Shown: piece by piece, positions 1-64,000 of the stretch
How the letters are laid out: the number at the start of each line of letters is the position of its first letter
How positions within the stretch are numbered: position 1 is the stretch's first letter
Assembly (NCBI RefSeq): GCF_009936375.1
Contig: NZ_AP022332.1
Location: 744,001 to 808,000, forward strand
Reading direction: 5' to 3'
DNA: 64,000 nucleotides
Source of the DNA: Methylosinus sp. C49
GTDB lineage: Bacteria > Pseudomonadota > Alphaproteobacteria > Rhizobiales > Beijerinckiaceae
Made by a program: the position numbers and the translations under genes
The notes under the pieces: model-generated
Seen by the model: the letters and a program-made list of their open reading frames with translations, nothing else
What the model was told of the DNA's origin: nothing
The model's database searches: none

Positions 1-64
1 CGATTTTTATCGCGGAGCCGGTCTCGACGGGGCGCGAGGCGAATTCGGAAACGGCGAAGGTCAT
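1..64 (-). CDS. N-terminus of a small membrane-anchored protein, cut by the window edge
   Basis: Only the first 21 codons are inside the window. The start is an ATG at 64, preceded by GAGGATGAGACA, a good ribosome binding site. The peptide begins MTFAVSEF and continues SRPV, nearly the same as the start of the complete gene at 179-475 on the same strand, so the two are tandem paralogues. The function is unknown. By analogy with the complete copy, a membrane segment probably starts right where the sequence is cut. Confidence 0.6.
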   Translation of the reverse strand, partial: MTFAVSEFASRPVETGSAIKI

Positions 65-73
65 TGTCTCATC

Positions 74-105
74 CTCGGTTCGTGTCGTGCTCGGTTCGTG
101 TCGTG
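74..105. repeat. 16-bp perfect tandem repeat (two units)
   Basis: CTCGGTTCGTGTCGTG occurs twice in direct succession (74-89 and 90-105). It lies just upstream of the edge gene's ribosome binding site, between the two small paralogues. It may be a simple slippage product or part of that gene's leader. No function can be assigned. Confidence 0.7.
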
Positions 106-178
106 GGCGGCGCGCGCCGCGCGTATGAGGCGAGATTTAGGGGAGCGGCGTCTCGGCGTTTGTGCGCGAGGGCACAGA

Positions 179-475
179 TCAATAGGCCTTGCGGCAGACC
201 CAGCGCGTGACCTGCCCGCGCACGCCATAGCCTTCGTCGATCTCGACGACGACGGGACGGCAAACGCTCTGCCCGACGTCGGCGGCGGCGAAATTCGCCG
301 GCTCGGCGATAGAGGCGACCGGCGTGGTCGGCGGCGCGGGGGCGGCGACGCTCTGCGCCAAAAAGGCCTTGGCGCCGGCGAGGGCGACGGTCGCGCCGAG
401 GATCACGAAAGCCATGCGCATGGCGGCGTCGGTGCGGACAGGGCGCGAAACGAATTCGGAAACGGCGAATGTCAT
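179..475 (-). CDS. small membrane-anchored protein, tandem paralogue of the edge gene
   Basis: This 98-residue protein of unknown function has a short cytoplasmic N-terminus (MTFAVSEFVSRPVRTD), one hydrophobic segment at about residues 19-40, an Ala/Pro-rich linker, and a C-terminal part with two cysteines (SVCRP and WVCRK). The pattern suggests an inner-membrane-anchored periplasmic domain, possibly with one disulfide. The start at 475 has a good Shine-Dalgarno (GAGGGAGAG). The gene just downstream, cut at position 1, begins with almost the same 16 residues, so this is a recent or selected tandem duplication. No family was recognised. Confidence 0.6.
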   Translation of the reverse strand: MTFAVSEFVSRPVRTDAAMRMAFVILGATVALAGAKAFLAQSVAAPAPPTTPVASIAEPANFAAADVGQSVCRPVVVEIDEGYGVRGQVTRWVCRKAY

Positions 476-581
476 TGTTTTCTCTCCCTCAGCGCGTCGT
501 CGGCGTCATGTCCGGCGAACGATGCTGTTGTAGGAGAGCTGCGCCCGCGTGTTTGTGCTTAGGCGCACAGGAGCGACTAGC

Positions 582-722
582 TCAGCGAATGGCGGGAGGC
601 GGAAGCGGATCGCTCTCCCACACTGGCGAGCGATCGTCGTCGAAGGGCATGAGATCGAGGCGATAGCGGGCGAGGATCACGCCGTCCACGCGCGTGATCG
701 AATGCTCGAGGAATGCACGATG
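582..722 (-). pseudogene. coding-like remnant, C-terminal fragment
   Basis: The 389-bp stretch between the small gene at 475 and htrA has no convincing complete gene. On the minus strand, 722-582 reads as about 46 residues with native-looking codon choice (RAFLEHSITRVDG, then ILARYRLDLMPFDDD) and a stop at 582. Upstream, the frame runs into the palindrome at 765-793. It could be the tail of a gene whose front was lost, or a chance open frame. The codon bias is the only support. Confidence 0.25.
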
Positions 723-764
723 TAGCGCCGCGCCGCCGCGGATCCCGCTCGAGACGCTATGGCC

Positions 765-793
765 GTCATGGCCGGGACGAGCCCGGCCATGAC
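765..793. repeat. 12-bp palindromic intergenic repeat (MAGLVPAMT type)
   Basis: A perfect 12-bp stem (GTCATGGCCGGG / CCCGGCCATGAC) encloses the loop ACGAG. When translated it gives the well-known spurious peptide MAGLVPAMT, the mark of an abundant palindrome in alphaproteobacterial intergenic DNA. It lies downstream of htrA and could act as a 3' end structure, but no T-run follows it on the minus strand. Confidence 0.75.
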
Positions 794-841
794 GTCGTGG
801 GGGCGCGGAGGATGTGCGCATTCGATAGCCGCTGCGCGGTA

Positions 842-874
842 GAGGGCTGGGGAGGGGGCTCCGCTCACCCGCCC
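842..874. repeat. fragment of a G-rich intergenic repeat at the htrA 3' end
   Basis: GAGGGCTGGGGAGGGGGCTCCGCTC-like sequence closely matches the end of the repeat upstream of mutS (45363-45391). It overlaps the htrA stop codon at 865-867, so the last htrA codons may have been replaced by repeat-derived sequence. Confidence 0.4.
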
Positions 875-2289
875 ACCACTGTCGTTATCACCTGTCCTTC
901 GCGGGCCAGCGTGATCTTCCAATAATAATGGCGGTTGATCGTCGCCCGCTCGAGGTCGCGGGTGGTGGCGATCTTCTCGTCATTGACGACGAGGATCACG
1001 TCGCCCTTCTGCAGATTGAGCTGCGCGGCGACCGATTGCGGGTCGATCTCCGCGACGACGACGCCATTGGCCGCGCCCTGCACGGAGAATTCCTCCAGCA
1101 CGGCCGGGGAGATGTTGACGACCGTCGCGCCGGCGAAAGGCGAGGGACCTTTCACCTTCACCGCATCGCGCGCCGGAACTTCGGGAGCGGCGGAGAGCTT
1201 CAAAGGCACGGCGATCGTCTTGCCGCCGCGCAGCACGCCGAGCGTCGCCTGTCCGCCGAGCGGCTTGGTGGCGAGGCGATAGCCGAGCGCCTCTGGATCG
1301 TCGGCCGATTGGCCGTCCACGGTGACGATGACATCGCCGCGCTTCAGCCCCGCGTCGAGCGCCGGGCCTTTCGGGTAGAGATCGGCGACCAGCGCGCCGG
1401 CGGGGCGCTGGAGGCCGAGGCCGTCGGAAATCTCCTTGGAGAGATTTTGCAACGTGGCGCCGAGCCACGGGCGTTTGACCTGCTTGCCGCCGCCTTTGGC
1501 CGCCGCCACGACGATCTTGACCATATTGACGGGAATCGCGAAGCCGATGCCGACCGAGCCGCCCGATTTGGAGAAGATCGCCGAATTTATGCCGATCACG
1601 CGCCCGCTCATATCGACGAGCGGGCCGCCGGAATTGCCGGGATTGATGGAGGCGTCGGTCTGGATGAAGAAGCCATAGTCGGAAATGCCGACCTGCGTGC
1701 GCGCCAGCGCCGAGACGATGCCTTGCGTCACCGTCTGCCCGACGCCGAAAGGATTGCCGATGGCGAGGACGAGATCGCCGACCTCGAGCGCGTCCGAATC
1801 GCCGAGCTCCATCATCGGATAGGTCGCAGCCTCGGTCAGCTTCAGCACGGCGAGATCGGTGCGCGGATCGCGCAGCAGGATTTTCGCCGGTATCTCACGC
1901 TTGTCGGAGAGCGAGACCTTTACGTCGGTCATGCCCTCGATGACGTGATTATTGGTGACGACGAGGCCCGAGGCGTCGACGATGACGCCGGAGCCGAGCG
2001 ATTGCGCCGTCGGCCCGCGCTGGCCGCCGCCCTCGCCGAAGAAGCGGCGGAAGATCGGATCGTCGAAGAAGGGATTGGCCGGCCGCTGCTCGATGCGCGT
2101 CGCGAAGACATTGACGACGGCGGGCGTCGCCTTTTTCACGATGGGCGCGAAGGACAGGACGACGTCGGCGCGCGACTGTGGCAGGGCGCGTTCCTGCTGG
2201 GGCGCGAGCAGGGCCTCCGCCTGCGCCGCCGGGGCGGCGAGCGCGAGAATGGCGAGAGCCGCAAGGAATTGGCGCCGAAGAAAAATCAT
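865..2289 (-). CDS. HtrA/Do-family periplasmic serine protease (DegP/DegQ-like)
   Basis: This 474-residue protein degrades or refolds misfolded envelope proteins in the periplasm. A Sec signal peptide covers residues 1-24 (hydrophobic stretch, then AAQA). The trypsin-like domain has the full catalytic triad: His115 in NNHVIEG, Asp145 in DPRTDLAVLKL, and Ser220 in NPGNSGGPL. Two PDZ domains follow (about residues 270-360 and 380-470). Length and layout are typical of the family. In Rhizobiales a Do protease usually follows rplQ. Here two extra genes lie between, but the strand and order are kept. The 3' end runs into a repeat fragment. Confidence 0.93.
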   Translation of the reverse strand: MIFLRRQFLAALAILALAAPAAQAEALLAPQQERALPQSRADVVLSFAPIVKKATPAVVNVFATRIEQRPANPFFDDPIFRRFFGEGGGQRGPTAQSLGSGVIVDASGLVVTNNHVIEGMTDVKVSLSDKREIPAKILLRDPRTDLAVLKLTEAATYPMMELGDSDALEVGDLVLAIGNPFGVGQTVTQGIVSALARTQVGISDYGFFIQTDASINPGNSGGPLVDMSGRVIGINSAIFSKSGGSVGIGFAIPVNMVKIVVAAAKGGGKQVKRPWLGATLQNLSKEISDGLGLQRPAGALVADLYPKGPALDAGLKRGDVIVTVDGQSADDPEALGYRLATKPLGGQATLGVLRGGKTIAVPLKLSAAPEVPARDAVKVKGPSPFAGATVVNISPAVLEEFSVQGAANGVVVAEIDPQSVAAQLNLQKGDVILVVNDEKIATTRDLERATINRHYYWKITLAREGQVITTVVGG

Positions 2290-2395
2290 CGATCGTCCTC
2301 TCGGGGTGCGATTCGTCGGGGTGAGATTCGGTCCCGCATATTAGCCCGAAAAGCGTCAGACTCGTGGAATTCGCATGAGCGCGTAGGGGCGGGGC

Positions 2396-3073
2396 TCAGC
2401 CGATGGCGCGCGCGAGATAAATCGTGTGGCGGGGATCGCCCTCGGCGCCGCGCGCGGCGATCTCAACGGCGCGGAAGGAAAAGCGCGTCTCCTCGAGCCG
2501 CTCCTCGAAGCGCGGCGACGGATCGGCGGACCAGACGGCGAGCACGCCGGAAGGGGCGAGGGCGCGGCGCATCTTGCGCAGGCCGCGCGCGGAAAAGAGC
2601 GAGGAGTTGATGTCGCAGAGCACCGCCTCCGGGCCATTGTCTATGTCGAGGAGGATGGCGTCATAGGCGCCCGCTTCCGCCTCCATCAGCACGGCGACGT
2701 CGCCCTCCCGCAATTGGACGCGGGCGTCCTCCAGCGGCCGGCCGGCCAGCGGCGCGAGCGGGCCGCGGTTCCAGGCGATGATGTCGGGGAGCAGCTCGGC
2801 GACGATGATGCGCGCATCTCTCGGCGCGGCGTCGAGCGCGGCGCGCAGGGTGAAGCCCATGCCGAGGCCGCCGACCAGAATGCGCGGCGTGGCGGCGCGC
2901 GTCTCGGCGAGGGCGAGACGAGCCAGCGCCTCCTCCGAGCGATGGGCGCGGTTGGACATGAGGTCATAGCCGTTGCAGCGGATTTCATAGACGCCGCCGC
3001 GCCGGCGCAGCAGCAGCTCGTCGCCCGCGGCGGTGCGGGCGCGGGAGAGCTCTTCCCAAGGCTCGAGGATCAC
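2396..3073 (-). CDS. spermidine synthase-like SAM-dependent methyltransferase
   Basis: This 225-residue protein has a Rossmann fold. A glycine-rich SAM motif appears at about residue 67 (ILVGGLGMGFTLRAAL), followed by an acidic strand (VAELLPDIIAW) and a DAILLDIDNGPEA motif, as in SpeE-like proteins. It lacks an obvious N-terminal beta-domain, so polyamine synthesis is not certain and the substrate is unknown. Its ATG overlaps the stop of the upstream DUF4260 gene by 4 bp (ATGA), which indicates translational coupling. It is probably transcribed with the ribosomal alpha operon or from a promoter behind rplQ. Confidence 0.8.
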   Translation of the reverse strand: MILEPWEELSRARTAAGDELLLRRRGGVYEIRCNGYDLMSNRAHRSEEALARLALAETRAATPRILVGGLGMGFTLRAALDAAPRDARIIVAELLPDIIAWNRGPLAPLAGRPLEDARVQLREGDVAVLMEAEAGAYDAILLDIDNGPEAVLCDINSSLFSARGLRKMRRALAPSGVLAVWSADPSPRFEERLEETRFSFRAVEIAARGAEGDPRHTIYLARAIG

Positions 3074-3477
3074 GCTGCCGCGTCCGGCGGCCGCCCGACG
3101 CGGCCGAGATGCGTGTCGCCGAAGGCGCTTCCGTATTTGAGGCCGAAGCCGAGCATTCGGTCGAAGCCGATATGCGCGAAGTGGATCAGCGCGATCGAGA
3201 TCATCAGCCCCTGGCCGAGATAGACGCCGGCGCCGAGCACGGCGAAGGGGATGATGGTCGTATGAGCGATATTATAGGCGATGGCGCCGATACGCGGGCC
3301 GGCGAGATAGAAGGCCATCGACAGATCGGGGAAGAGGAACAGCCAGGCCAACAGGCGCCAATCCGCCCCGAGGCCGAAATAAGCGAAAAGGGCGGCCGCC
3401 ATCAGCGCCGCCCCTTCTAATCTCAGCAGAATTTTCGGCCAGCCGAGAACGCTTCCGCTCGCGGGGCCGGGGAGCAT
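3070..3477 (-). CDS. DUF4260 family membrane protein
   Basis: This 135-residue integral membrane protein has about four hydrophobic segments. The conserved DUF4260 features are FLFPDLSMAFYLAGP, YNIAHT in the middle, and HIGFDRMLGFGLKY followed by FGDTHLG near the C-terminus. The biochemical role of the family is unknown. The start at 3477 lies 5 bp after the rplQ stop and has no clear ribosome binding site, so translation may depend on reinitiation. The stop overlaps the next gene by 4 bp. Confidence 0.85.
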   Translation of the reverse strand: MLPGPASGSVLGWPKILLRLEGAALMAAALFAYFGLGADWRLLAWLFLFPDLSMAFYLAGPRIGAIAYNIAHTTIIPFAVLGAGVYLGQGLMISIALIHFAHIGFDRMLGFGLKYGSAFGDTHLGRVGRPPDAAA

Positions 3478-3482
3478 CGGCG

Positions 3483-3899
3483 TTACGCCGCCTCTTCCGT
3501 CGCGGTCTGGACGGGGCCGGAATCCTGGCCCTTGGCGTCCACGTCGCGGTCGACGAACTCGATCACGGCGAGCGGGGCGTTGTCGCCATAGCGGAAGCCG
3601 GCCTTCAGCACGCGCGTGTAGCCGCCATTGCGCTCCTTGTAGCGCGGGCCGAGCACGTCGAAGAGCTTCTTGACCAGATCGACGTCGCGCAGGCGGGAGA
3701 TGGCCTGACGGCGGGCGTGGAGGTCGCCGCGCTTGCCGAGCGTCACCAGCTTCTCGACGATGGGGCGAAGATCCTTGGCCTTGGGCAGAGTCGTGACGAT
3801 CTGCTCATGCTTGATGAGCGCCTGGGCCATGTTGACGAACATCGCCTGACGATGCTCGTGGGTGCGGCCGAAGCGGCGCTTCTTGTTACGATGATACAT
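3483..3899 (-). CDS. rplQ: 50S ribosomal protein L17
   Basis: L17 is a large-subunit protein near the peptide exit tunnel. The start [20 protein letters not shown] and the N-terminal domain are diagnostic (138 residues, with a usual variable acidic tail). A clear GGAGACG ribosome binding site precedes the ATG at 3899. It is the last gene of the alpha operon, but the 173-bp gap to rpoA is filled by a palindromic repeat (3956-4068), which is unusual for a ribosomal operon. Confidence 0.98.
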
Positions 3900-3955
3900 T
3901 TGGCGTCTCCGTTATTTTAGCGGCCGCCGTGCCAAGGAACGGCCGTTCCATTATT

Positions 3956-4068
3956 CCCTCTCCCGCTTTGCGGGAGAGGGTGGCCCCGCGGAGCGGGGTC
4001 GGGTGAGGGCCCTCATCCGTCGCGCATTCGCGCGACACCTTCTCCCGCACGCGCGAGAAGGGAGAGGG
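3956..4068. repeat. multi-hairpin palindromic repeat between rpoA and rplQ
   Basis: The element contains a perfect 11-bp stem CCCTCTCCCGC-TTT-GCGGGAGAGGG (3956-3980), a GCCCCGC/GCGGGGT stem, a GTCGCGC-ATTC-GCGCGAC stem (4019-4036), and a final CTTCTC/GAGAAG stem. It matches a repeat type scattered through Rhizobiales genomes. It begins 4 bp from the rpoA stop. Transcribed as RNA, it would put a strong structure between the two cistrons and could attenuate rplQ or protect the rpoA end. This effect is inferred. Confidence 0.8.
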
Positions 4069-4072
4069 CGGA

Positions 4073-5092
4073 TCAATAATGCTCTTCGAATCTTTTGGCG
4101 AGATCGTCGATGTTCTCCGGCGGCCAGCCGGGCACTTCCATGCCGAGGTGCAGGCCCATTTGCGCCAGCACTTCCTTGATCTCGTTCAAGGATTTGCGGC
4201 CGAAGTTCGGGGTGCGGAGCATTTCCGCCTCCGACTTCTGGATGAGGTCGCCGATATAGACGATATTGTCGTTCTTCAGGCAGTTGGCCGAGCGCACCGA
4301 GAGCTCGAGCTCGTCCACCTTCTTCAGCAGCGCCGGGTTGAAGGCGAGCTGCGGGATGGACGGGGCGGCCTCCTCGCGGCGCGGCTCCTCGAAGTTCACG
4401 AACACCGACAGCTGATCCTGCAGAATGCGCGCCGCATAGGCGAGCGCGTCTTCCGGCGAGATGGCGCCATTGGTCTCGATCGTCAGCGTCAGCTTGTCCT
4501 TGTCGAGCTCCTGGCCCTCGCGGGTGTTCTCGACGCGATAGCTCACCTTCTTGACCGGCGAATAGAGGCTGTCGATCGGGATGAGGCCGATCGGCGCGTC
4601 CTCGGCGCGGTTGCGGTCGGCCGGCACATAGCCCTTGCCGGTCGCGATGGTGAACTCCACGCGGAACTCGGCGCCCTCGTCCAGCGTGCAGATGACGAGA
4701 TCGGGATTGAGAATCTGCAGATCGCCAGTGGCCTGGATGTCGCCGGCGGTGACCGGCCCCGGACCCAGCTTCTTCAGCGTCAGGCGCTTGACGCCCTCGC
4801 CGCTGTATTTGATGGCGATGTCCTTGATGTTGAGGACAATGTCGGTGACGTCCTCACGCACGCCGGGGATCGACGAGAATTCGTGCAGCACGCCATCGAT
4901 GTGGATGGAGGTGATCGCCGCGCCCTGCAGGGAGGAGAGCAGAATGCGACGCAGCGCATTGCCCAACGTCAAGCCGAAGCCGCGCTCGAGCGGCGAAGCG
5001 ACGGCCACCGCGATGCGGCGCGGATCGTAACCCGCCGTCACCTCGAGCTTGCTGGGCTTGATGAGTTCCTGCCAGTTCTTCTGGATGCTCAC
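4073..5092 (-). CDS. rpoA: DNA-directed RNA polymerase alpha subunit
   Basis: This 339-residue protein nucleates RNA polymerase assembly. The N-terminal dimerisation domain has [21 protein letters not shown] linker follows, and then the C-terminal DNA- and activator-binding domain ([12 protein letters not shown], then [12 protein letters not shown]). The start is GTG at 5092 (MSIQKNW), preceded by AAGGAAAGG. It lies downstream of rpsK, in standard alpha-operon order. Confidence 0.99.
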
Positions 5093-5181
5093 TGTGGCGC
5101 CTTTCCTTCAGCTCTCGGCCGGGTCCCGCGCGCCTGCGGCGCGAGACCCCGTCGCAATTCGTCTCGATGAAACAGGTCTCG

Positions 5182-5571
5182 TCAGACGCGGCGGCGCTTG
5201 CGCGGGCGGCAGCCATTGTGCGGAATGGGCGTCACGTCGCGGATGGAGGTCACGGTGAAGCCCGCGGCCTGCAGCGCGCGCAGCGCCGATTCACGACCGG
5301 AGCCCGGCCCGGAAACCTCGACCTCGAGGGTGCGAACGCCATGCTCGCCAGCCTTGCGGGCCGCGTCCTCGGCGGCCATCTGCGCGGCGTAGGGCGTCGA
5401 TTTGCGGGAGCCCTTGAAGCCCATCGTGCCGGCGGACGACCAGGACACGGTGTTGCCCTGCGCGTCGGTGATGGTGATCATCGTGTTGTTGAACGTCGAA
5501 TTCACATGCGCGACGCCGGAAACGATGTTCTTGCGCTCCCTGCGGCGAACGCGGGTGGTCTCTTTTGCCAT
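5182..5571 (-). CDS. rpsK: 30S ribosomal protein S11
   Basis: S11 forms part of the platform of the small subunit, near the mRNA exit. It has 129 residues, with the signature [19 protein letters not shown] and the basic C-terminus [19 protein letters not shown] ribosome binding site precedes ATG 5571. It lies between rpsM and rpoA in the expected order. Confidence 0.99.
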
Positions 5572-5695
5572 AGTCTCTTTCTCGTCCTTCGGACGCGCCC
5601 GTAATGCCGGGCGCTAGGGCTCGATGAGGGCGGAAGCGCTCGTCGCTCCGCGCCCAGGTGATCGCCGCGGGAGAGTCCGCGACACGTGAATCCGA

Positions 5696-6064
5696 TTACT
5701 TCTTCTTGCCGGCGATCGGCTTCGCCTTGCCCTTGCGGGTGCGGGCGTTGGTGTGGGTGCGCTGGCCGCGCACCGGCAGCTGGCGACGATGGCGCAGGCC
5801 GCGATAGCAGCCGAGGTCCATCAGGCGCTTGATGTTGATCGCCACCTCGCGGCGAAGGTCGCCTTCGACCAGATAGTCGCGGTCGATCGTCTCGCGGATC
5901 TGCAGCACTTCGGCGTCGGTCAGCTGGGCGACGCGACGCTCGGCGGGGATGTTCACCTTCTCGATGATCTCCTGCGCCTTTTTCGGCCCGATTCCATGGA
6001 TATACTGCAGAGCGATGACGACGCGCTTGTTGGTCGGAATGTTGACGCCGGCTATACGGGCCAT
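5696..6064 (-). CDS. rpsM: 30S ribosomal protein S13
   Basis: S13 sits in the head of the small subunit and contacts the P-site tRNA through its C-terminus. It has 122 residues, starting [15 protein letters not shown], with the [20 protein letters not shown] motif and a basic tail. A strong GGAGA site precedes ATG 6064. In most alphaproteobacteria secY and adk lie directly upstream. Here the upstream neighbour is the cyd gene set, so this is the 5' end of the cluster in this genome. Confidence 0.99.
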
Positions 6065-6159
6065 TTTCTCGTCTCTCCATGTGAGGGCGAGCTCGAGGCT
6101 CGCCGATTAGACCCGCGTCCGGTGGAGGCCGGCCCCTGCGGGCTTTTTATACGACGACG

Positions 6160-6185
6160 GCTCCGTTCCCGCTGAGGAACGGAGC
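6160..6185. other. 10-bp inverted repeat between cydX and rpsM
   Basis: GCTCCGTTCC (6160-6169) and GGAACGGAGC (6176-6185) form a perfect stem with loop CGCTGA. It lies 77 bp after the cydX stop and about 95 bp before the rpsM start. There is no T-run directly after the stem on the minus strand, so it is not a classical terminator. It could be a 3' end structure of the cyd message or a feature of the rpsM leader. Confidence 0.5.
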
Positions 6186-6261
6186 GCGAGGCCGAAGTGA
6201 TGAAGGTGGGGTTCCTAGGCGAAAGCCATCGACCCGTCAAGGCGCTCGGCCCGCTGGTCTG

Positions 6262-6363
6262 TCACTTTTCCTCACTATATTCCTCGAGCTCCAGCCACAT
6301 GGCGTTGATGACGCCAAAGGCGCAGGCGAGGCCGAGGCCGAGAATCCAGGAAAAATACCACAT
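6262..6363 (-). CDS. cydX: cytochrome bd oxidase small subunit CydX
   Basis: This 33-residue single-pass membrane peptide stabilises the hemes of cytochrome bd oxidase. It begins MWYFSWILGLGLACAFGV and continues INAMWLELEEY, which matches the CydX/YbgT family closely (aromatic start, GLG(L)A core, N-A-W-E end). The start at 6363 follows GGAGAGCGCC. It lies 34 bp after the cydB stop, the position where CydX is found in other bd operons. Confidence 0.93.
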   Translation of the reverse strand: MWYFSWILGLGLACAFGVINAMWLELEEYSEEK

Positions 6364-6397
6364 GGCGCTCTCCTTTGCGCGATAAGGGAAATTGCGG

Positions 6398-7537
6398 TCA
6401 GTAGGGGTAATTTTCCTTGTCTCCCACGCTCGCCTCCGTCACCTGCCCGCGCAGCGCATGATAGATCCAGCCCGTATAGGCGAGCACGATCGGCAGGAAG
6501 ACGGCGACCGCCCCCAGCATCAGCGTCAAGGTGAGGCGGCTCGAGGATGCGTCCCAAAGAGTGAGGCTGTGATTGGGATCGAGCGAGGAAGGCAGCAGAA
6601 AGGGAAAGAGGGTGAAGCCCGCCGTGGCGATGACGCCAGCGGTGGCGAGGCTGGAGCCGATGAAGGCCACGATCGGCGCCGAGAGGGCGAGCGCCAGCAC
6701 AGCGACGATGACGCCGAAATAGGTCAGGGCGGGCGCGGCCAACGTCCAGGGGCGCGCCTCATAGGCGGCCCGCCAAGCGCCGGCCTCGCGCGCGACGGTC
6801 TTGGCCAGAGGATTGGAAGGGCCGGAGGGATCGACGGCGCTGGTCAGCACATAGCCGTCGATATTCTCCACGCCCCAATAGCCGGCGTAAGTGAAGGCGG
6901 CGAGCAGCACGATCGCCGCCAGCCAGCCGGCCAGCTTGGCGCGAAAGGCGACCGGGCCTTGCGTCTTGGCGGCGAGCCAGGCGGCGCCTTGCAGCGTTAT
7001 CATGGCGAGGCTGACGAGGCCTGCGAGCAGAGCGAAGGGCGTCAGCAGGCCGAAGAGATCGCCCTCGTAGACGACGTTCAGATCATCGTCGAAGCGGAAG
7101 GGCGCGCCGAGCAGGACATTGCCGAAGGCGACGCCGAAGAGAAGCGCCGGCACAAAGCCGGAGGCGAAGAAAATCCAGTCCCAGGCGCGCCGCCAGCCGG
7201 GCGTCTCCACCTTGCTGCGATAGACGATCGCCGCCGGCCGCAGAATGAGGCCGAGCAGGACGAGGAACATCGCCAGATAGAAGCCGGAAAAGGAGACGGC
7301 ATAGAGCGCCGGAAAGGCGGCGAAGATCGCGCCGCCGCCGAGAATCAGCCAGACCTGATTGCCCTCCCACACCGGGCCGATGACATTGAGCGTCTGCCGG
7401 CGCTCGCCGTCTCTGCGCGCGACGAAGGGATGGAGCACGGCGACGCCGAGATCGAAGCCGTCGGCGATCGCAAATCCGATGAGCAGCGTTCCGAGCAAGG
7501 CCCACCAGACGAGCCGCAGAATTCCGTAATCGATCAT
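6398..7537 (-). CDS. cydB: cytochrome bd ubiquinol oxidase subunit II
   Basis: Subunit II pairs with CydA in the bd-type terminal oxidase, which reduces oxygen with quinol at low oxygen without pumping protons. It has 379 residues in about eight to nine membrane segments and starts [32 protein letters not shown] is typical. The start at 7537 is chosen because GAGGAGA lies 9 bp upstream. The frame stays open upstream to 7720 only because it passes through a palindromic repeat, and those 61 codons are not CydB-like. Confidence 0.95.
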
Positions 7538-7584
7538 GTCGGGAATCTCCTCGATGAGGAAGACGATCAAAAAGTGCGCGCGCC

Positions 7585-7711
7585 CACCTCCCGCTCGAGG
7601 GGGGAGGTCGACCGTCGAAGGCGGGCGGGTGGGGGTGACGTCCCCGGTCTCGGGCTCACCCCACCCCGGCCTGCTTGCGCAGGCCGACCCTCCCCCTGAA
7701 GGGGAGGGTGG
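7585..7711 (+). repeat. palindromic repeat, family A copy 1, in the cydA-cydB gap
   Basis: The element starts with the hairpin CCTCCCGCTCGAGGGGGGAGG and ends with the 9-bp stem ACCCTCCCC-CTGAA-GGGGAGGGT (7687-7709). Conserved internal blocks are GGGGGTGAC and CACCCCACCCC. Copies in the same orientation are at 36003-36130 and 41090-41260. It fills nearly all of the 179-bp gap between cydA and cydB, ending 5 bp from the cydA stop, so it is transcribed within the operon (as the complement). Confidence 0.85.
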
Positions 7712-7716
7712 AAGGA

Positions 7717-9282
7717 TCACGCGACCAGGAAGGGCCGCTCCGGCGCCTCACGCGGGAAGGGCTCGATGGTCGGGCCGAGGCGGATGTATTTCAGCATCAG
7801 CCACACTTCGACGATGGCCAGCGCGCTGTAGAACAGCACGAATCCGCCGAGGCTCAGCAGAACATTATAGGCCGGCACATTGGACGCGCCGAGGAAGGTC
7901 GGCAGCACGCTGTCGATGATCCAGGGCTGGCGGCCATATTCGGCGACGATCCAGCCGAGCTCGGCGGCGATCCAGGGCAGAGGCAGGCTGTAGAAGGCGA
8001 GCTTCAAGAGCCAGGGATTGTCGCGCAAGCGCCGCCGGCTGGCGACGAGGAAGGCCGCCGCGAACAGGAAGATGAAATAAAAGCCCAGCGCCACCATGAT
8101 GCGGAAGGCCCAGAACAGCACCGGCACATTGGGGATGGTGGTGAGCGCCGCCTCATGCACCTGCTCATTGGTGGCGTTCTCGATATCGGGCCGGAACCGT
8201 TTCAAAAGCAGCGAATGGCCGAGGTCCTTGAAGGCCGGCTCGAGCTCGGCGGGGATGGCGGCGCCGGGTCCGTCGGGACGCGCGGCGAGCCATTCATAGG
8301 CGGGCATTCCGGCGCGAATGCGCGTCTCCGATTTCTCGACCAGAGATTTTATGCCTTCCACCGGCGTGTCCAGCGAGCGCGTCGCGATGAGGCCGAGGAG
8401 ATAGGGCACCTCGACCTTCAAATGCGTCGTCTGCTCCTTGACGTCGGGAATGCCGAAGAGGGTGAAGGAGGCCGGCGGCGGCTCCGTCTCCCACATGGCC
8501 TCGATGGCCGCGATCTTCATTTTCTGGTTGAAGCTCGCCGTATAACCGCTCTCGTCGCCGAGCACGACGACGGAGAGCGCCGAGGCGAGGCCGAAGCTCG
8601 CCGCCACATTGGCGGAGCGCCGCGCGATCTCGCGATGCTGGCGGTCATAGAGCAGATAATAGGCCGAGATGGAGAGCACGAACATCGCGCCGGTCACATA
8701 GCCGGCGCTGACCGTGTGCACGAATTTCGATTGCGCGACGGGGTTGAAGAACACTTCCGCGAAGGAGGTGAGCTCCATGCGCAAGGTTTGGGGATTGAAC
8801 GCCGCCCCCACCGGATTGAGCATCCAGCTATTGGCGATGAGAATCCACAGCGCCGAAAAATTCGCGCCGAGGGCGACGAGCCAAGTGACGGCGAGATGCG
8901 CCACCTTGCTCAGCCGGTTCCAGCCGAAAAAGAAGAGGCCGACGAAGGACGCCTCGAGGAAAAAGGCCATCAGTCCTTCGATCGCCAGCGGCGCGCCGAA
9001 AATATCGCCCACGTAATGCGAGTAGTAGGACCAGTTGGTTCCGAACTGGAACTCCATGGTGATGCCGGTGGCGACGCCCATCGCGAAATTGATTCCGAAC
9101 AGCGTGCCCCAGAATTTGACCGCGTCGCGCCATATGGTGCGGCCGGTCATCACGAAGACGCTCTCCATTATGGCGAGGAGAATCGAAAGGCCGAGCGTCA
9201 GCGGCACGAAGAGGAAGTGGTAGAGGGCCGTCAGAGCGAATTGCAGTCTTGAAAGCGTCACCACGTCGAGTTCGAACATCAT
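7717..9282 (-). CDS. cydA: cytochrome bd ubiquinol oxidase subunit I
   Basis: Subunit I carries hemes b558, b595 and d and the quinol site. It has 521 residues. The visible ligand regions are [12 protein letters not shown] (axial His near residue 22), [15 protein letters not shown] (second His) and FRIMVALG (Met ligand), plus the signature EYGRQPWI near the C-terminus. The length and the long region between about residues 240 and 340 fit the long Q-loop (E. coli-like) subtype. It lies between cydP and cydB on the same strand. Confidence 0.97.
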
Positions 9283-9300
9283 GCGCTCCTGAAAGGATTG

Positions 9301-9471
9301 TCAGCCGCGGTCCCGAGCGAAGAGCTTTTCCGCCATGACGGCCGGCGAGACATGCGGCCGCTCCGAGGCGGGAAAGCAGAGGAAATAGAGCAGGGCGAGG
9401 GCCGCGGTCTTGAGAGCGAGGGCGATGGCGATCTCTCGCCCGAGCCGATGCGTCGCCGAATGGGTCGACAT
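9301..9471 (-). CDS. cydP: small cyd-operon membrane protein, CydP-like
   Basis: This 56-residue peptide has one membrane segment (IAIALALKTAALALLYFLCF), preceded by RLGREI and followed by a short soluble tail. Size, the R-E-x-A-x-A-L-x-L-K pattern and location 18 bp upstream of cydA match the putative small bd-oxidase subunit called CydP. The start at 9471 follows GGGGAGAAACGC. An upstream in-frame start at 9534 lacks a ribosome binding site and looks non-native. Confidence 0.7.
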   Translation of the reverse strand: MSTHSATHRLGREIAIALALKTAALALLYFLCFPASERPHVSPAVMAEKLFARDRG

Positions 9472-9695
9472 GCGTTTCTCCCCGCCCGAAGCGCCGGGCC
9501 GGGGGACACTATCCCCGAACGGCCTCGCCTTCATGACCGCGAAAGTCCTTAAAGCCCGTACGTGATCGCCGAAGGCTCCGGTCTCGCTATAAGAAGCACA
9601 TGGCGGCCTCCGTAAGAAGGCTCGAAATGTCGCTGCGCGATTTTGTCGCCGTCCCGCGAGGGACGCCGCGCAAGAGAAATCCCGCAGCCGACTTC

Positions 9696-9724
9696 TTGAC
9701 TTTGCCCGGCGCGTGCCTTATTCG
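9696..9724 (+). promoter_or_regulatory. putative sigma-70 promoter of tRNA-Asp
   Basis: TTGACT (9696-9701) and TATTCG (9719-9724) are separated by 17 bp. This puts a start site near 9731, about 32 bp before the mature tRNA 5' end. The match is good for an alphaproteobacterial housekeeping promoter, but this is by inspection only. Confidence 0.55.
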
Positions 9725-9762
9725 GCGCCTCTCGCTAGCGCAATGCGTTGCGCCGCGCTCGC

Positions 9763-9839
<77 letters not shown>

Positions 9840-9929
9840 TTTCGAATCCGCAGGCCGAATCGATCTCGTCCGTGCTGGACGCGAAAGCGTAGCCGCGCCA
9901 TATTGGTTGCGCGCCCGAGAGGAAGAGCC

Positions 9930-10223
9930 GTGACAGCCGTCGTCTTCGACACTCTGAAATTCGTCGAGAAGCTCGAGGCCGCGGGCGTGTCCCATGCACA
10001 GGCCAAGGCGACCGCCGAAGCGTTCGCCGAGGCGACGGGACAGGAACTCGTCACCAAATCCGATCTCGCGGCCGCCAAAGCCGAGCTGAAAGCCGACATA
10101 GCCTCCACGCGGGCGGAGCTTCGTGAGGTCGAGCTGCGCATGACGGTGAAGCTCGGCGGCCTGATCGTCGGCGCGGTCGGCGTCATCCTTGCGGCGATTC
10201 GTTATTTGCCCGCAGGCCATTGA
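9930..10223 (+). CDS. coiled-coil membrane protein, CCDC90/DUF1640-like
   Basis: This 97-residue protein starts at GTG 9930 after GAGGAAGA. The N-terminal part (FDTLKFVEKLEAAGVSHAQA, then TAEAFAEA) matches the CCDC90/DUF1640 pattern. A charged coiled coil follows (AKAELKADIASTRAELREVE), and then one C-terminal membrane segment (GGLIVGAVGVILAAIRYL). Related short proteins are widespread in alphaproteobacteria and also occur in phage and mobile regions. The bacterial function is unknown. It follows tRNA-Asp, but no mobile-element genes are nearby. Confidence 0.75.
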   Translation: MTAVVFDTLKFVEKLEAAGVSHAQAKATAEAFAEATGQELVTKSDLAAAKAELKADIASTRAELREVELRMTVKLGGLIVGAVGVILAAIRYLPAGH

Positions 10224-10234
10224 AGCCATCCGCT

Positions 10235-11089
10235 TCAATTCTCCAGCAGCCAGCGCGCGCAATCGTCCCAATAGGGCCGGCCGGGGTCGCGGAAAAAGCC
10301 GAAATGGCCCATGCCCCGCCCTTCGGCGCGAATCGCCTGCGGCTCTATATGGGCGCGGCTGTAGCGCTTCAGCAACGCCTCCACCGCCGGCTTCGGCGCC
10401 ATCCAATCATCGTCGATGGTCAGCGCGCGAATCGCTCCCGTGAATCGGTCGAAGCATCCGGGGAAGGGCCTGCCCGCCGCATCGACGAAATAGGCCTCGC
10501 TGCGGCACCAGCGCGCCCATTCCAGCGCGGCGTCCCTGGGCAGATCCTCGCCGAGGCCGAGCCGCGCCGCCGGAAAATAGCCGAGCAGGGCGGCTGGGAT
10601 CGGCAGCAGCGCGCGCCACATCAGCCATAGCGCATATTTGCGCGGCGCCGGCCACAGCCGCCAATCGCCGATCTGCGTGCTGACCGCCAGCATGGCGCGA
10701 ATGCGGACGTTATTGTCGGCGAGCCCGACCATCTGCCCGCCGACGCTATGAGCGACGACTCGCAAGGGCTCCGCCGGCGCGAGCCTCGCCGCATGATCGA
10801 TGATTCCAGCGAGATCCTGCTCGCCCCAGGCGCGCAATCCGCCGCCGGGCGCGCCGAAGCGGCGGGAGGCGCCGACGCCGCGATAATCGAAGGTGAGAAC
10901 GCGGCATCCGCGCGCGGCGAGAAAGCGCGCCAGCCGCTCGTAGAATTTCTGCTTCACCGCAATGGCGCCGGCGATGACGACCATGGGTCCTTCCCCATTC
11001 GGGGGCGAGAATAGCGTCGCCGCGAGAGACGCTCCGTCTCTCGCGGCGATGGTCATTGTGTCGACTGCGCCGTCGCCGGCTCTCGTCAT
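10235..11089 (-). CDS. alpha/beta hydrolase
   Basis: This 284-residue alpha/beta-fold hydrolase has the nucleophile elbow VVAHSVGGQ (Ser115), an acid in the ALTIDDDWMAP strand, and the final His in GMGHFGFF. It resembles the predicted hydrolase group COG4757; the substrate is unknown. Its ATG at 11089 overlaps the stop of the desaturase by 4 bp (ATGA), so it is translationally coupled to a lipid-modifying operon, and a lipid ester or thioester substrate is a reasonable inference. Confidence 0.85.
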   Translation of the reverse strand: MTRAGDGAVDTMTIAARDGASLAATLFSPPNGEGPMVVIAGAIAVKQKFYERLARFLAARGCRVLTFDYRGVGASRRFGAPGGGLRAWGEQDLAGIIDHAARLAPAEPLRVVAHSVGGQMVGLADNNVRIRAMLAVSTQIGDWRLWPAPRKYALWLMWRALLPIPAALLGYFPAARLGLGEDLPRDAALEWARWCRSEAYFVDAAGRPFPGCFDRFTGAIRALTIDDDWMAPKPAVEALLKRYSRAHIEPQAIRAEGRGMGHFGFFRDPGRPYWDDCARWLLEN

Positions 11090-12246
11090 GCGGTCACGCT
11101 CTCTTCGGGCAGTCTCGCGGCTTCGGCTTTGGCGAGCGGCGCCTCCGCCTCGCGGCGAATTCTGCTCTGCTGCTGATAGTGAGCGGCGAGCGGCAGGTTT
11201 TCAACCGCGGGGAACTCCTCCTCGATCTTCTTCGGCTTGAAGAGGGTGACGACGGATTTCCAAGTGGCGATCCCCCAGCCCTGCGAGCGATAGGGATAGC
11301 CGTGCTCCTCGCAGAACTGGCGCAGCATGGGCGCGAGCTGCGGATAGTGACGCGGGCTGATCCAGGGGAAGAGGTGATGCTCGATCTGGAAATCGACGCC
11401 GCCGCACAGCAGTCGGCCGATCGGACCCGTCTCGAAATTCACCGCGGTCGCCGTCTGCAGCATCAGATAATTGTCGCGCGTCGCATCCTTCGTCACCTGG
11501 ATCGCCTCTTCCGGGTAATGCGCCGGAGCAAAGAGCGCGAACATGACATAGGACATCATGAACATCTGCACGACGAAGAACATTGCGACATTGGCGAAGC
11601 CGAAGAGATAGATCGGAATGATCGTCCACACGATCCAATGCGCGATCATGCAGGCGAGATCGAGCCAGCTTTTCCAATTGCGGCGCTCGTCGTCGCGCAG
11701 CTCGCGGATGAGGAAGCGCCAGCCCTTGAAGGCGACGCCGAAGGAATTGCCGAGCAGCACGATGGGGAAGAAATAGCCCTGATGCTCGAACCACCAGCGC
11801 GCGAGGCCGCTGGCCTTCTTCACGTCGCGATCGTTGAGCGTGAACACCGGCAGCAGATCGGCGTCGTCGTCCACGCCGATGACATTCGGATTGGGATGAT
11901 GCACGACGACATGCTTATGGCGCCAATAATTGCCCGACACGCCGAGGAAGAACGGAAAGTCGAAATACATGATGAATTCATTGACCCACGGCCTGTTGCT
12001 GATCGCATGATGCGAGGCGGTGTGGCCATTGGTCGACATGCCCATGCAGCCATAGGCGACGAGAATCATGCCGATCGCCTTGACGATGAGCATGTCCGAG
12101 ACGATGACGAGCGAAACGCCCGTCGCCGTCAAGGCGATGAACAGCAGCCATTCGGCAATGCCGATAGCGGTCAGCTTGCGGGCGTATCCTGCGCGGCGGA
12201 CCTGCTCCCGCAGCCGCGCGAAATCCTGATTGGCTTCCTTAGACAT
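11086..12246 (-). CDS. membrane fatty-acid desaturase
   Basis: This di-iron desaturase has 386 residues. The three histidine boxes are HTASHH (75-80), HKHVVVHH (110-117) and QIEHH (287-291). A Gln in the third box is a mark of front-end/acyl desaturases, but there is no cytochrome b5 domain. About four membrane segments are visible. The start is placed at ATG 12246, 6 bp after GGGGG; an in-frame GTG lies two codons upstream. It is 30 bp downstream of cfa and overlaps the hydrolase, so the three form an operon acting on membrane acyl chains. Confidence 0.9.
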   Translation of the reverse strand: MSKEANQDFARLREQVRRAGYARKLTAIGIAEWLLFIALTATGVSLVIVSDMLIVKAIGMILVAYGCMGMSTNGHTASHHAISNRPWVNEFIMYFDFPFFLGVSGNYWRHKHVVVHHPNPNVIGVDDDADLLPVFTLNDRDVKKASGLARWWFEHQGYFFPIVLLGNSFGVAFKGWRFLIRELRDDERRNWKSWLDLACMIAHWIVWTIIPIYLFGFANVAMFFVVQMFMMSYVMFALFAPAHYPEEAIQVTKDATRDNYLMLQTATAVNFETGPIGRLLCGGVDFQIEHHLFPWISPRHYPQLAPMLRQFCEEHGYPYRSQGWGIATWKSVVTLFKPKKIEEEFPAVENLPLAAHYQQQSRIRREAEAPLAKAEAARLPEESVTA

Positions 12247-12276
12247 ATGCACCCCCGATAAAAACGAAATCGCGCG

Positions 12277-13554
12277 TCAGACGCGCTGCAGCCGATACGG
12301 CGCGTGATAATCCTTGGTGAAGAGGAGCTGATAGAGCGCCTGGTCCCCCGCCATCGCAGAAGCGACGCCGCAGCTGAGGTAGTATTCCCACATGCGCTTG
12401 AAGACCGTGTCGTAGCGCACAGGATCGAGCGTTCCGCTATTGGCGCGGAAGGCTTCCAGCCAGCGGCGCAGAGTCACGGCGTAATGGCGCGCCATATTCT
12501 CGACGTCGAGAATGGCGAGGCTATTCTTCTCGAGCTCTGTCGTCATCGCGGAGAGCTTCGGCGTGTCGGAACCGGGGAAGACGTATTTTTGAATGAAGGG
12601 ATCATGGCGATTGATCGCCGTGTTGCAGCCGATGACATGCACGAGGCCGCGTCCTGTCGGCGCCAGCAGACGCTCGATGGCGCCGAAATAGGCGGGATAG
12701 TCCTTGGCGCGCACATGCTCGAGCATTCCGACGCTGACGATGCGATCGAAAGAGCCTTCGATCTCGCGATAATCGCCGAGGATGAAGCGCACGCGATCGG
12801 AAACGCCATATTTGGCGGCGTTTTCCTGCGCACGCGCATGATGCGCGACGCTATTGGTGACGCCGACGCCGCGCGCGCCGAAATTCAGCGCAGCGTGAAT
12901 CAGCATGCCGCCCTTGCCGCAGCCGATGTCGAGCAGCGACTGGCCGGGCTCGATCTCGAGCTTCTGGCAAATGCGATCGAGCTTGCGCTGCTGCAGGAGA
13001 TCGGCGTCGTCGTCCTGCGAATGCGCATAGCCGCAGGAATAGACCTGATAGCGATCGAGCAGAAAGGCGTCGAACACGTCTTCGCCGATGTCGTAGTGAC
13101 GGCGCACATTGGTCGCCGGGCTCATGAGGCGATTGCTCGCGAGCATGCCGGCGTAGCGGAACAGGAAGCTCCAATCGGAGCGCAGCTTCTTGTGCAGGCC
13201 GGCGCGGCACAGCATTGTGAGGCAATCGACGAGGCGGCCGTCCTCGACCTCGAAATCCTGCGCCATGAAGGCTTCGCCCATGCCGAGATTGCCGAAGGCG
13301 AGCACGCGGCTGAAGAAATCGTCGCGCAGCACGCGCAGCACGATTGGCGCTTCATCGCCGGCGCCGAAGCGATGATCGACGCCATTGTGACGAACGATCA
13401 GCGTTCCCTGATGAAGATGGCGCGACAGCATCTCGAAGAAAGCGTCCTTCGGCTGACGCGCTCCCAAAAGCTGCGCGAGTGAAAGCTGTCGGCGCGCCGT
13501 CTTCGCGTCGAAAGCGCGCGCGGCATGTTCGGGCATATATCTCGTATCGGTCAT
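12277..13554 (-). CDS. cfa: cyclopropane-fatty-acyl-phospholipid synthase family methyltransferase
   Basis: This enzyme adds a methylene group from SAM to an unsaturated phospholipid acyl chain. It has 425 residues. HYDIGEDVFDAFL and YSCGYAH are family signatures, the SAM motif is LLDIGCGKGG (207-216), and GMLEHVRAKDY carries the conserved acidic residue. The start at 13554 (MTDTRYM) follows GGGAGAGACAA; a longer open frame to 13590 has no such site. It leads the operon cfa-desaturase-hydrolase. A methyl-branching or other acyl modification instead of cyclopropanation cannot be excluded. Confidence 0.92.
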   Translation of the reverse strand: MTDTRYMPEHAARAFDAKTARRQLSLAQLLGARQPKDAFFEMLSRHLHQGTLIVRHNGVDHRFGAGDEAPIVLRVLRDDFFSRVLAFGNLGMGEAFMAQDFEVEDGRLVDCLTMLCRAGLHKKLRSDWSFLFRYAGMLASNRLMSPATNVRRHYDIGEDVFDAFLLDRYQVYSCGYAHSQDDDADLLQQRKLDRICQKLEIEPGQSLLDIGCGKGGMLIHAALNFGARGVGVTNSVAHHARAQENAAKYGVSDRVRFILGDYREIEGSFDRIVSVGMLEHVRAKDYPAYFGAIERLLAPTGRGLVHVIGCNTAINRHDPFIQKYVFPGSDTPKLSAMTTELEKNSLAILDVENMARHYAVTLRRWLEAFRANSGTLDPVRYDTVFKRMWEYYLSCGVASAMAGDQALYQLLFTKDYHAPYRLQRV

Positions 13555-13955
13555 TTGTCTCTCCCAATGCATATCGCGCGCTTTCGGCAAAGAATTTCCG
13601 CGCCTCTCGGGCTGGAAACGACGCGCGAAATCTTCCCCGCGTCCGCGCTATTTGCGCCGCGCCTCTTGTTCTTCATGCAGTCGGCCGTGCTGAGCGATGG
13701 CGTCGCACGACAAGATTGTGTCAAATGTTGTCACATTATTTCTGCATGTTGACAAGCAGCTCAGCTTGCGCTCGCCTCCTCTCGTCGCGTCTTGCGATAC
13801 GACGATCGGCGCGAGCCTGATCCGAGGTGATAAAAGGGTCGGTGGGGAATTTGTGTGTGCTGCCACACAGGGCGCGAGCGCGCGTCCGCACTATAGGATC
13901 GATAGGCGAGCGCGGTTCGCGTCGCGCCAAATGAATTTCAGCGGAGACGAGAAAA
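13555..13955. promoter_or_regulatory. divergent intergenic region between cfa and a hydrolase gene
   Basis: This 401-bp stretch has no convincing gene. It must hold the promoters for the cfa operon (minus) and the gene at 13956 (plus). An AT-richer core at about 13711-13760 contains TGTCAA (13719-13724) and its inverse TTGACA (13749-13754), a possible operator or a -35 element. No exact -10 partner was recognised. Confidence 0.4.
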
Positions 13956-14882
13956 ATGGACGCAATCGAAATGTCGCGCTGGTTGTGGGCGGATCGGCGC
14001 GCGCGCGCTGCTCGCAGCGAGGCGGGGCCGACGCTGAATGGCGCGAAGGGCCAATTCATCGAGACGCGCGGCGCGAGCTTGCGGACGCTGATCACGCCGC
14101 AGAAGAACGGCGCCGGCGATAAGACTTTGGTGATCGTGCCCGATCCGCCCAATGTCATCGAGCAATATCTGCCGATCATCGACGAAATGTCGAACCATGC
14201 GCGCGTCATTTGCATGGAGACGCCCGGCTTCGGCCAATCCTTCGTGAAATCGGGATTTCGCTTCGATGTTCCGAGCTATTGCGAGGTCTTCGACGAATTC
14301 TTCGCACAGCTGGAGATAAAGGACGCCGTGCTGGACATGGCCTGTCTCGGCGGATTCGCGGGCGTCGCCTTTTCGGCGGCGCGGCCCGATCGCGTGCGCC
14401 ATCTCATGCTGCAGCAGACAGTCTCGATCTCGCAGGCGCAGAAATGGGCGGCGGGAACCGATCGCATGAATTTGATTCGGCGGCCCTATGTCGGGCAGAT
14501 CTTCATGCGCGCGCTCGATCATGTGGTGACGCGGCATTGGTATAAGGTCGCCATGCCGCCGGCGACCTCGGCCATCGCGCCGAAGCTCGCGGAAGAGGCG
14601 ATCGCGGGTCTCGATCGCGGCGGCTGCTTTTGCCTCTGCAACGCCTATCAGGCCTTGATGGCGACGCCGGAAAAGCCCTACGCCGCCAGCCCGCGCAAGG
14701 TGACGATCGTCTGGGGCGACAGCGATCCGACCCATAATCTCGTGGCGACGATCGGCGATTCGCTGAAGGCGTTTCTGCCGGAGGCGGAATTCGTCCTCTT
14801 CGAGAATTGCGGGCATTTTCCCATGCTGGAAAATCCGCAGCGCTATCTGCCCATGCTGCGCGCCGCGCTCGACGCGGCGTGA
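13956..14882 (+). CDS. alpha/beta hydrolase with cysteine at the nucleophile elbow
   Basis: This 308-residue protein has an alpha/beta-hydrolase layout: oxyanion strand TLVIVPDPPN, ETPGFGQS, nucleophile elbow DMACLGGFAG (Cys130 where Ser or Asp is usual), acid in VWGDSDP (Asp255 or Asp257) and His287 in NCGHFPMLENP. Cys nucleophiles occur in dienelactone hydrolases, but the rest of the sequence looks like the haloalkane dehalogenase/epoxide hydrolase-type superfamily. The activity is unknown and could be lost. GGAGACGAG lies upstream of ATG 13956. It is transcribed away from the cfa operon and converges on the patatin gene. Confidence 0.8.
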   Translation: MDAIEMSRWLWADRRARAARSEAGPTLNGAKGQFIETRGASLRTLITPQKNGAGDKTLVIVPDPPNVIEQYLPIIDEMSNHARVICMETPGFGQSFVKSGFRFDVPSYCEVFDEFFAQLEIKDAVLDMACLGGFAGVAFSAARPDRVRHLMLQQTVSISQAQKWAAGTDRMNLIRRPYVGQIFMRALDHVVTRHWYKVAMPPATSAIAPKLAEEAIAGLDRGGCFCLCNAYQALMATPEKPYAASPRKVTIVWGDSDPTHNLVATIGDSLKAFLPEAEFVLFENCGHFPMLENPQRYLPMLRAALDAA

Positions 14883-14915
14883 GCAGGGCTCGGCGCCCAT
14901 TGGCGCCGCGCGCGC

Positions 14916-16739
14916 TCAGCTCGGCTGCGACAGGCGGCGCATTTCGGCGAGCGCGGGGTTTCCCTCCTCCTCCAATCGGGCGATCGTCTCGAGGCCCCAT
15001 CTATAGGAGAATTCGGCGACCTCGCGGTGCTTGTCCCAGGTCATGAAGCTGGCTCCGGGACAGACGGGCGGCTGCACGGTGAGATCGAGCCCGCCGGAAA
15101 ACGCCGGCTTCTCGCGAATATTGCTGAACACCGCCTGCTGAATGACGCTCGCCAGCGAAGGGCAATCGGGCAATGGCTTGCGGCGCAGCGGATTGAGCAT
15201 GGAGGCGAGCAGCTCGTTGCGGCCGGGCAGCGCGCGATAGTCGAAGTCATAGAGGCGCGGATCGGAGTTGCGCAGATCCACGACGACATTGGGGCCGTTC
15301 TTGAGCCCATGCATGGGCGCGATCGGCGCATTGTCGGAGACGGCGCCGTCGACCAGCATATGGCCGTCCTCGTCGAAGAAGGGCGGCAGCACGCCGGGAA
15401 TGGCGCAGGAGGCGCGCACCGCCTGCCATGTCGGGCCGGAGCGGATCACGCGCATCGTATAGGTGGAGAGGTCTGTCGCTATGGCGAAGCTCGGCCGCCA
15501 CAAATCCTCGAAGGCGATGGAGCCGTAGGATTGCGCCAGCGTCGCCTCGAGAACTGTGTGGTCGAGCAGTCCGTATTTCGGCAGAGTGAGGCGCTTCAGC
15601 GCGGCGTTCTGCACGAATATTTCGTGAATCGCCGCCTCCACCTCCTCCGGCGTCTTCAATTGCGCGAAGGCCACCGCCATGCCGGAGCCGATGCTGCTGC
15701 CGCCGAACATATCGAAGACGACGCCCGCCTCCTGAAAGGCTTTTACGATGCCGATATGGGCGAGGCCGAGCGCGCCGCCGGCGCCGGCGACGAAGCCGAT
15801 CGCCTGGCCCGTGATGAAGCGCGCGAGGCAATCGAAATCCGCGCCCGAATCCATCGCCACATGATGCAGCATGAAGACGTCGCGCTCGCGCAGCCAGGGC
15901 GCGGAAGGCTCTTGCGTCTGCGGTCGATACGGATAGAGCCGCACGATGCGCCGACGATTGGCGGGAAACAAAGTGAAGGCGAATTCCTCGACCGGATTGA
16001 CCGCCTGCGAGCCGTCGGCGACGGCCATGATCAGCAAATCGGCCGAATTGAGAACGGCGCGGGTCCATTCGTTCAATTCGCCATCGGCGACGCAGAGAAC
16101 GAAGTCGTTCTCCTGCTCGAGCGCGCCGAGCCAATCGGCGACGGCGTAACGGTCGAATGCGCCATTTTTGAAATGCGCGCGGGCGTCGGCGGAGGCGCGC
16201 GCGCAGCCGCGGGCGCGCGCATTGATCGCCTGCAGCAGGCGCGCGCTGAAACCTTCCGGGATAGATCCCCCGCCCGCGGCGATCAGCGCGATCACGCGCA
16301 CGCGGCTGCTCTGGCGGAAATTGCGCCGCGTGATCTCGCCGAGACGGGCGAGGCGCTTGGCCAGCGATCGCGCGACGGCGCGCTGCATATCGGGGAATTG
16401 CGCGACCAGCGCCTCGAATTGCGCGCGGTCGATCTCCAGCACCTCGGAGTCGCGCATGGCGACGACGCCGGCGCCGCGCGGCTCGCCGGTGAAAAAGCCC
16501 ATCTCGCCGATGAGCTGATCCTTGCCGATCTCGGCGACGATCTCGCCATTGGCGGCGTTGACCACGCCGAACTGGCCGAAATTGACGATATAGAGCGTCT
16601 CCGACGGCGCGCCGATCTCGATCAGCGTCTCGCCGCGCGCAATTCTGCGCAGCTGCACGCCAGACTTGATCTTATTGCGATCCTCGTCGTCGAGGTCTTG
16701 CCAGAAACTCTGATCTTCCGAAACGAGCGTCTTCGACAT
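14916..16739 (-). CDS. cyclic-nucleotide-binding/patatin-like phospholipase (NTE/RssA type)
   Basis: This 607-residue protein has a cNMP-binding domain at about 15-130 (GETLIEIGAPSETLY, FGELM-like LIGEMGFFTGEPRGA). A middle region (about 145-290) resembles the degenerate P-loop-like segment of NTE proteins. The patatin domain is at about 310-510. The catalytic dyad is present: Ser349 in GGSSIGSG and Asp464 in VDGAVSDN. The oxyanion motif reads GAGGALGLAHIG (319-330), with Leu where most family members have Arg. It is probably a membrane lysophospholipase tuned by a cyclic nucleotide. It lies two genes from a Crp regulator and an adenylate cyclase. Confidence 0.88.
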   Translation of the reverse strand: MSKTLVSEDQSFWQDLDDEDRNKIKSGVQLRRIARGETLIEIGAPSETLYIVNFGQFGVVNAANGEIVAEIGKDQLIGEMGFFTGEPRGAGVVAMRDSEVLEIDRAQFEALVAQFPDMQRAVARSLAKRLARLGEITRRNFRQSSRVRVIALIAAGGGSIPEGFSARLLQAINARARGCARASADARAHFKNGAFDRYAVADWLGALEQENDFVLCVADGELNEWTRAVLNSADLLIMAVADGSQAVNPVEEFAFTLFPANRRRIVRLYPYRPQTQEPSAPWLRERDVFMLHHVAMDSGADFDCLARFITGQAIGFVAGAGGALGLAHIGIVKAFQEAGVVFDMFGGSSIGSGMAVAFAQLKTPEEVEAAIHEIFVQNAALKRLTLPKYGLLDHTVLEATLAQSYGSIAFEDLWRPSFAIATDLSTYTMRVIRSGPTWQAVRASCAIPGVLPPFFDEDGHMLVDGAVSDNAPIAPMHGLKNGPNVVVDLRNSDPRLYDFDYRALPGRNELLASMLNPLRRKPLPDCPSLASVIQQAVFSNIREKPAFSGGLDLTVQPPVCPGASFMTWDKHREVAEFSYRWGLETIARLEEEGNPALAEMRRLSQPS

Positions 16740-16848
16740 GGAAATACAGCCGCCCCGATGCGTTCGCGTCGCGCGCCCCCGCGCTCGCGCCGCATGATCT
16801 TCGGCCGGGCCTGAGAATGCAAGGGCGGTTTCCGCGCGGCGACGCCGT

Positions 16849-17727
16849 TCAGGCGGGCGCGGCGGTCAGCAGAGCGTCCAGGGTCGCGCATTCCGCCGCG
16901 GTCAGGGAAAAATCGAATATCGCCAGATCGTCGCGCATATGCTCCTGCGACGACGTGCCGGTGAGGCACAGAACGCCTTGCTGCGTCAGGAAGCGGAAGA
17001 AAATCTGCGCCCGGCCGCGCCCATATTTTTCGGCGAGAGCGACGAGCTCCGGCTTTTCCAGCGTTTCGGGATTGGCGGTGAGCGTCCAAAAGCTCTGGTA
17101 GAAAATTTTATGCTTTGCGCAGAAAGCGCGAATCTCGCGGTCATATCCGGTCTTGGCGTAGAAGCGGTTCTGGATCACGGCCGGCTTCACCCGCGCCTTC
17201 TTCCACAACATCTTCAGCCGTGACAGCTCGTAGCAATTGCTGACGCCCAATTGGCGCACGCCGCCCTGCGCCACCAGGCTCTCCATCGCGCGCCAGGCCT
17301 CGAGAGTGTCCTTGTCCTCCGGGTAGGGGGAGTGCAGCACCAATCCGTCGAGGCGATCCGTGCGCAGATTGCGCAGCGAGACCTCGAAGGATTGCCGCAC
17401 CTGCTCGCCTATGGCCGTCTCGGCGTCATAGGGGATGTTCTCCGGGTCCTGCCCACCGAAGGGCGTGAATTTGGTCTGCAGATAAATATCCGCGCGGTCG
17501 AGCCCGGCGCCGAGCGCCGCCGCCAGACCTTCGCCGACGCCCGGCTCGTTGTAATGCTTGGGCTGGCAGGCGGTGTCGATCCCGCGAAAGCCGGCCCGCA
17601 GCGCCTCTTCCACCAGAGCGGCGGTGCGCTCCTTCTTCCAGGCCGTGCCATAGATGATGCGGGGCATAAAAACCCCGGAGGCGGAGACGATCCGGCCAGG
17701 ATCCTCGCCGCGCGGCTCGGCGCTCAT
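16849..17727 (-). CDS. aldo/keto reductase
   Basis: This 292-residue NADPH-dependent oxidoreductase has a TIM-barrel fold. The catalytic tetrad is visible: Asp in GFRGIDTA, Tyr in PKHYNEPGVG, Lys in YLQTKFTPFGG, and His in LVLHSPYP. The cofactor site GVSNCYEL is present. The substrate is unknown. GAGGAAG precedes ATG 17727. It begins 18 bp after the FIST gene stop and is probably cotranscribed with it. Confidence 0.9.
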   Translation of the reverse strand: MSAEPRGEDPGRIVSASGVFMPRIIYGTAWKKERTAALVEEALRAGFRGIDTACQPKHYNEPGVGEGLAAALGAGLDRADIYLQTKFTPFGGQDPENIPYDAETAIGEQVRQSFEVSLRNLRTDRLDGLVLHSPYPEDKDTLEAWRAMESLVAQGGVRQLGVSNCYELSRLKMLWKKARVKPAVIQNRFYAKTGYDREIRAFCAKHKIFYQSFWTLTANPETLEKPELVALAEKYGRGRAQIFFRFLTQQGVLCLTGTSSQEHMRDDLAIFDFSLTAAECATLDALLTAAPA

Positions 17728-17745
17728 TTTGGGGCTTCCTCTTTC

Positions 17746-18897
17746 TCAGGCTCCGGCGAAAACCGTCAGCACGCCAGTATAGCCGTAGAGATGATGGCGG
17801 GCGATCTCGCCGCCGGCGAAAAAGCCGATCAAGGGCGTCTCGCCTCCCAGCGCCTCGTGAACCATGCGGAATTCGGCGTTGGGCTCGCCGAAATGCGGGC
17901 CGCCGCGCCCCGAGCAGCTGATATAGAGCGCGCCTCTCATGCCGCCGGCGGCCTCCGCCTGGGCGCGCACCTCCGCCACGATGCGGAGGAGATCATGCTT
18001 GGCCGCCTCGGCGTTGCGCTTGCAAAAGGCGAGCCGCATGCCGTCCTTTATCTGCTCGGCGATCATCAGCAGCCCGCCCTTGCGGCCGACGCCGACAATG
18101 TGCCGCACTTCCGTGTTCGTGCCGAACTGGCCGGGCTTGGCGGAGACATCCTCGCCAGTGGCGACCAGCCCGGCCAAGGTCTGCGCCAGCTCGAGCCGCA
18201 GTTCGGCGTCGTCTATGTCGAGCGTATGCCCCATATCCTCGAGCACGCAGTCGAGGGCGCGCTTCTCGTCCAGGGTCACGAGGTAATTGCCCTGCGCGCG
18301 CGTGACCGTGCGCCGCGGCCCTATGGGCTGGCAGCCTTGGGTGACGCGCGAGAACACGGTCGCTTGCGGCCCGAAGGCGACGCCGGTGAAGCCGCCCGCC
18401 AAAACCTCGTCCGCGATGCACAGCGCCTTGTTGCGCGCCGAGGAGAGGCCGCCGAACTGATAGCCGGTGGTGAGCTTGGCGCTCGCGGCTTCCAGCTTGG
18501 CTTGCAGATCGGGCGTGCCGCCGCTGGCGTGGACCAGCGCGGTGAAGGGCTCGAAGCCCTTGGGCGTCCCGTCCAGCCCCTCGAGCGAGGAAAACAGCGC
18601 AAAAGCGTCGGCGGGAAGATCGGCCAGCATGATCGCGAGGCCCGGCGCGTCGAAATACTCCACCGCCTCGGCGCCGACGCCGACCCCGACCGTTCCGACG
18701 AAATGGACGCCGGGCAGGCGCGCGCGCAGCGCCGACAATATGTCGCTCGCCGCCTGGGTGAAATAGTCGGTGAGATAGCACCAGCCGAGATTGGGCGCGG
18801 GCGCGTCGGCCCGTTGCCGCTCGATCTGCTCGAGGCAGGAGGCCAAGGCGCTCTTCCAGTCGGCGTCGCCGGAATGGGCGTAAATGAACTTGCTCAT
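17746..18897 (-). CDS. FIST domain sensor protein (FIST_N and FIST_C)
   Basis: This 383-residue soluble protein covers an N-terminal FIST domain (about 25-225; LGWCYLTDYFT, FVGTVGVGVGAEAVEYF) and a C-terminal FIST domain (about 230-370; ALYISCSGRG, PLIGFFAGGEIA). FIST domains bind small ligands, possibly amino acids, and usually sense signals. The start at 18897 (MSKFIYAHSG) is chosen because GGGGGAAGAG lies just upstream. The gene is followed by the aldo/keto reductase and lies next to a Crp-type regulator. No output domain is fused to it. Confidence 0.88.
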   Translation of the reverse strand: MSKFIYAHSGDADWKSALASCLEQIERQRADAPAPNLGWCYLTDYFTQAASDILSALRARLPGVHFVGTVGVGVGAEAVEYFDAPGLAIMLADLPADAFALFSSLEGLDGTPKGFEPFTALVHASGGTPDLQAKLEAASAKLTTGYQFGGLSSARNKALCIADEVLAGGFTGVAFGPQATVFSRVTQGCQPIGPRRTVTRAQGNYLVTLDEKRALDCVLEDMGHTLDIDDAELRLELAQTLAGLVATGEDVSAKPGQFGTNTEVRHIVGVGRKGGLLMIAEQIKDGMRLAFCKRNAEAAKHDLLRIVAEVRAQAEAAGGMRGALYISCSGRGGPHFGEPNAEFRMVHEALGGETPLIGFFAGGEIARHHLYGYTGVLTVFAGA

Positions 18898-18955
18898 GGT
18901 CTCTTCCCCCGCGTCCATGCGCGGGTAGCAACGACCGTGCCGCGGGAGAGATTCG

Positions 18956-19645
18956 CTACCGCGCCGCCTCGACGGAGGCGGAGAGCTCGGCGAGATCGAG
19001 CAGCACGAAGGCGCCGCGGCGGCGCTCGAGCAGTCCCGCCCGCTCCAGACGGTTCAGCTCGCGCGTGACCGCCTCGCGATGCGTGCTGACGCGGGCGGCG
19101 ATCTCCGCATGAGTGGGAACGGGCGAGATCACGCCGCGATTTTCGCCGCCGCCGTCGCTGCGCGCCAGCCGCAGCAATTCTGCGTGAATGCGTCCGCGCA
19201 CGTCGAGATTGGTGAACTCGTTCACCCGTGTGGTGAGGCGGCGCACCTCGCCGGTCAGCGTCGCGAGCACTTCATCGCAGACATTGGGATAATGATGAAT
19301 CACCTCGCGGAAGATCGCCGGGCTCATGCGCGCGATCACCGTGTCGGTTATCGCATGGATCGCCGCCGAGCGCGGCTTGCCGTCGAGCGCCGAGAGCTCG
19401 CCGAAAAACTCGCCCTCCTTGATGACGCGCAGCATCAGATCCTTGCCGGCGACGCTCTGGATCGACACGCGCACATCGCCATAGGCGACGAAATAAATAT
19501 CCGCGCTGTCGTCCTTATAATTGAGGATGCATTCCTTTTCCTGGGCGCGGCGCCACACGCATCGCGCGTCGAGCAGCGCGATCTCCTCCTTGGAAAGCGA
19601 GCGAAACAAACTAACGCGTGCAAGCGTCTGGCTTTTTCGTATCAT
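18956..19645 (-). CDS. Crp/Fnr family transcriptional regulator
   Basis: This 229-residue protein has a cNMP-binding beta-barrel (about 15-125; VIKEGEFFGELSALDGKPRS, containing the FGE-L-x(3-4)-R-S pattern of the cAMP pocket), a long dimerisation helix, and a C-terminal winged helix-turn-helix (HAEIAARVSTHREAVTRELN). It lacks the N-terminal cysteines of Fnr, so it is more likely a cyclic-nucleotide-responsive Crp type. It is divergent from an adenylate cyclase with only 49 bp between the start codons, which suggests shared regulation. Confidence 0.9.
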   Translation of the reverse strand: MIRKSQTLARVSLFRSLSKEEIALLDARCVWRRAQEKECILNYKDDSADIYFVAYGDVRVSIQSVAGKDLMLRVIKEGEFFGELSALDGKPRSAAIHAITDTVIARMSPAIFREVIHHYPNVCDEVLATLTGEVRRLTTRVNEFTNLDVRGRIHAELLRLARSDGGGENRGVISPVPTHAEIAARVSTHREAVTRELNRLERAGLLERRRGAFVLLDLAELSASVEAAR

Positions 19646-19694
19646 GCCCCACGTTCCAAAAATTTCGTCTTGTCAGCGTTTCAAAGGATGGTCC

Positions 19695-21410
19695 ATGTCG
19701 CTTTGGAGTGTCAACTTCGATTTGGAGCGCCGCACGCGCCTCGCCACGGGGCTCACGCTCTTCGCTTATGCGGCGTGTCATTTCGTCTCTCACGCGACAG
19801 GCCTGCTCTTTCTCGACAATCTCCAGGGCATCGGCCATGGCGTCATTCTCGCGCCCTGGCGCAGCAGCTTCGGCGTCGCTCTTCTGCTATTCTGCTTCAC
19901 CTTTCACATGTCGCTCGGCCTTTTCGCGCTCTATCGCCGGCGGCATTTGCGCATGCCGGCGATAGAGGCCTGGCAGCTCGGCCTCGGCCTCACCATTCCG
20001 CTGCTGCTCGCGCCGCATGTCACCGACACGCGCGTCGCCGTGCTCGCCTTCGGCTTGGAGGATTCCTATTTTCGCATTCTCTATCATTTCTGGATCAGCG
20101 ATCCGACCTTCGGCCTGCCGCGGCAATTTCTGCTCATGGTCCTCATCTGGTCGCATGGCTGCATCGGCATTCACATGTGGCTGCGCTATCGCGATTGGTA
20201 TCGCCGGCGCATCATTCTATTTCTTCTTCTCGCGCTCGCTCTGCCCGTTCTCGCCATAGCGGGCCTGCTCAACTCGGGCTGGGAGCTGATTCTGCGCGCC
20301 TATATGGACGAGGCCGTGATCGAGGCGCATGGCCCGCCGGCGAAAGGAACGCCGCATGCGCATGTGCCGGCGATGCTCGCTTCGATCATTCTCTGTCTGC
20401 AGATTTCCTATCTCGCGCTGCTCGCAGCCGTGCTGCTGCTGCGCGCCTTGCGCAACACGCGCGAGCGCATGTTCGACACGGTGCGCATAGACTATCGCGA
20501 CGGCCGCAGCATTCGCGCGCCTTTCGGCTTTTCCGTGCTCGAGGCCAGCCGTTTCAAAGGCATTCCGCACGCATCCGTCTGCGGCGGACGCGCGCGCTGC
20601 TCCACCTGCCGCTTTCGCGTGCTCTATGGCGCGTCGGAGCTGCCGCCGCCCGGCCCGGCGGAGCGCGCCGCTTTGGCGCAGATCGGCGCGCCGGAGGGCG
20701 TGCGCCTCGCCTGCCAGACGCGGCCGCGCTGCGATATCGGCGTCTATCCCATGCTGCCCGCGGACAGCCCGCTCGACGGACTCTGCGTTCTCCTCGACCA
20801 GGGCCGCGAGCTCTTCGTGACGGCCATGTTCGTCGATCTGCGCGACTCGACGAAGCTCGCCGCCAACCGCCTGCCCTATGACGCGATCTATATCGTCGAC
20901 TCCTACATTCGCGCGACCACCAATGCGATTTTGGCGGAGGGCGGCCATGTGACCAGCGTCGCCGGCGATGGCGTCATGAGCCTGTTTCGGCTGGACGGCG
21001 ACGCCGACGAGGGCGCGCGCGCGGCGCTGCGCGCGGCAAGCGGCGTCTGGCGCGCCATTCGTCGCGTCAGCCGCGATTTCGCGCAAGATCTCGAGGCGCC
21101 GCTCGCCTTCGGCGTCGGGCTGCACAGCGGACTCGCCATCGTCGGCGCCGTCGGTCCGACGGATCGGCAGTCGCTGCAATTTCTCGGCGACACCGGCAAT
21201 ATCGCCGCGCGGCTCGAATCGCTGACGAAAGAGATGGATTGCGTCGCGCTCGTCTCGTCGCAGACTTGCGACGCCGCGGGACTGCGGCCGCCGCACGCCG
21301 TCGTCGAGGCGCCGATCCGCGGCCGCGACGCCGCGCTCCCCGCCTTTCCGTTCAAGAAGCTCGGCGATTTCGAGCGCTGGGTCGCCAGTGGCGAGCGAAC
21401 GGCGGTGTGA
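19695..21410 (+). CDS. cyaC: redox-sensing class III adenylate cyclase, CyaC type (six-TM heme anchor, 2Fe-2S, cyclase)
   Basis: This 571-residue three-part protein makes cAMP. Residues 15-250 form about six membrane helices with His29, His33, His71, His154 and His160 as candidate heme ligands, as in the diheme anchor of succinate:quinone oxidoreductases. A plant-type 2Fe-2S domain follows, with Cys296, Cys302, Cys305 and Cys340 in the C-x5-C-x2-C-xn-C pattern. The class III cyclase domain (about 375-535) has metal ligands Asp381 (FVDLRDST) and Asp425 (AGDGVMSLF) and the GDTGNIAARLE motif. This matches Sinorhizobium CyaC, whose activity follows the quinone redox state. The start at 19695 follows AAGGATGG. 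Confidence 0.9.
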   Translation: MSLWSVNFDLERRTRLATGLTLFAYAACHFVSHATGLLFLDNLQGIGHGVILAPWRSSFGVALLLFCFTFHMSLGLFALYRRRHLRMPAIEAWQLGLGLTIPLLLAPHVTDTRVAVLAFGLEDSYFRILYHFWISDPTFGLPRQFLLMVLIWSHGCIGIHMWLRYRDWYRRRIILFLLLALALPVLAIAGLLNSGWELILRAYMDEAVIEAHGPPAKGTPHAHVPAMLASIILCLQISYLALLAAVLLLRALRNTRERMFDTVRIDYRDGRSIRAPFGFSVLEASRFKGIPHASVCGGRARCSTCRFRVLYGASELPPPGPAERAALAQIGAPEGVRLACQTRPRCDIGVYPMLPADSPLDGLCVLLDQGRELFVTAMFVDLRDSTKLAANRLPYDAIYIVDSYIRATTNAILAEGGHVTSVAGDGVMSLFRLDGDADEGARAALRAASGVWRAIRRVSRDFAQDLEAPLAFGVGLHSGLAIVGAVGPTDRQSLQFLGDTGNIAARLESLTKEMDCVALVSSQTCDAAGLRPPHAVVEAPIRGRDAALPAFPFKKLGDFERWVASGERTAV

Positions 21411-21500
21411 GCGCGCCGGCTGGACCCGAAAATTGCATCGCCGCCGACGGCTCGTCTCGCGGAGACGATCGGAGAAGCGCAGCCGGGAGAAACGCAGCCC

Positions 21501-22775
21501 ATGACGGATATCGCTCGTTCCTGTCTCGCCTTTTTCTGCTTCCTGCTCATCGCCTACGCCGTCAGCGAGGATCGGCGCCGCATTCCCTGGCGTGTCGTGG
21601 TCGGCGGGCTGGCGCTGCAATTCGCGGCGGCGCTGGTTCTCGTGCATTTCCCGCCGGCGAAGCAGGCCGTGCTGCTCGCCAATGACGCGGCGGAGGCGCT
21701 GCAAAAGGCGACGGAGGCCGGCTCGGGCTTCGTCTTCGGCTATCTCGGCGGCGGCCCCGCGCCTTTCGAGGAGAAGACGCCGGGCGCCGGCTTCATTCTC
21801 GCCTTCAAGGCGCTGCCCATGGTGCTGACCATCTCGGCGCTGGCCTCGCTGTTCTTTTATTGGGGCGTGATGCAGCGCGTCGCCGGCGGCTTCGCCTTTC
21901 TGCTGCGGCGCTCCATGGGGCTTTCCGGCGCGCTGGCGCTGGGCGCTTCCGTTCACATCTTCGTCGGCATGATCGAGGCGCCGCTGCTGATCCGCCCCTA
22001 TCTCGCGCGCATGCAGCGCGGCGAGCTGTTCGCGCTGATGAGCTGCGGAATGGCCGGCGTCGCCGGCACGGTCATGGTGATCTACGCCGGCTTCGTCGCG
22101 CCTTTCCTGCCGGATGCGCTCGGCCATATTCTCATCGCCTCGGTGATCGCGACCCCGGCCGCCATAGCGGTCGCCGCGGTCATGTCGCCCTGGGATATCT
22201 ACAAGGACAATGCCGAAGCGCGGCTCGCCGTGGAAAATCCCCCGACCGGCACGTTCGACGCCATCGTCAAAGGCGTCTCCGACGGCGTCGGACCGCTGGT
22301 CGGCATCATCAGCATGCTGCTGACGACGATCGCGCTGGTGACGCTGGTCGATATGGCGCTCGCGCATCTGCCGCAATTGGGCGGCGAGACGCCGAGCCTG
22401 CAGCTCGCTTTCGGCTATGCCTTCCGTCCCATCGTCTGGCTGATCGGCGTGCCCTGGAGCGAGACGCCGGCCGCCGCCGCGCTGATGGCGACGAAGACTG
22501 TGGTCAATGAGTTCGTCGCCTATCGCGACATGAGCGCGCTCGGCGCGGAGGCGCTGTCGCCGCGCAGCCGGCTGATCCTCACCTATGCGCTCTGCGGCTT
22601 CGCCAATTTCGGCAGCATGGGCATACTCGTCGGCGGGCTGAATGTGATGCTGCCGGGCCGGCGCGCGGAGATCACGCGTCTCGGCCTGCGCTCCATTCTC
22701 TCCGGCACGCTCGCCACCTGCATGAGCGCCACTTGCATGAGCGCCACGGCCGCCGGACTGCTGATCGGCGGCTGA
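21501..22775 (+). CDS. NupC/CNT family concentrative nucleoside transporter
   Basis: This 424-residue inner-membrane protein with about nine to ten helices imports nucleosides with protons or sodium. GVMQRVAGGFAFLLRRSMG, then SVHIFVGMIEAPLLIRPYL, and TKTVVNEFVAY are CNT signatures. The C-terminus contains CMSAT twice in a row, encoded by a 15-bp direct duplication (about 22720-22749). CNT proteins normally carry this segment once. The duplication keeps the frame and lies in the last helix region. Confidence 0.92.
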   Translation: MTDIARSCLAFFCFLLIAYAVSEDRRRIPWRVVVGGLALQFAAALVLVHFPPAKQAVLLANDAAEALQKATEAGSGFVFGYLGGGPAPFEEKTPGAGFILAFKALPMVLTISALASLFFYWGVMQRVAGGFAFLLRRSMGLSGALALGASVHIFVGMIEAPLLIRPYLARMQRGELFALMSCGMAGVAGTVMVIYAGFVAPFLPDALGHILIASVIATPAAIAVAAVMSPWDIYKDNAEARLAVENPPTGTFDAIVKGVSDGVGPLVGIISMLLTTIALVTLVDMALAHLPQLGGETPSLQLAFGYAFRPIVWLIGVPWSETPAAAALMATKTVVNEFVAYRDMSALGAEALSPRSRLILTYALCGFANFGSMGILVGGLNVMLPGRRAEITRLGLRSILSGTLATCMSATCMSATAAGLLIGG

Positions 22776-22782
22776 AGGCCGC

Positions 22783-23055
22783 TCAGAAGCAGCCTTGCGC
22801 TTTCAGCTGCACGAGCCAGGCGCCGCAATCCGACCGGTGGCGGCGCCCGTGGGGGCCATGGCCCCACTCGTCCTCATATTCGTAGTGGCGATGACGCTCC
22901 CGCGCGCGCTCGTGGCGCACGCATTCATTGTAATTATTCTGCATCGCGAGACACAGCGGCACATTCGGCCCGGCCAGCGCCGCTCTGGGGGCGAAACCGT
23001 CGGTCAGCGAGACGATTCCGGCGAGGATGAGGGAGAGGAGAAGGATGCGCGCCAT
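22783..23055 (-). CDS. small secreted cysteine/histidine-rich protein
   Basis: This 90-residue protein has a signal peptide (residues 1-28, ending AALA) and a mature part with four cysteines (35, 45, 77, 89). A His/Arg/Glu-rich stretch lies in the middle (ARERHRHYEYEDEWGHGPHG). It is probably periplasmic, with two disulfides or metal binding. No family was recognised. It converges on nupC with a 7-bp gap. The frame is open further upstream, but the signal peptide supports this start. Confidence 0.65.
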   Translation of the reverse strand: MARILLLSLILAGIVSLTDGFAPRAALAGPNVPLCLAMQNNYNECVRHERARERHRHYEYEDEWGHGPHGRRHRSDCGAWLVQLKAQGCF

Positions 23056-23619
23056 TTTGGAAGAAACCTTTCTGTCGGTCGCAGCACTAGCAGATTCGCT
23101 CACGCTGAGACAGCGCGGCCGCCTGTCGGACGCGTGCGCCGCGGGGCGGACGCCTATTGCTTCGGCCGCTCGCCGAAGTCTGAGAAGCGTTACCTTACGA
23201 CCGCGTCTTTCGGGAAAAATTCCCGCGTTGAACGCGCCCTCTCTCGCCCTTTGCAATTCAAAAATGGTCGCGGATACAGAACACAAACAGACTGCATTCG
23301 CTGAGCGAGCATTTCGATGGCGACGCGAGGCCTCTATATATCGAAAAGCGCTTCCATGCGCCGATATTCGGGAAAAATGCCCAACCCTATCGCATAGGCG
23401 GTCATTCTTTCCCGACTGGCAAGCTTTCAGCGATCGTGCGGCGCCGATTCGCGTGATGTCACGTTCTCGTGCTCGAGAAAAAGTATGATATTTGCATATT
23501 GGTAACGCGCTATTCGATGAGTTTGCAGACGCTCGGGGCTCGCGCCCCCGGGGCGCATCGAGACGCGGCGGGTCCGCCGGCGAGACCGCAAAAAGCAGAT
23601 GAGGGCGACGAGACAGCCG
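23056..23619. other. AT-richer gene-free stretch upstream of the response regulator
   Basis: This 564-bp region lacks a convincing gene. Open frames in it have poor codon choice. It is lower in G+C than its flanks, especially 23200-23520. A short palindrome CGTGA-TG-TCACG lies at 23452-23463, and an AT-rich patch with TATGATATTTGCATATTGG lies around 23485. The promoters of the small secreted protein (minus) and the response regulator (plus) must be here. Confidence 0.4.
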
Positions 23620-24297
23620 ATGCGTGTGTTGATCGTCGAAGATCAGGCGGAGATCGCCGCTCTGCTGGCGGAAAAGCTCGCTCATTCCGGCTTTGTCGCG
23701 GATATCGTCGGCGCCATCGCCGAGGCCCGCGCGGCGATCGAGGCGGTCGAGTATGGCGTGATGCTGCTGGATCGGCGGTTGCCGGACGGCGATGGCGTCG
23801 CCATCATCCGCTCGGCGCGCGAGACTCGGCCGAACATTCGCGTGCTGATCGTTTCCGCAATGCGCGACATAGCCGAGATCGTCGACGGGCTCGACGCGGG
23901 GGCCGATGATTATCTCACCAAGCCTTTCGATCCTGCGGAGCTGACGGCGCGTATTCGCGCCATTCTGCGCCGGCCTGGACCACAGTCGGCGCCCTTCGCG
24001 CAGGTCGGAGCGCTCAGCTTCGAGCTCGACGAGCAGAGGGGCTTTATCAATGGCCGGCAGTTTCTGGCGCCCAAGCTGGAGCTCGTCCTGCTCGGCGCGC
24101 TGATGCGCCGCGCCGGTCTCGCGGTGACGCGCGCCGATCTTCTCGAGGAGATTTACGGCGCGCAGGGCGCCGATCAGGTCGACGCGCTGAAGATGCTGAT
24201 CCACCGCCTGCGTCAGCGCCTGAAAAACCATGGCGCGCGCGCCGATATCCATGCTGCGCGCGGCATAGGCTATCTCATTCGGAGCGCCGAGGAGTGA
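23620..24297 (+). CDS. OmpR-family response regulator
   Basis: This 225-residue regulator has a receiver domain (1-115) with the acidic pocket Glu7/Asp8, phospho-acceptor Asp51 (MLLDRRLPDG), Ser79 and Lys101 (YLTKPFDPAEL). The C-terminal winged-helix DNA-binding domain (about 130-223) carries the DALKMLIHRLRQRL recognition region. The start MRVLIVEDQ at 23620 is chosen for its fit to the receiver domain; an in-frame ATG seven codons upstream is possible. A sensor kinase gene follows 187 bp downstream. Confidence 0.93.
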   Translation: MRVLIVEDQAEIAALLAEKLAHSGFVADIVGAIAEARAAIEAVEYGVMLLDRRLPDGDGVAIIRSARETRPNIRVLIVSAMRDIAEIVDGLDAGADDYLTKPFDPAELTARIRAILRRPGPQSAPFAQVGALSFELDEQRGFINGRQFLAPKLELVLLGALMRRAGLAVTRADLLEEIYGAQGADQVDALKMLIHRLRQRLKNHGARADIHAARGIGYLIRSAEE

Positions 24298-24484
24298 AGA
24301 TCATGCGAGCGCCGTCGGCGCAGCTCGTCGTCTGCCGGTTCCTGCGCGCGCTCGCCCGTCTCGCGTCTTTGCATCGCGTCGCCAGTGTGTCGTGCGGCGA
24401 TCGGATGGATTGCCAAAATAAATCTTCTGGGCCAGTCTTGCGCCCGTCGCATTCGGTAATTGTTGGAAATTGCTTGTGCCGAGC

Positions 24485-25765
24485 ATGAGATTTTCTCGGG
24501 AGGCGGCAGGCGCGCCGCGACGAACGGGCGCAACTCACGCCGCCGGGCGTCGCGCCCTTTGGAATTTTATTGCTCGGCGCCGAGAGCTCGCCGTGGCGCT
24601 GGCGGCGCTGGCGGCGCTGGCGGCGCTGGCGGTCTTCGGCTCGGCGGAGCTGCTCGACCCGGGGTCCTTCGATCTCGCCGGGCGATTCACGGTTCTCGTC
24701 GGCGATTTCGCCGCCGTGCTGGCGGTGGCCGCCGCTGTAGCGGCGCTCGCCTTGCTCGGCCGTCTTCGCTTGCGCTCCGAGAGGGACGCGGGCGACGCTT
24801 GCGCGCGCGCGCTATGGGAGAATGGGCCGGTCGCCGCTTTCTGCTGGGAGGAGAACGGCGAGGTGACGGACGGCAATGACGCGTTTCTCCGCGTGACCGG
24901 CTATGCGCGCGCCGATCTCGCCGCCCGCCGCATCGATTGGCGGGTCGCCACCCGGCTCCCGTCGCCGGCCGAGACCGGCGTGGAAACGGATTTCGTGCGC
25001 AAGGACGGCGCGCGCGTGCGGCTGCGGCTCCGTTTTGTCGCGCTCGACTCGCAAGGCGCGCGCGGCGTGGCTTTCGCGCAGGAGGCGGCGGAAACGCAGG
25101 AGCTGCGCCGGCAGGCGGAGCGGCTGAGGGCGTTGGAGCTGAGGGCCGTCGGCTTCGCGCATGACATCAATCAGCCGCTGACCGCGGCTGCGGCCTATCT
25201 GCAGGCGGCGCGCCGTCACGCGACGCTCGGCCCCGCGCGATCGGAGGATCAACTCGCGGCCATGGACCGCGCCGGCGCGCAATTATATCGCGCCGCGCGG
25301 CTCGTCGGCGACTGGCGCGAGCTGTTCGTTCACGAATCGTGCGCGCCGACGGAGGTCTCGTTGCATGCGCTGATCGGCGAGACGTGGGAGACCCTGCGCC
25401 GCGATCTCGGCGAGACCGTCGACGCCGAGCTGCGTCTGCGCGCCGCGCGCGATCTCGTGATCGGCGATCGAACGCAGATCGAGCAGGAGTTGGCCGATCT
25501 CTTTCGCGTGGCCGCGCGGGCGGCGATCGCCTCGTCGCACCGATTGATCGTCGCCACATCGGAGCGCGGCGACCAGATCATCATCGATATCCACGACGCT
25601 CGCGTTGCGCCGCTCGCGCCGCGTCCCGATCCATGCGCCGTGGCGCCGGCGGGCTCGCGCGCGCTCGTCCAGGCCGATGGGGCGGGATTCGCGCTGTCGG
25701 ACGCGGATGTGGGCGGCTCCGCTTTTCGGCTCGCTCTGCCCCTGACCGACCGAGCCTGTGGATAA
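24485..25765 (+). CDS. PAS/histidine-kinase-like protein with degenerate ATPase domain
   Basis: This 426-residue protein has two membrane segments (about 35-55 and 68-92), the first encoded by a nine-base tandem repeat giving Ala-Leu-Ala. A PAS domain spans about 105-200 (GPVAAFCWEENGEVTDGNDA). A dimerisation/phosphoacceptor helix carries VGFAHDINQPLTAAAAYLQ (His226). The C-terminal part corresponds to the ATPase domain, but the N-box Asn is replaced (RVAARA at 341-346) and the G1 motif reads IHDARVAPL instead of D-x-G-x-G. It may be a phosphotransfer or phosphatase partner of the preceding regulator rather than a kinase. Confidence 0.8.
   Translation: MRFSREAAGAPRRTGATHAAGRRALWNFIARRRELAVALAALAALAALAVFGSAELLDPGSFDLAGRFTVLVGDFAAVLAVAAAVAALALLGRLRLRSERDAGDACARALWENGPVAAFCWEENGEVTDGNDAFLRVTGYARADLAARRIDWRVATRLPSPAETGVETDFVRKDGARVRLRLRFVALDSQGARGVAFAQEAAETQELRRQAERLRALELRAVGFAHDINQPLTAAAAYLQAARRHATLGPARSEDQLAAMDRAGAQLYRAARLVGDWRELFVHESCAPTEVSLHALIGETWETLRRDLGETVDAELRLRAARDLVIGDRTQIEQELADLFRVAARAAIASSHRLIVATSERGDQIIIDIHDARVAPLAPRPDPCAVAPAGSRALVQADGAGFALSDADVGGSAFRLALPLTDRACG
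24596..24631. repeat. nine-base tandem repeat inside the kinase-like gene
   Basis: The unit GCGCTGGCG is repeated about four times and encodes Ala-Leu-Ala repeats in the first membrane helix. Gain or loss of units would keep the frame and change helix length. Confidence 0.6.
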
Positions 25766-25799
25766 TGGGGGCAGCCCGCCGTAGCCGCTCGCCTGTCAT

Positions 25800-26143
25800 C
25801 GGGAAATGCTCATAATCTTTCGCCCTTCGAATTGAGGGGCGGATTATGGCTGCGCTGAAGCATTGTCTCGTCTCAGGGCAAGCCGCTGAAAGTAAAACTC
25901 ATCGTCTGCGTGCTTAGTATTAGTACCAAGCAATGCCACTAAAAGTAATCTCCCTATGGTATAAGTACTAGTGTTACCTACGAGACACAGGCGTCGTCTT
26001 TCTGCTCGCGATCTATATTAGGTTGTTTCCTTTACGATCGGAGCGCGCTAAAGAAGAAGAGTAGTCGATCAATAGTGGATCAATTATTCCCCGACGGAAT
26101 TTGCAACGGCGCAGGGGTTCGGCGTCTGCCGAACCCCTTTTTT
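25800..26143 (+). ncRNA. candidate structured non-coding RNA ending at a strong terminator
   Basis: No credible open frame exists between the kinase-like gene and the M16 pair, yet this stretch ends in an intrinsic terminator. Visible pairing includes CATAATC/GATTATG plus CGCCC/GGGCG (25811-25848), a long-range helix TGTCTCGT (25864-25871) with ACGAGACA (25980-25987), and inside it the hairpin TGCTT-A-GTA-TTAG-TAC-C-AAGCA (25911-25932). A direct repeat GATCAAT occurs at 26067 and 26078. The stretch is much richer in A+T than its flanks. The 5' end is not defined. It could instead be an untranslated tail of the kinase-like mRNA. Confidence 0.4.
26113..26143 (+). terminator. strong intrinsic terminator
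   Basis: An 11-bp stem AGGGGTTCGGC/GCCGAACCCCT with a GTCT loop is followed by six T. It is oriented for plus-strand transcription, 348 bp after the last plus-strand gene. Confidence 0.9.
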
Positions 26144-26157
26144 CATGACGATCCGTC

Positions 26158-26190
26158 GGGCGCCGCAGGTTGCGGCGCCCGTTTTCTTTT
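26158..26190 (+). terminator. second intrinsic terminator in tandem
   Basis: A 9-bp stem GGGCGCCGC/GCGGCGCCC with loop AGGTT is followed by GTTTTCTTTT. It lies 15 bp after the first terminator in the same orientation. Neither stem has a T-run on the minus strand, so these do not serve the minus-strand peptidase operon. Confidence 0.8.
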
Positions 26191-26331
26191 GCGGAATATC
26201 ATTGGGTCGCCTCGAGATGATCGCGCGCTGCGCGCTGCGAAGGTCGCCATGCGATCATATGTTTCTGGCGGCGCGATCCGATCATTGGACCGGATCGCGC
26301 TGTCGAATTTCGCCTTGCATTGAAGTTTGGA

Positions 26332-27612
26332 TCAGAGGCCCTGCGGACGTCCGGCGATGGACACCAGCAGCTCGCCGTCGCCGAGCAGGCGCTTGGCCAC
26401 GCGGCGGGCGTCGTCGAGCGTCACCGCGTCGATGCGGCCATTGCGCTCGTCGAGATAGGAGGGCGCGAAGCCGTCGAGCTGGAGATTGACCAGCTGGCCG
26501 GCGATCTTCGTCGATGTGTCGAAGCGCAGCGCATAGGAGCCGGTCAGATATTTCTTCGCCTTGTCGAGCTCGTCCGCGCTCGGCCCCGCATTGGCGAGAT
26601 CGGCGAATTGGGCCTGGATCACCTCCAGCGATTCACGGGCGCGCTCGTTCTTCGTGGCCGCGCCGCCGACCAGCATGGCGCATTTGTCATATTCGTTGAG
26701 ATGCGAATAGACCGAATAGGCGAGACCGCGCTTCTCGCGCACCTCGTTGAACAGCCGCGCCGTGAAGACGCCGCCGCCGAGGATGTGGTTGACCACCACA
26801 GCGCCGAAATAATCGGGATCATGCCGCTGCATGCCCGGACGGCCGAAGCGAATCGCCGATTGCGGCACGTCGAGATCGATGATGCGGCGCTCGCCGAGCG
26901 CGTGAATGTCGATCTCGGGCACGGGGGTGAGAAGGCTCTGCGCCGGCAGGGCGCCGAAGATCGCATCCAGCTTGGCGGCGAGCGTCGCCGCGTCTATGGC
27001 GCCGACGACGGCGATTTTCAGATCGCTGCGCGTCAGCAGGCGAATCCTCAACGCGTCGAGATCGTCGCGCGTCAGATTTTCGAGACTCTCCAGATCGCCG
27101 CGCACCGGCCGCCCATAGGGATGGTCGGGGAAGGCGGCCTCTCGGAAGGCCCTGGCGACCAGCGCATCGGGATCATTGGCGTCGCGCTTCAGCCCGGCGG
27201 CGATCTGGCCGCGCACGCGGTCGATCGCCTGTTGCTCGAGCCGTGGCTCGCAGAGCGCGACGCGCAGCAGCTCGAAAGCCTCGTCCTTATTGCGGGAGAG
27301 CGTCTGCATATGGCCGGAGATGGCGTCGCGGTCGCAGCCGAAGCCGAGCCGGATCGCCAGATCCTCTATGGCGAGGTGGAAGGCGCGGGCGTCATAGGGG
27401 CCGGCGCCCTCGTCGAGCAGCCCGGCGAGCAGCGTCGCGAGACCCGCCTTGCCGGCCGGATCCTGCGAGGCGCCGCCGCGCATAGCGAATTCGAGCGCGA
27501 CGAGCGGAACGGCGTAGCTCTCGACGAGCCAGGCTTCGATCCCGCCGGGCGTGACGACGCGCTGAATGGTCTCGGCGCGGCTGCGCGCAGGCGCGATGGC
27601 GTGGGCTGTCAT
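26332..27612 (-). CDS. M16 family peptidase, non-catalytic partner subunit
   Basis: This 426-residue M16-fold protein lacks the HxxEH zinc motif. The matching place reads ATLLAGLLDEG. The second M16 domain has the usual GGGVFTARLFNEVREKRGLAYSVYS signature in pieces (GGGVFTARLF, EKRGLAYSVYS). It probably pairs with the zinc-binding M16 protein encoded 17 bp upstream in a mitochondrial-processing-peptidase-like heterodimer. The start at 27612 (MTAHAIA) is supported by GGAG 9 bp upstream. Confidence 0.9.
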   Translation of the reverse strand: MTAHAIAPARSRAETIQRVVTPGGIEAWLVESYAVPLVALEFAMRGGASQDPAGKAGLATLLAGLLDEGAGPYDARAFHLAIEDLAIRLGFGCDRDAISGHMQTLSRNKDEAFELLRVALCEPRLEQQAIDRVRGQIAAGLKRDANDPDALVARAFREAAFPDHPYGRPVRGDLESLENLTRDDLDALRIRLLTRSDLKIAVVGAIDAATLAAKLDAIFGALPAQSLLTPVPEIDIHALGERRIIDLDVPQSAIRFGRPGMQRHDPDYFGAVVVNHILGGGVFTARLFNEVREKRGLAYSVYSHLNEYDKCAMLVGGAATKNERARESLEVIQAQFADLANAGPSADELDKAKKYLTGSYALRFDTSTKIAGQLVNLQLDGFAPSYLDERNGRIDAVTLDDARRVAKRLLGDGELLVSIAGRPQGL

Positions 27613-27629
27613 TGATTTACGCTCCGATA

Positions 27630-29039
27630 TCAGGCGGCGAGCACGGCGTCTTTGGCTTCGGCTTCGTCCTGGCCCTCGGATTCGAGGAAGCCGGTGACGG
27701 CCCGGCGCTTGTGCAGCCATTTGCGGGCCGCGGCGGCGAGGTCGGCGGCGGAGACGGCGTCGATGCGGTCCGGCCAGGCGGCGACATCCTCCACCGCTAG
27801 GCCGGTGGCCAGCGATTCGCCATACCAGCGGGCGAGCGAGACCTGGCTGTCCTGCGCATAGACCGCCTCGGCGATGAGCCGGTTCTTAGCGCGTTTCAGA
27901 TCGGCTTCGGCGATCTCGGCGGCGGCGAATTTGTCGATCGCCGCGCCGATGGCGTCGTCCAGCTGCTTCAGCGAGACGCCGGGCGCCGGCGTGGCGAAGA
28001 CCCAAAAGCGCGTGTCGTCCAGCGCCGAGCCCATGTAATAGGCTCCCGCGTTGACGGCGAGCTTCTGCTCCACCACCAGAGAATCATACAGCACGCTGGA
28101 CGGCCCGCCGCCCAGCACATGGCCGAGAACTTCCAGCGTCTCGGCCTCGCCGGGCGCGCCGGTCGTATAGGAGGGCACGAGGAAGACGCGCTCATGCGTC
28201 GGCTGCTCGACCTTCTCGTCGGCGAGCGTCACCAGGCGATGGGCGCGCGGCTCCGGCTCGCGCGGGCGCTTGCGGCTCGGCGCGTCGGCGCGCGCGGGAA
28301 TGCGGCCATAGCTCTTCTCCGCCAGCTCGCGCACGGTCTCGAAATCCACATCGCCGGCGACGATGAGTATGGCGTTCTCGGGCGTGTAGAAGCGACGATA
28401 ATAATGCAGCGCGTCCTCGCGGCCGAGCGTCTCGATCTCATGCCCCCAGCCGATGATCGGCGTGCCATAGGGGTGATGCGGGAACAGCGCCGCTTGCACC
28501 GCCTCGTCGAGCTGGGCGGAAGGGTCGTTCTCGGTGCGCATGCGGCGCTCCTCGAGCACCACCTCGCGCTCTGGCCCCACAATCTCGTCGGAGAGGACCA
28601 GATTCGTCATGCGATCGGCCTCGAACTCCATCAGCGTGCCGAGGTGCTCCTTGCCGATCCGCTGGAAATAGGCCGTGTAGTCATAGCTGGTGAAGGCGTT
28701 CTCCTGGCCGCCGAGCTCGGAGACGAGATTGGAGAACTCGCCCTGCGGATGGGCGTGCGTGCCCTTGAACATCAGATGCTCGAGGAAATGCGCGATGCCC
28801 GACTTGCCGAGCGGATCGTCGGCGGAGCCGTTGCGATACCAGACCATATGGGTGACGACCGGCGCGCGGCGGTCGGCGATGACGACGATCTCCATTCCAT
28901 TGGCGAGGCGCGAATGGACGACCCCGGCAGCGGCGCTCTCGCTTTTGGCGGCTCCGGCGCGCGCGTCGATCTTGGCGGAGGCGGGGCTGGCGGCGTGATC
29001 GGCCGCGATCGCCTCGGCCCCCGGCTGTGTCATCGGCAT
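27630..29039 (-). CDS. M16 family zinc metallopeptidase (catalytic subunit)
   Basis: This 469-residue peptidase has the inverted zinc motif HFLEH (84-88) in SGIAHFLEHLMFKGT. A downstream acidic region (EEVVLEERRMR-like, EREVVLEERRMRTEND) supplies the third ligand. It acts on peptides, probably in the periplasm or cytoplasm. No clear signal peptide is seen in the first 40 Ala-rich residues, so the location is open. GAGGAAAG precedes ATG 29039. It forms an operon with the zinc-less partner. Confidence 0.92.
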   Translation of the reverse strand: MPMTQPGAEAIAADHAASPASAKIDARAGAAKSESAAAGVVHSRLANGMEIVVIADRRAPVVTHMVWYRNGSADDPLGKSGIAHFLEHLMFKGTHAHPQGEFSNLVSELGGQENAFTSYDYTAYFQRIGKEHLGTLMEFEADRMTNLVLSDEIVGPEREVVLEERRMRTENDPSAQLDEAVQAALFPHHPYGTPIIGWGHEIETLGREDALHYYRRFYTPENAILIVAGDVDFETVRELAEKSYGRIPARADAPSRKRPREPEPRAHRLVTLADEKVEQPTHERVFLVPSYTTGAPGEAETLEVLGHVLGGGPSSVLYDSLVVEQKLAVNAGAYYMGSALDDTRFWVFATPAPGVSLKQLDDAIGAAIDKFAAAEIAEADLKRAKNRLIAEAVYAQDSQVSLARWYGESLATGLAVEDVAAWPDRIDAVSAADLAAAARKWLHKRRAVTGFLESEGQDEAEAKDAVLAA

Positions 29040-29412
29040 GATAATCTTTCCTCGCTATAGCGCGTCCGGCGCTCGCCGGCCCGATCGAACCTCGGTCCGG
29101 CCGAGAGAATCCGGCCAGTTCAGTTCGGGCCAAGAGAATTCGGCGCCAGTTGGCCGCGGGCTTTCCCCGGACGCTTCGACGGAAGCATTCGACCTATATA
29201 AGCATGAATGCGAGGCATGTCAGGCGCCGCGCGCGATCCGGCCCGGCGCACAGGGCCATAGCGGGTCTGCGTCGCATGGCTTCGTCGACGAATGGCGAAC
29301 GGCTCGCGTCGCCACGCCAGCGTTGCCGCAGCCGAAGCTCTCGGGCATCATCTTACCCTCGAATCGTCGATATTCGACGGCGCCGCGACCGATGCGCCGC
29401 AAGGGGGATCGC
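29040..29412. promoter_or_regulatory. divergent intergenic region between the M16 operon and carbonic anhydrase
   Basis: These 373 bp lack a convincing gene and must contain promoters for both flanking units. An imperfect direct repeat occurs at about 29095-29150 (GAGAATCCGGCCAGTT and GAGAATTCGGCGCCAGTT), a possible operator pair. Nothing else was recognised. Confidence 0.35.
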
Positions 29413-30153
29413 ATGGCTTTCACACGACGTTCTTTTCTGGCCGGCCTCGCGGCCTGTCCGCTCTGCGCCGCCGCGGCACGCGCCGAGGGGGCGCATTGGA
29501 CCTATGACGATCCGCAGCATTGGGGCGCGCATGACGAGGCGGCCAAGGCCTGCACGCTGGGCGCGGAACAATCGCCGATCGACCTCACCGATGCGGTGAA
29601 AGCGAACATTCGTCCGCCCAAGCTCGGCTGGAAGCCGCAGGCTTTCGAGATCGTCAACAACGGCCATACGATCCAGGCCAACGCCGCCGCCGGGAGCGGC
29701 GTCGCCGAGCTCGATGGACGCAAGTTCGAGCTGAAGCAGTTCCATTTCCACACGCCGAGCGAGCACGCCCTCGGCGGCAAGCGCCTCGCTATGGAGGCGC
29801 ATTTCGTCCATGCCGGGGACAATGGCGATCTTCTGGTGGTCGGCTCCTTCCTCGTCGCCGGCGCGCCCAATAAGGCGCTAACCGCGCTGATGGCCGCCGC
29901 GCCGAAAGAGGAAGGCAAAGCCGCGCCGAAGGCGCCGATCGACGCCTCCGCATTGCTGCCGAAGGAAAAGAAAGTCTTCCGCTACGAGGGCTCGCTGACC
30001 ACGCCGCCCTGCTCGGAGGTGGTGCATTGGAATGTCTTCGCCGAGCCGGTGACGGTGGCGAAGGCGGACATAGACGCCTTCAAGGCGCTGTTCCCGATGA
30101 ACGCCCGCCCGCTGCAGCCGACGCATCGCCGCATCGTGCTGAGCGGCGGCTGA
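29413..30153 (+). CDS. alpha-type carbonic anhydrase, Tat-exported
   Basis: This 246-residue zinc enzyme interconverts CO2 and bicarbonate in the periplasm. The N-terminus has a twin-arginine signal (TRRSFLAGLAA) and cleavage near ARAEG. Zinc ligands are His111 and His113 in QFHFHTPSEH and His130 in EAHFVH. AEQSPIDL and TTPPCSEVVHW are alpha-class signatures, and Cys47 probably pairs with the Cys in PPCSE. The start at 29413 follows AAGGGGGATC. Confidence 0.95.
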   Translation: MAFTRRSFLAGLAACPLCAAAARAEGAHWTYDDPQHWGAHDEAAKACTLGAEQSPIDLTDAVKANIRPPKLGWKPQAFEIVNNGHTIQANAAAGSGVAELDGRKFELKQFHFHTPSEHALGGKRLAMEAHFVHAGDNGDLLVVGSFLVAGAPNKALTALMAAAPKEEGKAAPKAPIDASALLPKEKKVFRYEGSLTTPPCSEVVHWNVFAEPVTVAKADIDAFKALFPMNARPLQPTHRRIVLSGG

Positions 30154-30177
30154 GCGGCGGGGCGCCGGATCGGCGGC

Positions 30178-30801
30178 TCAGGAGCCGCCGAAAAGGCTGC
30201 CGATCATGCCGATCGGATTGGTCCAGCCGGGCTTTTCCTCGGGTTCCTTCATGCCCTTGCCGCCCGCGACCTTCTGGCGATAGGCCTGCGGCGGCTCGGT
30301 CAGATAGGAGCGGGTCGAGGCCTCGCCGGAGCCGCGCGTCTTCGGTCCGACAGCGGAGCCGGGCTCGTCCGCGTCGGTGGCGATCGTGCAATGGCCGTCC
30401 GAGGCGGCGACGAGGCATTTGCGCGGGCCGTCGTGCTCGCCATTCTTGGAGCCGGCGACATTGGGATTCTCGTTGAGGCCCGGCTGGCGCGCCGGCGCGG
30501 GCGTTCCTTTGCGGCGCGCGATCTCCTGATCCACCGGCCAGGAGGCGGGCCGCTCGGCCTCCGCCTGCGGCGAGGGGAGCCCCTGGCGATTGGGCGGCAC
30601 GACCAGCTTGGGATGCTCGCGGAAGACGATCTTCTGGCTCTCGTCCTCGTCGGAATAGACGCCGATGAAGCCGAGCACCGAGGTGAGCGTCGATTTGTCG
30701 TCATAGGCCGCGGCCGGGACGACGCCCGTTCCGCCGAGAAACACGAGCGCGAGCCCGACGCATGCCGGCGTGAGACGCAGAGAGGCTGTCGCCCGTTTCA
30801 T
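30178..30801 (-). CDS. secreted hypothetical protein
   Basis: This 207-residue protein has an N-terminal signal peptide (about 1-32, ending AAA before YDDKST). The mature part is Pro/Gly/charged-rich and mostly low in predicted order. It has one pair of cysteines (RKCLVAASDGHC) and a C-terminal NPIGMIGSLFGG motif. The function is unknown. It converges on the carbonic anhydrase and lies downstream of lspA, separated by a palindromic repeat. Its start is uncertain by a few codons. Confidence 0.7.
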   Translation of the reverse strand: MKRATASLRLTPACVGLALVFLGGTGVVPAAAYDDKSTLTSVLGFIGVYSDEDESQKIVFREHPKLVVPPNRQGLPSPQAEAERPASWPVDQEIARRKGTPAPARQPGLNENPNVAGSKNGEHDGPRKCLVAASDGHCTIATDADEPGSAVGPKTRGSGEASTRSYLTEPPQAYRQKVAGGKGMKEPEEKPGWTNPIGMIGSLFGGS

Positions 30802-30931
30802 CGCCCAGATCTCCTCCCATGGGCGCGGCCCCGTCCGAGAGCGCGCGCGATTCTAAACGAGCCGAATTGTTACGGCCAGCTTAACGGCATTTTAGAGGCG
30901 CGTGAGGCTCCGGGCCAGCCGAAATCGACAC

Positions 30932-30993
30932 GAGAGCGTTTCCACCGAGTGGGCGCCGGTTCGGTGGAAACGCGTCAAAACAAAAAACCGAGA
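30932..30993. repeat. Rhizobiales-type palindromic repeat
   Basis: A 13-bp stem GCGTTTCCACCGA / TCGGTGGAAACGC (30936-30948 and 30961-30973) has a 12-base loop that contains GGGCGCCGGT. It is followed by GTCAAAACAAAAAACCGAGAGC. The same arrangement (AGAGCGTTTTCGAGCG, CCGGTTCGCGTGAAG) is found at 56228-56278. It lies just after the lspA stop on the minus strand but lacks a T-run. Confidence 0.75.
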
Positions 30994-31024
30994 GCTTCAT
31001 TGAAATGCAGAAAGCCTCTCGGGG

Positions 31025-31564
31025 CTATCCGGCGGCCGGCGTCGGCCGCGTGGCGCTGGTGCGAAAGCTCTCCAGCAGCAGCAGGACGACGCCGAGAAAA
31101 ATCGCGGCGTCGGCGACGTTGAACACGTAATTGGCCAGCGGCCCCACCGGCAGGGCGGTGTGAAAGAAGAAGAAATCCGCCACCGCGCCGCGCGTCAGCC
31201 GGTCTACGACATTGCCGAGCGCCCCGCCCACCACCAGGCCGAGAGCCGCCGCGGTGAGCCGGCGCGGCGCCCGCCACAGCCAATAGCCGAGGCAGCCGAC
31301 GATCGACAATTGGAACGCCACGAGCAGCGCGCGCGTCGCTCCGGTCTGCGAGGAGAGCAGCGAATAGGAGACGCCGAAATTCCACGACAGCACGAGATCG
31401 AGAAAGGGGGTGAGCCGGATCGGCTGGCGCAAGCCGATGTCGAAGACGTGCAGCATCCAGAATTTATGCGCCTGGTCGAGCGCCAGAGCGAGAACGACCG
31501 CCACGAGGCCGAAGGCGCGAGGCGCGGAAAACCAGGGGCGATAGACCAAGACGCTTCCTCTCAT
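31025..31564 (-). CDS. lspA: lipoprotein signal peptidase (signal peptidase II)
   Basis: This inner-membrane aspartyl protease cleaves prolipoprotein signal peptides. It has 179 residues and four membrane helices. Catalytic Asp residues lie in GNVVDRLTRGAVADFF and in NVADAAIF. The start at 31564 is fixed by an ATGA overlap with the stop of the pmbA-like gene; a longer frame upstream overlaps that gene further. It is the third gene of a tldD-pmbA-lspA operon, an uncommon neighbourhood for lspA. Confidence 0.93.
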   Translation of the reverse strand: MRGSVLVYRPWFSAPRAFGLVAVVLALALDQAHKFWMLHVFDIGLRQPIRLTPFLDLVLSWNFGVSYSLLSSQTGATRALLVAFQLSIVGCLGYWLWRAPRRLTAAALGLVVGGALGNVVDRLTRGAVADFFFFHTALPVGPLANYVFNVADAAIFLGVVLLLLESFRTSATRPTPAAG

Positions 31565-32856
31565 TTCGACGAAATGGTCACGCCCGAGGCGGCGACGAAG
31601 GGATAGGCGCAATCGCCGAAATTCACGACCTCTTTCGACACGGCGTGAATATCTTGCAGCAATTGTTGGAAATTTCCGCTCACCATGGTCTCGTTCAGGG
31701 CGTGCCGCAGCTCGCCATTCTCGATATAGAACGAGTTTTTCGCGATTCCAGAAAAATCCAGATTGTCATTGGGCGCGCCGCCGGAAAAGCGCGAGAACAG
31801 AATTCCGCGCTTCACCCCGGCGATCATGTCGGAAAGGCTGGTCTCGCCCGGCCGCACGCGGCTGTTGCGCACGCCCGCCGTCTGCGCCATGCCGAGCTTG
31901 CGCGAGAAGAAATAGCCGACGTAAAAATCCTTCAGCACGCCATTCTCGATGATCGGCAGATCGCGCGTCGGCACGCCGAATTCGTCGAAATCCGAGCCGT
32001 CGACGAAATCCGCGGAGCGCGGGGCGTTGTCGAGCGAGAATAAAGGGCTGGCGATGCGCTCGCCGCGCTTGTCCTTGAACGGCGAGGAGCCGGCGAGCAG
32101 CGCCGGGCCGGAAAGCGCGCCCGCGATGGAGGGCATCAGCCCGGTGAGGCAATGCGGCGTGACGATCACATCGCCGACGAATTTTCCCGTGACCGGCCGG
32201 CGCTCCAGCGAGCGCTCGCATTCCGCCATCAGCCGCCCGACGCCGGCGGCGTCATAGAGCGAGGCGAAGGGCCCGAAGGACCGTCCCCCCGCCGCGTTGA
32301 AAGATGTGGTGAGCGGCCCGTCCTTGGCCATGAACATGGCGCGAAAGCCGTGACCGCCGCGCCGCTCGCGCTGGCGCAGCCCGTTCGAATTGGCGAATTC
32401 GGTCTCTTGACTGGTGAAAGTGTAGAGGCAGTCGCGAAGACGCAGCAGCGGATGGCGCGCGGGCAGGCTCGCCAGAAATTCATCGACCTGCGCGCGCATG
32501 GCGGCGCGGTCCTGCGCCAAAGGCCCATGATCGCCGGGCGGCAGCGAGGGCGCCTCGGCGATGTCGTTCGCAGGATCGGCGACGCCCGCCTCGGCCGCCG
32601 TCGCCGCGGCGGCGATCGCCGCCTCCACCTCCTCCGGCCGGCGGCCGTTGAGCGTCGCGCCGCCGCGCTTGCCGTCGCGGAACACGGTGATCATCGTCGT
32701 CTCATTCTCGGTGGAGCGCACGAGATCGACGCTGCGATGATCGAATTCGATCTCGAAATAGCGCGTGCGGCTGCTCAGCGCCTGCGCCGCAGTGGCGCCG
32801 GCGTCTTTCGCTCGCGCGAGAATATGGTCGAGGAAGTCGTCCGTCGGCGCGCTCAT
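31561..32856 (-). CDS. pmbA: TldE/PmbA family metallopeptidase subunit
   Basis: This 431-residue protein is the TldE-like partner of the TldD/TldE peptidase complex, which trims unfolded peptides (microcin B17 maturation and CcdA turnover in E. coli). It lacks the HExxxH motif present in its partner. MFMAKDGPLTTSFN, then FFSRKLGMAQTAGVRNSRVR and the C-terminal FSGIAKNSFYIENGEL are typical of the family. Its ATG (32856) overlaps the tldD stop by 4 bp, and its own stop overlaps the lspA start by 4 bp, so translation of all three is coupled. Confidence 0.88.
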   Translation of the reverse strand: MSAPTDDFLDHILARAKDAGATAAQALSSRTRYFEIEFDHRSVDLVRSTENETTMITVFRDGKRGGATLNGRRPEEVEAAIAAAATAAEAGVADPANDIAEAPSLPPGDHGPLAQDRAAMRAQVDEFLASLPARHPLLRLRDCLYTFTSQETEFANSNGLRQRERRGGHGFRAMFMAKDGPLTTSFNAAGGRSFGPFASLYDAAGVGRLMAECERSLERRPVTGKFVGDVIVTPHCLTGLMPSIAGALSGPALLAGSSPFKDKRGERIASPLFSLDNAPRSADFVDGSDFDEFGVPTRDLPIIENGVLKDFYVGYFFSRKLGMAQTAGVRNSRVRPGETSLSDMIAGVKRGILFSRFSGGAPNDNLDFSGIAKNSFYIENGELRHALNETMVSGNFQQLLQDIHAVSKEVVNFGDCAYPFVAASGVTISSK

Positions 32857-34229
32857 CCGCGTCCTCCCAGAGTGACGCGGCATTTGATCGACGGGCCGCC
32901 CATGCCGACGGCGATCACCTGCTTCTTGCCGCACCAGCCGCCGCCCGCCGACCAGTGGAAATCATCGCCGACATGGGTGACGGTCTTCAGCATGTCGAAG
33001 GCGACGCCGGAGATGGTGGTGTCGCGAATCGCGCGGCCGAGCTTGCCGTCGCGAATCTCATAGCCGCAATTGACGCCGAACATGAATTCGCTCGTCGCAT
33101 CCGCCTGGCCATTGGTGGAGCGCTTCAGATAATAGCCGCGCTCGATCGCGCCGATCATGTCGGAGAGCTTGTCGTTTCCCTTGGCGATGCAGGTGTTGCG
33201 CATGCGCACCAGCGGCTCGTCCTGAAAGGAGAAGGCGCGGGCGTTGCCGGCGGGCTCCGCGCCCAGCATTTGCGCGGTGCGCTTATTGTGCAGAAAGTTT
33301 TTCAGCACGCCATTCTCGATGATCGCCACATCGCGGCAGGGCGTGCCCTCGTCATCGACATGAATGGCGAAGGAGGATTTGCCGTCCGGCCCGCGGCCGC
33401 CGTAATCGCCGAGCGTGATCTTCTCGCTCGCCACCAGCTCGCCGAGATGATCGCCCGCGACCGAGCCCGCGAGCACGAGATCGGCCTCGCAAGTATGGCC
33501 GATCGCCTCATGGGCGAGAATTCCGGCGAGAGCGGAATCGAGCACGACATCGTGATCGCCGGCCTCGCATTGGCCGCCCTCGGCCTTGCGCCGCAAATTC
33601 TCGTGCAAATCCTCGAGCCAGGGCGCGAGATTCGCCTCGTCGAAGGATTGATCCTCTATCTCGCCGAATCCGCCGAGAATGTCATAGAGCTCGACGATTC
33701 CATCATTGGCGGCGACGCTCATCGAGACGACCAGCGCCGCGCGCGGCACGAAGGAATAGGTCGCCGCGCCGTCGCTATTGGCGAGGATCTTCTCGCTCGC
33801 ATTGCTGGACAGAGCGATATCGACATTGACGAGGCCCGGATAGCGGGAGCGGATCGCCTCGTCGAGCCGTCGCACGATCTCGACGCGCTGCTCGGCCGAG
33901 AGCGGCGCGCGCTTGCTGCGATAATCATAGCTTCCGCTTCCGGCCGCGGTGGAGAGCCCGCCGCTCGCGGCATGGCCGCCGGCGAATTCCGCATTGTCCC
34001 TGGCCGTGGCGATGACGGCGGCAAGGCTGGCCTCGTCATCTGCGGGCGCGGCGGCGAAGCCGAAGGCGCCGTTATGATAGAGCCGCGCCGAGAGGCCGCT
34101 GTCGCGCGAGCGTCCATTGGCGAGCAGCACGCCTTTGCGCATCATGATGCGGGAGGAATGATTGGCGTGCCAGCGTAATTCCCCATAGGCGGGCAATTGC
34201 GCCGCGCGCGCGACGAGCCGGTCGAGCAT
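32853..34229 (-). CDS. tldD: TldD family metallopeptidase, catalytic subunit
   Basis: This 458-residue protein carries the zinc motif HEAIGH at 240-245 (GILAHEAIGHTCEAD). It pairs with TldE to cleave peptides inside the complex cavity. GDYGGRGPDGKSSF and TSEFMFGVNCGYEIRDGK fit the family. The start at 34229 (MLDRLVARAA) follows GAAAGG; the open frame extends further but without support. It is the first gene of the coupled operon with pmbA and lspA and diverges from def. Confidence 0.9.
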   Translation of the reverse strand: MLDRLVARAAQLPAYGELRWHANHSSRIMMRKGVLLANGRSRDSGLSARLYHNGAFGFAAAPADDEASLAAVIATARDNAEFAGGHAASGGLSTAAGSGSYDYRSKRAPLSAEQRVEIVRRLDEAIRSRYPGLVNVDIALSSNASEKILANSDGAATYSFVPRAALVVSMSVAANDGIVELYDILGGFGEIEDQSFDEANLAPWLEDLHENLRRKAEGGQCEAGDHDVVLDSALAGILAHEAIGHTCEADLVLAGSVAGDHLGELVASEKITLGDYGGRGPDGKSSFAIHVDDEGTPCRDVAIIENGVLKNFLHNKRTAQMLGAEPAGNARAFSFQDEPLVRMRNTCIAKGNDKLSDMIGAIERGYYLKRSTNGQADATSEFMFGVNCGYEIRDGKLGRAIRDTTISGVAFDMLKTVTHVGDDFHWSAGGGWCGKKQVIAVGMGGPSIKCRVTLGGRG

Positions 34230-34495
34230 GTTCGCGGCCTTTCGGGTGGATCGAGTCCGGCGCAATATAGCGGGGCGAAGCGGCGAGTAAAACGCGTCCT
34301 TCGTTTCGAGACGGCTCCTGCGACGCTTCTCGGCGAAAGGGGAGGCGCCGGCCATTCACCCGATCCCTTACATTGCGGAGCGAAGCGGAATATAATCTGC
34401 GACAAAGCCGCGCCGGCGTCCGTTTGACGGAGACGGGGCGCATCCCTATTTCGAGCGAGAAACCCTCGACCGCGAGACTTCAGGCGCGACAGCAA

Positions 34496-35032
34496 ATGGC
34501 CATTCGTCCCATCATCACCCTGCCCGATCCGCGGCTGCGGCTCGTCTCCGAGCCGGTCGCGACCTTCGACGGCGAGCTCCAGCAGCTTCTCGACGATATG
34601 CTCGAGACCATGTACGAGGCCCCCGGCGTGGGCTTGGCGGCGATCCAGATCGCCGTGCCCAAGCGCATCGTGGTCGCCGACGCGACGCGCGGCGACGAGC
34701 CGAAGAATCCGATGTTCTTCATCAATCCCGAGATCGTCTGGGTCTCCGAGGAGCTGTTCGTCTATCAGGAGGGTTGCCTGTCGGTTCCCGATTATTACGA
34801 GGACGTGCAGCGCCCGGCGCGCGTGCGCGTGCGCTATCTCGACCGCACGGGCGCGACGCAGGAGATCGAGGCCGACGGGCTGCTGGCCACCGTGCTCCAG
34901 CACGAGATCGACCATCTCGAAGGCGGCCTCTTCATCGACCATCTCTCCCGGCTGAAGCGCGAGCGCGTGGTGAAGAAATTCGCCAAGGCCGCGGCGCGCG
35001 CCGCCCCCGTCGCCGACAAGGTCGAGGCGTAA
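34496..35032 (+). CDS. def: peptide deformylase
   Basis: This 178-residue metalloenzyme removes the N-formyl group from new proteins. All three motifs are present: [15 protein letters not shown] and [12 protein letters not shown] (HExxH). The start at 34496 ([15 protein letters not shown]) matches the family N-terminus; the ribosome binding site is weak. fmt follows 7 bp later, the usual def-fmt arrangement. Confidence 0.97.
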
Positions 35033-35039
35033 CGCCCAA

Positions 35040-35969
35040 ATGCGCGTCGTCTTCATGGGCACGCCCGATTTCGCCGCGCCTCTGCTCCAGAAAATCATCG
35101 CCGATGGCCATCAGGTCGCGGCCGTCTATACGCGCGCGCCGGCCCCGGCCGGCCGCGGCATGGAGCTGAAGCTCTCGCCGGTCCATCGACTCGCCGAGAC
35201 GCTCTCCATCCCCGTCTTCACGCCCAAGAGCTTCAAGAACGCCGAGACCATCGGCGCCTTCGCCGATCTCCACGCCGATGTGGCGGTGGTCGCCGCCTAT
35301 GGGCTCATTCTGCCGCAGGCGGCGCTGGACGCGCCGCGTTTCGGCTGCCTCAATCTACATGGCTCGCTGCTGCCGCGCTGGCGCGGCGCGGCGCCGATCC
35401 AGCGCGCCGTCATGGCCGGCGACGCCGAGACCGGCGTCATGGTGATGAAGATGGAGGCCGGGCTCGACACCGGCCCCGTCGCCGCGGAGGCGCGCATCAC
35501 GATCGGCGAGGATATGACGACGGGCGAATTGCACGACGCCCTCGCCGCCGCCGGCGCCGAGCTGATGGTCAAATCGCTGCGCGATCTCTCAGTGGGCGCC
35601 CTCTCCTTCACGCCGCAGAGCGAAGAGGGCGTGACTTACGCGCAAAAGATCGAGAAGAGCGAAAGCCGCATCGACTGGCGGCGCCCGGCGCGTGAGATTC
35701 ACAATCGCGTGCGCGGGCTTTCGCCCTTTCCGGGAGCGTTCTTCGAGAGCGATCTCGGCCATGGCGTCGAGCGCGTGAAAGTGCTGCGTACAAAGCTCGA
35801 GACAGGCGAAGGCGCGCCCGGCGCGGCGCTCGACGACAAGGGCCTCATCGCCTGCGGCGAGGGCGCGCTCCGGCTCATCGAGGTGCAGCGCGGCGGCAAG
35901 GCGCCCATGGCCATTGCCGAATTTCTACGCGGCCGCCCGCTCGCGCCGGGCATGACGCTGGCGACGTAA
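35040..35969 (+). CDS. fmt: methionyl-tRNA formyltransferase
   Basis: This 309-residue enzyme transfers a formyl group from 10-formyl-THF to initiator Met-tRNA. It begins [16 protein letters not shown]. The catalytic region [18 protein letters not shown] is intact, and the C-terminal OB-like domain is present. It lies between def and truA, with a 5-bp gap to the truA frame start. Confidence 0.98.
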
Positions 35970-35974
35970 CCGCG

Positions 35975-36877
35975 ATGGCGACATTTCAGAAGGCGGCGGC
36001 CCCATCTCCCTCTGGAGGGGGGAGGTCGATCGCGGCAGGCGAGCGGGAGGGGGTGACTCCCGAGTCTCGGGATTTCACCCCACCCCAGACGGTTGCGCCG
36101 TCCGACCCTCCCCCTGAAGGGGAGGGTGGGCGCGCCGCCTTCCGCTATGCGCTCACCATCGAATATGACGGCTCGCCTTTCGTCGGCTGGCAGCGGCAGG
36201 AGAATGGCGTCTCCGTGCAGCAGCGGCTCGAGGAGGCGGTTTCGGCGCTCGAGGCTGGCGCGCGACGCGTGCTGCATGGGGCCGGACGAACCGACGCCGG
36301 CGTGCATGCGCTGGGACAGGTCGGCCATGTCGATCTCTCGCGCGAGTGGCGCGAGGATCGGCTGCGCGACGCGCTCAACGCGCATTTGCGGCCGTCGCCG
36401 ATCGCCGTGCTGGAGACCCGCCGCGTCGCGCCGACATTCGAGGCGCGCTTTTCGGCGATCCGCCGGCATTATCGCTATGTGATCGACAATCGCCGCGCGC
36501 CGCTGACGCTGCAACTCGGCCGCGCCTGGCATGTGAAGCGCCCACTGGACGCGCAGGCCATGCATGAGGCCGCGCAGGCGCTGGTCGGGCGGCATGATTT
36601 CACGACATTTCGCTCGACCGAATGTCAGGCCAACTCGCCGGTGCGGACGCTGGAGCAGCTCGACGTGCGGCGCATGGGCGACGTCATAGAGATCGTCGCC
36701 TCGGCGAGGTCGTTCCTGCACAATCAGGTGCGCTCGCTGGCCGGCTCTCTGGAGCATGTCGGCTCCGGCAGATGGAGCGCTAACGATCTGCGCGCGGCGC
36801 TCGAGGCGAAGGACAGGACCCGCTGCGGTCAGGTCGCCCCGCCGCATGGGCTCTATCTCGTCGCCGTCGATTATTGA
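35975..36877 (+). CDS. truA: tRNA pseudouridine(38-40) synthase with repeat-derived N-terminal extension
   Basis: TruA modifies U38-U40 in tRNA anticodon stems. The catalytic Asp is in [12 protein letters not shown], and the enzyme begins at residue 56 with [20 protein letters not shown], where other TruA proteins start. The 55 residues before that have no TruA match, and about 10-52 are encoded by the palindromic repeat 36003-36130 read in frame. No ATG, GTG or TTG lies between the repeat and the catalytic domain. Initiation must be at ATG 35975, coupled to the fmt stop, or at a GTG inside the repeat (36053). Confidence 0.93.
36003..36130 (+). repeat. palindromic repeat, family A copy 2, inside the truA frame
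   Basis: The first hairpin is TCTCCCTCTGGAGGGGGGAG and the last stem is ACCCTCCCC-CTGAA-GGGGAGGGT (36105-36127). Shared blocks with the copies at 7585 and 41090 are GGAGGTCGA, GGGGGTGAC, CACCCCACCCC and CCGACCCTCCCCCTGAAGG. It is open in the truA frame and codes for a Pro/Gly/Glu-rich peptide. Confidence 0.88.
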
Positions 36878-36890
36878 GCGCCTTTTCGAC

Positions 36891-37205
36891 CTACTCGATG
36901 CCCGCCTCACGATTGCGCATGTTGATGGCCTTGCGCAGCTGCTCGTTGATCGCGACCGGATCGGTCGGCGAGGGCTTGGCCTGCAGCAGCGCGCCGCGCA
37001 CCAGGGAGGCCTCCTCGGCCGTCAGAACCACCGGGCCGGCCATGAAGGCCGCATTGGGCAGCGTGTGCAGAATCCTCAAGCGATTGGGATGGTCCTTGAC
37101 CTCGACGACGCGATCGGCGACCGGCTTGCCGTCCACACAGACATAAGGACCGATGACTTCGACTTTGTGGCCATCGTCGGTATTTCTGATGAAAGTCGTT
37201 TGCAT
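36891..37205 (-). CDS. hypothetical protein
   Basis: This 104-residue protein has no recognised domain. The start at 37205 (MQTTFIRNTDDGHKVEVIG) is the most plausible one. The N-terminal part is beta-rich (YVCVDGKPVADRVVEVKDH) and the C-terminal part helical (TAEEASLVRGALL, EQLRKAINMRN). It is predicted cytoplasmic. It converges on truA with 13 bp between stops and diverges from a small plus-strand gene. Confidence 0.65.
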   Translation of the reverse strand: MQTTFIRNTDDGHKVEVIGPYVCVDGKPVADRVVEVKDHPNRLRILHTLPNAAFMAGPVVLTAEEASLVRGALLQAKPSPTDPVAINEQLRKAINMRNREAGIE

Positions 37206-37356
37206 TGTCGTCGCCACTCGTGCTGGATTGAACTTCGCGCAAAAAGGCAGCAAGTTTCGTGCCGCCTGGCGCAGCCGCCCGAGCGAGAGACAGAACCCAT
37301 TCCCGCCGCGCCGACGAGCGCGAAACCGACATAGAGCCGCAAGATCGAGCCCCGCC

Positions 37357-37524
37357 ATGACCGAGGAAGGAAAGAAAAGCCGCCAGCCGCTGCCGCCGCC
37401 CAAGAAGAACGCCGCGGCGCTCGCCGCCGCGCTCAGGGCCAATTTGCGCCGACGCAAGGCGGCCGCGCAATCGCCCGGCGAGGGTGAGACCGGACCTGCG
37501 CCGAAGACGACGCCTTCGGGCTGA
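37357..37524 (+). CDS. small basic hypothetical protein
   Basis: This 55-residue peptide (start MTEEGKKSRQPLPPPKK) has a central basic helix ALAAALRANLRRRKAAA, a pattern I recall from small conserved alphaproteobacterial proteins of unknown role. The ribosome binding site is weak. The open frame upstream of 37357 is probably not translated. It converges on the N-acyltransferase gene, 9 bp between stops. Confidence 0.5.
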   Translation: MTEEGKKSRQPLPPPKKNAAALAAALRANLRRRKAAAQSPGEGETGPAPKTTPSG

Positions 37525-37533
37525 TCCGACGCC

Positions 37534-38757
37534 TCACGATTCGGCGTCGCCCGCCTCGTCGCGGCGGAAGGGCAGGCTCGCCTCATAATCGGCGATCGCT
37601 TCGTCCACGGCCACTTTCTCGCGCGAGAGAAACTCGACCACCGCGGTTCGCAGCCGCGCGTCGGCGAAATCATGCGCCGAATGGGTGGGGACGGGCCGAT
37701 AGCCGCGCGCCAGCTTGTGCTCGCCCTGGGCGCCGGCCTCCACGCGCTTGTAGCCGTGGCGAATGGCGTATTCGATCGCCTGATAATAGCAGACCTCGAA
37801 ATGCAGAAAGGGCCGCTCCTCCAGCGCGCCCCAATTGCGGCCGTAAATGGCGTCGTCGCCGAGAAAATTGATCGCTCCGGCGATGTAATGCCCCTCGCGC
37901 CGCGCCATCACCAGCAGGATGCGGTCCGCCATGGTCTCGCCGATGCGATCGAAGAAATCGCGCGTCAGATAGGGCCGTCCCCATTTGCGCGCGCCCGTGT
38001 CCATATAGAAGGCGTAGAATTTCTCCCAATGCGCGGGCTCTATGTCCGCCCCGGTCAGAAGATCGATCGAGACGTCGTCGCCCAGCGCGTCGCGGCGCTC
38101 GCGCTTGATCGTCTTGCGCTTGCGCGAGGAGAGCGCGGCGAGGAAATCGTCGAACTCGAGGTAGCCTTCGTTGAAGAAATGGAACTGCTCGCCGGCGCGC
38201 GGCGCGAAGCCCTCGGCCGCCAGCGCGCCGACCTCGCCCTCTGTCGCGAAGGTGACATGGATGGAGGAGGCCTCCGCCGCCTGCCGCAGCGCGCGCAGCG
38301 CATGGATCAGGCCCGGCAGCGCGCCCTCCGGCGCATCGCGGGCGACGAGCAGCCGCCGCCCCGTCGCCGGGGTGAAGGGAACCGCCACCTGCACCTTGGG
38401 ATAATAGCGCCCGCCGGCGTTCTCATAGGCCTGAGCCCAGCCGAAATCGAAGACATATTCGCCCATGCTGTGCATCTTCACATAAGAGGGCGCGGCGGCG
38501 ACGAGGCGGCCTTCGGCGTCTTCAAGAATGGTGTAGAGCGGCGTCCAGCCGCTGCGCCCGCCGACCGATTTCGAACGCTCCAACGCCAGCAGGAAGGCGC
38601 TGGAAATAAAGGGATTGTGCCGCTCGCCACCGGCCTCATCGGCGGTGAGGCCGGGCGGATTGGCGAGCGCGTCCCAGGCCGCGGCGTCGATCTGCTCGAG
38701 CGTGGGGATGAAACGGGCCGTCAGACGAGTGGAGGACGTCCTTTGATCTGAGCACAT
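37534..38757 (-). CDS. GNAT-like N-acyltransferase, DUF482/COG3146 (FemAB-like fold)
   Basis: This protein of about 407 residues is related to predicted N-acyltransferases of the peptidoglycan/aminoacyl-transfer type. Characteristic stretches are NPFISSAFLLALE, FDFGWAQAYE, SSRKRKTIKRERR and VEAGAQGEHKLARGYRP. The substrate is unknown. Two starts are possible: ATG 38757 (MCSDQRTSS) and GTG 38787; neither has a clear ribosome binding site. It diverges from the FmdB-like gene. Confidence 0.85.
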   Translation of the reverse strand: MCSDQRTSSTRLTARFIPTLEQIDAAAWDALANPPGLTADEAGGERHNPFISSAFLLALERSKSVGGRSGWTPLYTILEDAEGRLVAAAPSYVKMHSMGEYVFDFGWAQAYENAGGRYYPKVQVAVPFTPATGRRLLVARDAPEGALPGLIHALRALRQAAEASSIHVTFATEGEVGALAAEGFAPRAGEQFHFFNEGYLEFDDFLAALSSRKRKTIKRERRDALGDDVSIDLLTGADIEPAHWEKFYAFYMDTGARKWGRPYLTRDFFDRIGETMADRILLVMARREGHYIAGAINFLGDDAIYGRNWGALEERPFLHFEVCYYQAIEYAIRHGYKRVEAGAQGEHKLARGYRPVPTHSAHDFADARLRTAVVEFLSREKVAVDEAIADYEASLPFRRDEAGDAES

Positions 38758-38903
38758 GGCGCCCGCGGTTTTGAAAGAGAGCTGCACACTCTACGCAAAG
38801 CGAAAGATGTTCCAATCGGCTTTTTGCTCGCGCGCCGCCGGTACGGTTATTGCTTCAAAAATAGGCGCCTACCCGCCGACGAGAGGAATGGACGAGGGAA
38901 CGA

Positions 38904-39143
38904 ATGCCGCTCTACTCCTATGAATGCCAAGATTGCCATGCGGAGTTCGAACTGCTGATCAGCGCTTCGGACACGCCCGTCTGCCCGTCCTGCGGAAGCG
39001 AGAAATTGCAGCAGCAGGTCGCCAAAATCTGCGTCGAGATCAAATATCCCGCCATCGCCAAATCCTGGCGCAAGGCGGCCGCCGCCGAGGGCGAGCTGTC
39101 CAATTTCAGCAAGAAGGAAATTCAAGCGAAGCCGAAGAGCTGA
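38904..39143 (+). CDS. FmdB family zinc-ribbon protein
   Basis: This 79-residue protein begins MPLYSYECQDCHAEFE, with the first CxxC (C-QD-C), and has the second in VCPSCGSEKL. This is the FmdB zinc-ribbon pattern. FmdB-type proteins are proposed regulators or zinc-binding adaptors; the role here is unknown. The C-terminal tail is helical and lysine-rich. Confidence 0.92.
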   Translation: MPLYSYECQDCHAEFELLISASDTPVCPSCGSEKLQQQVAKICVEIKYPAIAKSWRKAAAAEGELSNFSKKEIQAKPKS

Positions 39144-39240
39144 GGAAGCGCCTTCGGCTCTTTCGCTCACGCCGGCTCGACCTTCGACCGAGTTCACGTC
39201 ATAGCTCATCGAGCGATCCAAAAGGCGAGGGGGAGCGGGC

Positions 39241-40077
39241 GTGAGCGAGCCGAACGAGGCGCAATCCGCGCTGTGGAACAAGCGCGGCGGCGAAATATGG
39301 GTCGAGCAGCAGCCCATGCTCGACCGGCTGTTTCAGCCTTTTGCGGACCTATTGGCCGAGACGGTGAGAGCCGCCGGCGTCCGGCGCGTGCTGGACATAG
39401 GTTGCGGCGCAGGGGCCACGACGCTGTCGGCGGCCGAGCGTCTGGGCGACGGACAATGCGTCGGCCTCGATATCTCATCCACCATGATCGAGGCCGCCCG
39501 GCGGCGGGCGCAAGCCTCAGGCCTCGGCAATATCGGCTTTGTCGTCGCCGACGCGCAAACCTATGAGCTCGAGCCTGCGCAATTCGACGCGATCATCTCG
39601 CGCTTCGGCGTGATGTTCTTCGCCGATCCGCGGGCGGCCTTCGCCAATCTGCGGCTTGCGGCGGCGCCCGGCTGCCGGCTCGTCTTCATCGCCTGGCGCG
39701 GGCCGCAGGACAATCCTTTCATGCTCGCCGGCGAGCGCGCGGCTTCCGCTTTTCTCCCCGAGCTTTCATCCTTCGATCCCGAAGCGCCCGGCCGCTTCGC
39801 TTTCGCCGATGCGCAGCGCGTGCGCGGCATTCTCGCGGACGCCGGATGGGAGCGGATAGAGATCGCCCCGCTCGACGTCGCCTGCGCGCTGAAAGAGCAA
39901 GAGCTCGACGTCTACGCCACGCGCATGGGCAAGCTCGGCCAATTGCCGCCCGACCTCGACGAGGCGATGCGCGCCCAAATCTACGAGGCGGCGCGGCGCG
40001 CCTACGACCCTTATGTCACAGCCGGCGAGGCGCGATTTCCCGCCGCCTGCTGGCGAGTCGAGGCGCGCGCCGGGTGA
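39241..40077 (+). CDS. class I SAM-dependent methyltransferase
   Basis: This 278-residue protein has the SAM motif VLDIGCGAGATTLSAAERLG (about residues 50-69), then GLDISSTMIEAARRRA and FDAIISRFGVMFFADP. The small molecule or lipid substrate is not known. The start is GTG 39241, five bases after GGGGGAG. It precedes prmA by 9 bp, probably in one transcript. Confidence 0.9.
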   Translation: MSEPNEAQSALWNKRGGEIWVEQQPMLDRLFQPFADLLAETVRAAGVRRVLDIGCGAGATTLSAAERLGDGQCVGLDISSTMIEAARRRAQASGLGNIGFVVADAQTYELEPAQFDAIISRFGVMFFADPRAAFANLRLAAAPGCRLVFIAWRGPQDNPFMLAGERAASAFLPELSSFDPEAPGRFAFADAQRVRGILADAGWERIEIAPLDVACALKEQELDVYATRMGKLGQLPPDLDEAMRAQIYEAARRAYDPYVTAGEARFPAACWRVEARAG

Positions 40078-40086
40078 CGGCGCGGC

Positions 40087-41052
40087 GTGGGCATGCTAAG
40101 CGCGCACATGCTCGAAGGACTTCCCCCCAATGGCGCCAGCCACGGCCTGCGCCTCGTCTGCGACCAGAAAACCGCGCGCGCCATCGCCGATCTCGTGGTC
40201 GAGACTTTCGACCCGGCCGAGACCGCGGCCACGGCTTTCGAGGAGCCGGATGAAAAAAGCTGGGCCGTCGAGGTCTATTTCGGCGATCCGCCCGACGAAG
40301 CGCAGATCCGCACGCTGATCGAGGCCGCCGCCGGCGCGGAGGCCGCCGCGGCCGCGCAATTTTTCGAGATTTCGCAGAAGGATTGGGTGGGCGCCTCGCT
40401 CGAGGGGCTGCGGCCGGTGCGCGCCGGACGATTCCTGGTCCATGGCTCGCATGATCGCGGCCGCGTCGGCGCGAGCGACATCGGCATAGAGATAGAGGCG
40501 GCGCTGGCCTTCGGCACCGGCCATCACGGCACCACGCTCGGCTGCCTGCTGACTCTCGCGGAAATCTGCAAGCAGCGGCGCCCACAGAATGTGCTGGATG
40601 TCGGGACCGGCACCGGCGTGCTCGCCATCGCCGCCGCGCGCCTGCTGCGACAGCCCATCGCCTGCGGCGATATCGATCCTGTGGCGGTGGAGACGGCGGG
40701 CGTCAACGCGCGCTTCAACGGCGTCGGCGATCTGGTGCGGCCTGTCGTCGCCGTCGGCGTGCGCCATCCGGCGCTGGCGCCAGACCGTTATGATCTGATC
40801 TTCGCCAATATTCTCGCCAAGCCGCTGCGCCTGCTCGCGCCCAAGATCGCCGCCGTCGCCGCGCCGGGCGCCGAGCTCGTTCTCTCCGGCCTGCTGGCGC
40901 GCGATGTGCCGGGCGTGCTCTCGGCCTATCGCGCGCAGGGCTTTTCGTTGGCGAGGCGCCGCGACATAGACGGTTGGGCGACCCTGCTGCTGCGCAGCGG
41001 CGGCGCCGCGCCCCGGCCCGATTGGCGCCTGCCCGACGACGACGAGGACTGA
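40087..41052 (+). CDS. prmA: ribosomal protein L11 methyltransferase
   Basis: PrmA trimethylates ribosomal protein L11. The protein has about 321 residues. The N-terminal substrate-recognition domain ends near ISQKDWVGASLEGLRPVRAG. The catalytic domain has AFGTGHHGTTLGCLL, VLDVGTGTGVLAIAAARL and the NPPY-like FANILAKPLRLLAP. The start is GTG 40087 or one of the in-frame ATGs at 40093 and 40108. A family A palindromic repeat follows from 41090. Confidence 0.95.
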   Translation: MGMLSAHMLEGLPPNGASHGLRLVCDQKTARAIADLVVETFDPAETAATAFEEPDEKSWAVEVYFGDPPDEAQIRTLIEAAAGAEAAAAAQFFEISQKDWVGASLEGLRPVRAGRFLVHGSHDRGRVGASDIGIEIEAALAFGTGHHGTTLGCLLTLAEICKQRRPQNVLDVGTGTGVLAIAAARLLRQPIACGDIDPVAVETAGVNARFNGVGDLVRPVVAVGVRHPALAPDRYDLIFANILAKPLRLLAPKIAAVAAPGAELVLSGLLARDVPGVLSAYRAQGFSLARRRDIDGWATLLLRSGGAAPRPDWRLPDDDED

Positions 41053-41088
41053 AGGATCTTCGGCGCGTGATCGCCGGAGGAGGCGTTT

Positions 41089-41349
41089 TCACCTCCCCCT
41101 CGAGGGGGGAGGTCGAGCGCGAATGCGCTCGGGAGGGGGTGACGCCCCGAGTCTTTGCCGTTGAACCCCACCCCGTCCGGCCATAGGGCGTTCTAAAAGA
41201 ACGCCCGTCGCAAGCGCCGGGCTGCTCGCCGGCCGACCCTCCCCCTGAAGGCGAGGGTGGATGCGCCTTTTCCGGCGTTCGTCCGATTGCCCATGGATAT
41301 CTATGCGCTCGAGCTCGGCTGCGGCCCGAAGCGTAAAACGCAGCTTCAC
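41089..41349 (-). pseudogene. ParE/RelE-type toxin gene truncated by a palindromic repeat
   Basis: The frame starts at GTG 41349, overlapping the antitoxin stop. Its first 28 residues (KLRFTLRAAAELERIDIHGQ, then SDERRKR) look like the start of a ParE/RelE toxin. From 41260 downwards the frame is repeat sequence, ending at a stop in the repeat's outer hairpin, so most of the toxin fold is missing. What remains is probably not toxic. The family call rests on a short stretch and on the antitoxin next to it. Confidence 0.6.
41090..41260 (+). repeat. palindromic repeat, family A copy 3, with an extra hairpin
   Basis: The outer hairpin ACCTCCCCCTCGAGGGGGG continues as GAGGTCGA, and the closing stem ACCCTCCCCCTGAAGGCGAG has one mismatch relative to the other copies. 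It is 171 bp long. The extra length is a segment holding a perfect 9-bp stem GGGCGTTCT-AAA-AGAACGCCC (41186-41206). It interrupts the toxin gene downstream of prmA. Confidence 0.85.
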
Positions 41350-41573
41350 AGCCCGTGCTTCGCCCAAATGGCCCGGATTTGCTCCTCGGTGGCGAATTCG
41401 TCGCGCTCCGCCTCGGCGAAAGATTCGTCGAAGGAGGCCTCTTCTTCCGCGGTCAGTCGAATGAGACCGGGCTCGCCCCCGGTGAGCGCCATGATGACGC
41501 GCGCGAGATCGTCCTGCATCGCCGCCGGCAGAGTGCGCGCCGCCGCGACGGCCTCGTCGAGAAGTTTGGTCAT
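41346..41573 (-). CDS. type II antitoxin-like protein (orphaned)
   Basis: This 75-residue protein begins MTKLLDEAVAAARTLPAAMQ and ends EEQIRAIWAKHGL. The layout, a short N-terminal helix pair followed by an acidic toxin-binding tail (TAEEEASFDESFAEAERDEF), is typical of antitoxins encoded before ParE/RelE toxins. Its stop overlaps the start of the truncated toxin frame. With the toxin disrupted, it is an orphan antitoxin, possibly decaying or kept to neutralise other toxins. Confidence 0.75.
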   Translation of the reverse strand: MTKLLDEAVAAARTLPAAMQDDLARVIMALTGGEPGLIRLTAEEEASFDESFAEAERDEFATEEQIRAIWAKHGL

Positions 41574-41680
41574 AAAAGCTATTCTAGCGCGAGGCGTGAG
41601 GCGCAGGAAGCGGCTTCGATTCGCAAATCGGCGCGCGCCTTGCTACGCGAGATGCGACGAAAGAGGATGCGACCGCGACC

Positions 41681-42178
41681 ATGGCGCTGACGATCCGCCG
41701 GCTCACGACCGCCGACGCCGCCGAATTCCACGCTCTGCGGCAGGAGGGATTTCGCCTGCACGAGCGGGAATTCCGCTTCGCGCCGGAGGATGAGGCGCAT
41801 CTTGCGCTCGAGGATGTCGCAGCGCGGCTGGCGCGCGATTTCGTCGTCGGCGCATTCGAGGGCGAAACGCTGCAGGGCGTCGCCGGTCTCGCGGGCTTCG
41901 CCGGCGCCAAGACGAAGCACAAGGCGCTGCTCTGGGGCATGTATCTGCGCGAGCGCCACAGAGGCGAGGGGAGCGCCGACGCGCTGATGGCCGCGCTGAT
42001 GGAACACGCGCGCGCGACATATGAGATCGTCACGCTGACAGTGATGCGCGACAATGGCAGAGCGCTGCGTTTCTACGAGCGTTGGGGATTCATTGTCTAT
42101 GGAGTGGAGCCCGCCTCCGTGAAGACGGCGGAGGGACATTATCTCGACGAAGCGCTGATGGCGCTGCGGCTCGATTGA
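41681..42178 (+). CDS. GNAT family N-acetyltransferase
   Basis: This 165-residue protein has the acetyl-CoA-binding region LWGMYLRERHRGEGSADALM (R/Q-x-x-G-x-G/A-like) and the C-terminal NGRALRFYERWGFIVYG motif. The substrate is unknown. The start at 41681 (MALTIRRLTTADA) fits the fold. It lies 44 bp before the aminopeptidase P gene. Confidence 0.9.
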   Translation: MALTIRRLTTADAAEFHALRQEGFRLHEREFRFAPEDEAHLALEDVAARLARDFVVGAFEGETLQGVAGLAGFAGAKTKHKALLWGMYLRERHRGEGSADALMAALMEHARATYEIVTLTVMRDNGRALRFYERWGFIVYGVEPASVKTAEGHYLDEALMALRLD

Positions 42179-42222
42179 GCCGGCGTATTGCCGCAGAGCG
42201 GGGAAGGGCATAGGTTCGAGAC

Positions 42223-44037
42223 ATGTTCGAGAGCAGATTCCAGAGCTTTGCCGACGACGCCTGCGGGCAGGATAGCGCCGAGCGCCTCGCGGCCCTGCGC
42301 GCCGAGCTCGCGCGCCTCGAGATCGACGGCTTCATCGCCCCGCGCGCAGATGAGCATCAGAACGAATATGTGCCGAAATCGGCGGAGCGCCTCGCCTGGC
42401 TCACCGGCTTCACAGGCTCGGCCGGCGTCGTCGTCGTGCTCGCCGACAAAGCGGCGCTGTTCGTCGATGGGCGCTATACGCTGCAAGCACCCGAGCAGGT
42501 GGACACGAAACGCGTCGCCGTTCTCGACATCGCCAAGACGGCGCCTTCGCGCTGGCTCGCCGAGACGGCGAAGCAGGGCGCACGCATCGGCTATGATCCT
42601 TGGGTGCATACGACCGCGCAGATCGACCGCTACGCCAAAGCGCTGGAGGGCAGAGGCGTCACGCTGGTTCCGCTCGAGCGCAATCCGATCGACGCTGTTT
42701 GGACCGATCGGCCACAGCCGCCGCAGGGCGCCATCTCGCTCTATCCGCCGCGGCTCGCCGGCGTCGCCGCCAAGACGAAGATCGCGCGCGTGCGCAAGGC
42801 GCTTGGCGAGGCGGACGCGCTGCTCGTCTCCGATCCGCATGCGCTCGCCTGGCTGTTCAATCTGCGCGGCGCCGATGTCGCCTATACGCCGATCGCGCTG
42901 GCTTTCGCCGTCCTTCCCAAGGAAGGCAAGCCGCTGCTCTATGTCGATCCCGCCAAGCTCTCGGCCAAGACGAGAAGCAGCCTCGAAGGACTCGTCGATA
43001 TCTATGAGGCGGCGGAGATCGTCGAGGATCTCGCCGACGCCGGCGCGCGCGGACTGACGATTTTGTTCGACTCCGGCACCGCGCCGGCGAAGCTCGTCGA
43101 GCTCTTCCGCGCCAAGGGCGGCGAGCCCAAGCTCGGCGACGATCCGATCGCGCTTCTCAAAGCGATAAAGAACGACATAGAGCTCGAGGGCGCGCGCGCC
43201 GCGCATTTGCGCGACGGCGTGGCGCTGACGCGCTTTCTCGCCTGGTTCGCGGAGACGGCGCCCAAAGGCAAGCTCACAGAAATCTCCGCCGCTCAGGCGC
43301 TCGAGACCTTCCGTCGCGAGAGCGGCGAGCTGCGCGATCTCTCCTTCCCCACCATCTCCGCCTTCGGCCCGCACGCCGCCATTCCGCATTATCGCGTGAC
43401 CGAGGCGAGCGATCTGCGCATTTCGCGCGGCTGCTATCTCGTCGATTCCGGCGCGCAATATCTCGACGGCACCACGGATGTGACGCGCACCATCGGCGTC
43501 GGCCGGCCATCGCGGCAATTGCGCGAGCATTTCACCCGCGTGCTGCAGGGCCATATCGGCGTCGCTCGCGCGGTGTTTCCGATGGGCGTCAGCGGCGCGC
43601 AGCTCGACGCTTTCGCGCGCCGGAGCCTCTGGGAGGCGGGGCTCGATTTCGACCACGGCACGGGCCATGGCGTCGGCGCCTATCTCTCCGTCCACGAAGG
43701 GCCGCAGCGTATCTCCAAGCTCGGGACGACGCCCTTGCAGCCGGGCATGATCCTCTCCGACGAGCCGGGATATTATCGCGCCGGCGAATATGGCATTCGC
43801 CTCGAGAATCTGATCGTCGTCGAGAAGCGCGAGATCCTCGGCGCCGAGCGCGAGATGCTCGGCTTCGAGACACTCACCCTCGCGCCTTTCGATCTCGCCC
43901 TCGTCGATCCGAAGCTTTTGAGCGTCGAGGAGACGCGCTGGCTCAACGCCTATCACGCGCGGGTGCGTGCGGAATTGTCGCCGCATCTCGACGCCAAGAC
44001 GCGCAAATGGCTGGCGCAGGCGACACGCAAGCTCTGA
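42223..44037 (+). CDS. aminopeptidase P family (Xaa-Pro aminopeptidase, M24B)
   Basis: This 604-residue protein has the long three-domain form found also in eukaryotic cytosolic aminopeptidase P. The first two domains (about 1-310) are creatinase-like. The catalytic domain carries metal ligands in VDSGAQYLDGTTDVTRTIG (two Asp), HGTGHGVGAYLSVHEGP (His), DEPGYY (Glu) and RLENL (Glu). It removes N-terminal residues preceding proline. Confidence 0.94.
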   Translation: MFESRFQSFADDACGQDSAERLAALRAELARLEIDGFIAPRADEHQNEYVPKSAERLAWLTGFTGSAGVVVVLADKAALFVDGRYTLQAPEQVDTKRVAVLDIAKTAPSRWLAETAKQGARIGYDPWVHTTAQIDRYAKALEGRGVTLVPLERNPIDAVWTDRPQPPQGAISLYPPRLAGVAAKTKIARVRKALGEADALLVSDPHALAWLFNLRGADVAYTPIALAFAVLPKEGKPLLYVDPAKLSAKTRSSLEGLVDIYEAAEIVEDLADAGARGLTILFDSGTAPAKLVELFRAKGGEPKLGDDPIALLKAIKNDIELEGARAAHLRDGVALTRFLAWFAETAPKGKLTEISAAQALETFRRESGELRDLSFPTISAFGPHAAIPHYRVTEASDLRISRGCYLVDSGAQYLDGTTDVTRTIGVGRPSRQLREHFTRVLQGHIGVARAVFPMGVSGAQLDAFARRSLWEAGLDFDHGTGHGVGAYLSVHEGPQRISKLGTTPLQPGMILSDEPGYYRAGEYGIRLENLIVVEKREILGAEREMLGFETLTLAPFDLALVDPKLLSVEETRWLNAYHARVRAELSPHLDAKTRKWLAQATRKL

Positions 44038-44073
44038 CGTGAAGGGCGCGCCGCGCCGAGAGCGTTCTCGCGC

Positions 44074-45186
44074 TCAGCCCCAAGGCCCATGCGATGGCGG
44101 ATCGAGCGGGCTGCGGCCGTCCTGCGGCAGAAAGCCGGGCGCGCCAGGGACCGGCGCCGGCTGCGCTTCCCAGGGGCCGTGATCCTCGATTGGCGGCGGC
44201 GCCTCCAACTTCGGCATGTCGCGGCCGCCGGCGTAGCGCACCAGAGCGGCGACGCGATCGTCGACGGATGGATGCGTCGAGAACAGAGCGCGCGCCTTGC
44301 GCGTCGGGCTCTCGATGAAAAACGCCCCCATGCGCGAGGGCATATCGGGGATGATCGCATTCGACTCGATCTTGCGTAGCGCCGAGATCATCGCATCCGG
44401 GTTCTTGGTCAGCTCCACCGAGCCGGCGTCGGCGAGAAACTCGCGCGAGCGCGAGATGGCGAAGCGGATCAGCACCGACAGCCCCCAGCTCAGCGCGATG
44501 ATGGCGAGCGCGATGATGATGGCGAGGCCGGCGCCGCTCGCCCCGCCGCGGTCGCGCCCCTCCTCCGCCGTGCGCTTGGGCGAGAAGCGAAAGCCCCAAT
44601 TGCGGAAGAGAAGATCGCCCACGAAGGCGAATATTCCGGCGAAGATCGCGGCGACCACCATCAGCTGCACGTCGCGATTGCGAATATGCGTCAGCTCATG
44701 GCCGATCACCGCCTCGATCTCGGCGTCGTCCAAAGTCTCCAGCAGGCCGCGGGTGACGGTGACGGCGTAATGCCCCTCCCTGACGCCGGAGGCGTAGGCG
44801 TTGAGCGCCCCATCCTCGATGATCTTGAGAGCGGGCATGGGAATGCCGCGCGAGATGCAGAGATTCTCGAGCAGATTATAGAGCCGCGGCGCGTCCTCGC
44901 GCGAAACGTCGCCGGCGCCGGTGGCGGCGTCGATCAGTCTTTGGTGGAAGAAATAAGCGATGGCGAACCAGAGCCCGGCGGCGACGAAGGCGATGGGCCA
45001 GCCATACTCGAGATCGCGCAGCGCGCGCGCCATGATCTGCGGCAGCGCGCCGTCCTGCGACGCCTCGAAGAGCAGCGCCACGGCGAACAGCAGCGCCAGC
45101 AGCAGTACGACGAATCCCGCGAGCAGCAGCAGCGAGCGCAGCCGGTTCGCCTGAATATGGGTGTAGAGGCCGTAAGCGTGAAACAT
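44074..45186 (-). CDS. M48 family membrane zinc metalloprotease (HtpX-like)
   Basis: This 370-residue inner-membrane protease has two N-terminal membrane helices (about 18-40 and 62-80), a cytoplasmic catalytic domain with HELTH (in [14 protein letters not shown]), two further hydrophobic segments, and the third ligand in [13 protein letters not shown]. The C-terminus is Pro-rich. It resembles HtpX-type quality-control proteases that often pair with LemA; the lemA gene is 15 kb away here. The start [15 protein letters not shown] at 45186 is the family start. Confidence 0.9.
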
Positions 45187-45262
45187 GCGGCTATTCTCGC
45201 TGTCCCGGCGAGCCTCGCCAAGTGACGAATCGCACATTCCGATCTTCGTGAGCCGCCAGGCC

Positions 45263-45393
45263 CCCTCCCTCACCCTCCCCCGCTTTGCGGGAGAGGGAGG
45301 CGGCGACGTTTCGCGAAGCTTCGATGAAGCGCCAAATCTGCTCCCTCTCCCGCGTAGCGGGGGAGGGCTGGGGAGGGGGCGCTCCGCTCCCTT
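45263..45393. repeat. palindromic repeat upstream of mutS
   Basis: Two inverted repeats, CCTCCCCCGC-TTT-GCGGGAGAGG and CCCTCTCCCGC-GTA-GCGGGGGAGGG, flank a central AAGCTTCGATGAAGC segment. It belongs to the same type as the element at 3956-4068. It fills the divergent gap between the M48 protease and mutS and is open in the mutS frame. Confidence 0.8.
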
Positions 45394-45454
45394 TGAACTC
45401 GATGCGCTTTGTGTCTTATTGCGCCTCGAACCGAGGAAGAGCACGAAGCGTCTC

Positions 45455-48127
45455 ATGGACGAGAAACCGCGATCCGACGACAAGGCCGCCCGGCCGACGC
45501 CGATGATGGCGCAATATATAGAGATCAAATCGGCCAATCCCGATTGCCTGCTCTTCTATCGCATGGGCGATTTCTACGAGCTGTTCTTCGAGGACGCCGA
45601 GACCGCCTCGCGCGCGCTCGGCATCATGCTGACGAAGCGCGGCAAGCACCTCGGCGCCGACATTCCCATGTGCGGCGTGCCGGTGGAGCGCGCCGACGAT
45701 TATCTGCAAAAGCTCATCGCGCTCGGCCATCGCGTCGCCGTCTGCGAGCAGATGGAGGACCCCGCCGAGGCGCGCAAGCGCGGCAATAAATCCGTCGTCA
45801 GACGCGACGTCGTGCGGCTCGTCACGCCCGGCACCATCACCGAGGAGCAGCTGCTCGATCCCGCGCGCCCCAACGCCTTCGCCGCGCTGTCGCGGCTGCG
45901 CGCGGGGGACGGTCAATGGCGCTACGGCCTCGCCTGCGTCGATATTTCCACCGGCGCCTTCGATGTCGCGGAGGTCGGCGAGGCGGAGCTGGCCGGCGAA
46001 TTGGCGCGGCTGGAGCCGCGCGAGATCGTCGCGGCGGAAGCGATCTGCGCCGATGCGCGGCTCACATCGCAGCTCGCGCATCTCGACGCGCCGCTGACCG
46101 CGCTCGGACGCGATGTCGGCGGCGAGAGCGCTGCGCGGCGATTGCTCGATTTCTTCGGCGTCGCGACGTTAGAGGGCTTCGGCGCGCTGGGCGAAGCGGA
46201 GATCGCAGCGGCGGCCGTGGCCATCCTCTATGTCGAGCGCACGCAAAAGGGAAAACGTCCGGCGCTGCGCCGTCCCTCGAGCCTGCGCCGCAGCGCGACT
46301 CTGGAGATAGACGCGGCGACGCGCGTCAATCTCGAGCTGACGCGCACGCTGAAGGGCGAGCGCGACGGCTCGCTGCTGGCGACGATCGACATGACCGCGA
46401 CGCCCGCCGGCGCGCGCCTGCTCGCCGAGCGCATCGCCGCGCCCTCCACCGAGCCGGAATTGATCGCGCAGCGGCTCGACGCCGTCTCCTTCTTCGTCGG
46501 CGAGCCGGAGCTGCGCGCGCGCTTGCGCGCCATTCTCGCACGCGCGCCGGATGTGGCGCGGGCGCTCTCGCGTCTGTCGTTGCAGCGCGGCGGCCCGCGC
46601 GATCTCGGCAATATCCGCGCCGCGCTCGCCGCCGCGCGCGAGATCGTCACGCTCTTTTCCGCGCAGGAGGCGGCGGCGCTGGTCGCGCAGGAGATCGCGA
46701 CGTTAGCTGCTTGCGACAATGAATTGGAGCGCGCCATTGCGATGCGCCTCGCCGAGGATCCGCCGCTCGACAAGCGCGCGGGAAATTTCATCGCGCAAGG
46801 CTTCGACGCCGAGCTGGACGAAGCGCGCGCATTGCGCGACGAGAGCCGCCGCGTCATCGCCTCGCTGCAGCAGCGCTATGTCGAGCTGGCCGAGACCAAG
46901 CAGCTCAAGATCAAGCACAATAATTTTCTCGGCTTCTTCATCGAGGTTCCGCAGGCGCAGGGCGAAAGGTTGCTGCGTCCGCCTTTCGACGCGGTGTTCA
47001 CCCATCGCCAGACGATGCAGGACGCCATGCGCTTCTCGACGCGCGAGCTGGCCGAGCTGGAGGCGAAGATCGCCTCCGCCGCCGATCGCGCGCAGGAGCG
47101 CGAGCTGGCGCTGTTCGAGGAATTGGCGGGCGCGGTTCTCGCGCGCGCGCAAGAGCTGCAACGTCTCGCGCAAGGCTTCGCCGCGCTCGACGTTTTCGCG
47201 GCGCTCGGCGAGCTGGCGACAAAGCGCGATTGGACGCGCCCGCATATCGATTCCTCGCTCGATTTCGAGATTATCGGCGGGCGTCATCCGGTCGTCGAAG
47301 CCTCGCTGGAGGCGCAGGGAAAAATCTTCGCCGCCAATGATTGCGATCTCGGCGACGCGCGCGCCGGAAAGATCGCCGTCGTCACCGGGCCGAACATGGC
47401 CGGCAAATCCACCTATCTGCGCCAAAACGCGCTCATCGCCATTCTCGCGCAGGCGGGCTCCTTCGTGCCGGCGAAAAGCGCGCGGCTGGGGGCGGTCGAT
47501 CGCTTGTTCTCGCGCGTCGGCGCGGCGGATGATCTCGCGCGTGGGCGCTCCACCTTCATGGTGGAGATGGTGGAGACGGCGGCCATATTGAATTGCGCCG
47601 GCCCGCGCTCGCTGGTCATTCTCGACGAGATCGGCCGCGGCACGGCGACATTCGACGGCCTCTCCATCGCCTGGGCGACGATCGAGCATCTGCACGAGGT
47701 CAATCGCGCGCGCGCGCTGTTCGCGACGCATTTCCACGAGCTGACGCAATTGACGAAGCGCATGGGACGGCTCGTCAATCTCACCATGAAGGTGAAAGAT
47801 CACGCCGGCGAGGTGGTGTTTCTGCACGAGGTCGCGAAAGGCGCCGCCGATCGCTCTTACGGCGTGCATGTCGCCGAGCTGGCGGGGCTTCCAGCGAGCG
47901 TGGTGGCGCGGGCGCATGCGATTCTCGCGGAGCTCGAGGCCGCCGATCGGCGCGCGCCGGTGACGAAGCTCATCGACGATCTCCCGCTCTTCGCGCATGC
48001 GGTGACGAGCGCGCCAGCGAAGGACGAATTGCGCGAGGCCCTGGGGGCGATCGATCCAGATGCGCTGACGCCGCGCGAGGCGCTGGCCGCGCTCTATGAG
48101 CTGAAGGCGAAAGCGGGCGGCCGTTGA
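45455..48127 (+). CDS. mutS: DNA mismatch repair protein MutS
   Basis: MutS recognises mismatches and starts repair. It has 890 residues. The mismatch-binding wedge is [14 protein letters not shown] (Phe-x-Glu), the Walker A is [11 protein letters not shown], the Walker B is [16 protein letters not shown], and the C-terminal HTH region follows. The start is placed at ATG 45455 ([10 protein letters not shown]) because the in-frame sequence upstream is a palindromic repeat. The next Met (MMAQYIEIK) is an alternative. Confidence 0.97.
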
Positions 48128-48136
48128 GCCGCCGCG

Positions 48137-48430
48137 TCAATCCTTTGCATAAGCCGCATAAGCCGCATTGGCTTGCGATGTCGTCGAGGCGCTGTCGAGC
48201 TTGGCGCCGCCGAGCGTGAGCTCGCGCAGGCCGGCGAGCAGCGAGTCGATCTGCGCATAGGGATCATGCGAGCCGTCGGCGTCGGCGGATTCTCCGCCCG
48301 CGCGAGTCGACGCGGACTGCGCCGATTGCGCGCGCTGCGTCTCGCTCGCGGGCGCGGCGGCCGCGGGCTGATATGACGTTCCATAGGCCGGGCGGCCATA
48401 GAGCGACAGATCGGAAAGTGTGAGCGACAC
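48137..48430 (-). CDS. hypothetical protein
   Basis: This 97-residue protein of unknown function starts at GTG 48430 (MSLTLSDLSLYGRPAYG), seven bases after AAGGAG. It is rich in Ala/Ser/Gln, with a helical segment DPYAQIDSLLAGLRELTLGG in the centre and an Ala/Tyr-rich tail. It has no signal peptide. It converges on mutS with 9 bp between stops. Confidence 0.6.
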   Translation of the reverse strand: MSLTLSDLSLYGRPAYGTSYQPAAAAPASETQRAQSAQSASTRAGGESADADGSHDPYAQIDSLLAGLRELTLGGAKLDSASTTSQANAAYAAYAKD

Positions 48431-48547
48431 AACCAAGCTCCTTTGTTTCTCGCTTCGAGAAACGTCTAACAGGCGGGAGCTTAACGCGGCTCGCGGAATA
48501 CCTACGCATTTTTACTTAACTCGCTGTCGAGAGCGCCGGCGGCCCAT

Positions 48548-48808
48548 TCATCTGCCCATGACCTGCACCCCGGGCGCATAGCGCAGCGCGTCTTGGACAG
48601 AGGTCGCTTGAATATCGTCCATGAATTTTCGTGATATCACGGTCACGCTGCCGGGGATCGTCATCACATCGCGCCTCTCGCCGCCGGGGCCGACGACATA
48701 GGGAATGTGATAACCATCTTCCGCGGTCGTCTTCCGCGACGCGTCGGCGCAAGCGCTCGTCGCGATCAGCGCCGATGCGACGCCGGCCAGAATGCGAAAA
48801 TAGCGCAT
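48548..48808 (-). pseudogene. N-terminal fragment of a TonB-dependent receptor
   Basis: This 86-residue frame has a signal peptide (MRYFRILAGVASALIATSA) and then the start of a TonB-receptor plug domain (TIPGSVTVISRKFMDDIQAT, then LRYAPGVQV), where it stops. Full receptors have about 700 residues or more, and no plug remainder or beta-barrel follows in the 118 bp to the next gene. It is therefore a truncated relic, although the start and signal peptide are intact. The original ligand is unknown, and siderophore type is likely from the plug sequence. Confidence 0.75.
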
Positions 48809-48944
48809 GACGATTTCTCCTCAGCCGTTCGTCTTTCTATCACGGCGGCGGCGGCGGCGCGAGCGCGGCTTCCCCGGCGCGAATGGTGGAATAGCCCTGC
48901 GGCGGCGCTAGAATGGGAAAGCGATTCTCTCCCGGAGCCCGTCC

Positions 48945-50720
48945 ATGTCCTACCGCGCGCCTCTCGACGATCTGCTCTTCGCCATGCGGCGGGCGGCGGG
49001 CGAGACGGCCTTCGGTCCGGGCGGACTCTATGCCGAGCTGGACGCGGCGACCGCCGCCGCGACGCTCGAGGAGGCCGCCAAATTCGCCGAGACGGCTCTG
49101 CTGCCGCTCGATCGCGTCGGCGACCGCGCGGGAGTGGCGCTCACGGGCGAAAAGGTGGCGACGGCGCCCGGCTGGCGCGAGGCCTATTCGCTCTGGGTGG
49201 AGGGCGGCTGGAACGCGCTCTCCGCGCCGCCCGGCCATGGCGGCATGGGCCTGCCGCTGCTGCTCGGCGCCGCCTGCACAGAGATTTGGAACGCCGCCAA
49301 CATCTCCTTCGCGCTCTGCCCGCTGCTGGGCCAGGGCGCGATAGAGGCGATGGAGATCCATGCGGCCGAAGCGCTGAAATCCGCCTATCTGCCGAAGATG
49401 ATCTCCGGCGAATGGACGGCGACGATGAATCTCACCGAGCCGCAGGCGGGCTCCGATCTCGCCCATTTGCGCACGCGCGCCGAGCGCGCCGAGGATGGAA
49501 GCTATCGCCTGTTCGGGCAGAAGATTTTCATCACCTATGGCGAGCACGACCTGTCCAAGAATATCGTTCATCTCGTGCTGGCGCGGCTGCCCGACGCGCC
49601 CGCCGGCACGCGCGGAATTTCCTTGTTTCTGGCGCCGAAATTCCTGCCCGGGCCGGATGGACGCCCCGGCGCGCGCAATGATCTGCGCTGCGTCGGGATA
49701 GAGCGCAAGCTCGGCATCCACGGCTCGCCGACCTGCACAATGTCCTATGGCGACAATGGCGGCGCGGTCGCCTTTCTCATCGGCCGCGAGAATGAGGGCC
49801 TCGCCTGCATGTTCACCATGATGAACAATGCGCGGCTCTCTGTGGGGCTGCAGGGCGTTGGCCTCGCCGAGCGGGCGACGCAGACGGCGCTGGCCTATGC
49901 CCGCGAGCGCCGCCAGGGCCGGGGCGCCTCGGCCGATCCGGCGCCGATCGTCGAGCATCCCGATGTCGTGCGCATGCTGCTGACGATGAAGGCGAAGACA
50001 GCCGCGGCGCGGGCGATCTGCTATCTCACCGCCGCCGCGCTGGACCGCGCTCGCCTGCTGGAGGGCGAGGCGGCGCAGGCGGCGCAGGAGCGCGCCGGCC
50101 TGCTGACGCCGCTCGCCAAGGCCTATTCCACCGATATCGGCTGCGAAGTCGCCTCGCTCGGCGTTCAAGTTCATGGCGGCATGGGCTTCATAGAGGAGAC
50201 CGGCGCCGCGCAATTGCTGCGCGACGCGCGCATCACGCCCATCTATGAGGGAACCAACGGCATTCAGGCCATCGATCTCGCCACCCGCAAACTGCGCCTC
50301 TCCAAAGGCGCGGCCGTATGGCGGGAGATCGACGCCATGCGCGACGACATAGACGCGCTGACGGCGAGCAATGACGCCGTCTTCGTCAATATCGCCCGTC
50401 GCGCTGCGGCGGCTGTCGAGGCTTTCGAGCGCGCGACCGATTTTCTGTCCGCGACCTCCGATCCGCGCGGCATCGAGGCGCTCGCCGGAGCGACCCCCTA
50501 TCTGCGGCTGTTCGCGCTGGCGCGCGGCGTCACCCTGCTCGGGGCCGGGGCGCTCGCCTCGCATCGCGCCGGCGACGCCGCGGCTCAGAGCAGAATCGTC
50601 ACGGCGCGATTCTTCGCCGATAATCTCGCCGTCGCGGCGGAGGGGCTGGAGCGCGCCACTGTCGAGGGCGGCGACTCCCTCATCGCCGGACTGGCGTTGC
50701 TGACGGCCGGACGAGATTGA
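48945..50720 (+). CDS. acyl-CoA dehydrogenase (large C-terminal-extended type)
   Basis: This 591-residue FAD enzyme of fatty-acid or thioester oxidation has MNLTEPQAGSDLAHLRTRAE (FAD region), GVQVHGGMGFIEETGAAQLL and the catalytic Glu in ITPIYEGTNGIQAIDL. The C-terminal extension of about 120 residues matches the DmdC/FadE-like subgroup. The enoyl-CoA hydratase gene follows 28 bp downstream, so the two steps probably act in sequence. Confidence 0.94.
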   Translation: MSYRAPLDDLLFAMRRAAGETAFGPGGLYAELDAATAAATLEEAAKFAETALLPLDRVGDRAGVALTGEKVATAPGWREAYSLWVEGGWNALSAPPGHGGMGLPLLLGAACTEIWNAANISFALCPLLGQGAIEAMEIHAAEALKSAYLPKMISGEWTATMNLTEPQAGSDLAHLRTRAERAEDGSYRLFGQKIFITYGEHDLSKNIVHLVLARLPDAPAGTRGISLFLAPKFLPGPDGRPGARNDLRCVGIERKLGIHGSPTCTMSYGDNGGAVAFLIGRENEGLACMFTMMNNARLSVGLQGVGLAERATQTALAYARERRQGRGASADPAPIVEHPDVVRMLLTMKAKTAAARAICYLTAAALDRARLLEGEAAQAAQERAGLLTPLAKAYSTDIGCEVASLGVQVHGGMGFIEETGAAQLLRDARITPIYEGTNGIQAIDLATRKLRLSKGAAVWREIDAMRDDIDALTASNDAVFVNIARRAAAAVEAFERATDFLSATSDPRGIEALAGATPYLRLFALARGVTLLGAGALASHRAGDAAAQSRIVTARFFADNLAVAAEGLERATVEGGDSLIAGLALLTAGRD

Positions 50721-50748
50721 ACCGGGCCGGGAGACGAGAAGGACGCTC

Positions 50749-51549
50749 ATGAAAAATCGCGAGCTGAATCGTGAGATCCTCGTCCGCCGGGACGGCCCGC
50801 TGCTGCGGATCGTCATCGACCGGCCGGCCAAGCGCAATGCGATCGACAAGCCCATGTATGAGGCGATGATCTCCGCCTTCGCCAAGGCCGACGCCGAGGA
50901 GGAGATTCGCGCCATCGTGCTGTCGGGCGCGGGCGGCGATTTCACCGCCGGCAATGATCTCGAGGATTTCCGCCGCCCGCTGGACAATCCGCAGGATTTC
51001 CCGGCTCTGCGCTTCGTCCGCGCGCTGGCGACGCTGCAGACGCCGCTCGTCGCCGCCGTGGCGGGCGACGCCATCGGAGTCGGCGTGACCATGCTGTTTC
51101 ATTGCGATCTCGTCTACGCCTCGCATGGGGCGCGCTTCAAAATGCCTTTCGTCGATCTCGGCGTCATCCCCGAGGCGGCCTCGACGCTGCTGGTCCCGCA
51201 GCGCATCGGCCTCGTCAAGGCGACGGAATTCCTGCTGCTCTGCGACAGCTTCGGGGCGAGCGAGGCGCTGCGCCTCGGCGTCGTCAATGCGGTCGCCGGC
51301 TTCGACGAGGTGGAGGAAATGGCGGTGGACGCGGCGCGCCGGCTGGCGGCCAAGCCGCGCGCGGCGCTGGCGGCGACGCGGCGCCTGCTGCGTGGCGATA
51401 CGGCGGCGGTGGCCGCCCGGATCGAGGAGGAGGCCGCCCTATTCGCGGCGGCGCTGACGATGCGGGAGACGCGCGCGCGGCTCGAGGCGTTTTTCGCTGG
51501 CGTCCCGGCCAGCGATCCGCTCGCTCAGTCGTCGGACAATCTGGCGTAG
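50749..51549 (+). CDS. enoyl-CoA hydratase/isomerase family protein
   Basis: This 266-residue crotonase-fold protein hydrates 2-enoyl-CoA or isomerises it. The oxyanion regions SGAGGDFTAGNDLEDF and VAGDAIGVGVTMLFHCD are present. The position of the first catalytic Glu is Asp/Val-like (DLVYAS), while the second region VDLGVIPEAAST contains Glu, so isomerase or hydratase activity cannot be separated. Cotranscribed with the acyl-CoA dehydrogenase. Its 3' end overlaps the next gene tail-to-tail by 25 bp. Confidence 0.9.
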   Translation: MKNRELNREILVRRDGPLLRIVIDRPAKRNAIDKPMYEAMISAFAKADAEEEIRAIVLSGAGGDFTAGNDLEDFRRPLDNPQDFPALRFVRALATLQTPLVAAVAGDAIGVGVTMLFHCDLVYASHGARFKMPFVDLGVIPEAASTLLVPQRIGLVKATEFLLLCDSFGASEALRLGVVNAVAGFDEVEEMAVDAARRLAAKPRAALAATRRLLRGDTAAVAARIEEEAALFAAALTMRETRARLEAFFAGVPASDPLAQSSDNLA

Positions 51550-52046
51550 TTCACGAGCCGCGACGCCTTGTTGAGAATGGCGCGCATCTTCTCGCCGGCG
51601 CGCGCGCAGGTTCCGGCGAGGCGGTCGATGTTCTGCGGCGAGCCGGTGCGATATTGCAGGCGCACGGAGGCGACGGCGGCGACGGCGATGGTGTCGAGCT
51701 CGGCCACATAGGCCTCGAAGCGGCGCTTGAAATCCGGGCTCACCCTGTCATAGGCGGCGAGCGCCGAATGGCGTCCGGGAAGCTGCGAGCGCTCGAAATA
51801 CTCTTTGTACGTCACCGGCCGCCAAACCAGCAGATCGTCGATGAGCTCCGGCATGTGCGGCAGCTGCTCGAGCATCATGACGAGCTCGTTGAACAGGTTG
51901 AGATAGTCGTTGGCCAGACCGGACACCGGGCTGACCAGCGGCTTTGTGGATGAAAAAGGATTCGGCGCCCGATTGCCGTCGACTTGATCGAGCGTTGCGA
52001 ATTGCGCGTCAGCGGTCATAGGAAATCCCGATATGTTGGGGTTCAT
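51525..52046 (-). CDS. hypothetical protein
   Basis: This 173-residue protein has no recognised family. The start at 52046 (MNPNISGFPM) follows GGAG 6 bp upstream. After a disordered N-terminus of about 40 residues, the rest looks all-helical (NDYLNLFNELVMMLEQLPHM, RRFEAYVAELDTIAVAAVA). No signal peptide or membrane helix is seen. The last 25 bp overlap the end of the enoyl-CoA hydratase gene on the other strand. Confidence 0.65.
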   Translation of the reverse strand: MNPNISGFPMTADAQFATLDQVDGNRAPNPFSSTKPLVSPVSGLANDYLNLFNELVMMLEQLPHMPELIDDLLVWRPVTYKEYFERSQLPGRHSALAAYDRVSPDFKRRFEAYVAELDTIAVAAVASVRLQYRTGSPQNIDRLAGTCARAGEKMRAILNKASRLVNYARLSDD

Positions 52047-52158
52047 AATGGGCTCCAATTGATAAGAATCTCTTTCCGCCTTCCTGCTGCGATTCCGGGA
52101 AGGCGCGGGATTTCCGGCATTTCGCGGCGCAGCGAGAAGGGGAGAATCGAGGGAAGCC

Positions 52159-52866
52159 ATGTGCGGTCGATACGCCATCACTCTGCCGCCGCAGGCGGCG
52201 CGCGACTATTTCGGCTATGTCGATCAGCCGAATTTTCCGCCGCGCTACAATATCGCGCCGACGCAGCCCGTCCCCATCGTGCGGCAGGAGCGCGATCCGC
52301 GCGGCGGCGAGGCGCGGCGCTTTCAGCTGGTCCGCTGGGGCTTTCTGCCCGGCTTCGTGAAAGATCCGGCAAGCTTTCCGCTCATCGTCAACGCCCGCGC
52401 CGAGAGCGCGCCGGAGAAGCCCAGCTTTCGCGCCGCGATGCGGCGGCGGCGCTGCCTCTTCATCGCCGACGCCTATTACGAATGGCGCCGCGACGGCGCC
52501 AAGGGCCGGGCGCGGGCGAGCCGGCCCTATCTCTTCCGCCACGCCGATGGGACGCCGCTGGCGCTCGCCGGCCTCTATGAAACCTGGATCGGCAGCGACG
52601 GCAGCGAGCTCGACACCGCCTGCATCCTCACCGTCTCCGCCAATGGCGCGACAGTCGCCATCCACGATCGCATGCCGGCGATATTGACGCCGAAGGATTT
52701 CGATCTCTGGCTCGGTCTCGACGAATTTTCGGCCGAGGCGGCCTGGCGCCTGCTGGCGCCCGCGCCGGACGACGCGCTCGAATTCTTCGAGATCGGCCCG
52801 GAGGTCAATAAAGCGGCCAATGATACGCCCTCCGTTCAATATAAGCGCGCCGATCTCCTCGCCTGA
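52159..52866 (+). CDS. SRAP domain protein (YedK/HMCES, abasic-site crosslinking)
   Basis: This 235-residue protein protects abasic sites in single-stranded DNA by forming a crosslink through Cys2. MCGRYAI at the start gives Cys2; NIAPTQPVPIV follows; Asn in LIVNARAES, Glu in YYEWRRDG and His in IHDRMPAIL complete the active site. The start at 52159 is fixed by Cys2. It has no operon partner. Confidence 0.96.
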   Translation: MCGRYAITLPPQAARDYFGYVDQPNFPPRYNIAPTQPVPIVRQERDPRGGEARRFQLVRWGFLPGFVKDPASFPLIVNARAESAPEKPSFRAAMRRRRCLFIADAYYEWRRDGAKGRARASRPYLFRHADGTPLALAGLYETWIGSDGSELDTACILTVSANGATVAIHDRMPAILTPKDFDLWLGLDEFSAEAAWRLLAPAPDDALEFFEIGPEVNKAANDTPSVQYKRADLLA

Positions 52867-52980
52867 GCGGCGACGGCGAGCGACGAGGAGAAGAAAAACG
52901 CCTTGGCGGCTCTGCTGCCGGTGATATGACTCCCGGTCGTCGCCTGTTTCGACGTGAGAATTTCTCGAAGGGAGTTTGGT

Positions 52981-53925
52981 ATGCGCATAGGCATGCGCGC
53001 CGTATTCGCGGCGCTCGGAATCGTTCTGGCTTCATCTGTCGGCTCTGCGAGCCTCGCCGGCCCCTATAATCCGGTCGCGCAGGCCGCGCAGTCGAAGCTC
53101 GCCGCGCAAGGCTATGATCCGGGCGTGCTGGATGGCGTCGCCGGGACGAAGACGGCCGCCGCAATCTCCGCCTTCCAGCAGAAGTCCGGCCTGCCGCAGA
53201 GCGGCGCGCTCGACGCCGCGACGCTCGACAAGCTCGGCGTCGGCGTCTCGACGACGAAGCCCGTCGCCGATTGGATCGCCGTTCCGACGCAGGAGGAGAT
53301 CGACAAGCTCGTTTCGGCCAAGAATGATCCGGCCCAGGCCTACAGCAATTATCTGCCCAACGCCCCGGCGGCCGGCCTCTCGCTGCCCGGCGCGGCCATT
53401 CTCGCGGCGATGAACCAGAGCGCCGATGTCTATGGCAGCCGCCGCGCCGGCGAGCCCAAGCATACGGATCAAGGCTATCAATATACGGCCGACTGCCTGA
53501 AGACGAATTACGCGCCGACCAATTGGTCGGACATAACCATCCATTATTATTGCCAAATGTCGAAGCCGCGCGCCTGCTACACTTATGCGCTCTCTGGCAA
53601 ATCCACGCCCGCGGGGGTCAAATATCAGCGTCCGGCGGCTTATCGCGGCTGCGCGGCGGGCAAGTTGAAAGAGGCCGCCGATTTTGTCGCCTTCGTGCCG
53701 AAGACGCAGCCTCTGGTCTTTCAATATGTGATGTTTGGCCAGACGCACGCTTTCGATCACGAGCAGGAGCAGGCGATCATCAACGCCTTCTATGGCGTGA
53801 CGAATCCGGCCGACAAGGCGGAATGCAAGGCCAAGCGCCCGCGCCGCACCGAGGATCCGACCGACGGCTCCCATTGCCTCGTGAGCAAGATCATGTCGCC
53901 GCGCCTCGCCGGCAAGGGCGATTGA
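52981..53925 (+). CDS. secreted protein with peptidoglycan-binding-like domain
   Basis: This 314-residue exported protein starts at 52981 after AAGGGAG. The signal peptide covers residues 1-26 (ending SLA before GPYNP). Residues 30-80 match a PGBD-like fold (AQSKLAAQGYDPGVLDGVAG, then AAISAFQQKSGLPQSG). The remaining 200 residues contain six cysteines and no known enzyme motif. A strong terminator follows directly. Confidence 0.85.
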   Translation: MRIGMRAVFAALGIVLASSVGSASLAGPYNPVAQAAQSKLAAQGYDPGVLDGVAGTKTAAAISAFQQKSGLPQSGALDAATLDKLGVGVSTTKPVADWIAVPTQEEIDKLVSAKNDPAQAYSNYLPNAPAAGLSLPGAAILAAMNQSADVYGSRRAGEPKHTDQGYQYTADCLKTNYAPTNWSDITIHYYCQMSKPRACYTYALSGKSTPAGVKYQRPAAYRGCAAGKLKEAADFVAFVPKTQPLVFQYVMFGQTHAFDHEQEQAIINAFYGVTNPADKAECKAKRPRRTEDPTDGSHCLVSKIMSPRLAGKGD

Positions 53926-53937
53926 GCAGGAATAAGA

Positions 53938-53968
53938 AGAGAGGGGCCGCGAAGGCCCCTCTCTTTTT
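53938..53968 (+). terminator. intrinsic terminator after the PGBD-like gene
   Basis: An 11-bp stem AGAGAGGGGCC/GGCCCCTCTCT with loop GCGAA is followed by TTTT. It is oriented for the plus-strand gene. Its stem may also serve the convergent phosphate transporter gene ending at 53975. Confidence 0.92.
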
Positions 53969-53974
53969 GCCGCG

Positions 53975-55600
53975 TCACATCACCTGACGCAGCACGAAGT
54001 AGAGCGAAGCCGACAGCAATATGGCGGCGGGGAGCGTGAGCACCCAGGCCATCAGCAGCTTCTGGATCGTCGCCATCTGCACGCCGGCGCCATTGGCGGC
54101 CATCGTGCCGGCGACGCCGGAAGACAGCACATGCGTCGTCGAGACCGGCAGGCCATACATGTCGGCGGCGGCGATGGTGCCGGCGGCGACCAGCTCGGCC
54201 GAGGCGCCCTGGCCATAGGTCAGATGCTGCTTGCCGATCTTCTCGCCGACGGTGACGACGATGCGCTTCCAGCCGATCATCGTGCCGAGGCCGAGCGCGA
54301 TGGCGACCGCGATCTTCACCCACAGCGGGATGAATTTCGTCGCCTGATCGATCTGATCCTTATACTCCTTCAGCACTTTCTTGTCGGAGTCGGTCAGTTC
54401 CGCGGCCTTGTCCTTGGCGAGGAAGCGCAGCGCCTCGGAGGCGAGGTAGATGTCGTTACGCGTGTTGCCGACGGCGGCGAAGGGGATTTTCGAGATCGAG
54501 CCATAGCTCTCGACCTGATGCGAGATGTCGCGGATCAGCACGGCGAGCGACGGATAGGTTCCCTCGTTGATCTGATGCTGAGCGACATAAATCGTCACCG
54601 CCGGGCGCGGATCGCCGAGGACATTATAGCCGGCGGCCTTGGTCTCGACGACCTTGGACGCCGCATGCGAGGCCTTGGTGAAGCTCTCGAGATGGCTCGC
54701 CGGAAGCGCGCGATTGAGCGCATAGGAGGTGGGCACCGTGCCGATGAGGATCAGCATGATGAGGCCCATGCCCTTCTGGCCGTCATTTGAGCCATGCGCG
54801 AAGGAGACGCCCGTGCAGGTGAGAATCAGCAGGCCGCGAACCCACAAGGGCGGAGCCGCCTGGCCCTTGGGCTCGGCGTAGAGCTCTGGCTTGCGGACGA
54901 GGAACTTCATCACCAGCAGCAGCAGCGCGGCGGCGCCGAAGCCGAAGAGCGGTGAAAGCAGCAGCGAATAGCCGATATCGGTGGCCTTGCCCCAATCGAC
55001 GCCGGAGGTTCCGTCGCGGCCGCGTATGAGGGCGTTGGCGACGCCGACGCCGATGATGGAGCCGATCAGCGTGTGGGAGGAGGAGGCCGGCAGGCCGAGC
55101 CACCAGGTGCCGAGGTTCCAGACGATTGCGGCGATGAGCAGCGCGAACACCATGGCGAAGCCGGCCTGCGAGCCCACTTGCAGAATGAGCTCCACCGGCA
55201 GCAGCGACACAATGCCGAAGGCGACCGCGCCCGTGGAGAACAGCACGCCGAGGAAGTTGAAGAAGCCCGACCACACCACGGCCACCGGCGCCGGCATGGA
55301 ATGGGTGTAGATGACCGTCGCCACGGCGTTGGCCGTGTCGTGGAAGCCGTTCACGAACTCGAAGCCGAGCGCGATGAGCAGCGCCACGCCGAGCAGGATG
55401 AAGGGAAGATAATTGGTGACCGGCGCGCCGGACTCCAGAATATCCTTGTAGATGCTCCACGCCGTGAAGGCGAGGCCGAGCGCGATGACCGCGAGGAAGA
55501 CGAGAAGCGCGCGTATGTCGAGCTTGTGATCGAGCTTCGGCTTCGGACTGTGAGAGTCGGCGCTGTCGCGCAAATCGACGCTCGAGGCAACGGATGTCAT
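53975..55600 (-). CDS. pit: inorganic phosphate transporter, PiT family
   Basis: This 541-residue membrane transporter has the duplicated PiT signature: GFHDTANAVATVIYT in the first half and SFAHGSNDGQKGMGL in the second. About ten helices are seen, with a large hydrophilic loop at about 300-420 and a soluble N-terminal tail of about 28 residues. It imports metal-phosphate or phosphate with protons or sodium. AGGAGAAAG precedes ATG 55600. No PhoU-like gene is adjacent. Confidence 0.95.
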   Translation of the reverse strand: MTSVASSVDLRDSADSHSPKPKLDHKLDIRALLVFLAVIALGLAFTAWSIYKDILESGAPVTNYLPFILLGVALLIALGFEFVNGFHDTANAVATVIYTHSMPAPVAVVWSGFFNFLGVLFSTGAVAFGIVSLLPVELILQVGSQAGFAMVFALLIAAIVWNLGTWWLGLPASSSHTLIGSIIGVGVANALIRGRDGTSGVDWGKATDIGYSLLLSPLFGFGAAALLLLVMKFLVRKPELYAEPKGQAAPPLWVRGLLILTCTGVSFAHGSNDGQKGMGLIMLILIGTVPTSYALNRALPASHLESFTKASHAASKVVETKAAGYNVLGDPRPAVTIYVAQHQINEGTYPSLAVLIRDISHQVESYGSISKIPFAAVGNTRNDIYLASEALRFLAKDKAAELTDSDKKVLKEYKDQIDQATKFIPLWVKIAVAIALGLGTMIGWKRIVVTVGEKIGKQHLTYGQGASAELVAAGTIAAADMYGLPVSTTHVLSSGVAGTMAANGAGVQMATIQKLLMAWVLTLPAAILLSASLYFVLRQVM

Positions 55601-55855
55601 AACTTTCTCCTCGCAACTGAAAGGCGAGAATATTCAACAATTGGGCGCGACAACCGTATGACGAAGCGGGCTCTTTGGGTTGCAGGGCAGAAATTCTTCG
55701 CCACATGGCGTTTGGACGAAACGGCTGTTCTCTCGTGGTAGTTCTGTTAAAAGAACATTCTATTTGACATAGCGAACAAATCGCAAGAGCCTATAGGCTC
55801 GCGAAGCGATGCGCGCCCGGATGGGGCGCTCGCCGCGGAGAAGGAGGCCGAAAAA

Positions 55856-56089
55856 ATGTCCGACGCCTATATCATCGAGCTCGGCGAGGAAGCTGTCGGC
55901 GTGATCGCCCGCGACGCCAAGGGCTATCGCTTCTATGCGGCGAAACAGTCCTTCCGTCCGTTGGAGGGGCGTCTGTTCCAATCGGCGGAAAATGCGCGCA
56001 GCGCGGCTCTGGAGCTGCGGCGCGAATCGCCGCCGCGTCGCTCCGCGCTCACCTCGCTCGGCCTCGTCGCGCAGCAGGGGCGCGGTTGA
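55856..56089 (+). CDS. small hypothetical protein
   Basis: This 77-residue protein starts MSDAYIIELGEEAVGVIARD after a strong AAGGAGG site. The N-terminal half forms a short beta-rich region (AVGVIARDAKGYRFYAA), and the rest is helical and basic. I recall similar short proteins in Rhizobiales, with no known function. It is followed by a cluster of inverted repeats. Confidence 0.7.
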   Translation: MSDAYIIELGEEAVGVIARDAKGYRFYAAKQSFRPLEGRLFQSAENARSAALELRRESPPRRSALTSLGLVAQQGRG

Positions 56090-56123
56090 GCGGCGCTTCG
56101 GATCGTTTCACGCGGCGGCCCCG

Positions 56124-56162
56124 CATTCCCGGCCGGGCCGGGCCTCTGGCCCGCCGGGAATG
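56124..56162. repeat. palindromic intergenic repeat (CATTCCCGGC type)
   Basis: CATTCCCGGC (56124-56133) and GCCGGGAATG (56153-56162) enclose an inner GGGCC/GGCCC pair. GACGGCGC and a T6 run follow on the plus strand, so it may end the small gene's transcript. Confidence 0.7.
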
Positions 56163-56177
56163 ACGGCGCTTTTTTAA

Positions 56178-56210
56178 AGTCATTCCGGCTCAGATCGGGC
56201 CGGAATGACT
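56178..56210. repeat. 12-bp palindrome (AGTCATTCCGGC type)
   Basis: AGTCATTCCGGC and GCCGGAATGACT form a perfect stem with a 9-base loop. It belongs to the same general palindrome style as 765-793 and 56124-56162, with CATTCCGG in place of CATGGCCGG. Confidence 0.75.
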
Positions 56211-56227
56211 GTGTATCTCTTCATTCG

Positions 56228-56278
56228 ATCGTGTTTTCTTCACGCGAACCGGTTCCCACTTCGCTCGAAAACGCTCTC
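56228..56278 (-). repeat. Rhizobiales-type repeat abutting the ugd stop codon
   Basis: Read on the minus strand it is GAGAGCGTTTTCGAGCGAAG, then TGGGAACCGGTTCGCGTGAA and GAAAAC. It is the same family as 30932-30993. It begins at the ugd stop codon (56277-56279), so the ugd termination codon lies at the repeat boundary. Confidence 0.75.
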
Positions 56279-57581
56279 ACGCCCGGCCGACGCTCGTGTA
56301 GTCGAAGCCGCGTTTGCGAATGTCGGCGGCGCGGTAGATGTTCCGCAGATCGACGATCACCGGCGTCTTCAGCAGCGTCTTGATGCGATCGAGATCGAGC
56401 GCGCGGAACGCGTCCCATTCCGTGACGATGACCAGCGCATCGGCGCCTTCGGCCGTCTGATAGGGATCCTCGCAGAAGGTCACTTCCGGCATCAGCGGCT
56501 TCGCCTGGCTCATGCTCTCGGGATCATAGGCATAGACCTTGGCGCCGTCGCCGGCGAGCGAGGCCACTATGGCGAGCGAGGGCGCGTCGCGCATATCGTC
56601 GGTGTTGGGCTTGAAGGCGAGGCCGAGCAGGCCGATCTTCTTGCCGCGCACCGAGCCGCCGAGCGCCGAGATCACCTTGCGGGCCATGGCGCGCTTGCGG
56701 GCGTCGTTCACCGCCACCACCGTCTCGACGATGCGCAGCGGCGCGGCGTAATCCTGCCCCGTCTTCAGCAGGGCGAGCGTGTCCTTGGGGAAGCAGGAGC
56801 CGCCATAGCCCGGCCCGGCGTGCAGGAACTTCGAGCCGATGCGATTGTCGAGGCCGATGCCGCGCGCGACCTCCTGCACATCCGCGCCCACGCGCTCGCA
56901 GAGGTCGGCGATCTCGTTGATGAAGGTGATCTTGGTCGCGAGAAAGGCGTTGGCCGCATATTTGGTGAGCTCGGAGGTGCGGCGGCCGACGAAGACCAGC
57001 GGCGGCTGGTTGAGGCTCAGCGGCCGGTAGATTTCCGACATCACCTCGCGCGCGCGCTCGTCCTCGACGCCGATGACGACGCGGTCCGGGCGCTTGAAAT
57101 CCTCGATCGCCGCGCCCTCGCGCAGAAACTCGGGATTGGAGACGACCGCGAAATCCGCCCCGGGATTGACCTCGCGGATGAGGCGCTCGACCTCGTCGCC
57201 CGTGCCGACCGGGACGGTCGATTTGTTGACGATGACGGTGAATTTGTCGAGCGCGCGGCCGATGGTCTCGGCGGCGGCGTAGACATAGGAGAGGTCCGCG
57301 TGGCCGTCGCCGCGGCGCGACGGCGTGCCGACGGCGATGAAGACCGCGTCCGCGCCGCGCACGGCCGGCGTGAGATCGGTGGTGAAGAACAGGCGGTTCT
57401 GCTTCACATTATTGGCGACGAGCTCGTCGAGCCCGGGCTCGAAGATCGGAATCTCGCCGCGCAGCAGCCGCTCGATCTTCGAGGCGTCGCTGTCGACGCA
57501 GGTCACGACATGGCCGAAATCGGCGAAGCAGGCGCCGGAAACGAGGCCGACATAGCCCGATCCGATCATTGTGATGTTCAT
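56277..57581 (-). CDS. ugd: UDP-glucose 6-dehydrogenase
   Basis: This 434-residue NAD enzyme makes UDP-glucuronate for exopolysaccharide or lipid decoration. The N-terminal NAD-binding motif is MIGSGYVGLVSGACFADFGH, the catalytic Cys is in GGSCFPKDTLAL, and the C-terminal UDP-binding domain has GLAFKPNTDDMRDAPS. No polysaccharide genes are nearby. Confidence 0.97.
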   Translation of the reverse strand: MNITMIGSGYVGLVSGACFADFGHVVTCVDSDASKIERLLRGEIPIFEPGLDELVANNVKQNRLFFTTDLTPAVRGADAVFIAVGTPSRRGDGHADLSYVYAAAETIGRALDKFTVIVNKSTVPVGTGDEVERLIREVNPGADFAVVSNPEFLREGAAIEDFKRPDRVVIGVEDERAREVMSEIYRPLSLNQPPLVFVGRRTSELTKYAANAFLATKITFINEIADLCERVGADVQEVARGIGLDNRIGSKFLHAGPGYGGSCFPKDTLALLKTGQDYAAPLRIVETVVAVNDARKRAMARKVISALGGSVRGKKIGLLGLAFKPNTDDMRDAPSLAIVASLAGDGAKVYAYDPESMSQAKPLMPEVTFCEDPYQTAEGADALVIVTEWDAFRALDLDRIKTLLKTPVIVDLRNIYRAADIRKRGFDYTSVGRA

Positions 57582-57695
57582 CGTCTCTCGTCTCTCGTTC
57601 GGTCCAAAGGACTGTCACTGCAACGCAATTATTTCGTCGCCATGACAAAAACGTTTTTTGGCGCGGCCGCCGCGCCCGGTCGGGGAGGCGCCGCC

Positions 57696-59975
57696 CTAAC
57701 CCCCGACCCCGAAAGCGGCCAGAGCGGCCATATTGACGATATCGGCGTCGGTTGCGCCCAATTGAACGATTTGGATCGGCTTGTCGAGCCCGACGATCAA
57801 TGGACCCAGAACTGTCGCCCCGCCCAGCTCCTGCAGCATTTTGGTGGAGATGGAGGCGGAGTGAAAGGCCGGCATTATCAATACATTGGCGGTGTCGCTG
57901 AGACGCGAGAACGGATAGGCCGCCATGGCGTGACGGCTGAGCGCCACATCGGCCGCCATCTCGCCCTCATATTCGAAGTCCACCCGCCGCGAATCGAGCA
58001 CGCGCACCGACTCGTGCATGCGGGCCGTGCGTTCGCCCGGCGGATAGCCGAAAGTGGAGAAGGCGAGCATGGCGACGCGCGGCTCGAGGCCGATGCGCCG
58101 CGCCACCCCCGCCGCCTCTATCGCTATATCGGCGAGATCGGCGGCCTCCGGCATTTCGGTGATCGCCGTGTCGGCGACGACGACGATGCGCCCATGCGCC
58201 AGCACCAGAGAGGCGCCGATCAGCCTGTGGCCCGGCTTCTGATCCACGACATGGCGCACATCCTCCAGCGCATTGGAGAAATTGCGGGTGACGCCCGTCA
58301 CCATGGCGTCGGCGTCGCCCTGCGCCACCATGGCCGCGGCGAAATGATTGCGGTCGGTGTTGATGAGACGCTGACAGTCGCGGAACAGAAAACCCTTGCG
58401 CTGCAGGCGCTCGAACAGAAATTGCGCATAGACGCCATTGCGCGAGGAGAGCTTGGCGTTGTGCACCTCTATATGATCGCCGAGCTCGAGGCCGGCGTTG
58501 CGCGCAGTCTGCGCGACGCGATCCTCGCGGCCGACGAGTATGGCGCGCCCCAATCCCTGCGTGACGAAGGAGAGCGCGGCGCGAATGACCTGCTCCTCCT
58601 CGCCCTCGGCGAAGACGACGCGCTTGGGATCGCGCCGCACGCGATCATAGATCGTGTGCATCAGCCCGGCGATGGGATCGCGCCGCGCGGAGAGTTCGGC
58701 GCGATAGGCGTTCATATCGACGATCGGATGGCGCGCGACGCCCGAATCCATCGCCGCTTTGGCGACGGCCGGCGACACGATGGAGATGAGGCGCGGATCG
58801 AATGGCGCGGGGATGAGATAATCGCGGCCGAAGCGCGGCCGCGCGCCCTGATAGGCGTTGGCGACCTCGTCCGGCACATCCTCGCGCGCCAGCTCGGCGA
58901 GCGCTTTCGCCGCGGCGATCTTCATTTCCATGTTGATCGTCTTGGCGCGCACGTCGAGCGCGCCGCGGAAAATGTAAGGAAAGCCCAGAACATTGTTGAT
59001 CTGGTTGGGATAGTCGGAGCGTCCCGTGGCGACGATTGCGTCCGGCCGCGCGGCCAGCGCCTCCTCCGGCGTGATCTCGGGATCGGGATTGGCCATTGCG
59101 AAGACGATCGGATCGGGCGCCATCGTCTTCAGCATCTCGGGCGTCAGCGCGCCTTTCACCGAGAGGCCGAAGAATATGTCGGCGCCGTCCAGCGCCTCAG
59201 CCAGCGTGCGCGCGTCGGTCTCGACCGCATGCGCGCTCTTCCATTGATTCATGCCTTCGGCGCGGCCGCGATAGACGACGCCCTTGGTGTCGCAGAGCGT
59301 GACATTCTGCGGCGCGAATCCCATCGCCTTGGCGAGATCGAGACAGGCGATGCCCGCGGCGCCCGCGCCATTGCAGACGAGGCGCGTGTTCTTTATGTCG
59401 CGGCCGGTGAGATGCAGCGCGTTCAAGAGGCCGGCGCTGGAGATGATCGCGGTGCCGTGCTGATCGTCGTGAAAGACGGGAATGTCCATCAATTCGCGCA
59501 GGCGCTCCTCGATGATGAAGCATTCCGGCGCCTTGATGTCCTCGAGATTTATGCCGCCGAAGGAGGGACCGAGATAGCGCACGGCGGCGATGAAGGCCTC
59601 CACCTCCTGCGTGTCGATCTCGAGGTCGATGGAGTCGATGTCGGCGAAGCGCTTGAACAGCGTCGCCTTGCCTTCCATCACGGGCTTGGCGGCGAGCGCG
59701 CCGAGATTGCCGAGGCCGAGGATGGCCGTGCCATTGGTGATGACGGCGACGATATTGCCCTTGACGGTATAGTCATAGGCGAGGGACGGGTTTTCCGCGA
59801 TGGCCAGCACGGGCGCGGCGACGCCGGGCGAATAGGCGAGCGAGAGATCGCGCTGCGTCGCCATGGGCTTGGTGGGCACGACGGCGATTTTGCCGGGGCG
59901 CCCGCGTGAGTGGTAGAGCAGAGCCTCCTTGTCGGTGAAGACAGGACGTTCGCGCTTCGGAGGCTTTTCGGCCAT
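57696..59975 (-). CDS. maeB: NADP-dependent malic enzyme with C-terminal phosphotransacetylase-like domain
   Basis: This 759-residue enzyme decarboxylates malate to pyruvate. The malic domain (about 1-425) has [15 protein letters not shown], then [27 protein letters not shown] in pieces ([12 protein letters not shown]) and [13 protein letters not shown]. The C-terminal 330 residues resemble phosphotransacetylase ([33 protein letters not shown]), as in MaeB, where this part is regulatory and binds acetyl-CoA. A GAGGGGG site precedes ATG 59975. Confidence 0.96.
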
Positions 59976-60092
59976 TTTTCCCCCTCTCGGTCCGAATCAT
60001 CGGATTGCCGGGGGCACTTAGCAAGAGGTTTGCGACGACAATATGCCGAAGCTCCGGGCCGCGGCCCGAGCCCTCGCCGGGCGAGGCGCGCC

Positions 60093-60653
60093 CTAGAACT
60101 GCACCTTGGGGGTCTCCTGGACGGCCTTGCGCTCGCCCTCCTCGAGATTGAAGAACTCCTGCGGGACAAAGCCGAAGGACGCGGCATACAAGGCCGCCGG
60201 AATGCTCTCGCGGGCGGCGTTGTATTCGGCCGAGGCGTTGTTGAAGAAGCGCCGCGACGCCGCGATCTTATTCTCCACGTCGGACAGCTCGCTCTGCAAC
60301 TGCTGGAAATTCTGATTGGCTTTCAGATCGGGATAATTCTCGGCGAGGGCGAACAGCCGGCCGAGCACGCCGTTCAGCGCGCTCTCGGCGGCGGCCTGCG
60401 CCTGCGGGCCATTGGCCGCCACCGCCTTGTTGCGGGCCGCGACGACCTCCTCGAGCGTGCCGCGCTCATGGGCGGCGTAGCCCTTCACCGTCTCCACCAG
60501 ATTGGGGATGAGATCGTGGCGCTGCTTGAGCTGCACATCTATGTCCGAGAAAGCCTGACGGCAGCGCTGGCGCAGCGTCACCAGGCCGTTATAGGAGCCG
60601 ATGAGCCAGAGGACGGCGAGAACCAATACGCCGAGAAGAACGAGAGCGGTCAT
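60093..60653 (-). CDS. lemA: LemA family protein
   Basis: This 186-residue protein has one N-terminal membrane helix (1-20) and the LemA core: YNGLVTLRQRCRQAFSDIDV, LKQRHDLIPNLVETVKGYAA and AENYPDLKANQNF. The function is not settled, and it often occurs with HtpX-type or TPM-domain proteins. AAGGAG precedes ATG 60653. Here it lies between maeB and tamB, away from the M48 protease at 44074. Confidence 0.95.
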   Translation of the reverse strand: MTALVLLGVLVLAVLWLIGSYNGLVTLRQRCRQAFSDIDVQLKQRHDLIPNLVETVKGYAAHERGTLEEVVAARNKAVAANGPQAQAAAESALNGVLGRLFALAENYPDLKANQNFQQLQSELSDVENKIAASRRFFNNASAEYNAARESIPAALYAASFGFVPQEFFNLEEGERKAVQETPKVQF

Positions 60654-60786
60654 TTGAGGCTCCTTGATCGTCCCGCCGCACGGTCAGCGGCGGAATGCGC
60701 AAGTCGTATCCGGCTTTGGCGACGCGTGAAAGTGCGCCGGCGCACAGCTGGGCCCCTCGACGATCATCGAAGCGGCCATCCGCGCG

Positions 60787-63700
60787 TCAATATTCCCATT
60801 CGACGCCGACGCCGAGCGAGGATTTGCCGTCGACCTTGGTCTCGCCCTTCACGCGGACATTCTTGGTGACGTCCACGCCGACGCTGACGGCGGTCTGCTC
60901 CGGCTTGGCGCCCGTGCGCACGCCGACGCTGATATTGTCGGAAATATAGCGCGAGGCGCCGACCGTCGGCCCGCTGGAGCCGCCGGCCTCGAGATCGAGC
61001 GAATCGACGCCGAGCGCCTTGCGCATTTTCTCGAATGCGTCGACGCCGGTTCCGGCGCCGGAGAATTGCGCCAGAGCGGTGGCGAGCTGCACCGCCTGAA
61101 AGGCCGACAGCGAGCCCGAAGCTTTGGCGAAAAGCAGGCGCGAGAGCACCTCGTCCTGCGGCAGCTCCGGCGAGGAGGAGAAGGAGAAATTCGGCAGCGA
61201 GGCCGGGCCGGAGACGCCGATCTTGGCGGTAACGTCGCTCGCCGTCGTCTCGGCGGTGAAATCGAGCTGCGGAACGAGGCCGCCCGCGAAGCTCAATTTT
61301 CCGCGCGTGAGATCGATACGCTGGGTCAGCAATTGCAGCTTGCCGCGGCGCAGATCGAAAGCGCCGTTGACGGCGGGTTTTTGGATCGTGCCATTCAGCT
61401 TCAGCTCGCCGCCGAATTCGGCGTCTATGCCGCGTCCGCGCACGAAGATGCGATTGGGCGCGGCGAGCGTGAGGTCGATCGTCGCGTCGAAAGGCGAGTG
61501 TTTTGCCGCGCGCGCTTTCTCCTTGGCTTCCAGCGCCAGCATCTCCTTGGCGAAAGCGCGCGGCGAAACATGCACGGTCCCGCGCGGCGCCTGAAAGGAG
61601 GCGGGCAGGCGATCGGGGACGTTGACCTCCATCGTCGTCAGCGTCACGCGGCCCGAGACTTTCGGCGAGCGCGCGAGCGGGCCGCCTATGTCGAGATCGA
61701 GATCGGCGGTGGCGGAGACGAGATCGCTGGCGACGAGCTGCGCATTCTTGGCCTTGATGCGAATGGCGCCGGGCATTCCCGCCTGCGGCTCGACGGCGAT
61801 TTTGCCGGTCGCGGCGATCTGCCCGCCATTCTTGGTGAGCGCTGTGAGCCGCGTGATGGCGATCTCGCGTCCATGTCCGTCGAGCTTGGCGTCTATGTGG
61901 TCGAGATAGACGCCGTTCAGCGGATCGGAGAAGGAGCCGTTCGCGAGCGTCACGCCGCCTTCGATCGCCGGCGCGGCGACGGAGCCGCCGATGCGCAGAT
62001 CGACATTGGCCTTGCCGCGCAGGCTCTGGCCATTGACGGAGAGCGCCGTGTCGGCGAGCTTGGCGTCCGCCTCGCCCTTCACTTTCAAATCGAGCGCGCC
62101 GGCGGCGTCGATCGGCGCCGAGCCGGTGATGGCGAAGCGCCCGCCGGCGCCGAGCGCGATATTCGCGTCGAGGCTCGTGCGCGCGCCGGCGAGCGCGCCA
62201 TGCGCGTCCATGTCCAGCGGCGGCAGGCCATTGCTGCGCAATTGCGGCGCGGAGAGCTTGGCGATCTTGATCTTCCAGTCGCCGCTCGGCGCTTTCTTGT
62301 CGCCGGTAATTCGCGCCTCGGCGTCCAATGCGCCGTCGAGCGCCAAGCTGGCGTCGGCGATTGAAGCGATGGAGAGCGGAATGGCGCGCGCTCTCGCGGT
62401 GAGATCGAGCCGCTCGCCAATGGTTCCGTCAATGTCGAGCCGGCCGGCGCCGAGCGCGAGCGCGATTCCTTTCAGCTCCACCGCGCCGCCGCCGAGCGTG
62501 ATGTTCGCCGGCGCCGCGAGGGCGATGCGCTTGCCGGCGCGCTGCGCGGACAGCGTTTTGATCTCGAGCCGCGTCTTCTCGCCCGGCGTCAGCGTGGAGC
62601 GGCTCGCAATGGCGAAGCCCTCCGCATCCACTGCGAGATCGAGCGCCGTGGCGGCGCCGGCGGGCGTGGCGGTGAGACGTGCTTTGGAAATCGTCTTGCC
62701 GCCGACATGGAGCGCGTCCACGGCGATGTTTCCGTCGAGCGCCGGTCGGCGCAGCAGATCATGGCCTTCGAGCTTGGCGCTCAATCTCTCGATCGTCGTG
62801 TCGGCGGCGCGAATGCGCGTTCCCTGCGCATCTATCGAGATGTTCTGCGCCCCCTGCGAAGCGTCGAGGATGATGTCGGCCTTCAGCGCGCCGGAGAGCT
62901 TGCGCAGAGCGAGCGCGGAGAGATCGTCGAGATCGGGCGCGGCGAGAGAGAATCGCCCGCTGGCGAGCTTTTGCGCATCCAGCGTGAGCGCGCCGCGGAG
63001 AGTCGCGCGGCCGACAGAGAGATCGAGGTCGTTCGCCGTCCAGCCGGCGTCCTTATGCGCGACATTCAATTTGCCGCGCGCCGGGGCGCCGTCTATGGCG
63101 CCGTCCAGCGTCGCGGTCGCGACGAGCGCGCCGGTGAGATCACGCGCGGCGCCATGCAGCGCGAGCTTTTGGATCGCGTGGCCGTCGAGATGCGCGCCGC
63201 TGAGCAGCGCCTCGAAATCGGCGTTGGGCTTGTCGGCGGAGCCGGTCGCCTTCACCGAGATTTCTGCGCGGCCGGAGAGGCGCGGATCGGCGGGCTTCAG
63301 ATCGGCGATCGTGACCTTCGCGCCGACGTCGAGCGCCTCGCGCATCGCCGCGCCGTCGATCTTCGTCGCGACATGCGCGCCGCGCAATTCGAGCCCGTCG
63401 AAGCGCAGGCCGCCGCCGGGCAGCGAGGCGACCGCGCCGCTGAGCGTCACGCGCTCGCCCAACAGCTTCTCCAGCGCAGGCGCCTCGAGCGACGGAACGG
63501 CCAGCGTTCCGCTCAGAGTCGCGCTCACGCGCTCGTCTTTCGGAACGCCCTTCAGCGCTATCGAAAGATCGAGCGGGCGCGGCGCAGCGTCGGAGCGGCC
63601 GCGGATGGCGATATCGCCCTCGAGCGCGCCATCGTCGCGCAGAGTGGCGGAGCCGGCGAGCTGCGTCACGCCGTCGAGCAGCGGAACGGCGGCGGGCGGC

Positions 63701-64000
63701 AGCAGCGGGGCGAGGCGCACGCCCAAATCGAAATCGAGCCGCCGCGCCGCATCCTTGCGAATGACATGCGCCGCGCCTTCCGCGCCGATCTTCTCTCCCG
63801 CCTTGGCGGAAAGATGCGCGGCGAAATCGTCGAGCGTTCCTTCGCCGGTCAGCGAAATATCGACGGGCGGCAGGCCGGGCAGCGCCGCGAGGCGGGCGAT
63901 GGCGCCGCCCTCTGGCTCCTGCGCCGTGAGGGCGAGCGCGATCTTTTGGCCGCCCGCCGCGACATCGGCTTTCGCCGTAATGGCGCCCGGCGCGTCGAGC
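60787..64000 (-). CDS. tamB: TamB-like translocation/assembly module protein, C-terminal part
   Basis: The frame stays open from the stop at 60787 to the window end (more than 1070 residues), with the N-terminus missing. It is a long repetitive beta-helical sequence of short alternating strands (AsmA/DUF490 type). The conserved TamB C-terminus includes LPQDEVLSRLLFAKASGSLS, ISVGVRTGAKPEQTAVSVGV and the final aromatic residue (GVGVEWEY). TamB spans the periplasm and moves lipids or helps TamA insert autotransporters. The partner TamA gene would lie upstream, outside the window. Confidence 0.93.
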   Translation of the reverse strand, partial: LDAPGAITAKADVAAGGQKIALALTAQEPEGGAIARLAALPGLPPVDISLTGEGTLDDFAAHLSAKAGEKIGAEGAAHVIRKDAARRLDFDLGVRLAPLLPPAAVPLLDGVTQLAGSATLRDDGALEGDIAIRGRSDAAPRPLDLSIALKGVPKDERVSATLSGTLAVPSLEAPALEKLLGERVTLSGAVASLPGGGLRFDGLELRGAHVATKIDGAAMREALDVGAKVTIADLKPADPRLSGRAEISVKATGSADKPNADFEALLSGAHLDGHAIQKLALHGAARDLTGALVATATLDGAIDGAPARGKLNVAHKDAGWTANDLDLSVGRATLRGALTLDAQKLASGRFSLAAPDLDDLSALALRKLSGALKADIILDASQGAQNISIDAQGTRIRAADTTIERLSAKLEGHDLLRRPALDGNIAVDALHVGGKTISKARLTATPAGAATALDLAVDAEGFAIASRSTLTPGEKTRLEIKTLSAQRAGKRIALAAPANITLGGGAVELKGIALALGAGRLDIDGTIGERLDLTARARAIPLSIASIADASLALDGALDAEARITGDKKAPSGDWKIKIAKLSAPQLRSNGLPPLDMDAHGALAGARTSLDANIALGAGGRFAITGSAPIDAAGALDLKVKGEADAKLADTALSVNGQSLRGKANVDLRIGGSVAAPAIEGGVTLANGSFSDPLNGVYLDHIDAKLDGHGREIAITRLTALTKNGGQIAATGKIAVEPQAGMPGAIRIKAKNAQLVASDLVSATADLDLDIGGPLARSPKVSGRVTLTTMEVNVPDRLPASFQAPRGTVHVSPRAFAKEMLALEAKEKARAAKHSPFDATIDLTLAAPNRIFVRGRGIDAEFGGELKLNGTIQKPAVNGAFDLRRGKLQLLTQRIDLTRGKLSFAGGLVPQLDFTAETTASDVTAKIGVSGPASLPNFSFSSSPELPQDEVLSRLLFAKASGSLSAFQAVQLATALAQFSGAGTGVDAFEKMRKALGVDSLDLEAGGSSGPTVGASRYISDNISVGVRTGAKPEQTAVSVGVDVTKNVRVKGETKVDGKSSLGVGVEWEY

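Follow-up and report, generated by a model that had tools for sequence, protein, structure and literature searches.

The gap between a kinase-like gene (24470-25765, + strand) and an M16 peptidase gene that converges on it (27720-26332, − strand) in Methylosinus sp. C49 probably holds a stand-alone small-RNA gene peculiar to the genus Methylosinus. Positions refer to the window, which is the whole stretch of 64,000 nucleotides that was analysed. The gene would comprise a regulated promoter, a mostly unstructured RNA of ~178 nt and an intrinsic terminator (terminator 1), with the RNA acting by base pairing in trans. The RNA is predicted at 25967-26144 on the + strand, starting at A25967 and ending in the U tail of terminator 1, based on the conservation profile and covariance models R1 and R2. 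Its counterpart in Methylosinus sporium 5 has predicted ends at ~6997 and ~7175 (+ strand) of NZ_PUIV01000002.1. As judged from comparative sequence analysis, this is a candidate new, genus-restricted small-RNA gene, ordinary in kind and with an unusually distinctive operator-like array.

Genomic context and conservation

An earlier note on this DNA had described 25766-26190 as gene-free and AT-rich and had placed a candidate RNA across it. No credible gene is found from the kinase stop codon (25765) to terminator 1, and positions 25901-26100 are 56.5% AT, the highest AT content of any 200 bp in the window, so both descriptions hold. The interval does contain a real feature, but it does not start at 25766, as the conserved unit covers ~25915-26145.

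Over all nine species carrying the element, conservation begins at ~25915-25950 and stops at terminator 1. Within this range 25951-26145 forms a sharp block, in contrast to the poor conservation of the kinase gene before it and of the gap after it. The four closest species share 88-100% identity with the window over 25951-26200, followed by a steep drop past 26200; in more distant species the block extends no further than terminator 1. The kinase gene is far less conserved than the element, its product being 72% identical in amino acids in the closest species. When compared with the fourfold sites of the M16 gene, the RNA body is the more conserved in five of seven comparisons (97/90, 93/86, 93/82, and 85/74% identity for RNA body/fourfold sites); in the remaining two it is at the same level or below. 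These exceptions are G009 and G007, the most distant comparisons, where constraint does not exceed that of GC-biased fourfold sites, the identity of which is presumably kept high by the GC bias.

This profile bears on whether the conserved sequence is a long 3' UTR of the kinase-like gene or an RNA processed from such a 3' UTR. The two lie adjacent on the same strand in eight of the nine species, as this explanation would have it. However, conservation is low from the kinase stop to ~25915 and does not increase until the operator region is reached, and in G007 a divergent SDR (short-chain dehydrogenase) gene stands upstream of the element with the kinase beyond it. The G007 arrangement makes a kinase 3' UTR unlikely, and overall this origin is considered quite improbable.

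The neighbouring genes have features of their own. The kinase-like protein gives weak HisKA and PAS matches without a HATPase_c domain, unlike its relative in G007 (L052:3810-6164), which has one; its sequence suggests a kinase that is degenerate and evolves fast. At 25757-25765 a DnaA-type box with a perfect match, TGTGGATAA, extends over the stop codon of this gene. It is the sole exact one in the 64 kb, and a similar sequence is present in most relatives. On the other side, just past the M16 stop, a near-perfect inverted repeat (GCGCGATCCG...CGGATCGCGC, 26270-26301) has no U tail on either strand and is possibly a 3' end signal of the M16 gene.

Distribution among genomes

A DNA search of 60 genomes located the element in nine of 10 Methylosinus genomes and convincingly in no other. 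It occupies the 3' side of the M16 gene in all nine carriers, while the tenth Methylosinus genome (2.8 Mb) has neither the element nor a strong M16 match. An exact-pattern scan of named genomes found matches in M. sporium DSM 17706, Methylosinus sp. Ce-a6, Methylosinus sp. Sm6, and a MAG. Covariance model R1 matched exactly nine of the 10 Methylosinus genomes, at 128-215 bits. Its weak matches in other genera were terminator-only alignments where inspected, and a terminator-free model, R2, was therefore built. R2 recovered the same nine genomes at 90-149 bits and reached no more than 17 bits outside them, the comparison covering 387 family genomes from other or unmatched genera together with the remaining class genomes sampled.

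The element was absent from the other genera sampled (397 family and 385 class genomes). At 25 M16 loci of sister genera, the adjoining stretch is different, is not AT-rich and gives no match. On the sampled genomes, the element is thus restricted to the genus Methylosinus. A search for a phage or plasmid source gave no match and such an origin was rejected.

Predicted promoter and palindrome array

The upstream edge of the conserved unit carries an array of operator-like sites. Palindrome 1, GTATTAGTAC, of the form GTA-N4-TAC, lies at 25917-25926. It keeps this place in six of nine species and is shifted 13-14 bp towards the start in three. Palindrome 2, GTATAAGTAC, lies at 25959-25968, overlapping the predicted start site; all nine species share its GTA and TAC arms unchanged, with a variable N4 centre between them. 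Between these is a middle inverted site at 25937-25947 (CAC-N5-GTA), which has related half sites in reversed order and reads [TC]AC-N5-GTA in seven species and TAC-N4-GTA in two. Its centre is ~21 bp, or two helical turns, from the centre of each flanking palindrome. In G004 and G009 the half sites alternate every 7 bp.

These sites are rare outside the element. GTA-N4-TAC occurs twice in the 64-kb window against 0.61 expected, with the copies 42 bp apart. The pattern GTATNAGTAC has two copies in the whole 4.7-Mb genome, both at 25917-25968, and exactly two copies in each of G000, G008, and G002, always at the element. Elsewhere in the genus there are six matches. Five fall in coding frames, three of these in a methanol-dehydrogenase-like gene, and the sixth, L126, is ambiguous. 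The sequence pattern points to putative protein-binding sites that would be private to the promoter of the element. A literature search for a GTA-N4-TAC operator found none. Control by the neighbouring OmpR-type response regulator (23599-24297) is disfavoured, as no homologue of it was found beside the element in six further Methylosinus species; the kinase-like gene is present there.

A predicted -10 box, TATGGT (consensus TATRGT), lies at 25955-25960 on the + strand, with the A and the final T invariant in all nine species (alignment A3, columns 10-15). The A of the invariant TAC, at 25967, is 6 nt beyond this box and is taken as the predicted +1. According to the M. sporium 5 transcript map, 6 nt is the commonest spacing from -10 box to +1 in that strain, and both the TAC and the 6-nt spacing of the element agree with the start-site preferences given there (PMC12403871). 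No conserved -35 box is found upstream of the predicted start, which would fit a promoter that depends on an activator or is otherwise regulated.

The conserved block could partly be a DNA regulatory region. Taken further, it might be mainly a DNA element, an operator or a nucleoprotein site for protein binding, with the terminators belonging to neighbouring transcripts. A palindrome array with helical phasing that is unique in the genome is what such an element would contain, and the weak structure of the RNA (see below) is in keeping with it. Against this, conservation continues unbroken for ~180 bp beyond the palindromes and ends at a terminator, and the GC skew has no switch at the site and hence gives no sign of a replication origin. 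A mainly DNA-level role is therefore rated as rather unlikely. A replication origin as such, an idea prompted by the DnaA-type box at 25757-25765 and the high AT content, was rejected on the GC skew without a switch and the lack of a DnaA box cluster.

Termination and RNA folding

Two tandem terminators on the same strand had been proposed from the sequence, and both are present, with stems at 26113-26138 and 26157-26181, each followed by a tail. Terminator 1 (26113-26144, + strand) has an 11-bp stem and a U6 tail running to ~26144. It is invariably present with its stem paired in all nine species, where U-A to C-G and U-A to U-G changes preserve the pairing. Terminator 2 (26157-26190, + strand) has an 11-bp stem, a variable loop and a U-rich tail. 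It is found in the six closer species and is missing in the three most distant, G004, G009, and G007. Terminator 2 is predicted to be a clade-specific backup stop ahead of the convergent M16 gene.

Beyond the terminators, the mutually consistent helices described in the earlier note did not survive comparison with controls. The whole 425 nt fold with a z-score of -5.2, and this signal is due to the terminators. Once the terminator was removed, only one of nine homologues folded better than its dinucleotide shuffles at p<0.05, and the consensus fold stood at the column-shuffle mean (z 0.0 for nine sequences, with further values of -0.6 and -0.2). No conserved helix outside the terminator rose above shuffled controls. 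In the helix at columns 44-48/71-75 of alignment A2, both partners differ at two pairs in G004 and G009, possibly through a single clade event, and one pair is changed in G005. Long-hairpin and pseudoknot folds were also rejected, as the alternative helices suit some species and are not above controls. With a folding signal that comes from the terminator only, the label 'structured RNA' is not supported and is to be dropped. What stands of the small-RNA proposal is the separate non-coding unit, for which synteny, the lack of a coding signal, the promoter and operator region, the terminator and the arrangement in G007 all argue; what falls is the conserved helices.

Coding potential

The sequence between the predicted promoter and the intrinsic terminator is conserved and apparently non-coding, as expected of a stand-alone small-RNA gene. 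No coding signal was seen in the substitution patterns and no long frame is kept across the homologues. A protein gene was rejected on these grounds, the frames being broken or without a coding pattern.

One short frame deserves separate consideration. A doubtful, near-leaderless ORF of 16 codons at 25971-26021 (+ strand) reads [GA]TG TTR CCN RCN ... TAG/TAA, and 4 nt lie between the predicted 5' end and its start codon. The transcript could thus be a tiny messenger for a 16-aa peptide, the rest being its 3' region, or might combine two functions in the manner of the Sinorhizobium peTrpL leader RNA. The start codon is kept in nine of nine species and the stop in eight, with no gaps, and the early codons differ at third positions (TTR, CCN, RCN). 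M. sporium is also reported to have leaderless transcripts (PMC12403871). Conversely, codons 5-9 differ at first and second positions with the third mostly constant, the substitution score carries no coding signature (z -0.5, p 0.70), the stop is lacking in G007, and there is no downstream operon on which attenuator control could act. A messenger of this kind is accordingly seen as unlikely. The comparison with rnTrpL/peTrpL of Sinorhizobium meliloti (PMC7298713) is apt in that it too is a terminated small RNA with a start codon at its extreme 5' end, whereas the element differs in having no operon downstream and an ORF without a coding signature.

A bolder combination is also conceivable, though speculative and with a low chance of being right. 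The element would be a dual-function RNA born within Methylosinus, joining the near-leaderless 16-aa peptide to a pairing region, with regulator sites (GTA-N4-TAC arrays in their exact form) at this one promoter only. If true, this would give a methanotroph a regulator-RNA circuit of its own.

Relation to known RNAs

The covariance search suggested in the earlier note reached no Rfam family: neither the window stretch nor eight homologues gave a match at gathering level. The note had also failed to recognise the element as 6S RNA, and rightly so. 6S RNA (RF00013), which is similar in length, was rejected as it has no match at the element and has its own gene elsewhere in the genome (G000:C1:3676396-3676551, 68 bits). 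Furthermore, the element ends in a terminator hairpin and has no long closing rod, unlike 6S RNA. The best sub-threshold E-value in Rfam was that of BjrC68 (RF02353), a small RNA of Bradyrhizobiaceae, at 18.5 bits against a cut-off of 39 and with the match confined to the terminator region (26086-26147).

The element could still be a divergent relative within a known small-RNA family, either housekeeping or alphaproteobacterial (6S, tmRNA, EcpR1, alpha-r45, BjrC68), and the weak BjrC68 match is what speaks for it. With that match limited to the terminator, 6S RNA encoded elsewhere and nothing at gathering level in either the window stretch or the eight homologues, this origin is already largely refuted and is regarded as very improbable. 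In general character the element resembles EcpR1 and alpha-r45, trans-acting intergenic small RNAs of alphaproteobacteria, being likewise intergenic with an intrinsic terminator, a predicted promoter of its own and a size in the 100-200 nt class. It differs from them in having no sequence match, a range of one genus, little structure past the terminator and a promoter palindrome array. The transcript map of M. sporium 5 lists 38 intergenic units and, in the available part of its text, EcpR1 and alpha-r45 alone are named among the intergenic RNAs (PMC12403871).

Proposed mechanism and significance

The preferred reading, a stand-alone small-RNA gene, suggests the following course of events. A dedicated regulator would bind the in-phase GTA-N4-TAC sites (25917-25968) around and over a promoter with only a -10 box, governing initiation near A25967. 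RNA polymerase would then yield an AT-rich, mostly unstructured RNA of ~178 nt ending at terminator 1, with terminator 2 backing up the stop before the convergent M16 gene in the closer species. The RNA may pair in trans with purine-rich ribosome-binding regions through the single-stranded pyrimidine tracts CUUUCU and GUUGUUUCCUUUA, and Hfq on the U tail may aid this pairing.

Base pairing in trans is the best guess for its action given the combination of a mostly unstructured body and invariant pyrimidine tracts. CUUUCU (25998-26003, + strand) is invariant in nine of nine species and is a candidate pairing (seed) region. The conserved, pyrimidine-rich AUUAGGUUGUUUCCUUUA (26017-26034, + strand; alignment A2) complements Shine-Dalgarno-like purine runs and would be a second candidate. 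An Hfq gene is present in the genome and the predicted RNA has a U-rich tail. A target search of the genus with the loop complement returned essentially the RNA itself, plus one site with two mismatches in G007, and yielded no target.

Small RNAs have hardly been studied in methane oxidisers, with the one map found naming two by family in the available part of its text (PMC12403871). Nothing in the analysis indicates that the RNA controls methane or metal metabolism; if it did, it would be relevant to strain engineering. With predicted ends, a conserved operator-like array and a narrow range, the candidate could illustrate how a new RNA regulator emerges, together with its control, within one genus.
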